NCBI GenBank assembly: GCA_011389865.1
Contig: JAABTL010000026.1
Coordinates: 1-36,364 of the forward strand
DNA length: 36,364 bases
Reading direction: 5' to 3'
Source of the DNA: Trueperaceae bacterium
GTDB taxonomy: Bacteria; Deinococcota; Deinococci; Deinococcales; Trueperaceae
The first letter of the stretch is position 1; every line of letters begins with the position of its first letter. Below, one piece after another: positions 1 to 36,364 of the stretch. The notes beneath the pieces are model-generated. The model did no database searches. It had not been told where the DNA came from and saw only the letters and a program-made list of their open reading frames with translations. The position numbers were made by a program, and so were the translations under genes.

Positions 1-799
1 CCTCGCGGATGAACTCGGAGGCGAACACGGGCAGCGTCTTGGTGAAGCGGTTGGTGAGCATGAGCGCCAGGATGAACTCGTTCCAGGCGATGCGGAAGGT
101 GAAGATCGCGGAGACCGCGAAGCCCGCGCCCATGAGCGGGAAGATCACCCGGAAGAGCACCTGGAACAGGTTGGCGCCGTCGACGATGGCGGCCTCCTCG
201 AGCTCCACCGGGATCTGGCGGATGAAGCCGTACAGCAGCCAGATGGAGAACGGCAGGTTGAGGGCGGTGTAGAAGAGCATGAGGCCGAGCTGGCTGCCGT
301 CGAGGAAGTTGCCGCGGCCGAGGCCGTCGGGCAGGGTGAAACGGATGCCAGGGACGAGGTCGCCGATGCCCCACGCGATCCAGAAGCCGATGACGGTGAC
401 GGCCAGCACCGCCGGCGGGATCATGCGGATGATCAGCGTGGTCTGGGCGATGAGTCCACGCCCCGGGAAGTTCATGCGGGCGAGCGCGAAGGCCGCCATG
501 CCGGCGGTCAGCAGCGTGATGGCGGTCGAACCCAGGCCGATCACGGCCGAGCTGATGAGGAAGGGCAGGAAGCGGTACTGGTTGATGATCGTCTCGTAGT
601 TCGACAGCGTCGGCATGAAGATCCAGCGCGGGACCAGCGACTGGATCTCGACCTGCGTCTTGAGCGAGGTGGCGAACATGACGAAGACCGGCGCCATCGT
701 GATGATCGCGAGCACGATGAGCGCGGCCCAGCGCGAGACCTCACCCCAGGGGATGCGGCGCCGGTGGCGGGCGGGCGGTGACACCACGGTCGCGGCCAT
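1..799 (-). CDS. Carbohydrate ABC transporter permease, MalG type (partial)
   Basis: This is an inner-membrane permease subunit of a sugar ABC importer, cut by the left window edge after 266 codons. It starts at ATG 799, and that codon shares one base with the stop of the upstream permease (TGATG), so the two are translationally coupled. Visible parts are a short basic cytoplasmic N-terminus, a first membrane helix (WAALIVLAIITMAPVFVMFA), further helices, and the ATPase-contact EAA loop (EEAAIVDGANLFQVLFR) near residue 200. The typical length is about 280 residues, so only a few C-terminal codons are missing. It pairs with the MalF-type permease and the binding protein upstream. The cognate ATPase is not in the window and could lie further left or be shared. 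The substrate cannot be read from the permease. Confidence 0.93.
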   Translation of the reverse strand, partial: MAATVVSPPARHRRRIPWGEVSRWAALIVLAIITMAPVFVMFATSLKTQVEIQSLVPRWIFMPTLSNYETIINQYRFLPFLISSAVIGLGSTAITLLTAGMAAFALARMNFPGRGLIAQTTLIIRMIPPAVLAVTVIGFWIAWGIGDLVPGIRFTLPDGLGRGNFLDGSQLGLMLFYTALNLPFSIWLLYGFIRQIPVELEEAAIVDGANLFQVLFRVIFPLMGAGFAVSAIFTFRIAWNEFILALMLTNRFTKTLPVFASEFIRE

Positions 800-1710
800 C
801 AGAAGTCCGCCTTGTCCTTGAGCGGGTTGCTGAACATCAGCAGCACGATGCTGAAGACGATCAGGATCACGCTCAGCAGCAGGGCGATCGTCGCCGCGTA
901 GCCGAGGTCCTGCGAGGTGAAGGCCGTCTGGAACAGCGTCAGGGAGAGCACCCGAGTGGAGCTCCCGGGACCGCCGCCGGTCATGATGAAGATGACCTCG
1001 AGGGCGCGGAACACGTCGATGATGCGCATCAGGAGCGCGATGAGCAGGATGTTGCGCAGCATCGGCAGCTTGACGTGCCAGGTCATCTTCCACCAGTTGG
1101 CGCCGTCGATGAACGCCGCCTCCATGACGTCCCCCGGCAGGCCCTGGAGCCCGGCCAGCACGATCATGAAGACGAACGGCGTCCACTGCCAGACGTCGCT
1201 GACGATGATCGACACCATCGCCAGGGTGGGGTCGGCCAGCCAGGTCTGGGTCTTGAAGCCCAAGGCCTGGAGGAAGGGCAGCGCCTCACCGATCTCGGTC
1301 AGGTAATAGTTGATGACGCCGTTGCGGGCGTCGAGCAGGTAGCGCCAGATGAGCCCCACCACGACCGGCGCGATCATGAGGGGCATGACGAAGATGGTCC
1401 GGATGAAGCTGGCGCCCCGGACGGCCTTCTCCAGCAGCAGCGCCAGCCCCACGCCGATCAGCATCTCGAGCGTGACCACCCAGAAGCCGAACACGAAGGT
1501 GGTGCGCACGGAAGCCCACACCGTGGGGTCGGTGACGAGGCGCTCGAAGTTGGCGAAGCCGAGGAAACGGCGCGCGCTCCACGGCTGGCCGAAGCCCCAG
1601 TCGTAGAAGCTCAGCATCACGGAGTTGTAGAGCGGCACCAGGAGCCCCAGCGCCAGGATGGCCACCGCTGGGAGCAGGAACAGATAGGGGACGAACCGGT
1701 TGGTGCGCAT
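799..1710 (-). CDS. Carbohydrate ABC transporter permease, MalF type
   Basis: A 303-residue membrane subunit of the same importer, of usual length for the MalF/UgpA-like family. The first helix is near residues 7-28 (PYLFLLPAVAILALGLLVPL). The EAA loop that docks the ATPase is at about residues 197-218 (EAAFIDGANWWKMTW). ATG 1710 is preceded by AAGGA at a spacing of about 10 nt. The binding-protein gene ends about 107 nt upstream with a strong hairpin between them, and the MalG-type permease overlaps downstream by one base. The assignment as a sugar-type permease is secure. The substrate is inferred only from the lactonase gene at the head of the cluster. Confidence 0.95.
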   Translation of the reverse strand: MRTNRFVPYLFLLPAVAILALGLLVPLYNSVMLSFYDWGFGQPWSARRFLGFANFERLVTDPTVWASVRTTFVFGFWVVTLEMLIGVGLALLLEKAVRGASFIRTIFVMPLMIAPVVVGLIWRYLLDARNGVINYYLTEIGEALPFLQALGFKTQTWLADPTLAMVSIIVSDVWQWTPFVFMIVLAGLQGLPGDVMEAAFIDGANWWKMTWHVKLPMLRNILLIALLMRIIDVFRALEVIFIMTGGGPGSSTRVLSLTLFQTAFTSQDLGYAATIALLLSVILIVFSIVLLMFSNPLKDKADF

Positions 1711-1755
1711 CGATAGGGTTCCTTCGCGACGCTGCCCGCCGGGCGAGCGTCCGAG

Positions 1756-1791
1756 GGGACGGGGGCGCGTGCGGTGACGCGTCCCCGTCCC
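1756..1791 (-). promoter_or_regulatory. Intra-operon hairpin between binding-protein and permease genes
   Basis: The inverted repeat has 15-nt arms (1756-1770 and 1777-1791) with one G/A position that becomes a G-U pair in one strand, and a 6-nt loop. It lies just after the binding-protein stop and before the permease RBS, and no T-tract follows. In other sugar ABC operons such hairpins stabilise the upstream mRNA or partly terminate transcription, so that binding protein exceeds permease. I infer the same here. Confidence 0.6.
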
Positions 1792-1817
1792 GACGAGGCC
1801 TCAGGTGGGCGCGAGCC

Positions 1818-3140
1818 TCACCAGCCGTAGTAGCCGGCGCGGTCGAGCAGTTCGCGCAGGCGTTCGTTGGCGCTGTCGAGCGCCTCCTCGATCGTCTTCT
1901 GCCCGGTGAGGGCGGCGGAGATCTCGTCGCCCAGGATGGGGGCGTTCATCGCGCCCCACTCGGGGATCAGCGGGCGCCAGTCGGCGTCGGCGCAGGGGAG
2001 CTGCTCGACGACGGTGGCGTACCAGGGGTACATGGCCTGCAGCTCGGGGTTGGCGTGGGTGGAGGTGCGCGTCGGGTTCCCGCCCATCATGGCGATCTCC
2101 AGGTCGCGCTCCTTGCTGGTGAGCCACTGGATGAAGATCCAGGCGGCTTCCTGGTTCTGCGAGTTGCTGGGGATGCCCAACGCGAAGCCGCCGGTCTCGG
2201 ACCCGCACTTCTCCTGCACCGGGTGCAGCGCGTAGCCGACGTTGCCGGCGATGCGCGACTTGGCGGGATCGAGCGCCTCCGCGGCGACGATGCTGCGGTC
2301 GAGGTACATGGCCGACTGGCCCTGCAGGAAGGCCGCGTCCTGCTCGCCGGCGCCGGCGGCCGCCATGCCGGGAGGCGAGTTCTCGAGGATGGTCTTCAGC
2401 GCGTAGGTCGCTGCGATCGCCTCGGGCGAGTTGACGACGGGGTTGAAGTCGTCGTCGAGCACCGTGCCGCCGTAGGGCGAGAGGTGCAGCAGCCACGCGT
2501 GCACGACCTGGTGGCCGGCCGACCCGCGGGTGGTCATGCCGTACACGTCGGGCACGTTGTCGGTGATGAACTGCGCGGTCTCGAGCAGCTCGTCGTAGGT
2601 GGTCGGGACCTCGAGGTCGTACTCCTCGAAGATGTCCGTGCGGTAGCTGAGGATGCTCGTCTCGGGGCTGAACGGGATGCCGTAGAGCGAGGCGCCGGGG
2701 CCCTCGAGGTAACCCTTGGTGCCGCCGACCTTGCCACCGGCGAGGAGGAACGCGGGCACGATGTCGTCGATGTCGTAGTCGGGCGACGTCAGGCGGGGGT
2801 TGATCAGGAACGGCGCCAGCGGCGTGATCCACTGGTTCGCCACGTACTCGCCCTTGGTGAACACGACCCAGGCGACGACGTCGAGGTCGCCGCGGCCCGG
2901 CTTACTGATCTCGACGACCTGCCGGTCGCGCATGTTGACGTAGGCGACCGAGTCGAGCTCGACCTCGATGCCGGTCTCTTCGGTGAACTGCGGGATGAGC
3001 GAGGCGGCGAGCTCGAAGTGGTAGGTGGCCGGCCAGTTCACCACGATGGTGGTGCCGCGGTAGGCCTCCCACGGGTTGGACTGGCCGACGGCGAGGCCGA
3101 CGAGCAGCACGAGCGAAAGGGTGACGAGGCGTCTGAGCAT
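1818..3140 (-). CDS. Extracellular sugar-binding protein of ABC importer
   Basis: A 440-residue solute-binding protein of the family-1 sugar-binding type that delivers substrate to the two downstream permeases. It has a cleavable signal peptide (MLRRLVTLSLVLLVGLAVG) with no lipobox cysteine, so it is probably a free periplasmic protein. Features typical of the fold include the early stretch FELAASLIPQFTEETGIEVE, the mid-protein FSPETSILSYRTDIFEEY segment, and a late SQNQEAAWIFIQWLTSKE segment. The ATG at 3140 has AGGAGGG 8 nt upstream. The ulaG-like gene ends 93 nt upstream, in the same direction. The ligand is unknown. The neighbouring lactonase suggests ascorbate or a related sugar acid or lactone, which is only inference. 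Confidence 0.93.
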   Translation of the reverse strand: MLRRLVTLSLVLLVGLAVGQSNPWEAYRGTTIVVNWPATYHFELAASLIPQFTEETGIEVELDSVAYVNMRDRQVVEISKPGRGDLDVVAWVVFTKGEYVANQWITPLAPFLINPRLTSPDYDIDDIVPAFLLAGGKVGGTKGYLEGPGASLYGIPFSPETSILSYRTDIFEEYDLEVPTTYDELLETAQFITDNVPDVYGMTTRGSAGHQVVHAWLLHLSPYGGTVLDDDFNPVVNSPEAIAATYALKTILENSPPGMAAAGAGEQDAAFLQGQSAMYLDRSIVAAEALDPAKSRIAGNVGYALHPVQEKCGSETGGFALGIPSNSQNQEAAWIFIQWLTSKERDLEIAMMGGNPTRTSTHANPELQAMYPWYATVVEQLPCADADWRPLIPEWGAMNAPILGDEISAALTGQKTIEEALDSANERLRELLDRAGYYGW

Positions 3141-3206
3141 GGTGGCGTCCCTCCTAGGACTGAACGTTCGACCCGCGTGCGGGCCGGTGGACCGGGTGGC
3201 GCGGCG

Positions 3207-3224
3207 CCGGCGCGGTGGCGCCGG
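3207..3224 (-). promoter_or_regulatory. Small GC hairpin between lactonase and binding-protein genes
   Basis: A 7-bp perfect stem (CCGGCGC / GCGCCGG) with a GGTG loop lies 10 nt past the lactonase stop codon on the minus strand. No T-tract follows. It may be a processing or partial termination site. In this GC-rich DNA such a short stem has moderate weight only. Confidence 0.3.
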
Positions 3225-3233
3225 ACGCGAAGT

Positions 3234-4298
3234 TCACAACAAGGCCTTGAAGGGCAGGTCGGGCTCGTCGCCGAAGGCGTCCTCGAAGCCGCGGCGGTGG
3301 GTGTAGATCAGGCGGTCGCGGTCGTCGGGCCAGGTGAAGCGGCCGCCGACCTGCCAGATGAAGGGCTTGAAGGCGTACTGCATGCGGTCCTTGCGCAGCC
3401 GCCACAGCGCCACGACCTCGTTCGGATCGGCCATGAAGTTCGACCAGATGTCGTGGTGGAAGGGGACGACGACCTTCGCCTGCAGCCCCTCGGCCATGCG
3501 CAGGACGTCACTGGTGGTCATCTTGTCGGTCATGCCGCGCGGGTTCTCACCGTAGGAGGCGAGCGCGACGTCGATCCGGTGGCTGTTGCCGTGCTGGGCG
3601 TACCAGTTGGAGTAGTGCGAGTCGCCGCTGTGGTAGAGGTTCCCGCCGGGCGTCTCGAAGAGGTAGTTCACGGCGTGGTCGTCCATCTCCTGCACCGGTC
3701 GGCCCTTGAGCGTGACGCCCTTGGGCGCGGTGACGAGAACCGTGCGGTCGAACGAGTCGAGCGCGACGATCTCGACGTCCTTGATGCGGATGCGGTCGCC
3801 CGGCCGAACGACGCGGCAGCGTTCGGCGGGCACGCCCCAGCCGGTCCAGATGTCGACGCACGCCTGCGGGCCGATGAAGGGCACCGACGGGTCGCAGTTC
3901 TGCAGCACCGCCGCCGCCACGTTGGCGTCGATGTGGTCGCTGTGGTGGTGGGTGGCGAGCACGGCGTCGAGCTGGCGGATGGCGAAGGGATCGATGGGGC
4001 ACACGGCGTTGCGCAGATTGGGCTGCAGTGCCTTGGCACCGATCGCGCGCCGGTGCTGGTGGTGCGGGGCCATCTCCTTGACCTTCTGGGTCGACTTGCC
4101 GCGCTCCACCCACAGGTCGACGAGCAGGTTGGCGCCGCCCTCGCTCTTGAGCCAGATGCCGGTGCAGCCGAGCCACCACATCGTGAAGGTGCCCGGCGCG
4201 ACCTCGGTCCGTTCGATCTCCTCGTTGAGCCAGGTGCCCCACTCGGGGAAGTTGGCGAGGATCCACGACTCGCGGGTGATGGTGTCGACCTTGCTCAC
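3234..4298 (-). CDS. ulaG: L-ascorbate-6-phosphate lactonase (UlaG family)
   Basis: A metallo-beta-lactamase-fold hydrolase that in E. coli opens L-ascorbate-6-phosphate to 3-keto-L-gulonate-6-phosphate. The protein from GTG 4298 has 354 residues, the same length as E. coli UlaG, and I recognise near-identical blocks: TRESWIL near the N-terminus, [16 protein letters not shown], the metal site HHHSDH at residues 117-122, [10 protein letters not shown] (about 223-231), FHHDIWSNF (from about 280), and the C-terminal EPDLPFK. The GTG start is supported by AAGGAGGG 10 nt upstream. An open frame extends to 4406 but reads through the promoter and has no RBS. The gene heads the ABC importer operon, whereas E. 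coli ulaG accompanies a PTS. If the importer delivers unphosphorylated substrate, a kinase is needed elsewhere or the lactonase uses another substrate. Confidence 0.9.
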
Positions 4299-4384
4299 GG
4301 CGTCGATGCCCTCCTTGAGCCGGCGGGCGCGGACGACCGATGACCGCGGTGGCCCGACCGGAGACGAATGCGTCTGTAGGGGGG

Positions 4385-4413
4385 AGCTTAGTCCGGCCCG
4401 CTCCACGGGTCAA
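4385..4413 (-). promoter_or_regulatory. Promoter of the ulaG-ABC importer operon
   Basis: On the minus strand, -35 TTGACC (4413-4408) and -10 TAAGCT (4390-4385) are separated by exactly 17 nt. Transcription would start near 4378, about 80 nt before the GTG of ulaG. The -35 lies 18 bp from the palindrome at 4432-4445. Confidence 0.55.
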
Positions 4414-4430
4414 CGCACTTGCCCATGGAT

Positions 4431-4459
4431 TTGCACAGATGTGCAGCCTGCGCTACGAT
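4431..4459 (+). promoter_or_regulatory. Promoter of the SorC-family regulator gene
   Basis: -35 TTGCAC (4431-4436) and -10 TACGAT (4454-4459) have a 17-nt spacer, a good match to a housekeeping promoter. The start would be near 4466, leaving a leader of about 22 nt containing GGAGGAG before the GTG at 4489. It is divergent from the ulaG promoter. Confidence 0.65.
4432..4445. promoter_or_regulatory. Probable operator palindrome TGCACA-GA-TGTGCA
   Basis: A perfect 6+2+6 dyad overlaps the -35 of the regulator gene and sits upstream of the -35 of the divergent ulaG operon. SorC/DeoR-type sugar regulators usually bind such dyads next to their own gene. I infer autoregulation plus control of the transporter operon. 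Confidence 0.6.
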
Positions 4460-4488
4460 GACCCTCACCGCACCACGGAGGAGCTAGC

Positions 4489-5502
4489 GTGACGACCGCG
4501 CGCGACGACGCCCCCGACGACGCCCTGGCCCGCGCGGACCAGGAGCGCGACCTGATGATCGAGGCGGCCACCCTGTACTACGAGGAGGAGCTGACGCAGG
4601 CCGAGATCGGCCAGCGGCTCGCCACCTCGCGCTCGACCGTCTCGCGGCTGCTGCGCGACGCCCGCGCGCAGGGCGTCGTGAAGATCTCGATCCAGAACCC
4701 GTGGGCGCGGCACAGCCAGCTCGAGGCCACCCTGCGGTCGAGCTTCGGGCTGCGCGACGCGCGGGTGCTTCGCTCCGGCCGTCGCCCGGCCGACGTGGTG
4801 CTCGATGGCGTGGGCGCGCTCACGGCCCGCTACCTGCACGGCGCCCTCGCGGACGGCATGGTGCTGGGGGTGTCGTACGGCCGCTCGATCGCGGCCACCA
4901 TCCGCCACCTGACGCCCACCCACCCGCTGGACCTGGTCGTCGTCCAGCTGCTCGGCGCGCTCGGCTCCGACAACCCGCTGATCGAGGGCGCCAACCTGGC
5001 CCGCAACCTCGCCGCCAAGTACGGCGCCAGCTACCGCTACCTCTACGCGCCGCTGGTGGTGGAGGACCCCCGGACCCGCGATCTGATCGCCCAGGAGCCG
5101 CTGGTGCAGGACGTCCTCGCGGTCGGGCGCCAGGCGGACGTCGCGCTGATCGGCATCGGCGCGCTCGGCGAGGAGGCGCCCAGCCTCATCTACCGCGGCT
5201 ACCTCTCCACGGCGGACGTCGCGCGCCTGCGCGAGCTCGGCGGCGTCGGCAACATGTGCGCCCAGTTCTTCGACGACCACGGTCGCCTGCTCGACACCGA
5301 CCTCAACCGGCGCTCGATCAGCATCGGCCTGGACGGCCTGAAGGGCATCGGCCAGGTCGTGGCGGCCGCTGGCGGCCGCAGCAAGGCGCCCGCGATCCTC
5401 GGCGCGCTCCGGGGCGGCCACGTCGACGTGCTCATCAGCGACGACGAGGCCATCGAGGAGGTGCTGGCGATGGACGGGCGGGGCGTGGGCGCCGGCACCT
5501 AG
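4489..5502 (+). CDS. SorC-family sugar-binding transcriptional regulator
   Basis: A 337-residue DNA-binding regulator. An N-terminal helix-turn-helix at about residues 34-58 (ELTQAEIGQRLATSRSTVSR) is followed by a long sugar-phosphate-binding domain. Blocks typical of that domain are GVSYGRSIAATI, VVQLLGALGS, ALIGIGALGE, and near the end LKGIGQVVAAAGGRSKAPAI. The length matches the family (about 310-340). GTG 4489 follows GGAGGAG with 5 nt spacing. Divergent orientation to the ulaG-ABC operon and the shared intergenic palindrome suggest that it is the local regulator, responding to a phosphorylated sugar intermediate. E. coli UlaR belongs to the DeoR family instead, so this is a different regulatory solution. 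The effector is unknown. Confidence 0.92.
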   Translation: MTTARDDAPDDALARADQERDLMIEAATLYYEEELTQAEIGQRLATSRSTVSRLLRDARAQGVVKISIQNPWARHSQLEATLRSSFGLRDARVLRSGRRPADVVLDGVGALTARYLHGALADGMVLGVSYGRSIAATIRHLTPTHPLDLVVVQLLGALGSDNPLIEGANLARNLAAKYGASYRYLYAPLVVEDPRTRDLIAQEPLVQDVLAVGRQADVALIGIGALGEEAPSLIYRGYLSTADVARLRELGGVGNMCAQFFDDHGRLLDTDLNRRSISIGLDGLKGIGQVVAAAGGRSKAPAILGALRGGHVDVLISDDEAIEEVLAMDGRGVGAGT

Positions 5503-5537
5503 GGACAATCGGCCCTAACTCGACCCAGGGGTCGCGT

Positions 5538-5558
5538 GATAATGGAGGCAACGCCTCC
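5538..5558 (+). promoter_or_regulatory. Possible -10 box and small hairpin before the SRPBCC gene
   Basis: GATAAT (5538-5543) matches the -10 consensus at 5 of 6 positions. It is followed at once by a GGAGGC-AAC-GCCTCC hairpin (5544-5558). The -35 region is poor. The hairpin sits in the short leader about 28 nt before the start codon. Confidence 0.3.
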
Positions 5559-5586
5559 TGGTCGGGCCGGCGCGAGAGGAGCCGCC

Positions 5587-6051
5587 ATGGCCCACATCCA
5601 CAAGCAGACCGTCATCCACGCGCCCTTCGCCGACGTCGTCTCGGGCGCCGTCAACAGCCACCCCGAGGCCTGGCCCCAGTGGTACCTCGGCCTGAGCGCG
5701 CCCACGAAGGTGACCGGCGACGGCGAGGTCGGCACCGTCTCCGAGCACGAGTTCCTCGTCGCCGGGCGCCGCTTCCCCATCACCCACGAGGTCGTCGAGA
5801 GCACCAACGACGGCACCACGGCGCACTGGAAGGGCAAGTTCACGGGCTCGATCGAGGGCTGGCACCGCTGGACGTACCACCTCGTCGACGGCGACACGGA
5901 GGTCGAGGTCGACCACGAGTACAAGCTCCCGGCCGGACCCATCGGCAAGCTCGCCGACATCGTGTTCGTCGAACGCATGATCGACCGGATGCTCGAGCAG
6001 TCGCTGCAGAACCTGAAGATGCTCATGGAGGCGCCCGTCGGCACCGCCTGA
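5587..6051 (+). CDS. SRPBCC-fold (polyketide cyclase/START-like) protein
   Basis: A small 154-residue cytoplasmic protein of the SRPBCC superfamily, single-domain proteins with a deep hydrophobic ligand cavity. The pattern fits: an N-terminal strand-then-helix (HIHKQTVIHAPFADVVSGAV), alternating strands in the middle (FPITHEVVESTND, HWKGKF, RWTYHLVDGDTEVEVDHEY), and a long C-terminal helix (MIDRMLEQSLQNLKMLMEA) that closes the cavity. ATG 5587 is preceded by GAGGAG at 5 nt. An in-frame extension to 5536 has no RBS. It follows the SorC regulator by 84 nt in the same direction but probably has its own promoter. The ligand and role are unknown. Confidence 0.8.
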   Translation: MAHIHKQTVIHAPFADVVSGAVNSHPEAWPQWYLGLSAPTKVTGDGEVGTVSEHEFLVAGRRFPITHEVVESTNDGTTAHWKGKFTGSIEGWHRWTYHLVDGDTEVEVDHEYKLPAGPIGKLADIVFVERMIDRMLEQSLQNLKMLMEAPVGTA

Positions 6052-6090
6052 GCCACATGGCCGAACCGGCCGCCCAGGAGGCGCGATCGC

Positions 6091-6114
6091 CGGCCCATCC
6101 GCGAGGGTGGGCCG
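6091..6114. terminator. Bidirectional hairpin terminator between convergent genes
   Basis: A 10-bp stem (6091-6100 with 6105-6114, including one G-U pair) is capped by GCGA, a GNRA tetraloop on the plus strand. It lies between the stops of the convergent SRPBCC and M20 peptidase genes. There is no clear T-tract, so termination efficiency is inferred. Confidence 0.6.
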
Positions 6115-6153
6115 AACGCCATCGGGATGCCTCGGGCAGCTTCGCGCGTTCGC

Positions 6154-7326
6154 CTACACCTGGCGTCGGGTGCCCGCCAGCAACGTGTCGCGCAACCAGG
6201 CCGCCACCCGCGCCAGGTCGCCCGCGTCGATCCACTCGTCGACCGAATGGATGTCGTGCATGCCCACGCCCACGTTCACGGTGGGCAGGCCCTGCTGGTT
6301 GAACAGGTTGGTGTCGGAGCCGCCGATCGAGCGCACCTTGACGACCTCGATGCCGTGCGCGGGCGCGGCGGCCCTGAGCCAGGCGAACGGCGTCGCGTCC
6401 TCGGGCACGTCGTAGCCGTCGTAGAGGCGGCGCTGCGCCACGTCGACGCGGGCGCCCAGCGGGGCGACGGCCGCCGCGGCGGCGAGGTGGATCTCGCGCA
6501 GCAGCTCATCGAGCCGCTCGCGCGTGAAGGCGCGCGCCTCGCCCTCGAGCACGACCTCGTCGGGCACGACGTTGCTGGCGCCGCCCCCGGCGACGCGGCC
6601 GAGGTTGGCGACCGCGCCGCCGGGCTGCTGCCCGAGGGGGAAGCCGCGCACCACCTCCGCCGCGGCCGCGATCGCGTGGACGCCCCTCTCCGGCTCCAGC
6701 GCGGCGTGGGCGCGCCGCCCGCGGACGCTGATCGTCACCGCCTCCTTGTGGACGGCGGCCGCGATCACCTCGCCCACGGGTACCTCGCCGTCGAACACGA
6801 AGCCGAAATCGGCGCCCAGCCCGGCGACGTCGAGCGCGTGCGCGCCGCGCAGGCCGATCTCCTCGGCCACCGTGAACACCGCGACCAGCGTCGGGCGCGC
6901 CTCGAACGGGGCTGCCCGCAGGGCATCGACGAGCTCGAGCACGATGGCGACGCCGGCCTTGTCGTCCGCCCCGAGGATCTGGCGGCCGTTCGTGCGCACG
7001 ACGTCGCCGTCGACGATCGGCGCCAGCGGCTCGCCCGGCACCGGCGGCACGGTGTCGAGGTGCGCGTTGAGCACGACGCGCTCGGGCCGGCCGCCCGGCA
7101 GCTCGGCGATCAGGTTACCGGCCTCGCCGCCGAGCGCGGCGGCGGCGTCGTCCTCGCGCACCGCCAGGCCCCAGCCCTCGAGCTCGGCGCGCACGTGCTG
7201 GACGACGGCCCGTTCGCGCAGGCTCGGGCTGGGTAGGGCACACAGGGTCACCAACCGCTCGCGCAGGCGCGCCACCAGCGCGGCGTCGGTCGCATCGACG
7301 GGAGACGACGGGTCGGTACGTGGCAT
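6154..7326 (-). CDS. M20-family metallopeptidase (PepT-like)
   Basis: A 390-residue cytoplasmic di-zinc aminopeptidase or deacylase of the M20 clan, closest in appearance to the peptidase T-like group. Metal and catalytic residues are visible: HLD within NAHLDTVPP (H89, D91), ADDKAG (bridging Asp, about 121), EE at about 155-156 (catalytic base), FDGE (about 178-181), and the late MHDIHS histidines. The dimerisation lid sits in the middle. No signal peptide is present. ATG 7326 lies only 6 nt after a TAGGCT box, so the mRNA is probably leaderless or nearly so, and no Shine-Dalgarno is seen. The gene is divergent from larA with 51 nt between the starts. The exact substrate cannot be read, although tripeptides are likely. 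Confidence 0.9.
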   Translation of the reverse strand: MPRTDPSSPVDATDAALVARLRERLVTLCALPSPSLRERAVVQHVRAELEGWGLAVREDDAAAALGGEAGNLIAELPGGRPERVVLNAHLDTVPPVPGEPLAPIVDGDVVRTNGRQILGADDKAGVAIVLELVDALRAAPFEARPTLVAVFTVAEEIGLRGAHALDVAGLGADFGFVFDGEVPVGEVIAAAVHKEAVTISVRGRRAHAALEPERGVHAIAAAAEVVRGFPLGQQPGGAVANLGRVAGGGASNVVPDEVVLEGEARAFTRERLDELLREIHLAAAAAVAPLGARVDVAQRRLYDGYDVPEDATPFAWLRAAAPAHGIEVVKVRSIGGSDTNLFNQQGLPTVNVGVGMHDIHSVDEWIDAGDLARVAAWLRDTLLAGTRRQV

Positions 7327-7332
7327 GCCCGC

Positions 7333-7338
7333 AGCCTA
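7333..7338 (-). promoter_or_regulatory. -10 box (TAGGCT) of the M20 peptidase gene
   Basis: TAGGCT on the minus strand ends 6 nt before ATG 7326. That spacing would place the transcript start at or beside the start codon (leaderless mRNA). No convincing -35 is seen. Confidence 0.45.
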
Positions 7339-7359
7339 CCCGGCCGGCCCGCGAGCCCG

Positions 7360-7365
7360 TAGGAT
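7360..7365 (+). promoter_or_regulatory. -10 box (TAGGAT) of the larA-like gene
   Basis: TAGGAT ends 12 nt before ATG 7378. Transcription would begin about 5 nt before the start codon. There is no Shine-Dalgarno upstream, in keeping with an almost leaderless transcript. Confidence 0.4.
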
Positions 7366-7377
7366 GCCGACAGGCCC

Positions 7378-8706
7378 ATGACCGACGACCGCGCCGCCGA
7401 CCTCCGCTACGGCCACGGCACCCGCCGCGTGCGTGTGCCGCCGCCGGCCCACGTCGACGTGCTCCGCAAGCCGCCGATGGCGCCCCTCGCCGACCCGGGC
7501 GCGGCCGTGGCGGCGGCGCTCGACGCGCCGGTCGCGGCGCCGCCCCTCTCGGCGCTGGCGGCGGGCGCGGCGTCGGCCTGCATCGTCGTGTGCGACGTCA
7601 CCCGCCCGGTGCCCAACGGTCTGCTGTTGCGTCCCATCCTCGACCGCCTGCAGGCGGCGGGCGTGCCGCGTGAGGCCGTCACGATCCTGGTGGCGACGGG
7701 CCTCCACCGGCCCAACCTGGGCGAGGAGCTGCGCCGTGTCATCGGCGACGACGAGGTCCTCGCGAGCGTGCGGGTGGTCAACCACGTGGCCCGCGACGAG
7801 GGCACGCTGGTCGACCTGGGGGTCACCGCGGCGGGCACGCCGGTCTCCCTCCAGCGGGCCTTCGTCGAGGCCGACGTGCGGGTGTTGACGGGCCTGGTCG
7901 AGCCCCACTTCATGGCCGGCTACTCGGGGGGCCGCAAGGTCCTGGCGCCCGGCATCGCCGGACACCGCACCATCCGCACGCTGCACCACGCGCGCTTCAT
8001 GGGCGACCCGCTCGCGGCCACGGCCGAGATCGACGCCAACCCGCTGCACCGCGAGCTGCTCGCCATCCTGGCCATGGCCGAGGCGCGGCACGCCCGCGAC
8101 GGCCGGGCCGGCGGGACGCTCGCCGTGAACACCGTGATCGACGAGGCGCGCCGCCTGGCGTTCGTCAACGCCGGCGCGTGCGTCGCTTCGCACGCCGAGG
8201 CGGTGGCGTTCGCCCGCCGCAGCTGCGAGTTGCGCGTCGCCGAGCCCTACGACCTGATCGTGTCGAGCGCCGCGGGCGCTCCGCTGGACGCGACCTACTA
8301 CCAGACGGTGAAGGGCATGGTGACGCCGCTGGAGGCCCTGGCCGATGGGGGCGAGCTGGTCATCGCGTCGGCCTGCTCCGAGGGCTTCGGCTCCCCCGAG
8401 TTCCGCGCGGCCCAGGCGCGCCTCGCCTCGCTGGGCCGCCGGGCGTTCCACGCCTCGCTCGCGCGCAAGCCCCTGGCGGAGGTCGACGAGTGGCAGTCGC
8501 AGATGCTGCTGCGCGCGCTCCATGCCGGGCGCGTCCACCTCCACACGGACGGCCTGCACGCCGCCGACCTCTCTCTCACCGGGGTCGAGCCGTGCCCCGA
8601 CCTGCAAGGCTTCGTCGACGACCTCGTCGCCCGACGCGGCGCCGTGCGGGTGGCGCTGATCCCCGAGGGGCCCTACGTGGTGCCCAGGCTGGCGCGGCCG
8701 GCCTGA
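7378..8706 (+). CDS. larA: LarA-family nickel-pincer 2-hydroxyacid racemase/epimerase
   Basis: A 442-residue enzyme of the lactate racemase LarA family, which inverts 2-hydroxyacids by hydride transfer through a nickel-pincer nucleotide cofactor. The cofactor residues of L. plantarum LarA have clear equivalents: H110 (ATGLHRPN), H177 and K187 (EPHFMAGYSGGRK), H203 (LHHARF), plus Q309/K312 in YYQTVKGM. The N-terminal domain is about residues 1-270 and the C-terminal domain follows. No larB, larC or larE cofactor genes are adjacent, so the pincer nucleotide must be made from genes elsewhere. LarA homologues act on many 2-hydroxyacids, so lactate itself is not certain. The D-2-hydroxyacid dehydrogenase at 19308 could share a metabolite, but it is 11 kb away. 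Confidence 0.88.
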   Translation: MTDDRAADLRYGHGTRRVRVPPPAHVDVLRKPPMAPLADPGAAVAAALDAPVAAPPLSALAAGAASACIVVCDVTRPVPNGLLLRPILDRLQAAGVPREAVTILVATGLHRPNLGEELRRVIGDDEVLASVRVVNHVARDEGTLVDLGVTAAGTPVSLQRAFVEADVRVLTGLVEPHFMAGYSGGRKVLAPGIAGHRTIRTLHHARFMGDPLAATAEIDANPLHRELLAILAMAEARHARDGRAGGTLAVNTVIDEARRLAFVNAGACVASHAEAVAFARRSCELRVAEPYDLIVSSAAGAPLDATYYQTVKGMVTPLEALADGGELVIASACSEGFGSPEFRAAQARLASLGRRAFHASLARKPLAEVDEWQSQMLLRALHAGRVHLHTDGLHAADLSLTGVEPCPDLQGFVDDLVARRGAVRVALIPEGPYVVPRLARPA

Positions 8707-8721
8707 GGACGGGGCGGGCCC

Positions 8722-9915
8722 CTAGGACGTCTCCGCCCTGGCGACACCGCCGGTCCGACGCGAGGCGTCGGCCCGCCAGCCGGCCACCGCGTCGTCCCAC
8801 GCGAGTTCGCCATCGACGACCCGCCGCACCGACGCGTCCCCCACAAGCGCGTCGACCAGCGGCCCGCGGACGGGCTCGAACCACGGCTGCCCGCCATCCG
8901 GGTGGTCGCTCCAGGGCATCGCGGCCGCGTCGTGCCACGCGAACGCGTCGTGCGTCGCACGCAGGTGGGCCAGCACGCGCACGACTACCTCGAGCGGACG
9001 CAGCGCGCGTGCGTCCGCCACGTGCAGCTGCACCCCGTGGCAGACCTCGCCGGCGTGGCTGTCGCTGCGCGGTCGGAAGGTCAGCGGGCGGAGCAGGAGC
9101 CCCGGCAGGTCGAGCCGGTTCAGTTCCTCGGCCAGCGCGTAGCCCTCGAGCCACGGCGCGCCGAGGAGCTGGAAGGGCAGCGTGGTGCCGCGCCCCTCGG
9201 AGAGGTTGGTGCCCTCGAGCAGCACCAGGCCGGGGTAGAGGCGGACCGCCTCCAGCGTCGGCAATCCCGGGGAGGGTGGCACGAAGACGGGGCCCGGGGA
9301 TGCGCCACCTGCCGATGGCGCCGTCGCGGCGTCGAACTCCGCCACCCGCAGGTCCACCCCGAGACCGCGCGTGGCGCGCTCGAGCAGCGCGCCGATCGTC
9401 ATCCCGTGCTGGAAGGGCACATCGAGGTAGCCGAGGAACGAACGCAGTGCCGGGTCGAGCGGCGGGCCGTCGACGCGGGGGCCGAGGGGGTTGGGCCGGT
9501 CGCAGACGACGACACGCGTGCCGGTCGCCGCGGCCGCCTCGCACAGCAGGGCGACCGTGGTGGCGTAGGTGTAGCAGCGGACGCCGACGTCCTGCAGGTC
9601 GACGACGACCGCGTCGAAGGAACGCAGCACCTCGGCACCGGGTCGCCGCCGTGGCCCGTAGAGGCTGACGAGGGGGAGGCCGGTGCGCGGGTCGCGCCGG
9701 TCGGCGACCGGGGTGGCGTCGTCCTCGTAGCCGCTCCAGCCGTGCTCGGGGGTGAGCAAGGCGACCAGCTCGACGCCGGGCGCCGCGCGCAACGCCTCCA
9801 GCGTCGGGGTGCCGGCGCCCGTCAGCGAGGCCTGATTCGCCAACAGCGCAACGCGGCGTCCGTCCAGGAAGGCGCCGGGGTCGGCGACGAGGGCGTCGAT
9901 GCCGTACGCGGTCAT
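8722..9915 (-). CDS. namZ: Exo-beta-N-acetylmuramidase NamZ (DUF1343)
   Basis: A 397-residue DUF1343 protein. The family's characterised member, NamZ, releases terminal MurNAc from peptidoglycan fragments. Family blocks are plain: TPEHGW (55-60), DLQDVGVRCYTY (106-117), DRPNPLG (139-145), PFQHGMTIGAL (167-177), and EGTNLSEGRGTTLPFQLLGAPW-type substrate loops (about 235-256). There is no signal peptide, so it should act in the cytoplasm on imported sugars, whereas Bacillus NamZ is secreted. It is the last gene of an ABC operon and starts 40 nt after the permease stop. This suggests that the importer carries MurNAc-containing oligosaccharides. No murQ, nagZ or kinase is seen nearby. Its stop is 15 nt from that of convergent larA. 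Confidence 0.9.
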   Translation of the reverse strand: MTAYGIDALVADPGAFLDGRRVALLANQASLTGAGTPTLEALRAAPGVELVALLTPEHGWSGYEDDATPVADRRDPRTGLPLVSLYGPRRRPGAEVLRSFDAVVVDLQDVGVRCYTYATTVALLCEAAAATGTRVVVCDRPNPLGPRVDGPPLDPALRSFLGYLDVPFQHGMTIGALLERATRGLGVDLRVAEFDAATAPSAGGASPGPVFVPPSPGLPTLEAVRLYPGLVLLEGTNLSEGRGTTLPFQLLGAPWLEGYALAEELNRLDLPGLLLRPLTFRPRSDSHAGEVCHGVQLHVADARALRPLEVVVRVLAHLRATHDAFAWHDAAAMPWSDHPDGGQPWFEPVRGPLVDALVGDASVRRVVDGELAWDDAVAGWRADASRRTGGVARAETS

Positions 9916-9955
9916 GGTGGTCCCTTCGTCGGTCCCCTCGCGCCCCTGCGGGTGT

Positions 9956-10798
9956 TCAGCCCTTCACGGCGCCGGCGGTCAGGCCGGCGATGAACTGCCG
10001 CGACATCAGCAGGTAGATGATCAGCAGCGGCAGGCTGGCGAGCACCATGCCGGAGAACACCAGGCTCCAGTTGACCAGATGCTGGCCGAAGAAGATCTGC
10101 ATCCCGAGCGGGATCGTCTTCCAGGTGTCCGTCTGGATGAACAGCAGCGGGAAGAAGAAGTCGTTCCACCACGGCACCACGTTGACGATGACGACGGTGG
10201 CCAGGCCGGGCCGCACGAGCGGCAGCATGATCCGCCAGAAGGTCTGCGTCTCCGTGCAGCCGTCGATGCGGGCGGCGTCCTCGAGCTCCCGCGGCAGGTT
10301 GCGGAAGAACACGGACAGCAGGAAGACCGACATCGGCATGCCCGACGCCGTGTAGGTGAGGATCAGCGAGAACGGCGTGTCGAGCAGGTTGAGGTCGCGC
10401 ATGAGCAGGTAGAGCGGCAGGATCCCCAGGCGGATCGGGATCATGATGCCCGCCAGGAAGAACAGGAACAGCACCCCGCGCAGCCGGAAGGAGTAGCGCG
10501 CCAGCGCGTACGCGGCCGGCGCGGCGGTCGCCAGCAGCAGCAGCGCCGAGGCGCCCGTGATGAGCAGGCTGTTGCGCAGGTAGAGGCCGAACTTGGCGCG
10601 CCGCCACACCTCCAGGAAGCCGTCGAGTCCCCACGACTCGGGCAGGCCGAAGGGGTTGCGGAAGATCTCCGGCGTCGGCTTGAAGGCCGTGAGGATCATC
10701 AGCGCGACCGGGTAGAGGAAGACCGCGGCGAGGACGCCGAGCACCAGGTAGATGGCGACCCGGGCGGCGAGGCGGGAGGCGGGGGAACTGGCGGCCAC
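9956..10798 (-). CDS. Carbohydrate ABC transporter permease, MalG type (second system)
   Basis: A 280-residue inner-membrane subunit with the first helix at about residues 12-36 (VAIYLVLGVLAAVFLYPVALMIL) and the ATPase-docking loop ELEDAARIDGCTETQTFW at about residues 170-187. It begins at GTG 10798, one base after the stop of the upstream permease (TGACGTG), so translation is probably coupled. It resembles permeases of chitobiose and N-acetylglucosamine importers in general layout, but that group is broad. It is followed by namZ. It forms one importer with the genes at 10800-11729 and 11868-13106. Confidence 0.94.
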   Translation of the reverse strand: MAASSPASRLAARVAIYLVLGVLAAVFLYPVALMILTAFKPTPEIFRNPFGLPESWGLDGFLEVWRRAKFGLYLRNSLLITGASALLLLATAAPAAYALARYSFRLRGVLFLFFLAGIMIPIRLGILPLYLLMRDLNLLDTPFSLILTYTASGMPMSVFLLSVFFRNLPRELEDAARIDGCTETQTFWRIMLPLVRPGLATVVIVNVVPWWNDFFFPLLFIQTDTWKTIPLGMQIFFGQHLVNWSLVFSGMVLASLPLLIIYLLMSRQFIAGLTAGAVKG

Positions 10799-10799
10799 G

Positions 10800-11729
10800 T
10801 CAGTACTCCGTCTGGCTGCGCTGCGTGAAGCGCACGCCGAAGGCGGAGACGAAGCCGATGATGATCAGCATCAGCACGCCGATGGCGGCGGCGATGCCGA
10901 TCTGGCCGGGCTCGCCGCCGGTGGTGGGGTCGCCGAAGGCGGTGCGGTAGAAGAAGGTGGCGAGCAGGTCGGTGGCGTACGACGGCGAACCCGAGGCCCC
11001 CTGCATGACGAACACCAGCTCGAAGGCGTTGAAGTCCCAGATGAAGGTCAGGATCGTCACCATCGCGATCGTCGGCAACAGCAGGGGCAGCGTGACGTGG
11101 CGGAAGTCCTGCCAGGGGCTGGCGCCGTCGACGACGGCCGCCTCGTGGAACTCCCTGGGGATCGCCTGCACGGCCGCCAGGTACACCAGGATGGGGAAGC
11201 CGAGCCACGCCCAGGCGTTGACCAGGATGATCGTGACGAGCGCCGTGTCGCTCTGGCCCAGCCAGGGCTGCACCCAGTCGCCCAGCCCCACGCGCCGCAG
11301 CCCCTGGCCCACCGCGCCCCAGGTGGGGTTGAGCAGCATGCGCCAGAGGAAGCCGACGACGACCAGCGACAGCGTGTGCGGCAGGAAGTAGGCGGCCTGG
11401 AAGAAGGCGAAGCCGCGCCACTTGCGCGCCAGCAGGACCGCGACGAACAGGCCCAGCGTGGTCTGGATGGCGAAGGTGAGCACGAAGAACAGCGCGTTGT
11501 GCGAGATGGCGCCCCAGAAGCGCTCGTTGTAGGGCCAGCGCGTCAGCACGGTGACGAAGTTGTCGAGCCCGTTGAAGCCGCGTCGCAGGTAACCGTCCCA
11601 CTCGTACACGCTGTAGGTCAGCGACGAGATCAGCGGGTAGGCCATGAACATGCCGTAGATCACCAGGGCGGGCGTCAGGAACAGAACGAGGTGCCCGTGT
11701 TTGCCCCACCAGCTTCGGACGTCGCGCAT
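10800..11729 (-). CDS. Carbohydrate ABC transporter permease, MalF type (second system)
   Basis: A 309-residue membrane subunit. Start ATG 11729 is chosen because AGGAGG lies 6 nt upstream and the first helix (HLVLFLTPALVIYGMFMAYPL) then begins near residue 12. A longer frame to 11807 would add 26 basic residues and run towards the operon hairpin. The EAA loop is EFHEAAVVDGASPWQDFRH, near residues 190-208. Downstream, the MalG-type gene starts one base after the stop. Upstream, a hairpin separates it from the binding-protein gene. Confidence 0.94.
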   Translation of the reverse strand: MRDVRSWWGKHGHLVLFLTPALVIYGMFMAYPLISSLTYSVYEWDGYLRRGFNGLDNFVTVLTRWPYNERFWGAISHNALFFVLTFAIQTTLGLFVAVLLARKWRGFAFFQAAYFLPHTLSLVVVGFLWRMLLNPTWGAVGQGLRRVGLGDWVQPWLGQSDTALVTIILVNAWAWLGFPILVYLAAVQAIPREFHEAAVVDGASPWQDFRHVTLPLLLPTIAMVTILTFIWDFNAFELVFVMQGASGSPSYATDLLATFFYRTAFGDPTTGGEPGQIGIAAAIGVLMLIIIGFVSAFGVRFTQRSQTEY

Positions 11730-11792
11730 CGCCTGCCTCCTGGAGCGTTGGCATCCGTCTCGGATAAAGCGCTCGTGGCGAAGATATCGATC

Positions 11793-11824
11793 CGTGGGGG
11801 GCGCCAACGTGCACGCCCCCCACG
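11793..11824 (-). promoter_or_regulatory. Intra-operon hairpin of the second ABC operon
   Basis: A perfect 11-bp stem (CGTGGGGGGCG with CGCCCCCCACG) with a 10-nt loop sits in the 138-nt gap between the binding-protein stop and the permease start. It mirrors the hairpin at 1756-1791 in the other importer operon. mRNA protection or partial termination favouring the binding protein is inferred. Confidence 0.6.
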
Positions 11825-11867
11825 CTCGGTCCGTCGGCGGCGGCCTACCGCCCCGCCGACACGCGGC

Positions 11868-13106
11868 TCACTGGAAGCCTTCGAACCACTCCGCGACGCC
11901 GCGCTGGATGTTGGTCACGGCGTCCGCGACGGTCTTGTCGCCCGCCATGACGGCCTGCATCTCGTTCTGCAGCAGCGTCGAGCCGCTCGGCTGACCGAAG
12001 CGGAAGGCGGTGAGCATGAGGTACGGGGTGCCCTGCTCGTTCATCATCTCGACCATGCCCGCCAGCGCCTCGCTGGTCGGCTGGGTGCCGGGGACGGCCG
12101 AGATCTGCTGCAGCTCGTCGGTGAACATCTGCCCGAACTCCTGGCTCGCCAGGAACTCGATGAAGCGCAGCGCCGCCTCCTGGTGGGGGCTGTTGGCGTT
12201 GATGCCGTAGGAGCCGTCGACGTAGAAGCTGATGGCGCTGGGGGTCGCGGCGTCGTCGGCCGGCACCGCGAACGAGCCGATGCGCAGGTCGGGGTTCAGC
12301 TGCGCCATGTTGCCGAGCTCGTACGAGCCCGCGGCGAACATGCCCGCCTGCTCGAACGCGAACAGGGTCTGCATGTCGGTGTAGCCGACGCCGGTGTAGT
12401 TGTCCGCCAGGTAGGGCCGCAGCGCCACCATGCGCTCGAGCGCGGCGGCGAAGCGCGGGTCGGTGAAGTCGGTCTCGCCCGCGGTGATCTCCTGGAAGAA
12501 CGGCGTGCCGCCGTAGAAGGTCGGGCCGACCGCGCCGAACAGCGTCTCGTTGGTCCAGCCGTCCTTGGTGCCGTTGGCGAACGCGTAGACCCCGGAGGCC
12601 TTCAGCGCGTCGCCGACCGCGAGGAGCTCGGCCCAGGTGGTGGGCTCCTCGAGCCCGAGGCGCTCGAACATGTCGACGTTGTAGAGCACCTGGACGGTCT
12701 GCAGCGCGAACGGCACGCCGTAGACGCCGCCGTCGGCGCGGTTGGTGGCGCCGAGCAGCACGCCCGGGTCGAAGCCCTCCAGCGCCGCGACCTGGCCGTC
12801 GAGCCGGACGAGCAGGCCGGCCTGAGCGAGCGACTCCATGCCGCCGTAGGCGCGCAGGTGGACGATGTCGGGGCCGCCGCCGCCCTGCAGCGCGGTGGAG
12901 AGGATGGTGTTGTACTCGGTGTTCAGGTAGGGGGTGAAGGTGACGTCGATGTCGGGGTTGTCGGCGTGGAACGCGGCGATGAACTTCTCGTAGGCGGCGA
13001 CGTCTTCGGTGCGCCAGCTCCAGAAGCTCAGGGTGGTCTGCGCCAGCGCGGAAGCCGCGAAGGCGAAGACCAGGGAGACGATCAGGGCACGAACGGTGCG
13101 GGACAT
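11868..13106 (-). CDS. Extracellular sugar-binding protein of ABC importer (second system)
   Basis: A 412-residue family-1 sugar-binding protein and first gene of the namZ-containing operon. Signal peptide MSRTVRALIVSLVFAFAASALAQ has an ALA-Q cleavage site and no lipobox. The mature part starts TTLSFWSWRTEDVAAYEKF, as usual for this family, with later GGGGPDIVHLRAYGG and ALRFIEFLASQEFGQMF blocks. ATG 13106 is preceded by AAGGAGGA. The open frame continues far upstream to 15665, but that extension is antisense or other-frame DNA of neighbouring genes and is not part of the protein. The ligand is inferred from namZ to be a MurNAc/GlcNAc-type sugar. Sequence alone does not prove this. Confidence 0.94.
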   Translation of the reverse strand: MSRTVRALIVSLVFAFAASALAQTTLSFWSWRTEDVAAYEKFIAAFHADNPDIDVTFTPYLNTEYNTILSTALQGGGGPDIVHLRAYGGMESLAQAGLLVRLDGQVAALEGFDPGVLLGATNRADGGVYGVPFALQTVQVLYNVDMFERLGLEEPTTWAELLAVGDALKASGVYAFANGTKDGWTNETLFGAVGPTFYGGTPFFQEITAGETDFTDPRFAAALERMVALRPYLADNYTGVGYTDMQTLFAFEQAGMFAAGSYELGNMAQLNPDLRIGSFAVPADDAATPSAISFYVDGSYGINANSPHQEAALRFIEFLASQEFGQMFTDELQQISAVPGTQPTSEALAGMVEMMNEQGTPYLMLTAFRFGQPSGSTLLQNEMQAVMAGDKTVADAVTNIQRGVAEWFEGFQ

Positions 13107-13190
13107 GCGGTCCTCCTTGGATCGGCAGGCGAAGCGCCGGCTCCGCCCGTGGCGGCGACGTCGTCGACTGCTGGCGAGTAGCGCGACATG

Positions 13191-13220
13191 ACCATACCAG
13201 TCGTGTACCAGTTGGGTCAA
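13191..13220 (-). promoter_or_regulatory. Promoter of the namZ ABC operon with tandem ACTGGTA repeats
   Basis: On the minus strand, -35 TTGACC (13220-13215) and -10 TATGGT (13196-13191) are 18 nt apart. The spacer holds two direct copies of ACTGGTA (13212-13206 and 13201-13195) with an 11-bp period, placed to be an operator. ACTGGT resembles the half-site of the GntR-type GlcNAc regulator DasR, but there it is inverted, so the link is speculative. Confidence 0.5.
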
Positions 13221-13282
13221 CGGCTCGAGGGCCGCTGGAACCGACCGACGCCCGCCGGCGGCGATCCCTCGACGCCCCCGAC

Positions 13283-14737
13283 CTACGCCCCCGCCTTCCG
13301 CACCCCGAGCTTGCCGGCCGACTTCACCCGGTACATCGCGTCGTCGGCGGCGCGCAGCAAAGCGTCGGCGTCCTTCCCGTCGTCCGGGAAGAAGGCGACG
13401 CCGATGCTCGCGCCCACCTCGGTCGCGATGCCGACGGCCGCAGGCGCGGCCGCCACCGCCGCCAGCAGCTTGCGGGCCACGACCACCGCGTCTTCCTCCT
13501 CCTGCTGGACGTCGATGAGCAGGGCACCGAACTCGTCGCCGCCGAGGCGCGCGATCGTGTCCTCCGCCCGCAGCGACGCTGCCATCCGGGCCGCGACCTG
13601 CCGCAGCAGCGTGTCCCCCACCTCGTGGCCATGGCGGTCGTTGACCTGCTTGAAGCCGTCCAGGTCGATGAACAGGAGCGCCACCCGCCGCCCCTTGCGG
13701 CCGGCGGCCGCCAGCGCCTGCCCGAGCCGATCGAGGAAGAGCCGCCGGTTGGGCAGCTCGGTGAGCGCGTCGTGCGTCGCCAGCCGCTCGAAGCGGGCGT
13801 GCTCCGCCTGCAGCTCCGCCTCGAGGACCCGGCGCTGCACCGCCGCCGACACCTGCGCGGCGATCGCCTCCGCGGTCGACCGATCGTCGTCGTCGAAGGC
13901 GTCGTCGCGGTCGAAGTGATCGAGGTTGAGCAGGCCGTGGATCTCGCCGGCCAGGGTGATCGGCACGGAGAGCGTCACCCGGATCTCGCCGCGCCGGCCG
14001 ACCCGCTCGAGGACGTCGAGCTTCTCCCGCTCGAGCCCGAGCGGCGCGTGGCCCTGGACGCGCTCCGTCCTCGGTTCGCCGGCGTGCCCGATGTCGGACA
14101 GCGTCAGCGTGAGCCGCCGCAACGCCTCGAGGTCGTAGCCGACCGCGGCCTCGAATCGGAAGGTGTCCTCGCCGAGCGACAGCAGGAGGCTGCCCGCCTG
14201 CGCGTCCGGGACGAGCTCGACGGCGCGCTCCAGGGCGTGCTGGTAGAAGCGGGCGTCGACCATGCTGCCCAACAGCTCGTTCGTCAGCGCGACCAGCGCG
14301 CCGCGGAAGGCGACCTCGCGCTCCAGCCGCAGCTGCTCGGCGATCCGCTGGGTGACGTCGCGGGCGCTGAAGGCCGCGCCGACGAAGCGGCCGTGCTCCT
14401 CGAGCAGCTGGATCATCGTCTCGAGGTAGCGGAAGCCGCCGTCGGCGTGTGGCGAGCGGTGAACGATCACCCCACCGGCGCGGCTGGCGAAGCGCTCGCC
14501 GATCAGCTGCTCGAGGGCGTCGTGTTCGTCGTGGTGGATCACGTCCCGCAGCGTCCGGCCGATCAACTGCTCGGGGGCGTAGCCCATGACGGCGCCGACG
14601 CTGGGGCTGACGTAGACGATGCGCATGGCGTCGTCGACGATGACCAGCAGGTCGCGCAGCGACGCCAGCGCGCGGCGCAGGACGTCGTCGGTGACGACCG
14701 GGCCAGGCTGATCGGCCTCGCTGTCGGCATCGTCCAC
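13283..14737 (-). CDS. PAS-GAF-GGDEF diguanylate cyclase
   Basis: A cytoplasmic c-di-GMP synthase of about 484 residues. An N-terminal PAS domain (about 20-135; LLVIVDDAMRIVYVSPSVGAV then GYAPEQLIGRTL) is followed by a GAF-like domain (about 140-310), a short coiled linker (QRRVLEAELQAEHARFERLA), and a GGDEF domain (about 325-480). The catalytic motif RLGGDEFGALL is intact, with the product-inhibition I-site RAED five residues before it. There is no EAL domain and no membrane segment. Start: GTG 14737 has GGAGG about 9 nt upstream. GTG 14749 is the alternative, in frame and four codons longer, lying 12 nt after a TAGGCT box but without an RBS. It follows the SARP-type gene by 77-89 nt, probably with its own promoter. 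Its input ligand is unknown. Confidence 0.93.
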   Translation of the reverse strand: MDDADSEADQPGPVVTDDVLRRALASLRDLLVIVDDAMRIVYVSPSVGAVMGYAPEQLIGRTLRDVIHHDEHDALEQLIGERFASRAGGVIVHRSPHADGGFRYLETMIQLLEEHGRFVGAAFSARDVTQRIAEQLRLEREVAFRGALVALTNELLGSMVDARFYQHALERAVELVPDAQAGSLLLSLGEDTFRFEAAVGYDLEALRRLTLTLSDIGHAGEPRTERVQGHAPLGLEREKLDVLERVGRRGEIRVTLSVPITLAGEIHGLLNLDHFDRDDAFDDDDRSTAEAIAAQVSAAVQRRVLEAELQAEHARFERLATHDALTELPNRRLFLDRLGQALAAAGRKGRRVALLFIDLDGFKQVNDRHGHEVGDTLLRQVAARMAASLRAEDTIARLGGDEFGALLIDVQQEEEDAVVVARKLLAAVAAAPAAVGIATEVGASIGVAFFPDDGKDADALLRAADDAMYRVKSAGKLGVRKAGA

Positions 14738-14761
14738 GCTGAGCGCCACCTCCGAACCGGC

Positions 14762-14767
14762 AGCCTA
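14762..14767 (-). promoter_or_regulatory. -10 box (TAGGCT) of the GGDEF gene
   Basis: TAGGCT on the minus strand, identical to the box before the M20 peptidase gene, lies 12 nt from GTG 14749 and 24 nt from GTG 14737. The -35 is weak. Confidence 0.4.
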
Positions 14768-14826
14768 TCCGATTCCGGCGGGCGTCGTCGGCTCGGCCGC
14801 ACGTCGGCACGACTGCCGAACCGCTC

Positions 14827-17800
14827 TCAGAGGTCGGCCATGGCACGGTCGAGGGCGGCCAACACGCCCGCCGGGCCGTCGTCGCGTCCTGCTGGTCCAC
14901 GAGCGTGCTCCGCGCCCGCGAGCCGAGCGGCCGCGCGCCGCGTCTCGAAGGTCGCGCGCGGGTGCCGGCAGAGGAAACCGACGAGTCTTCGTGCGCGTGC
15001 GCGATCGCCTCTTCGATGGAGGATTCGAGCCAGCGGGACCAGGGCAGCGAGACCGGCCGCCAGCAGTTCTTCGCGCCGGGCACGCGCCAAAGCCGCATGC
15101 ACGGCCGCAGTAGCCGCGTCGTCGTCGCCGGACGCCAGCTCGATCTCGGCCCGGCAGACCGTGGTCGCGACCGACATCGCCGCGGCGGTGAACCATCCCG
15201 TGTACCACCTCGGATCGGGCCCACGCCCGAACTCGTCGATCCGACGTCGCGCGGCTTCGAGATCGCCCGCGAGCAGCGCAGTGAGCGCAAGCGTGTACAA
15301 CGCGAGATCGTACGTGGCCTCCGGCCCGTGCCTCCGCCGGTGGTGTTCCAGGGAACGCCGCGCCCACGTCGCCGCGCCGATCTGATCACCGACGAGAAAC
15401 TCGATGCGCGCGAGAGCGGCCATCGCCACCGTCGCGGCGTCGCCCACGGCTTCGACTTCGGCAGCGGACCGTCCACGACCGGCCAGCGTCCGGCAACACA
15501 GCGCGCGCGCGTAGCGCAGCCGCCCCCAATCGATGTACACCAGCGCCCTGGCGTTTCGGCGGTCGAGCGACCAGAACGGCGCTCGCGCACCACGCTGCAG
15601 CTCCTGTGCCTCCCGGACCGACGCCTCTGCGGCCACGAACTCGCCCAACAGGAGCAGGATCCCACCGCGGCCCGCGAGCCCCATCCCCAATGGATGGGTG
15701 GCCCCGGCCACGCGAGCCTCGCCGACGAACACGTCGTAGCGCGCCAAGGCCTCGCTGGCGGTGTTGCTCAGTGATGCTCGCGAGCTCGCCATCATGAGGG
15801 CGCCCTCGACATCGCCCACCTGCCGGTAGAGCGGGCCGGCGCGTTCGTACGACGCAGCCGCCTGTTCGAAGCGGCCGAGGCGCGCATTCGCGATGCCTTG
15901 TCCGCGCAGGGCCCACGCCACCTCGGCGGGTCCCGCCGAGGACTCGAGCAGCGGGAGCGCCTGGTCGAACAGCGACACACCGAAGTCGCCCACCGCGCGC
16001 CAGGTCTGCGCCGACCCCTGCTGCACGAGCAGGAGTCCCTCCAGCACGGCGTCTTCAGCCGCGATCTCGAGCGCCGGTCCCAGCAACTCGTCCTGGAGGT
16101 CGTAGCGTCCCCACGCCCAGCAGTAGCGACCGAGGCTCACGACGGCTGACCTCAACAGGCTGCGCTGTTGGCGCGCACAGGCCCAGCGCCAGGCGACCGT
16201 CACGTTCTCCAGTTCGGCGTTGATCTCCAGCATCATCCGTGCGCCGTCGGCGTGGTGGAACGCCTCGTGGCGGGCAGCGAGGAACCCGAGGAAGTAGGCG
16301 GCGTGCCGGTCCCTGCTCGCCTGCAGCTCGTCGGGATGCTCCTCCGCCCGTTCCCGCGCGTACTGCCAGACGAGGGGGTGGCGCGAGAAGCGCCCGTCAC
16401 CGGAGCGCCGGAGGAACGACTTGTTCGCCAGGGCGAGGAGGACGGGCAACGCGATCGACGCCGCCTCGCGCGCCGCGTGAAGCGAGAAGCCGCCCCGGAA
16501 CGGCGCCAGCCGCCGCATCGCCGCACGCTCGCGGGGGTGCAGCATCGCCCACGAGTGCTCGAACACCGTACGCATGCTGGTGTGCCGCGACGACCGATCG
16601 GGCGCCCCGCCGCTGAGGATGTCGAGCCCGTGCGCCAACTCCGCCTCGATCTGGCTCAGGTCCAGGACGCGCGACCACGCGGCGGCGAGCTCGATCGCCA
16701 GCGGCACGCCGCCGAGGCGCGCACACAGGCGCTCGATGGCCTTGCCATCGACGGATCCGAGTGCCGCACCCGTGCGCCTCGCGACCTGCATGAACAGGTC
16801 GGCGGACTCCGTCGGCCGCGGGTCCGCGAAGTGACCGACGCGGGGCCGTACGCGCCGTGTCGTCTCTTCCTGGTGCGTGAGACCGAGTACGTCCACGACG
16901 CACTCGGCCGCGAGGCCGGTCGCCCGCCTCGAAGTGATCAGGACCGTCACGCGGGGCGCCCCGCTCACCAGCTCCGCCACCAGCGCCGCCGCCACCGCGA
17001 GGTGCTCCGCGTTGTCCAGCACGAGGAGCATCTGCCTCGGCTCGAGCGCGCGCAGAACCCGTTGCTTCGGGTCCTCACCGGCTGCAAGACCGATGCCGGT
17101 CGCGTTGGCGACCGCGGCGACGAGGGCGCCTTCGTTCGAAACGGCCGCCAGTTCGACGAAGCGGGCGCCCTCCTGGAAACGATCGCCGACGCTCTTCGCG
17201 ACCTCGATCGCGACCCGCGTCTTGCCGACGCCCCCCGGTCCGACCAGCGTCAGGACGCGGCACGCGGCCTCGACGACCCTCCTCGACACCTCCCCGACGA
17301 GATCGGTGCGCCCGACGAAAGGCGTGAGAGGCACGGGAAACGCCGTCACGCGGCCACGGTTCGCCGGACCCACTACGCGCTCGACCGCGTTGGGCGGCGC
17401 GTGAGGCACCCCATCGACGCGCCCGGCCTTGATGGTGGTCTCGAGCGCCCGCGTGGCCGGCTCCGGTTCGGCGTCGAGCTCCTCGCGACAGAGACGCTCG
17501 AACTTCGCCAGGATCGCGAGGGCTTCCGTACTGGAGCCGCGGCGGTCGAGCGCACCGACCAGTGCCCGCAACACGACTTCGTCGAACACGTCCGAGCGGT
17601 AGAGGTCGCCGAGCACGTCCGCGGCCGCGTCGAGATCGCCTGACCGCGTAGCGTCATCGGCCGCTCGCAGCCCTGCCGTGCGCAGCGCGCCCTGCACCGT
17701 CGCCCGCTCCATCTCCAACCAGGTGTCGAACTCCGGAGACGCGGGCAGGCGCACGCCGGCAAGCAGTTCGCCCCGCAAAGCCCACGCTTCCGTCCAGCGT

Positions 17801-18126
17801 TCCGCTCCGCACGCGTCGACGAACGCCGCGTGATCGGTGCGCACGGGCCACCGGACCCGGGTCCGCTCCCGCTCCAGGCACACCGTCCATGCCTCTTTGG
17901 CGAGCCGCCACAGCAACGGCCGGAGGTTGCCCCGCGCCACCTCCTCGCTGCGGTCGGGCCAGAAAAGGGCGGCGAGTTCGCCACGCTCGACCCAACTCCT
18001 CTGGAACGCGAGATACCCCAGCAGCGCCGACGTGAGACCCGGCTTGAGGTCCGACCACTCGCCGCCGGGCCCGCGCATCGCGGGACGGCCGAGCAATCGG
18101 ACCTCGTACGGCGCTACCTGCGACAT
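14827..18126 (-). CDS. Large SARP/AfsR-type transcriptional regulator (BTAD, NB-ARC-type ATPase, TPR)
   Basis: A 1099-residue signal-transducing regulator. Residues 1-100 form an OmpR-like winged helix (VRLLGRPAM start, LLGYLAFQRSWVERGELAALFWPD, RGNLRPLLWRLAKE). The BTAD helical domain spans about 105-235. A STAND/NB-ARC-type ATPase follows: TPFVGRTDL (about 268-275), Walker A GPGGVGKT (296-303) and Walker B LLVLDNAEHL (367-376), then GGVPLAIELAAAW. The remaining 500 residues are helical, TPR-like repeats that likely sense a ligand or partner. There is no C-terminal LuxR helix-turn-helix. ATG 18126 is 5 nt after TAGAGT and inside an inverted repeat. An open frame to 19125 runs antisense or out of frame through other elements and is rejected. 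The regulator lies directly downstream of a secreted-protein gene with SARP-style repeats in its promoter. Confidence 0.9.
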   Translation of the reverse strand: MSQVAPYEVRLLGRPAMRGPGGEWSDLKPGLTSALLGYLAFQRSWVERGELAALFWPDRSEEVARGNLRPLLWRLAKEAWTVCLERERTRVRWPVRTDHAAFVDACGAERWTEAWALRGELLAGVRLPASPEFDTWLEMERATVQGALRTAGLRAADDATRSGDLDAAADVLGDLYRSDVFDEVVLRALVGALDRRGSSTEALAILAKFERLCREELDAEPEPATRALETTIKAGRVDGVPHAPPNAVERVVGPANRGRVTAFPVPLTPFVGRTDLVGEVSRRVVEAACRVLTLVGPGGVGKTRVAIEVAKSVGDRFQEGARFVELAAVSNEGALVAAVANATGIGLAAGEDPKQRVLRALEPRQMLLVLDNAEHLAVAAALVAELVSGAPRVTVLITSRRATGLAAECVVDVLGLTHQEETTRRVRPRVGHFADPRPTESADLFMQVARRTGAALGSVDGKAIERLCARLGGVPLAIELAAAWSRVLDLSQIEAELAHGLDILSGGAPDRSSRHTSMRTVFEHSWAMLHPRERAAMRRLAPFRGGFSLHAAREAASIALPVLLALANKSFLRRSGDGRFSRHPLVWQYARERAEEHPDELQASRDRHAAYFLGFLAARHEAFHHADGARMMLEINAELENVTVAWRWACARQQRSLLRSAVVSLGRYCWAWGRYDLQDELLGPALEIAAEDAVLEGLLLVQQGSAQTWRAVGDFGVSLFDQALPLLESSAGPAEVAWALRGQGIANARLGRFEQAAASYERAGPLYRQVGDVEGALMMASSRASLSNTASEALARYDVFVGEARVAGATHPLGMGLAGRGGILLLLGEFVAAEASVREAQELQRGARAPFWSLDRRNARALVYIDWGRLRYARALCCRTLAGRGRSAAEVEAVGDAATVAMAALARIEFLVGDQIGAATWARRSLEHHRRRHGPEATYDLALYTLALTALLAGDLEAARRRIDEFGRGPDPRWYTGWFTAAAMSVATTVCRAEIELASGDDDAATAAVHAALARARREELLAAGLAALVPLARILHRRGDRARARRLVGFLCRHPRATFETRRAAARLAGAEHARGPAGRDDGPAGVLAALDRAMADL

Positions 18127-18144
18127 GTGGCACTCTAGCGCCAC
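18127..18144. promoter_or_regulatory. Inverted repeat at the SARP gene start
   Basis: On the minus strand GTGGCGCTAGAGTGCCAC is an 18-bp dyad (7 of 8 arm positions pair) that includes a TAGAGT -10-like box (18137-18132) and abuts ATG 18126. Its GTGGC half is shared with the GTGGCACCAC repeats upstream of the neighbouring secreted-protein gene, so self-binding by the regulator is plausible. Confidence 0.4.
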
Positions 18145-18229
18145 CGGTCTTCGCGGCGTGTCCAGCTGGTGTCTCGTTCCGGAGGTCGCGTGCCACGGCC
18201 TCGTCGAGCCGTCCCGAACCCGAGGACGG

Positions 18230-18260
18230 CACGGCCCGCCGGACTCCCCGGCGGGCCGTG
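18230..18260 (-). terminator. Strong hairpin after the secreted-protein gene
   Basis: A perfect 13-bp stem (CACGGCCCGCCGG with CCGGCGGGCCGTG) with a 5-nt loop begins 12 nt past the stop of the gene at 18273. There is no T-run afterwards. It probably ends that transcript and separates it from the SARP gene. Confidence 0.65.
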
Positions 18261-18272
18261 GGCGGCGCTGCG

Positions 18273-18908
18273 TTAGGGCAAGATGCCCAGGACTTCGCCG
18301 TGGCCCCCGGAGGCGGCGTCCCCGCACGCGACGAGCGGGTTCCAGTTGGCGAACGTGCCACTCGGGTTGAACTGGCCGATCCACACGTGCAGGAGGTAGA
18401 ACGGCTCGTCGAGCAGCGTCTCGTTCAGGCCGAACGTCTGACCCAGGAGCGTCGGCCGCCCGACGTGTCCGGCGTCGTGCCAGGCCTGCTGGAACACGAG
18501 GTACTCGACACCGATGAACCGCAGCGATCCGTCCGCGCGCGGCTCGTACATCAGCAGTTGCGGCGTCTCGAGGGCCACCGAAGGCTCGAAGAGGACGTCC
18601 TTGGCGTAGTGGATTCCCTGCGCCCCGAGGTTCCCGGCCATGCATTCGCTGGAGGGCGCGTACCCGGCAGCCGTGGCCTGCTCGACGTCGGCGAAGGCCG
18701 CCACCGCGCCGTGGAGGGCGGTGAGGTCGCGCGCCAACGTCACCTCTGCCTCTACCTTCGCGATCTCGGTCAGGAGAGCCTCCCGCTCGACCAGCTGCAT
18801 CCGGTCGACGACGATGTCGCCTCCTCCCGCGAAGTCCATGCCCCAGCCGATTCCGAGAGCCGCCGCGAACGCCGCCGCCCCCACGATTCGTTGCATCCGT
18901 CGTTTCAT
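18273..18908 (-). CDS. Secreted protein of unknown function
   Basis: A 211-residue exported protein. Signal peptide MKRRMQRIVGAAAFAAALGIGW is followed by an amphipathic helical part (VEREALLTEIAKVEAEVTLARDLTALHGAVAAF) and a compact C-terminal domain with likely conserved blocks: AAGYAPSSECM, GAQGIHYAKDVL, LLMYEPRADGSLRFIGVEY, and HVWIGQFNPSGTFANWNPLVAC. Cysteines in SSEC and LVAC could form a disulfide. I do not recognise a named family, although such proteins with HVW/NP.G.F/WNP motifs occur as hypothetical proteins in soil bacteria. ATG 18908 has GGGAG upstream and overlaps the stop of a short possible frame (ATGA). The promoter region carries two GTGGCACCAC-type repeats, suggesting control by the SARP-type regulator downstream. 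Confidence 0.85.
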   Translation of the reverse strand: MKRRMQRIVGAAAFAAALGIGWGMDFAGGGDIVVDRMQLVEREALLTEIAKVEAEVTLARDLTALHGAVAAFADVEQATAAGYAPSSECMAGNLGAQGIHYAKDVLFEPSVALETPQLLMYEPRADGSLRFIGVEYLVFQQAWHDAGHVGRPTLLGQTFGLNETLLDEPFYLLHVWIGQFNPSGTFANWNPLVACGDAASGGHGEVLGILP

Positions 18909-19228
18909 CGAACTCTCCCTCGTCGAGCGCGTGCTGCGCCCTGGTCGTGGAGTCGGGCCCGGCGCCCATCTCCCTGCCGCGCACCGTAGGCGGCGGCCCG
19001 TGGTGCCACGGTGGTGCCATCGTTGGACGGGACGCGGCGGCTGCGTCGCCCTCGCAACGGCACGATGCGCATGCCGTCGGCCCACCGCTCGATGCGCGTC
19101 CAGTAGCCCACCGACTCCGGGTCACGGAAGCAGGCGCGCGCCTGCTCGCCCGTCATGTGGCGCGAGAGCCCCAGCGCCCGATCGACGCGGTCCAGAACCA
19201 CGGCCACCCAGGCGGCGCGTGATCCCAA
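18905..19228 (-). CDS. Possible small protein of unknown function
   Basis: An open frame of 107 codons from TTG 19228 (AAGGTGG lies 7 nt upstream) ends in a TGA that overlaps the ATG of the secreted-protein gene. From about 19220 to 19060 its codons are strongly G/C-ending and the protein looks natural (WVAVVLDRVDRALGLSRHM, GYWTRIERWADGMRIVP). The last third has atypical codons (CGA, AGA, GGA) and holds the repeat-bearing promoter region, so the gene may be a decayed or frameshifted remnant. No family is recognised. An internal ATG at 19156 is an alternative start. Confidence 0.28.
   Translation of the reverse strand: MGSRAAWVAVVLDRVDRALGLSRHMTGEQARACFRDPESVGYWTRIERWADGMRIVPLRGRRSRRVPSNDGTTVAPRAAAYGARQGDGRRARLHDQGAARARRGRVR
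19000..19020. repeat. Two direct repeats GTGGTGCCAC/T, 11-bp period
   Basis: GTGGTGCCAC (19000-19009) and GTGGTGCCAT (19011-19020) are 11 bp apart. On the minus strand this reads TGGCACC, 4 bp, TGGCACC, located about where the -35 of the secreted-protein gene would lie (TACGGT -10-like box 13 nt further on). Heptamers with 11-bp period are the known binding pattern of SARP regulators. Confidence 0.55.
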
Positions 19229-19229
19229 C

Positions 19230-19239
19230 GTGGTGCCAC
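19230..19239. repeat. Third copy of GTGGTGCCAC
   Basis: An exact copy of the decamer at 19000-19009, 230 bp away, immediately upstream of a TTGACG sequence and about 30 bp before the -10 of the D-2-hydroxyacid dehydrogenase gene. It could link that gene to the same regulator. Confidence 0.4.
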
Positions 19240-19269
19240 CTTGACGCTCTGGCTTTGGCGCGGACGGAG

Positions 19270-19278
19270 TGTTAGCCT
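19270..19278 (+). promoter_or_regulatory. Extended -10 box (TGT-TAGCCT) of the dehydrogenase gene
   Basis: TAGCCT (19273-19278) is preceded by the extended -10 element TGn (19270-19272). The transcript would start near 19285, about 23 nt before the ATC start and 11 nt before the AGGAGGT Shine-Dalgarno. Confidence 0.45.
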
Positions 19279-19307
19279 GCGCGCCGCCACCGCCCAGGAG
19301 GTCCACC

Positions 19308-20330
19308 ATCCCGGACGTCACGATCGTCATCACGTCGTTCCTCGAGCCCGAGCACGTGCGGCGCATCGCCGCCACCGGCGCGGACGTGCGCGTCCTGTAC
19401 GACCCGGAGCTGGTCGCGCCGCCGCGCTTCGCGGGGGACCACAGCGGCCGACCCGGCTTCCGGCGGACGCCGGATCAGGAGGCGCGCTACCGCGGCTGGC
19501 TCGCCGAGGCCGACGTCCACTTCGACCTCGACGCCGAGTTCGCGCCGGCGTTCCCGGCCCTGGCGCCGCGCCTGCGCTGGATCCAGGCGACCTCGTCCGG
19601 CATCGGCCCGCTCGTGCGGCGCACGGGCCTCGACCGCAGCGGCGTCACGATCACCAACGCCGCCGGCATCCACGCCGTGCCGCTCGCGGAGCACGCGTTG
19701 CTCGCGCTGCTGTACTTCGTGAAGGCGGTTCCCGCGCGGCTGCGGGACCAGCGAGCGCACGTCTGGGAACGCCACTCGGTCCGCGAGCTGCGCGGCCTGA
19801 CCGCGACCGTGGTCGGCCTCGGCGCGGTCGGCCTCGAGGTCGCCCGCACGCTGCGGTCGGTGGGCGTGCACGTCATCGGTGTGCGACGCTCGGCCCTCGC
19901 TGCCGACGAGGCCGCGCGGGTCGACGAGGCCACGACGCCCGACCACCTGCGCGACGTCCTGCCGCGTAGCGACGCGCTGGTGCTCATCGCCCCCCACACC
20001 CGCGAGACCGAGGGCATGATCGGCGCGACCGAGCTCGCGCTACTGCCCCCCGGCGCGATCGTGGTCAACATCGCCCGCGGCGCGCTGATCGACGAGGTCG
20101 CGCTGATCGACGCCCTGCGTCGCGGTCACCTCGGCGGCGCCGCCCTCGACGTGGCCGCGGTCGAGCCGCTGCCGTCCGACAGCCCGTTGTGGGACCTGCC
20201 CAACGTCCTGATCACGCCGCACTCCGCCGCCACCGTGGCGCGCGAGAACGAACGCCTCACCGACCTGTTCGTCGAGAACCTGCGGCGCTACCGCTCGGGC
20301 GAGCCGCTGCTCAACCTGCTGCGGCTCTGA
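19308..20330 (+). CDS. D-2-hydroxyacid dehydrogenase, apparently starting at ATC
   Basis: A 340-residue NAD(P)-dependent oxidoreductase of the D-isomer-specific 2-hydroxyacid dehydrogenase family that interconverts 2-oxoacids and D-2-hydroxyacids. Rossmann motif VVGLGAVG is at about residues 168-175. The catalytic triad is Arg in NIARGALID (257), Glu in AAVEP (286) and His in TPHSA (305). Start choice: AGGAGGT (19296-19302) stands exactly 5 nt before ATC 19308, and family N-termini begin just there (PDVTIVITSF). No ATG, GTG or TTG lies in frame between 19271 and the conserved region. GTG 19269 is the only upstream alternative, but it falls inside the -10 box, has no RBS and would add proline-rich residues. 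The substrate is unknown. Confidence 0.88.
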   Translation: MPDVTIVITSFLEPEHVRRIAATGADVRVLYDPELVAPPRFAGDHSGRPGFRRTPDQEARYRGWLAEADVHFDLDAEFAPAFPALAPRLRWIQATSSGIGPLVRRTGLDRSGVTITNAAGIHAVPLAEHALLALLYFVKAVPARLRDQRAHVWERHSVRELRGLTATVVGLGAVGLEVARTLRSVGVHVIGVRRSALAADEAARVDEATTPDHLRDVLPRSDALVLIAPHTRETEGMIGATELALLPPGAIVVNIARGALIDEVALIDALRRGHLGGAALDVAAVEPLPSDSPLWDLPNVLITPHSAATVARENERLTDLFVENLRRYRSGEPLLNLLRL

Positions 20331-20429
20331 CTCGGGAGATCGGCAGGCGTCGCGTCGCGTCGAGCCGATGCCGGCGATCCTGGCGCCGACCGCGACGTCG
20401 CCGAGCATCCCCGGCTCGCGCCGCCCCCG

Positions 20430-21410
20430 TCAGGCGTCGCCGGCCGCCAGCGCATCGCCCGCGTGCACGAACGGCCGCCCGCCGACGCCGGTGAGCGCCA
20501 CCGCCCCCAGGCCAGCCAGGCTGACCACCAGCGCGACGCCGCCCCCGACCCAAGGCACGCGCTCGACGATGCCGAGCAGCAGCGCGACGTCGAAGCCTCC
20601 GAAGGCGGCCAGCCACACCGGGCGGCCGGCCCAGGTGGCCAGCGGCCCGCCGGCGAGCGATCGCGCCCGCGCGATCGCGCGCGCGATCGCGAACCCGAGG
20701 GCACCCCAGCCGGTACCGACGGCGACCACGCCGAGCACCAGCACGAGGAGCGTCGCCGGGATGAGCACGATCGTGAACGCCATGATCACCGCGGCGATCG
20801 ACCCGAGGAGGAACACCAGCACGCCGAGCGACGCCGCCACGGGGAAATGGCGCCCCGCGGCGTCCGCCATCGCGGCGAGCCGCCGCGGCGCCCAGCGGGC
20901 CCAGGCGGCGGCCAGCGCGCCGGTGGCCAGTGCCTGCAGCAGCACGCGCCACCACCACCCGCCACCACGCGGCTCGACGGCACCGGACGGCAGCCCCAGC
21001 CCGACCGTGACCTCGCCGTCGATGAGCGCGTCGGGGTGGCGCTCGAACGCCGCGCCCGCACCCAGGTCGCCGCGGATCACGGCCCAGGGGCCCAGCCGCA
21101 GCGCGCCGCCCGGCGCCAGCACGTCGCCCATCACGAGTCCGTCGATCGTCAACTCGCCGCCCAGGAGCAGCACGGGCCCGTCGGTGCGCGAGCCGGGGGC
21201 CAGCGACACGTCGCCGCCGGTGATCAGCAGGGCGCCCGCCTGACGCGCGCCGTCGACGACGACGTGGCTGTCGGACCGCACCCAGGTGATGCCGAGCAGC
21301 GCGTCGTCGCAGCCGGTGAGCAGGACGGCGAGCAGGGCGAGGGCGAGCGTCGACCTTCGCGCCGCGCCCCCCCTCCGTCGCCTCTCCCGCGCGAGCGACG
21401 TCCGGCCCAC
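20430..21410 (-). CDS. Lipoprotein with bactofilin-like beta segment and membrane domain
   Basis: A 326-residue protein of unrecognised specific function. A signal segment ends in the lipobox LLTGC (LALALLAVLLTGC, about residues 20-33). Residues about 40-125 are short repeats of the right-handed beta-helix kind (GALLITGGDVSLAPGS, GPVLLLGGELTIDG, GDVLAPGGALRLG, VIRGDLGAGA), as in bactofilin or polymer-forming proteins. The C-terminal half has about five membrane helices (VLVFLLGSIAAVIMAF, LVLVLGVVAVGTGWG and others). GTG 21410 starts 8 nt after the MFS stop with GAGG 6 nt upstream, so the two are probably cotranscribed and could act together in the envelope. The gene is convergent with the dehydrogenase. 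The 99-nt gap between their stops shows no convincing terminator. Confidence 0.75.
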   Translation of the reverse strand: MGRTSLARERRRRGGAARRSTLALALLAVLLTGCDDALLGITWVRSDSHVVVDGARQAGALLITGGDVSLAPGSRTDGPVLLLGGELTIDGLVMGDVLAPGGALRLGPWAVIRGDLGAGAAFERHPDALIDGEVTVGLGLPSGAVEPRGGGWWWRVLLQALATGALAAAWARWAPRRLAAMADAAGRHFPVAASLGVLVFLLGSIAAVIMAFTIVLIPATLLVLVLGVVAVGTGWGALGFAIARAIARARSLAGGPLATWAGRPVWLAAFGGFDVALLLGIVERVPWVGGGVALVVSLAGLGAVALTGVGGRPFVHAGDALAAGDA

Positions 21411-21418
21411 CGACCGCC

Positions 21419-22699
21419 TCACGCGGCCACCTCCGCCCGCGGCCGCGGCCACACGATGACGACCAGCAGCACGAGGAAGGCGGGCAGGGCCACCCCGTTG
21501 ACCAGCGCGACGTGGCGCTCGAACGGGACGCCGGCCGCGGCCCAGCGCAGGGCGAGGGCCGTGGCGAGGAAGGTCGCGGTCCACGCCGACGCCGCCACGC
21601 CCAGTGCAGCGTGCAGGCCGATGGTGTCGGGCGTCGAGAGGTCGGCCCACACCGCGAAGGTCACCACCGTGTAGAGGCTGACGGCCACCGCGTAGAGGAT
21701 CGGGATGCCGAGCGCGCTGCCATCGCCGAGCCCGAGCTGCGCGTCGAGCTGATAGCCGAGGTGCACGAGCACGAACGCACCGAGCACCCACGCCAGCAGC
21801 GCGCGCTCACCGAGCGCGCCGTAGAGCGTCCCCCCGACGAAGGCCGCGACGACGTGCGCCGCGGCGATCGTCAAGCGCGGACCCCACTCGGCCGCACGCC
21901 ACGTCTCGGCCACGTAGAACGGTGTGTCGACGAGACGCAGGAACCCGAGGCTGTCCACGAAGAACACGACGAACAGCAGCGCGAGGACCGACAGCAGCCG
22001 GCCCCGCGCGTCGCCGGCGCCCCCGCGCAGGTAGCGCCCGATGCCGAACGCGGGCCGCTCGTGCTGTCGCGACCAGGCGCGCACGAGCGGCAGGTCGCGC
22101 CAGGCGAGCAGCGCGAGCGCCGCGGTGCCGAGGACCATGCCCACGGTGAACGTCCGCGCCAGGGGCTCGATCGTCCAGTCGCCGCTCCCCAGCGGCGCGA
22201 AGGCGTACGCGATGGCCGTCACGCCCGCCGCCGCGAGGCCGCGGCGCCGCACCGGCACCAGGTGCACGGTGAGCGAGAAGGTCACGGGAACGCCGACCCC
22301 CAACGCGAGTGCGGTGAGCAGCACCCAGGCGAGGAAGGCGCCCTCGGACGCCACCAGCGGCGCGAGGACGGTCAGCACGGTCTGCCCGGCGACGACGACG
22401 GTGGCGATACGCAGCTTGCGGACGAGGTCGCGGCCGACGCCCGTGCGGCCCATCCACACGCCCACCGCGATCGCGACCACGGCGGTGACGATCGCGAGCA
22501 GGGCCATGGCGCCGGCGACCTGCGCGTCGTCGAGCCCGACGAGCCGGCGACCGAGGTCGGTGACGCCGAGCTGGACGAAGGTGACGTTGTAGGCGTAGCC
22601 GGCGGCCATGAATGCCACGAAGACGGCGAGCCCGGCCGCGGTCGCGCCGCGCGGCGCCTCGCCGAGGCCGTCGCCGGGGGCGTCGGAGGTGGCGATCAC
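21419..22699 (-). CDS. MFS-type membrane transporter
   Basis: A 426-residue protein with about twelve hydrophobic helices in two halves joined by a central cytoplasmic loop (LPLVRAWSRQHERPAFGIGRYL, about residues 205-227). A MFS-like loop-2 motif GVWMGRTGVGRDLVRKLR follows the third helix. It resembles members of the major facilitator superfamily, but I cannot assign a substrate. GTG 22699 lies 5 nt after TATCCT with no Shine-Dalgarno, so a leaderless transcript is likely. A lipoprotein/membrane gene follows after 8 nt. The repair operon ends 93 nt upstream. Confidence 0.82.
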   Translation of the reverse strand: MIATSDAPGDGLGEAPRGATAAGLAVFVAFMAAGYAYNVTFVQLGVTDLGRRLVGLDDAQVAGAMALLAIVTAVVAIAVGVWMGRTGVGRDLVRKLRIATVVVAGQTVLTVLAPLVASEGAFLAWVLLTALALGVGVPVTFSLTVHLVPVRRRGLAAAGVTAIAYAFAPLGSGDWTIEPLARTFTVGMVLGTAALALLAWRDLPLVRAWSRQHERPAFGIGRYLRGGAGDARGRLLSVLALLFVVFFVDSLGFLRLVDTPFYVAETWRAAEWGPRLTIAAAHVVAAFVGGTLYGALGERALLAWVLGAFVLVHLGYQLDAQLGLGDGSALGIPILYAVAVSLYTVVTFAVWADLSTPDTIGLHAALGVAASAWTATFLATALALRWAAAGVPFERHVALVNGVALPAFLVLLVVIVWPRPRAEVAA

Positions 22700-22704
22700 G
22701 CCCC

Positions 22705-22710
22705 AGGATA
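22705..22710 (-). promoter_or_regulatory. -10 box (TATCCT) of the MFS gene
   Basis: TATCCT on the minus strand ends 5 nt before GTG 22699, the spacing expected for a leaderless mRNA. No clear -35 is seen. Confidence 0.4.
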
Positions 22711-22732
22711 CGCGTCGGTAACGACGGTGTGG

Positions 22733-22746
22733 CCCCGGCCGCGGGG
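22733..22746 (-). terminator. Short GC hairpin after the repair operon
   Basis: CCCCG-GCCG-CGGGG lies 47 nt past the stop of the SbcC/YhaN-like gene and before the MFS promoter. Its position fits a transcript end, but the stem is only 5 bp and there is no T-tract. Confidence 0.3.
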
Positions 22747-22792
22747 TTCGGACCCGCTCTCGAGGGGCGCCCGGCCCCGCGCGGCCGCCGGT

Positions 22793-25700
22793 TCAGCCGT
22801 GACGGACCGCCACGGGCTCGCCCCAGTCGGCCAGCTCCGCCCGATGACTGAGCAGCCACACCTGCCTGCCGCGATCGGCGGCCGCGCGCAGAGCGGCGCG
22901 CACGGCCGCCGATCGCTCCTCGTCCCAGTTGAGGAGAGGATCGTCGAGCACCAGGGGCAGCGCGACGTCGTCGGCCATCAGGTCGGCGACCGCGAAGCGC
23001 AGCGCCAGCGCGAGCTGGTCGCGGGCACCCTGCGAGAGCTGCGCGGCGGCGAGCGGGCGGCCATCGGGCTCGATCACCTCGGCCTGGAGCGCGTCGTCGA
23101 GCCGAACGCGGCGCCCGCCGACGCCGCCGAAGGTCGCCAGCTGCGCCGACGCCGCGGCCTCGAGCCTGCGCGCGTGGCCAGCGCGGAAGCCCTCCGCCGC
23201 CGCCGCCAGTTCACGCGCCGCCAGCGCCAACGCGTCGCGCTCCAGCGTCCAGTGCGCCACCTCGGCGCGGGCGTCGGCGATCTCGAGCTCCACCGCCGCC
23301 ACGTCGACCGGATCCGACCCCTGCGCTCTCGCCAGCGCCTCCTGCGCCTTCGACGCCGTCTCCTGGGCCGCCTCGCCCACCCGCGCGGCCTCGTCGGCGG
23401 CGGCCCGCGTGGCCGCGAAGGCTCCCTCGACCCCCGCCCGCCCGGCGTCATCGGACGCCGCCGCCAGTTCGGCGGGCGGGAGCGACGGGTGCGCGACCAC
23501 CAGTTCACGCCAACTCCTCAGCGTCTGAGCCGCCTCCCACCCGGCCGCCTCGGCCGTGGCCGCCAGGGCGGCCGCGTCGGTGGCGCCCACGGCGCGCAGA
23601 TGGGCGTCGAGCCTCGCCGCCGCGGCGTCCGCCTGGGCGATCGCCTCGGCACGCAGGCGCCAGGCATCGCGCAGCCCGCCCGGGTCGGCGGGGAGGTCCT
23701 CGCCCTCCGCACCCCGCAGGGCCGCGGCGCGTGCCGACGCGACGGCCTCGCGGGCTTCCGCCAGCGCCCCCTCCTCGGCCAGGACGGCGCGCTCGTGCTC
23801 GCGCGCGACCCGGACGGCCTCCTCCTCCGCGCGCTCGCGCCTCAGGCGCGCCTCGCGCCGGCGCGCCGCCGCCTCGTCGGCGCGGACCGCCGCCTCGCGC
23901 CATGCGCGCCAGGTGGCGCCTCCGACGCGCGCCAACCAGGCGTCGAGCTCCGCCACGGTGCCGGCCTCGCCCAACGCGCCCTGGAGCCTGGCCCAAGCCC
24001 AGGCCCGCGCGCCGTCCGAACCGGAGCCCCCTGCGGGGGCGTCGTCCCGCAGCGCGGGCACGTCCGGCAGGCCGCGCGCATCGACGGCCGGCGGGCCGTC
24101 CAGCGCGCCCAGCGAACTGGCCGCCGCCGCGGCGCGGTGGACCGCGTCCGCGAGCTCGGAGGTGCAGCGCTCGAAGCGCTCGTTGGCGAGGCCGAGGTCG
24201 ACGTCTTCGTCGGCGCCTGCCTCGATCAGCGCCGCGCGCCACGGCGCCCAGCGCTCGCGGAACTCCGCGGCACCGGCACGCACCTCGGCCAACCGGGCCG
24301 CCGCCGCCCGCTCGCCCACCGCGAGCTCGGCCAGGTCGTCGCGGCGCGCCTCGAACGCCTCTCGCCGGCGAGCCAACTCGCGCCGGCGGTCGTCGTCTCC
24401 GGCCAGCAGCGACTCGCCGGCCTTCACCCGAGCGTCCAAGCGTCGCCGCGCCCGCGACAGGGCGGGGCGACGGGGCCACGCGACGAGCCACCCAAGCCCG
24501 GTCGCCGCGGCCGCGGCCCAGACCCAGCCCACCTCGAGGCCGGCCAGCCGAGCCGCGGCGACCGCCGCCCCGGTGGCTCCCAGCGCACCGATCCAGCGCC
24601 ACGGCGCCCAGGCGTCGGGGCGCTCCTCGGCTCGCGCGAACGCGACCAGGTCCGCCGCGGCGTCGGGCGCCAGCGGCGCCACCTCGCCGAAGCGCTCCTC
24701 CGCCTCGTCGAGCCGCTCGCGCCAACCCCGCCACGCGGCCTCGGCCTCCTGCAGTCGCGCCGCCCAGGCGGCGACCGCCGCGCGATGGCCGCGCAACTCG
24801 GCCCGCTGGTCGTCGTCGAGACCGGCCAGCGCTCGGACCGGCATCAGCTCCGCGGCGGCCGCCTCCGCCCGGGCCCGCTCGCGGCGCACGGCGGCCAGGC
24901 CATCGCGCCAGCGCCGCGCCGCCGACTCGGCGGCGGCGGCGGCCGCGGTGGCGCCGCCGGCGGCAGCCGCGCCGCCCGCGAAGCCGCCGCTCGGAGCGTC
25001 CAGCGCCCGCTCGGCCGCCAGGGCAACCGCGACGACGTCGTGGGCCTCACGCAGCGCCGCGTCGCGCGCAGCGCGGGCGTCGGCCAACCGCCGGGCGGCG
25101 GCCGCCCGCGCGTCCTCCGCGCTGGCCCACGTCGAGACGCGCTCCTCGAGGCCCCGCGGCTCGATGCCGGCCAACTCGGCGTGGACCTCGTCGACCCGGC
25201 CGCGGGCGCTGGTCTCCTCGGCCTCGAGGGCCGTGGCTGCCGCGGCCGCCCGCTCGAGCTCACCGGCGCGCCGCAGCGCGCGGGCCGCGGCCTCACGCAG
25301 GTCGACCCACGCGCGCTGCGCGTCGGCCGCGGCCCGCAGTCGCCGGGCATCGGCGGCGGCCTGGCGGGCGGCGGCGGCGCTCGCCTGCGCCTCGCGCTGG
25401 ATGCGCGCGAAGGCGTCGGCCTCGTCACGCCCCGCGACCCAGAGCGCCTCCAGGTCGCGCAGCCGCGCCTCGGCGAGCTCCAGCGCCTGATCGCTGCGGC
25501 CGTCGCGGCTCAACCCGGGCGCGAGGCCCTTCACGCGCCGAGTGCAGGCGCGCAGCGCGGCCTCCAGGCGCGCCTCGGCCTCCTGCGTCGTGCCGCCTCC
25601 GGCACCCGCGAGCAGCGCCTGCACGCGTCGTCCCAGCCGGTGCGGGGGGCCGCCGAGGTCGCCCTGGGCGACGACGAAGGTCGACAGCATGAGCGCGGCG

Positions 25701-26122
25701 TCGTCGATCCCCAGCGTCGCCCGCAGCCAGTCGAGGTAGGCGCTCGCCTCGCGCCGGGCATTGGGGTTGTGCTCGACCTCCAGGATCGTCTCGTCGCCGG
25801 TGGCGCCGTGGTGGACCACGCGAACGCGGTGGGTCGCGAAGTCCCGGGCGACGGTGGTGCGCCGGTCGCCGCGTCGCAGCCGCACCTCGCCGCGGTGCGG
25901 GCCGCCGTCGAAGGCGCGGAAGCGGCCCCAGGTGAAGCCCGCGGGCTCCTGCAGGTGGGGCAGCCCCCAGACCGTCGCCACCAGGCCCGACACCGCGGTC
26001 GACTTGCCGGCCTCGTTGGGGGCGACCCAGGTCGCCAGCCCCTCGGGGAAGGTGATCTCCAGGTCGCGGTGGCAGCCGAAGCCCTGCAGCCGCAGCCACT
26101 CGAGGCGCAGCGGCGCGCTCAC
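22793..26122 (-). CDS. SbcC/YhaN-like SMC-type ATPase
   Basis: A 1109-residue ABC-type ATPase of the Rad50/SbcC group that partners the SbcD-like nuclease in DNA end processing. Walker A APNEAGKST is at residues 34-42. Long alanine/arginine-rich coiled coils fill the middle. The C-terminal end has the ABC signature LSQGARDQLALAL, Walker B LPLVLDDPLLNWD and the H-loop WLLSHR. No CxxC zinc hook is present. Instead, about residues 509-548 contain two adjacent hydrophobic helices (WIGALGATGAAVAAARLAG and VGWVWAAAAATGLGWLVAW), which is the layout of YhaN, not canonical SbcC. GTG 26122 overlaps the sbcD-like stop by 4 bp (GTGA). An upstream extension to 26551 is antisense to nothing useful and overlaps the nuclease gene, so it is rejected. 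It is the last gene of the four-gene repair operon. Confidence 0.9.
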   Translation of the reverse strand: MSAPLRLEWLRLQGFGCHRDLEITFPEGLATWVAPNEAGKSTAVSGLVATVWGLPHLQEPAGFTWGRFRAFDGGPHRGEVRLRRGDRRTTVARDFATHRVRVVHHGATGDETILEVEHNPNARREASAYLDWLRATLGIDDAALMLSTFVVAQGDLGGPPHRLGRRVQALLAGAGGGTTQEAEARLEAALRACTRRVKGLAPGLSRDGRSDQALELAEARLRDLEALWVAGRDEADAFARIQREAQASAAAARQAAADARRLRAAADAQRAWVDLREAAARALRRAGELERAAAAATALEAEETSARGRVDEVHAELAGIEPRGLEERVSTWASAEDARAAAARRLADARAARDAALREAHDVVAVALAAERALDAPSGGFAGGAAAAGGATAAAAAAESAARRWRDGLAAVRRERARAEAAAAELMPVRALAGLDDDQRAELRGHRAAVAAWAARLQEAEAAWRGWRERLDEAEERFGEVAPLAPDAAADLVAFARAEERPDAWAPWRWIGALGATGAAVAAARLAGLEVGWVWAAAAATGLGWLVAWPRRPALSRARRRLDARVKAGESLLAGDDDRRRELARRREAFEARRDDLAELAVGERAAAARLAEVRAGAAEFRERWAPWRAALIEAGADEDVDLGLANERFERCTSELADAVHRAAAAASSLGALDGPPAVDARGLPDVPALRDDAPAGGSGSDGARAWAWARLQGALGEAGTVAELDAWLARVGGATWRAWREAAVRADEAAARRREARLRRERAEEEAVRVAREHERAVLAEEGALAEAREAVASARAAALRGAEGEDLPADPGGLRDAWRLRAEAIAQADAAAARLDAHLRAVGATDAAALAATAEAAGWEAAQTLRSWRELVVAHPSLPPAELAAASDDAGRAGVEGAFAATRAAADEAARVGEAAQETASKAQEALARAQGSDPVDVAAVELEIADARAEVAHWTLERDALALAARELAAAAEGFRAGHARRLEAAASAQLATFGGVGGRRVRLDDALQAEVIEPDGRPLAAAQLSQGARDQLALALRFAVADLMADDVALPLVLDDPLLNWDEERSAAVRAALRAAADRGRQVWLLSHRAELADWGEPVAVRHG

Positions 26123-27261
26123 GCGTCGCCCGCCAACGCGTGCAGGCCGTGCCGCAGCGCCCGCGTGACGACCGCGCGCTCGTGCTCGTCGGTGGCGGCC
26201 TCGAGCCGCGCGTGCAGTCGCCGGACGAACTCGCCGCGCACGGTGGGCTGCGCCGCCCAGCGCGCCAGCAGCTCGGGCGCGATGCTGGTGGTCGCGTCGT
26301 CCACCTCGAGATGCAGGAACGCGTCGCCGGCACGCTCGGCCAGCGTCGCGGGCTCGACCGCGAACGCCAGGGCGCCGACGAGGCGGACGCGCCCCCACGT
26401 TTCGGTCGTCCCGAGCCCGCGCAGGTGGGCCGCCAGCGCGTCCGCGTCGTCGAAGCCGCCGACGTCGACGTCGCGGGTCCACACGGGCGCGACGTCGGCC
26501 GCTACCCGCCGCGTGCGCACCCCGCCACGGCCCACGTCGACGAGCGTCCAATGCGCAGAACCGGCGTCGTTCGGCCCCTTGCCGCCGACACAGCCGGGAT
26601 AGACCGCCAGGCCGCCGCCCGTCAGCGCGATCTCCTGCGGCACGTGCAGGTGGCCGAGCGCCACGTACGCGAAGCCGGCCTCGCCGAGGGCCCGCTGGTC
26701 GAGCGGCAGCGAGCGGCCGCCGCCGAACGGGTCGCCGGGGCGCACGTGCGGGCCGACCACGGTGCCGTGGAACGCGGCGAGCGCGATGCCGTCCTCGGCG
26801 CGCGGGAACGCGCGCAGCGGCTCGAGCGCCGGGGTGACGCCGCCCACGTAGGCGAGGGAGGTCAGCCGTATCCGCTCGCCCGCCAGCCGCAGGTCGGCGA
26901 CCGGGCCGGGATCGGGCCGGGTGACGAGGACGCCCGGCCAGTCCGCCGACGCGCGCCGGTAGACCGAGCCGGCGTACGTCAGCTCGTCGTGGTTGCCCGG
27001 GACCGTGACCAACGCGACGCCGGCGGCCGTCAGCCTGCGCAACTGCGCCAGCGCCTCGTCGACCAGCGCCGGCTCGGGCCGGTACGACTCGAACAGGTCG
27101 CCCGCGATGATCACCAGGTCGACGCGCTCGGCGAGGGCCAGGTCGACGGCCTGAGCGAGGAGCGCGTCGCGGCGGAGGCGCACCCTCGCGGCCACGTCGG
27201 CGGGCAGCCCACGCGGCGTCCAGCCCAGGTGCAGGTCGGCCAGGTGCAGCATGCTTGGCAT
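26119..27261 (-). CDS. SbcD/YhaO-like metallophosphoesterase nuclease
   Basis: A 380-residue Mre11/SbcD-type calcineurin-like phosphoesterase. All metal-binding blocks are present in order: LHLADLHLG (residues 5-13), IIAGDLFES (about 50-58), VPGNHDE (about 85-91), FHG (about 160-162) and LGHLHVPQ (about 198-205). These proteins cut DNA ends under control of the paired ATPase encoded next. ATG 27261 lies 11 nt after the helicase stop. A second ATG, three codons on, is possible. No Shine-Dalgarno is visible, but TAACCT (27275-27270) lies 8 nt upstream, so either coupling or an internal promoter may drive it. It overlaps the ATPase gene by 4 bp. The C-terminal capping region is longer than in minimal SbcD. 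Confidence 0.92.
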   Translation of the reverse strand: MPSMLHLADLHLGWTPRGLPADVAARVRLRRDALLAQAVDLALAERVDLVIIAGDLFESYRPEPALVDEALAQLRRLTAAGVALVTVPGNHDELTYAGSVYRRASADWPGVLVTRPDPGPVADLRLAGERIRLTSLAYVGGVTPALEPLRAFPRAEDGIALAAFHGTVVGPHVRPGDPFGGGRSLPLDQRALGEAGFAYVALGHLHVPQEIALTGGGLAVYPGCVGGKGPNDAGSAHWTLVDVGRGGVRTRRVAADVAPVWTRDVDVGGFDDADALAAHLRGLGTTETWGRVRLVGALAFAVEPATLAERAGDAFLHLEVDDATTSIAPELLARWAAQPTVRGEFVRRLHARLEAATDEHERAVVTRALRHGLHALAGDA

Positions 27262-27272
27262 CGGCGACCAGG

Positions 27273-30017
27273 TTACCCGCGGGTCCGAGGTTCGCGCTGC
27301 AGCGGCACGCGGCGCCACCCCGCGTCGTGGGGATCGGGGGTCCGTGGCGGTGGCGGCAGCGGCGGCGCCCCGGCCGCCTGCGACGCGTCGCAGGGCACCT
27401 CCTCGTGCCGCACCCCGTCGACCAGGAGGGCGTCGTCCAGCGCGGCCCGCAGCCCGCCGTTGGCGCCGCCGCGATCGCTGACGAGCAGGAGCTCGCGCGC
27501 GCGGGTGAACGCGACGTACGCCAGCCGCCGGCGCTCCTCGAGCTCCCGCCGGGCCGCGGCGGCGGCCGCCAGACGGTAGCCCGCCGGCTCGGCCCGGCCG
27601 CCGCGGCCGTCGGGCCAGCGCAGCGCGAAGCCCACGCGCGGGTCGAGCAGGACGTCGTCGCGGTCGCGACCCCCGCCGCCGGCGAGGTCGGCCACCACCA
27701 CCGCAGGCCACTCGAGGCCCTTGGCGGCGTGGATGGTCAGCAGCGCGACGGCGCCGCTGGCGCGCAGCGGCGGGCGCGGCACCCGCACCGCGGCGGCGAC
27801 CAGGCGCTCCAACCGGCGCACGACGCCGAGCGCATCGGCGCTCCCCTGCTCGAGCCGCGCGAGCAGGTCGACGACACCGTCGTGATCGGCCACCCGCCGC
27901 GGGCCCTCGGGGAGGTGGCCCAGCGCCGCGCGGAAGCCGCAGCGGTCGTCCGCCAGCTCGACCAACTCGCTGGCGCGCGCGCCGGCCGCGCGGGCGTGGC
28001 GCAGGTCGGCGAGCAGTGCACCGGCGTGCGCCAGCGCGGCCTCGCGCGCATCCGCCGGCGCGGCGGGGAGACGGCGCCACCAGGGCCGCGGCGGCGCGGG
28101 CGGCGTGGCGACCGCCATCGCGGCGCCGGCCGCGGTCGCCGCGCCGTCGCGCGGCCCGCTGGATGCCGGGGTCGCGAAGCGCACGACGTCGGCGTCGTGG
28201 GCCGCGACGTACGGCGACCGGAGGAGGGCGGCCACGGCGACGCCGTCGGTCGGGTCGACCACCGCGCGCAGCAGGGCCCGGACGTCGGACGCCACGCGGG
28301 TGGCGAGCACGTCGCCGCCGCCGGCGTTGAGGACCGGCACCCCCAGCGCCGGCAGGCGGGCCTCGAGCAGCGCCAGCGTCGCGTGGCCGCGGGCGAGAAC
28401 CGCGACGTCGCCGAAGCCGAGCGAGCGCGGGCCGCCGGCACCGTCGGCGATCGCGATCGGCGGGTCGGCGCGCACCCAACCGAGGATGGCCCTGGCGATG
28501 GCGTCGACCTCGGCGGCCGCCAGCTCGGAGGAAAGGGCGCCCGAGGGGCGCGCCACCCGCTGGTAGCGCACCGTCGGCGGCAGGCCGGCGGGGCGCGCGC
28601 GCGCGGCCGCCAGCGGGCCCGCGTCCGCGCCCAGGGCGCGGTCGAACACCCGGTTGACGACCTCGACCAGCTCGCCGTGGCTGCGGTAGTTCGTGCCGAG
28701 CGCCACCGTGCGGCCCCCGGCCTCGACCGCGACGCTCTCCCGCAGCCCGGCGAGCACGGCCGGCTCGGCGCCGCGGAAGCCGTAGATCGACTGCTTCGCG
28801 TCCCCAACGGCGGTCAGCGGCGCGTCCACGGCCCGCAGGGCCGCGAGCAGCCGCGCCTGGGTCGGGTTGACGTCCTGCACCTCGTCGACCAGCAGCGCGC
28901 GCCAGCGCCGGTGCACCTGGGCGCGCACGTCGGGGTCCTCGAGCGCCCGCAGCGCGTGCGTCTCGAGGTCGGCGAAGGAGAGCGCCTTGGCGCGCCGCTT
29001 GCGCTCGTCGACGATCGCCAGCGCGCCCTCGAGGGCGCCGCGCAGCTGCGCCACGATGGCCGCCGCGCGCTCGTCGAGGGCCGACCACGCGAGGCCCGCC
29101 GGGCCGCCGCCGTCGTCCCACGCCGCGCGCGCGGCGTCGCGCAGATGTCGCAGCGCGGCCTTGACCGCGCCGAGGTCGGGCCCACGCCAGTCCTTCTTGG
29201 CGCCACGGTGGGCGGCAAGCCCGGCCAACGCGCTCCAAGCGGCAGCCGCCTCGTCCGGGTCGCCGTCGGGTCCGAGCTCGTCGAGGCGGTTCGCGGCCGC
29301 CACCGCCTGCCGCCGAGAGGCCTCCGCCTCGTGCCCCTCAGGCCCGACGAAGCCGCCGAGGAAGCCGACGGCGTCGCGCCACGCCGCGTCGCCGACGGTC
29401 GCGTCGAAGGCCGCTCGGCGGGCGTCGTCGATCGCCGCCCGTACCTCGTCTGGCCCGATCGCCAGGGCGGCGCGGGCGCGGGTGGGGTCCTCGAGCGCCG
29501 CCGCGATGGCGGCGCGCAGCAGGTCGTAGGGGAGCCCGACGACGTGGTCGTCGTCCAGTCGCGCGAGCGCCTCGTCGAGCGCCTCGGCGGTCCACAGGGC
29601 GCCGTCGAGCTCGTCGACCACGCCGAAGTCGGGCGGCACGCCGGCGGCCTCGGGGTAGCGGCGGCACACGAGCTGCGCGAGCGCGTGGATGGTGCCGATC
29701 GGCGCCGCCTCGACCTCGGCGAGCGCGTCGGGGTCGAGGCGCGACCGCGGCCCGGCGTCGGCCGGCTCGGAGCCGACCGAGGGGGCCGCCTCGTCGGCCA
29801 GCGCCGCGCGCACGACCTCGCGGACCCGCGCGCGCAGCTCCTCGGCCGCGCGGCGCGTGAAGGTCACGGCCACCACCTCGAGGGGCCGCAGCCCGGCGCG
29901 CAGGTGGTGCAGGTAGCGGCGCGCCAGCATGTGCGTCTTGCCGGTGCCGGCGCCGGCGGTCACGACGACGCTGGCGGGCGCCTCGGCCGCCTCGCGCTGG
30001 CGCGGGTCGAGGCTCAT
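27273..30017 (-). CDS. UvrD/AddA-like helicase subunit lacking nuclease domain
   Basis: A 914-residue superfamily 1A helicase for DNA end resection. The motifs are complete: Q motif DPRQREAA (4-11), Walker A AGAGTGKT (21-28), Ia TFTRRAAEELRARV, II LLVDEVQD, III VGDAKQSIYGFRGAEP, IV GTNYRSHGELVEVVN, V LLTIHAAKGLEWPAVVVAD, and VI AYVAFTRARELLLVS. AddA proteins usually run about 1200 residues and end in a RecB-type nuclease. This one ends about 75 residues after motif VI in a proline-rich tail, with no DYK nuclease motif. The only RecB-type nuclease is therefore in the partner encoded upstream. ATG 30017 overlaps the partner's stop by 4 bp (ATGA). No RecD-like gene is present. Confidence 0.93.
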   Translation of the reverse strand: MSLDPRQREAAEAPASVVVTAGAGTGKTHMLARRYLHHLRAGLRPLEVVAVTFTRRAAEELRARVREVVRAALADEAAPSVGSEPADAGPRSRLDPDALAEVEAAPIGTIHALAQLVCRRYPEAAGVPPDFGVVDELDGALWTAEALDEALARLDDDHVVGLPYDLLRAAIAAALEDPTRARAALAIGPDEVRAAIDDARRAAFDATVGDAAWRDAVGFLGGFVGPEGHEAEASRRQAVAAANRLDELGPDGDPDEAAAAWSALAGLAAHRGAKKDWRGPDLGAVKAALRHLRDAARAAWDDGGGPAGLAWSALDERAAAIVAQLRGALEGALAIVDERKRRAKALSFADLETHALRALEDPDVRAQVHRRWRALLVDEVQDVNPTQARLLAALRAVDAPLTAVGDAKQSIYGFRGAEPAVLAGLRESVAVEAGGRTVALGTNYRSHGELVEVVNRVFDRALGADAGPLAAARARPAGLPPTVRYQRVARPSGALSSELAAAEVDAIARAILGWVRADPPIAIADGAGGPRSLGFGDVAVLARGHATLALLEARLPALGVPVLNAGGGDVLATRVASDVRALLRAVVDPTDGVAVAALLRSPYVAAHDADVVRFATPASSGPRDGAATAAGAAMAVATPPAPPRPWWRRLPAAPADAREAALAHAGALLADLRHARAAGARASELVELADDRCGFRAALGHLPEGPRRVADHDGVVDLLARLEQGSADALGVVRRLERLVAAAVRVPRPPLRASGAVALLTIHAAKGLEWPAVVVADLAGGGGRDRDDVLLDPRVGFALRWPDGRGGRAEPAGYRLAAAAAARRELEERRRLAYVAFTRARELLLVSDRGGANGGLRAALDDALLVDGVRHEEVPCDASQAAGAPPLPPPPRTPDPHDAGWRRVPLQREPRTRG

Positions 30018-32914
30018 CGGGCGTCGCCATCCTTCGCGCCCACCGAGGAGGCCTGCTCTCCGCGCGCCTCGGCGGGCACCGGCGGCACGCGGTGGGTGGA
30101 CGGCTTGAGGTCGAGGTGGGGCCCCTTCCGGCACACCATGTCCAGGTCGCAGCGGCGGCAGACGTCCGGGTGCGGCTCGACGGGGAAGAAGCCGGCCCGC
30201 AGCGCATCGCGCAGCCGGGTGAAGAGGTCGTCGAGCTCGTGCGGATCCGGCGGTTGCGCACGGACCTCGGTCATCTTGCGCAGCGACAGGTAGGCGGCGC
30301 CCGCCACGGGCTCACCGGGGGCCACCTGAGGCGCGGCCACCTCGACGTAGAGCGGCAGCTGCAGGTCGAGGGTGGGCAGGAGCTCGGCGTCGCGGGCCCC
30401 CAGCGGTTTCCCGCTGCCGAGCTTGTAGTCGATCAGGCGCACGCCCGCCGGGGTGCGGTCGACGCGGTCGACGCGACCGACGACCTGCCAGCCCTCCCAC
30501 TCGCCCCGGAACCAGCGCTCGAGCGCCAGCACCTGGTGGTCGTCGGGCAGGAACGCCTCGGCCCCCACCAGCGCGCGCAGGTGCGCCAGGTGGTCCTCGC
30601 GCCGCCGCGCCCAGTGCGGGACGACGTCGGCGATCCCCTCCGACCGCTCGGCCTCCGCGAAGGCCGCGTCGAGCGCGTCGGCGGCGAGCCGCCGCGCCTC
30701 GGCGCCGGAACGGCCCACGGCGGCCTTCAGCGCGCCGTCGAGCGCCGCGTGGTACAGGCTGCCCACGAGCAGCGGCGTGAGCTCGGTGGCGCCCTCCTCC
30801 GGGGCCGACACCCCCCAGACCCGGCCGACCCACCACTTGAAGCGGCAGGTGCCGAGGTCGGTCAACTGGGTGGCCGACCAACGTCGCGCATCGGGGTCGA
30901 CGCCGATACCGACGAAGCCGTCGTCCGGGCCCCAGCGCGGCTCCGCCTCCCGCGCCAGCGCCTGCGCGTGCGCCCGCCGGGCGTGCGCCAGCACCGCATC
31001 GACGGCGTCGGGGACCGTGTCCACGGCGCGCAGGGCGGCCATCCTGAAGGCCTGCGGCGACGCCGGCGGCGGCTCGCCCACCGGATCGGCGACCACCCCG
31101 AGCCGCGCCAGGAAGGGGCTGGGCAGCCGCGCGTCGCGACCCGTCTGGGCCGGCACGCCGAGCCACAGGCGGTCGCCGGCCGCGCGCCACGCGCCCCAGA
31201 AGCGCAGGGCCTCGCCGCGGGCGAGGTCGCCGGCGCCGCGGAGCGGCACGCCGGCGGCCGCCAGCGCGGCGCGCTCCTGGAAGCCGAGCACGGGGTCGTC
31301 GGGGGTCGGCTGCGGCAGCGTGCCGTCGACGGCGCCGAGCAGCAGCACGTGGCGGACGCGAACGTCGGCGAGGGACTCGAGGGGCCGCAGCGTCACCGCG
31401 GCCTCGTCGCCGGCGTCGCCGGCGGCGTCGGCGTCGTCGGGGTCGTCGCCTTCGGTCAGGCGCGCGGTCGCGGGCGGGTCCCCGTCGCGGGTCGTCTCGG
31501 CCCGCAGCGCGTCGCGCAGGGTGGCGAGCACCGCAGAGCGGCGCACGCGGCCGTCCTCGTCGGCGACGTCCGCCAGCGAGGCGAGGGCGTCGCGCCACAC
31601 GGCCTCGAGCAGCGGATCGGCGAAGGGGCCGGCGCCGGTGACGCGCTCCGGCGCCTCGGTGTCGTCGACGGGGAGCGCGTCCATCGTGGCCGGGTCCACC
31701 CGCGGCGCGAGGCCGAAGCCCTCCCATCCGGTCGCGAGCAGCTCGGCCCACGCGCGCGGGAAGGCGCGCTCGGGCCAGGCGAGGGCGTCGGCGACGGTAG
31801 CGCCCACCCGCCGCCAGGCGCTGGCGCGCCGCCAGGCGCGCACATCGTCCGGTCGCCAGCGGCGCAGCTGGTCGATCTCGTCCGCGGTGAGCTGGGCGAC
31901 CCGGGGGTGCGCGGCCCAGGCGAGGGTGGGCTCGAAGGCGCCCCGCTGAGCGACCGCCTCGAGCCATGCCATCACCGGCGCCGCCAGGACCGTCGACGCG
32001 AGCGGCACCCAGCGCTCGACGCGCAGGGGGAGGCCGGCGGCGCGCGCGGCGGTCCGGACGGCGCCCGCGTAGGCCGCGAGGTCGCGGCTGGCCAATGTGA
32101 CGTCTTCCGACGGGACGCCGGCGAGGAGCAGCCGCTTCGCCTCGGCGATCGCCCAGCGCGCCTCCGCCTCGCGGGTGGCCGGCGCGCGCGCGACGACGCG
32201 GGCCGACGGCCCGGCCGCGCCACCCCCATCGGCGATCGTCTCGCTCCAGCCACGCGCGCGGAGGCCGGCGCGGGCGGGTTCGTTGGCGTCGGTCCACGGC
32301 GGGTCGTGCGGCAGCACGACCACGCTGCCGGGCGCGGCGAGCGCGTCGATCAGGTCGACCTCGTCCGGTTGCAGGTCGAGGTGGCCGAGGACCGCGATCG
32401 GCAGCGGGCCGACCTCGCCCCGGCGGGCCCGGCGCGAGGCCAGCCGCAGAAGCTCGGCCGGATCGGCGAGGCCGTCGGCCGCCAGCGCATCGCGGTAGCG
32501 GCGCGCCACCCGCCACCAGCGGGCGAGGCTCGGCGCGAGGCCGGCGGGCGGCGCGTCGAGGTCGGCGACGCGCAGGAGCTCGCGCACGGCGGCGCCGGCG
32601 ACGCCGGCGTGTCCGGCGGCGTCCTCCGCGATGCGCAGCGGATCGGCCGCGCGGCCTCGCGGGGACTCGGCGACGATGGCCGCGACGAGCGCACGCCGCC
32701 GCCTGAGCGGGTCGGCCACGACCACCGGCGGCGTGCGCGCCCAGCGCTCCAGGGTGGTCCGCGGCCCGCGCCACCCGAAGGCGTCGCCGCCGCGTTCCGA
32801 GGAGACGAACACGCGCGCCTCGGGCGCCACCGCCCGCCACGCGGGCGAGGCCGCATGGTCGCGCCAGGCGGCCACCGGATCGCGCGCGAGGAGCAGGCGT
32901 CGGGGGGCATCCAC
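30014..32914 (-). CDS. AddB-like PD-(D/E)XK nuclease with iron-sulfur cluster
   Basis: A 966-residue partner of the helicase. The N-terminal two thirds resemble a helicase-like scaffold without a Walker A, as an inactive AddB arm (IAVLGHLDLQPDEVDLIDAL, VRHVLLLGAVDGTLPQ). The C-terminal third is a RecB-type nuclease: WSATQLTDLGTC, GSLYHAALDGAL (His), and GRVDRVDRTPAGVRLIDYKLG (Asp and DYK), then LQLPLYV. Four cysteines fit the AddB iron-sulfur staple: C690, C919, C922 and C928, the last three as C-x2-C-x5-C. GTG 32914 is 9 nt after TACGCT with no Shine-Dalgarno, so a leaderless mRNA is likely. It is the first gene of the repair operon and divergent from the YeiH-type gene. Mycobacterial AdnAB differs by having two nucleases. 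Confidence 0.9.
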   Translation of the reverse strand: MDAPRRLLLARDPVAAWRDHAASPAWRAVAPEARVFVSSERGGDAFGWRGPRTTLERWARTPPVVVADPLRRRRALVAAIVAESPRGRAADPLRIAEDAAGHAGVAGAAVRELLRVADLDAPPAGLAPSLARWWRVARRYRDALAADGLADPAELLRLASRRARRGEVGPLPIAVLGHLDLQPDEVDLIDALAAPGSVVVLPHDPPWTDANEPARAGLRARGWSETIADGGGAAGPSARVVARAPATREAEARWAIAEAKRLLLAGVPSEDVTLASRDLAAYAGAVRTAARAAGLPLRVERWVPLASTVLAAPVMAWLEAVAQRGAFEPTLAWAAHPRVAQLTADEIDQLRRWRPDDVRAWRRASAWRRVGATVADALAWPERAFPRAWAELLATGWEGFGLAPRVDPATMDALPVDDTEAPERVTGAGPFADPLLEAVWRDALASLADVADEDGRVRRSAVLATLRDALRAETTRDGDPPATARLTEGDDPDDADAAGDAGDEAAVTLRPLESLADVRVRHVLLLGAVDGTLPQPTPDDPVLGFQERAALAAAGVPLRGAGDLARGEALRFWGAWRAAGDRLWLGVPAQTGRDARLPSPFLARLGVVADPVGEPPPASPQAFRMAALRAVDTVPDAVDAVLAHARRAHAQALAREAEPRWGPDDGFVGIGVDPDARRWSATQLTDLGTCRFKWWVGRVWGVSAPEEGATELTPLLVGSLYHAALDGALKAAVGRSGAEARRLAADALDAAFAEAERSEGIADVVPHWARRREDHLAHLRALVGAEAFLPDDHQVLALERWFRGEWEGWQVVGRVDRVDRTPAGVRLIDYKLGSGKPLGARDAELLPTLDLQLPLYVEVAAPQVAPGEPVAGAAYLSLRKMTEVRAQPPDPHELDDLFTRLRDALRAGFFPVEPHPDVCRRCDLDMVCRKGPHLDLKPSTHRVPPVPAEARGEQASSVGAKDGDAR

Positions 32915-32923
32915 GATGGCGCG

Positions 32924-32929
32924 AGCGTA
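32924..32929 (-). promoter_or_regulatory. -10 box (TACGCT) of the repair operon
   Basis: ggTACGCTcg on the minus strand lies 9 nt before GTG 32914. The same ggTACGCTcg occurs in the opposite direction for the divergent gene at 33016. No -35 is clear. Confidence 0.4.
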
Positions 32930-33015
32930 CCGCGGGTCGGCCGCGGTCCCGCCGGACGCCCCGTCCGCGCCGTTACGCGCCGCCCGGGCGGGCCCGTCGC
33001 GACCCGCCGGCCCGG

Positions 33016-33021
33016 TACGCT
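33016..33021 (+). promoter_or_regulatory. -10 box (TACGCT) of the YeiH-type gene
   Basis: TACGCT ends 6 nt before GTG 33028, which places the transcript start at the codon itself. No Shine-Dalgarno is seen. Confidence 0.45.
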
Positions 33022-33027
33022 CGGCGG

Positions 33028-34101
33028 GTGAGCGTCTCCGCCGTCGCCCGCCTTCTCCCCGGACTGCTGCTGGTCGCCGCCCTCGCGGCGGCCGCCTTCG
33101 CCGTGGCCCGGCTGCCCGGCGCCCAGCTGCTGGGCCCGTTGGTCCTGGCGTTGCTGCTCGGGGTGGCCCTGCGGGCGGCGGTGCGCCGTCCCCTGCCGGC
33201 GACCGCGGCGGGCGTCGCCTTCTCGGGCCGCACGCTGCTGCGGCTGGGGATCGTGCTGCTCGGCGTGCGGCTCGACGCGCGCGCGTTGGTCGAGCTCGGC
33301 CCGTGGGTGCTCGTGGGCAGCGCGGTCGGGGCCGTCGTCGCGTTCGCGGCGATCGAGCTCGCGGGCCGCGCGTGGCGGGTGCCGACGGACCTGCGCCGGC
33401 TCGTGGGGATCGGGACCGCCATCTGCGGCGCGTCGGCGGTCGCGGCGGCGCTGCCGCTGGTGCGGCGCGCGCCCGGCGAGCCCGCCACGCCCGGCGGCCC
33501 GGCGCCGGTGGCGATCGCGGCGATCAGCCTGCTCGGCACCGCCGGCGTGCTCGGCTTCGTGACCGTCGACGCCGTCGCGACCTGGCCGGCGGCCCTGCTG
33601 GCCGCGTTGGCGGGCGCGACGCTGCAGGAGGTGGGTCAGGCGGTGGCGGCCGGCGCCACGGTCGGCGGGGAGCACGCGCAGCTCGCGCTGCTGGTGAAGC
33701 TCTCGCGGGTGGTGTGGTTGGCGCCGGCGCTGCTCGCACTGGGTTGGTGGGCGCGCCGAACGGCGTCGGCCGACGGCTCGCCGTCGCCCGACGGCTTGCC
33801 GTCGGACGAGGACGCGGCAGCGCTCCGCCGACGAGCGCGACCGCCGCTCGTTCCCGGCTTCGTCCTCGGCTTCCTCGCCTTCGGCCTGGCGACCAGCCTC
33901 GGCGTGGTGCCTCCGGACTGGGTGGCCGGCATCGCCCTCGCGGGGACGGCCCTCACCGCCGCTGCCATGTCAGCGATCGGCATGGGCGTCGATGCCTCGG
34001 CGATCGGCCGCTCGGGTCGTCAGGCGCTGGGGTTGGGCGCCGTCGGCTTCGCGGCGCTCACGCTCGTCATGGTCGGTTGGTACGTCGTGCTGTTGGGTTG
34101 A
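33028..34101 (+). CDS. YeiH-family putative sulfate exporter-type membrane protein
   Basis: A 357-residue integral membrane protein of the YeiH/UPF0324 family, annotated as putative sulfate exporters but with little direct proof. About ten hydrophobic helices are seen, with the family blocks LGIVLLGVRLDARALVELG (about residues 73-91), GIGTAICGASAVAAALPLV (about 130-148), and TLQEVGQAVAAGATVG (about 198-213). GTG 33028 is leaderless-like, 6 nt after TACGCT. A hydrophilic loop at about residues 246-265 (ADGSPSPDGLPSDEDAA) is encoded by two tandem 16-bp palindromes and may be an inserted repeat. The gene is convergent with the DEAD-box helicase (55 nt between stops). Confidence 0.9.
   Translation: MSVSAVARLLPGLLLVAALAAAAFAVARLPGAQLLGPLVLALLLGVALRAAVRRPLPATAAGVAFSGRTLLRLGIVLLGVRLDARALVELGPWVLVGSAVGAVVAFAAIELAGRAWRVPTDLRRLVGIGTAICGASAVAAALPLVRRAPGEPATPGGPAPVAIAAISLLGTAGVLGFVTVDAVATWPAALLAALAGATLQEVGQAVAAGATVGGEHAQLALLVKLSRVVWLAPALLALGWWARRTASADGSPSPDGLPSDEDAAALRRRARPPLVPGFVLGFLAFGLATSLGVVPPDWVAGIALAGTALTAAAMSAIGMGVDASAIGRSGRQALGLGAVGFAALTLVMVGWYVVLLG
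33771..33804. repeat. Tandem 16-bp palindromes inside the YeiH-type gene
   Basis: CGACGGCTCGCCGTCG (33771-33786) and CGACGGCTTGCCGTCG (33789-33804) are perfect 7+2+7 dyads with an 18-bp period. They keep the reading frame (18 bp is 6 codons) and encode DGSPSP/DGLPSD in a loop between membrane helices. Confidence 0.6.
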
Positions 34102-34108
34102 GGGCGCC

Positions 34109-34148
34109 CGCCAGCGGACCGGCCGCGACGCCTACCGATCGGCTGGCG
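34109..34148. terminator. Weak inverted repeat between convergent genes
   Basis: CGCCAGC (34109-34115) and GCTGGCG (34142-34148) could pair around a 26-nt loop that itself contains a CCGATCGG dyad. The position between convergent stops suggests a shared terminator, but the stem is short. Confidence 0.25.
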
Positions 34149-34156
34149 ACGGTCGG

Positions 34157-35638
34157 TCAGTCGCGCGCGCCGGCGCCTCCGCTGCGGCGGCTGCGGCGGC
34201 GGCGCGAACGCCCGCCCGCGCCGGCCTCACCCGCGGCACCGCCGGCGTGCTGCGGCGTGGGCGCGACGACCTGCGGGCGGGGGTGGCTCGCGCCGCCGCC
34301 ACCCGACGGACGGCCCGCGCCGGAAGGGCGGCCCCCGCCCGACGGGCGGGGCTCACCGGTGGACGCTCTGGCGGGCGGCCGACCGCCGCCGGCGGGTGAC
34401 CGCGACAGGCCGCCGCGACCGCCGCCACCGCGCGCGCCCCCGCGCTGCCCGCCGCCGGCGCTGCCGCCGCGTTGGAAGCGGCGCTCGTCGGCGTCGAGCC
34501 GGGCGGGGAGCGGGACGTCGTAGTCGAACCCCTCGAGGCGCTCGCGCGCGATGCGCTCGCCGAGCACCTTCTCGATGCGGCGCACCATGTCGGTGTCCTC
34601 GGGGGTCACGAAGGTGACGGCGTCGCCCTCGTGCCGCGCCCGACCGGTCCGGCCGATGCGGTGGACGTACGCCTCCTCGGTGTCGGGAACGTCGTAGTTG
34701 ACGACGTGGCTGACCTCGGCCACGTCGATGCCGCGCGCGGCGATGTCGGTGGCGACCAGCACGTGCACGTCGCCGCGGCGGAAGCCGTCGAGCGCCTCCT
34801 GGCGGCGGCGCTGAGACAGGTTGCCCTGGATCGAGGACACGAACAGGCCGCCGCCGTCGAGCTTCTCGGCGAGGCGCTTGGCGCGGTGCTTCGTGCGGGT
34901 GAACACCAGCACGCGGCGGGCGTCCCAGCGCCGCAGCAGCTCGCGCAGCAGCTCGGTCTTCAGGTGCGCCTCGACCGGGTAGAGGGCGTGCGCGACGGTC
35001 TCCGCGGGCGCGCTGCGGTCCACCGCCACCGTGACGGGGTCGGTCAGCGTCTCGTCGACGAGGTGGCGGATCGCCTCGGGCATGGTCGCCGAGAACAGCA
35101 GCGACTGCCGACCGCGCGGGAGCTGGCGCAGGATGCGGCGCACGTCCGGCAGGAAGCCCATGTCGAACATGTGGTCCGCCTCGTCGAGCACCAGCACCTC
35201 GACGCGCGAGAGGTCACCGTGGCCCTGGCTCAGCAGGTCGAGCAGGCGGCCGGGGCAGGCGACGACCACGTCGACGCCGCGGTTGAGCGCCTGGATCTGT
35301 GGGTTCATGCCGACGCCGCCGTAGACCGTCGCGCTCTTGATACCGGTCGCCTGGCCCAACTCACCGAAGGCCTGGTGGATCTGCTCGGCGAGCTCGCGCG
35401 TGGGGGCCACCACCAGCGCGCGGGTGACCCCACGCTTGGGGTCGCGCACGAGCCGGTCGAGGATCGGCAGCGCGAACGCCGCGGTCTTCCCCGTACCGGT
35501 CTGGGCCAGGCCCAGGACGTCACGGCCGGCCATCACGTGCGGGATGCCCTGCGTCTGGATGGGGGTGGGGTCCGTGTAGCCGACGGCGCGCACGCCGCTC
35601 AGCACTCGCGCATGCAGCGCGAAGGGTTCGAAACTCAT
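34157..35638 (-). CDS. DEAD-box RNA helicase with RGG-rich tail
   Basis: A 493-residue ATP-dependent RNA helicase of the RhlE-like type. An N-terminal F and Q motif (FEPFALHARVLSGVRAVGYTDPTPIQ) precedes AQTGTGKT (45-52), PTRELAEQ (79-86), DEAD (152-155) and SAT (183-185). The second RecA domain has VFTRTKHRAKRLAE, ATDIAARGIDV and HRIGRTGRA. From about residue 390 the protein is disordered and rich in G, R, S and P (GGARGGGGRGG, repeated RPSGGG/RPSGAG units) and ends in the basic cluster RSRRRRSRRSG, likely for nonspecific RNA binding or condensate formation. ATG 35638 is preceded by AGAGGTG 8 nt upstream. Its leader of about 160 nt contains tandem hairpins, suggesting autoregulation. Confidence 0.95.
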   Translation of the reverse strand: MSFEPFALHARVLSGVRAVGYTDPTPIQTQGIPHVMAGRDVLGLAQTGTGKTAAFALPILDRLVRDPKRGVTRALVVAPTRELAEQIHQAFGELGQATGIKSATVYGGVGMNPQIQALNRGVDVVVACPGRLLDLLSQGHGDLSRVEVLVLDEADHMFDMGFLPDVRRILRQLPRGRQSLLFSATMPEAIRHLVDETLTDPVTVAVDRSAPAETVAHALYPVEAHLKTELLRELLRRWDARRVLVFTRTKHRAKRLAEKLDGGGLFVSSIQGNLSQRRRQEALDGFRRGDVHVLVATDIAARGIDVAEVSHVVNYDVPDTEEAYVHRIGRTGRARHEGDAVTFVTPEDTDMVRRIEKVLGERIARERLEGFDYDVPLPARLDADERRFQRGGSAGGGQRGGARGGGGRGGLSRSPAGGGRPPARASTGEPRPSGGGRPSGAGRPSGGGGASHPRPQVVAPTPQHAGGAAGEAGAGGRSRRRRSRRSGGAGARD

Positions 35639-35651
35639 CTTGTCAACACCT

Positions 35652-35672
35652 CTCGGCGGATCGCCGGCCGAG
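35652..35672 (-). promoter_or_regulatory. Hairpin next to the helicase Shine-Dalgarno
   Basis: CTCGGC / GCCGAG with a 9-nt loop. On the minus strand its 3' arm overlaps the first two bases of the AGAGGTG Shine-Dalgarno, so folding could limit ribosome access. Confidence 0.35.
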
Positions 35673-35699
35673 GCGTGTCCTCGTACCCATCCGCTTGGT

Positions 35700-35736
35700 C
35701 GCGTCCTTGGACGCGGCACCGCGTCCTTGGACGCGG
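35700..35736. repeat. Two identical tandem palindromes in the helicase leader
   Basis: CGCGTCCTTGGACGCGG occurs at 35700-35716 and again at 35720-35736, a 20-bp period. Each contains the perfect 16-bp dyad CGCGTCC-TT-GGACGCG. In RNA each forms a 6-bp stem with a CAAG loop. As DNA they would be two operators about two helical turns apart. Confidence 0.7.
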
Positions 35737-35804
35737 CCCGCCTCGCGACGGGAACGCTCGGCACTGGGTCCGAGCGCGTTCGAGCGCTGTGCGCCCGACC
35801 GGAC

Positions 35805-35810
35805 AGTGTA
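35805..35810 (-). promoter_or_regulatory. -10 box (TGTACACT) of the DEAD-box helicase gene
   Basis: TACACT on the minus strand with TG directly before it. The -35 is poor (GACGCG region). A start near 35798 would give a 160-nt leader containing the hairpins. Between 35811 and 35911 I see nothing further of note. Confidence 0.35.
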
Positions 35811-35911
35811 CACGGGCGGCGCTCAGGACGCGTCGCGCGGTTCCACAACGCGTGACCCACGCATCGCGCTCAGCCGGCGAGCCAGCGTCGGCGGCCACCG
35901 ACGCGACGGGC

Positions 35912-36364
35912 TCAGGCCGGCGGAACCTCGGGCGCCCGCTGCGACCAGCGGACCCAGGCGTCGAGCCGGACGCGCGGCAGTTCACTCATGCGCTTGCCGC
36001 GGTAGGCCTCGGCCCGCAGCCAGGCGATCTCGTCGTCGACGGCCTCCTCGGCGACGTCGGTCCACCACGATCGCGCCTCGCCGCTCCAGCGGTAACCGCG
36101 CGCCTTGAGCAGGTCCTTCGACTCGAACGGCGAGCCGACCGCCCACAGCCGCACGGTGGCGCGGCGCGCGCTCGCCCGCAGCAGGTTGAGCGCGGTCTCG
36201 CCGCTGGTCGGCAGCGTGCGGCCCAGCAGCTCGACGAGCGCGTAGCCGTCCTCGACCGCCCGGTGGGCGCCGAAGAACAGGCCGTGGGCGGCGAGCAGCG
36301 AGCCGAGGCCGCCGCCCTCGTAGCCGTCGGCGTCGCGCCAGTCGATCTCGCGCAGGCTGCAGCC
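35912..36364 (-). CDS. 3'-5' exonuclease, DnaQ-like (C-terminal part)
   Basis: The last 150 codons of a gene cut by the right edge. The visible start GCSLREIDWRDADGYEGGGLGSLLAAHGLFFGAHRAVEDGYALVELL (written here as CSLREIDW, then GLGSLLAAHG, then AHRAVEDGYAL) corresponds to the C-terminal third of a DEDDh exonuclease domain. The H and D of HRAVED are the last catalytic residues. It is followed by a small domain seen in stand-alone exonucleases of this group (VRLWAVGSPFESKDLLKARGYRWS, SWWTDV, EIAWLRAEAY). An internal ATG at 36154 in other calls is not needed: GTG/V continues upstream in frame. It probably proofreads or trims DNA ends. The promoter and N-terminus are outside the window. Confidence 0.82.
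   Translation of the reverse strand, partial: GCSLREIDWRDADGYEGGGLGSLLAAHGLFFGAHRAVEDGYALVELLGRTLPTSGETALNLLRASARRATVRLWAVGSPFESKDLLKARGYRWSGEARSWWTDVAEEAVDDEIAWLRAEAYRGKRMSELPRVRLDAWVRWSQRAPEVPPA

Follow-up and report, generated by a model that had tools for sequence, protein, structure and literature searches.

The leader of an RhlE-like DEAD-box RNA helicase gene, located in a 36,364-nucleotide stretch of DNA (the window) whose kinship and named relatives place it in a Trueperaceae (Deinococcota) assembly, carries a hairpin of two helices at the translation start, and leader comparisons show this hairpin at one gene per genome. The interpretation of its inner and outer helices (P2 and P1) as a conserved cis-regulatory RNA element is well supported by their covarying stems and their fixed position at a single gene. 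We consider it probable (roughly 60%) that this cis-acting hairpin controls translation of the helicase mRNA, with an autogenous and cold-linked input being plausible.

The helicase gene occupies positions 34157 to 35638 of the minus strand, with its ATG at 35638-35636, and encodes DEAD and Helicase_C domains (detected with Pfam) and a glycine/arginine-rich tail. Its best models are of the RhlE type, with scores below the curated cut-offs. The preceding gene on the same strand encodes a fragment of an exonuclease-like protein (PRK09182, also below the cut-off). In L020, the helicase is immediately preceded on its own strand by a cold-shock-domain gene whose domain was confirmed by Pfam, and apparent cold-shock-domain genes have the same placement in L022 and L025. 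In the L025 leader, more than 50 consecutive C residues, which may stem from the assembly, lie between these two genes.

The Shine-Dalgarno sequence (SD) GAGAGG (35649-35654, minus strand) is situated 10 nt ahead of the ATG and could be aligned in relatives. It is overlapped by P2 (35652-35672, minus strand), in which CUCGGC (35672-35667) pairs with GCCGAG (35657-35652). In other leaders the same stem is formed by CUUGGCU:AGCCAAG or CCUGGCU:AGCCAGG, and across 21 leaders the helix covaries through exchanges between U-A and C-G pairs. The third hairpin that the original prediction had placed at the SD is thus real, and the covariation analysis of orthologous leaders that it proposed supports this hairpin and not the tandem dyads, which extend to one sister species only. 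A covariance model (R1) matches the window leader over 35636-35694 of the minus strand, start codon included. The match has an E value of 2.1e-9, for a sequence that was part of the training set, and no other site in the genome matches strongly. Across the Trueperaceae, no genome gave more than one strong R1 match, and every such match was the helicase leader, including those of G061 and G062, which had not contributed to the training. In the remainder of the phylum the best E value was 0.004, with three weak matches (G088, G103, and G046). Further weak matches (L146-L148 and, in Chloroflexota, L156-L168) were rejected since they look like chance on inspection. Metabolite riboswitches typically precede several genes of one pathway, a pattern that the occurrence at one gene per genome does not follow; a single-gene riboswitch is possible. 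Rfam searches returned only chance-level matches for the window leader and a single tRNA for 20 helicase loci, and no description of the element was found in the open-access literature searched. The element is new but of a familiar type, in which a leader hairpin is located at the ribosome-binding site of just one gene.

The outer helix P1 (35645-35679, minus strand) encloses P2 and the SD by pairing the upstream flank with the region from the SD to the start codon. In the window it is short (5 bp), joining GACAC (35679-35675) to GUGUU (35649-35645) in the predicted fold; a Chloroflexota example pairs CUGAGUG with CGCUCAG and terminates at a GUG start codon. To evaluate P1, the 5' flank of each species was paired with its own 3' flank and with those of other genera, using hand-set P1/P2 boundaries and the same data on which P1 had first been noticed; the Chloroflexota "genera" in these tests are sequence-similarity groups rather than taxonomic units, and L191 joined the test set after inspection. 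Pairing with the own flank exceeded that with swapped flanks across 17 genera (permutation p = 1e-4). Opening the SD-start region cost 7.3 kcal/mol, compared with 5.0 kcal/mol for swapped flanks (18 genera, p = 5e-5), and the difference was found in Trueperaceae alone (p = 0.04) and in Chloroflexota alone (p = 0.004). L011 is an exception, with an opening cost below that of its swapped flanks. In the Chloroflexota alignment, compensatory changes occur at two P1 pairs, and 96.8% of the cells are paired, far above the values for slid registers. Pairing of the SD or start codon in the closed form, the hallmark of an SD-sequestering element, is therefore indicated by the opening cost, whereas the comparison with whole-leader shuffles is mixed: whole leaders show no consistent reduction in predicted SD accessibility relative to shuffles, and in L016, L017, and L024 the site is predicted to be more open than in shuffles.

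The element also occurs upstream of a related helicase in some Chloroflexota (L047/L169, L101, L171-L173, L175, L177, L190, L191, L194, and L196), although that of L191 was recognized by eye and not by the model. The 5' sequence GUGCGACUUGGCU is often common to the elements of both groups. A model built from Chloroflexota only (R2) did not detect the window leader, yet its best matches in Trueperaceae are the helicase leaders of G007, G006, and G025; among 400 Chloroflexota it recovered only its nine training leaders. In a phylogenetic tree of the helicases, the Trueperaceae form one supported clade that has the element throughout except in L022, L025, and L026, where another hairpin is predicted to include the SD or to flank it. 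Since the distribution in Chloroflexota is patchy and the deep branches of the tree are unresolved, the tree does not allow a choice between common descent and transfer. As for individual leaders, the hairpin that includes or abuts the SD in L022 and L026, which have lost the element, is exemplified by CGCGUCCU:AGGACGCG in L022, and the last 45 nt ahead of the L191 helicase contain a perfect 19-bp hairpin that includes both the SD and a UUG start codon.

With P2 abutting or overlapping the SD and P1 tying the upstream flank to the SD-start region, ribosome access would need the hairpin to open. The helicase, or the RNA-folding state that it governs, may determine how much of the mRNA is in the closed or the open form and thereby tune helicase production, in the cold for example, a step suggested in part by analogy with rhlE of Caulobacter crescentus. 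The cold-shock-domain gene next to the helicase in L020 would fit such a role. Because the element is found once per genome and only at the helicase gene, an autogenous input appears the most likely; for the window helicase, we infer autoregulation and a cold response by analogy. A more specific version, offered tentatively, is that Trueperaceae and some Chloroflexota share an undescribed RNA family through which the helicase senses its own activity by binding or remodeling the hairpin at its ribosome-binding site, with the tandem hairpins of the window leader as added substrates. If so, the helicase mRNA would be a built-in gauge of RNA-folding capacity. Feedback from the gene product is known for some RNA helicase genes, yet few RNA elements that mediate it have been defined; a compact, conserved element that is confined to one gene, has a testable structure, and occurs in two phyla opens helicase autoregulation to testing.

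Known systems provide partial parallels. In SD-sequestering autogenous operators and RNA thermometers, a hairpin occupies the ribosome-binding site of one gene. The hairpin described here has the same placement, but it lacks a consistent predicted temperature response. The rhlE gene of C. crescentus has a structured 186-nt 5' UTR, its expression is higher in an rhlE null mutant, and low temperature induces a translational fusion to it (PMC5472812). Both are structured leaders of RhlE-type helicase genes with proposed post-transcriptional control responsive to the helicase itself; unlike in the window leader, cold induction and the null response have been measured in Caulobacter. Similarly, crhR of Synechocystis is an autoregulated RNA helicase gene responsive to temperature and its own product, as was shown there genetically and at several levels (PMC3485376).

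The feature that drew attention to this leader is a pair of exact 17-mers, CGCGTCCTTGGACGCGG, at 35700-35716 (the start-proximal copy) and 35720-35736 (the upstream copy), neither of which has an assigned strand. Exact matching and Tandem Repeats Finder (TRF; 20-bp unit, 2.2 copies, 35700-35741) confirm the two perfect dyads with a 20-bp repeat that had been reported in a helicase leader of about 160 nt. Each consists of CGCGTCC-TT-GGACGCG, with 7-bp arms and a 2-nt center. Hairpins with 7-bp GC stems are ordinary in this GC-rich window (62, or 1.7 per kb), so it is the repeat rather than the single hairpin that is non-random: nowhere else in the 36-kb window does an exact sequence of 17 nt or longer recur in direct orientation within 60 bp, and in 5000 dinucleotide-shuffled leaders such a repeat never arose. 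Since each dyad is self-complementary, the copies as RNA are predicted to pair with each other, joining as one longer hairpin at -28.4 kcal/mol in preference to two separate ones at -24.4 kcal/mol.

The dyads lie in a GC-rich hairpin array (approximately 35695-35780, minus strand) that is absent from the congeners G003 and G004, and they are placed within the transcript by a predicted promoter. A -10-like box, TACACT (35810-35805, minus strand), sits within GTGTACACTGYCCGGTC, which is almost unchanged in these congeners (leaders L011 and L039). Because of this conservation, the transcript start is predicted near 35798, upstream of the repeats and of position 35700, as a role of the dyads in the leader had presupposed. 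A sigma-70 scan found no full consensus match for the helicase promoter. The leader would accordingly measure about 160-166 nt in the window species and 83-84 nt in G003 and G004. As a whole it folds better than shuffles (z = -4.1). Neither an intrinsic terminator (a stem plus T run) nor any terminator-like site is present in 35500-36364, and a transcription attenuator is accordingly not supported.

In the leader comparison, the dyads were seen only in the window genome and in its sister species G002, whose helicase is 98% identical; they are missing from G003, G004, and all further genera whose leader could be read, though the promoter is conserved. A BLAST search with the dyad segment in five genomes of the genus found no other convincing relative (G001 yielded no helicase leader), and the proposed search for other genomic copies found no further exact copy of the 17-mer, so that a dispersed genomic repeat was rejected. 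MAFFT produced no sensible alignment of the window and G002 arrays, and the counterparts were instead matched by eye from their flanks. By this match, the upstream dyad corresponds to CCGCGTCGAGCGACGCGG in G002, with a changed loop and a retained stem, and the start-proximal dyad to CCGCGGCCAAGGCCGCC, with one double change from U-A to G-C and one outer pair lost; G002 has additional hairpins between the two. From sequence comparison, the dyads are best regarded as a recent tandem duplication in the lineage of the window species and its sister, outside the conserved element. They make the leader longer and possibly more structured, a young elaboration that may be neutral. In a leader, the repeat that stands out most is not necessarily the part that is conserved.

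Two readings would assign the dyads themselves a function. They could constitute an operator for a dimeric DNA-binding repressor, since perfect dyads spaced by 20 bp, or two helical turns, just downstream of a predicted promoter and its start site have the expected geometry. The original prediction had named such a repressor as its second reading, but the genome holds no other exact copies, the conserved promoters of the congeners lack the dyads, and the half-sites have changed symmetrically in G002. These changes preserve complementarity and not sequence, and a fixed operator is therefore disfavored, to the point of being very improbable. Retained complementarity agrees better with a lineage-specific array of RNA hairpins acted on by the helicase or by a double-strand-specific RNase, as do the loop changes and the double change seen by eye in G002 and the folding of the leader relative to shuffles. 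However, the array is missing from two congeners and from all other genera that have the same promoter and SD element, and two species are too few to demonstrate selection on the dyads, given that templated mutation in palindromes could produce the same pattern. A regulatory role of the tandem hairpins is thus improbable, if less so than an operator. Of the RNA switch that had been proposed for this leader, the RNA structure at the helicase start is upheld by covariation and the flank-swap tests, and the part assigned to the tandem copies is not, as these are not conserved.

For the SD hairpin, the alternatives concern what, if anything, it responds to. It may be a constitutive feature of the translation start, either fixed tuning or an mRNA-stabilizing stem, with no regulatory input. 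This would suit the differences in predicted accessibility between species, and neither a ligand, a partner, nor an alternative fold has been demonstrated; on the other hand, GUGCGACUUGGCU is conserved beyond pairing in both phyla and the element is confined to one gene, both of which suggest a specific recognition event. We regard a constitutive stem as unlikely, though it is the strongest of these competitors. A simple RNA thermometer, in which the SD hairpin melts with temperature, could be expected from an SD that is partly paired and flanked by helices, but the predicted SD accessibility in the window is nearly flat (0.24, 0.28, and 0.28 at 15, 37, and 60 °C) and that of the relatives is not consistently temperature-dependent, leaving this mechanism with very little probability. 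Repression relieved by melting would also be expected to lower synthesis in the cold rather than raise it, unless some factor opened the hairpin.

Structured leaders before related helicases are not confined to this element. In Nitrospirota and Desulfobacterota-type genomes, the 150 nt ahead of the related helicase contain a GC stem and a T run (GUAAGCCCCGGAAU...UUCCGGGGCUUUUUUU) close to the SD on its upstream side, resembling a transcription attenuator (L043, L044, L046, L050, L052, L054, L057, L063, and L074). Like the window leader, L043, L046, L050, and L054 are structured directly before the SD of the related helicase; unlike it, they have a GC stem followed by a T run, an attenuation-like arrangement. 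Anaerolineae, Smithella, and Syntrophaceae helicases (L056, L090, L109, L064-L069, and L075-L079) have strongly conserved leaders of their own, distinct from the window element, with apparent long-range complementarity within the 150 nt before the helicase.
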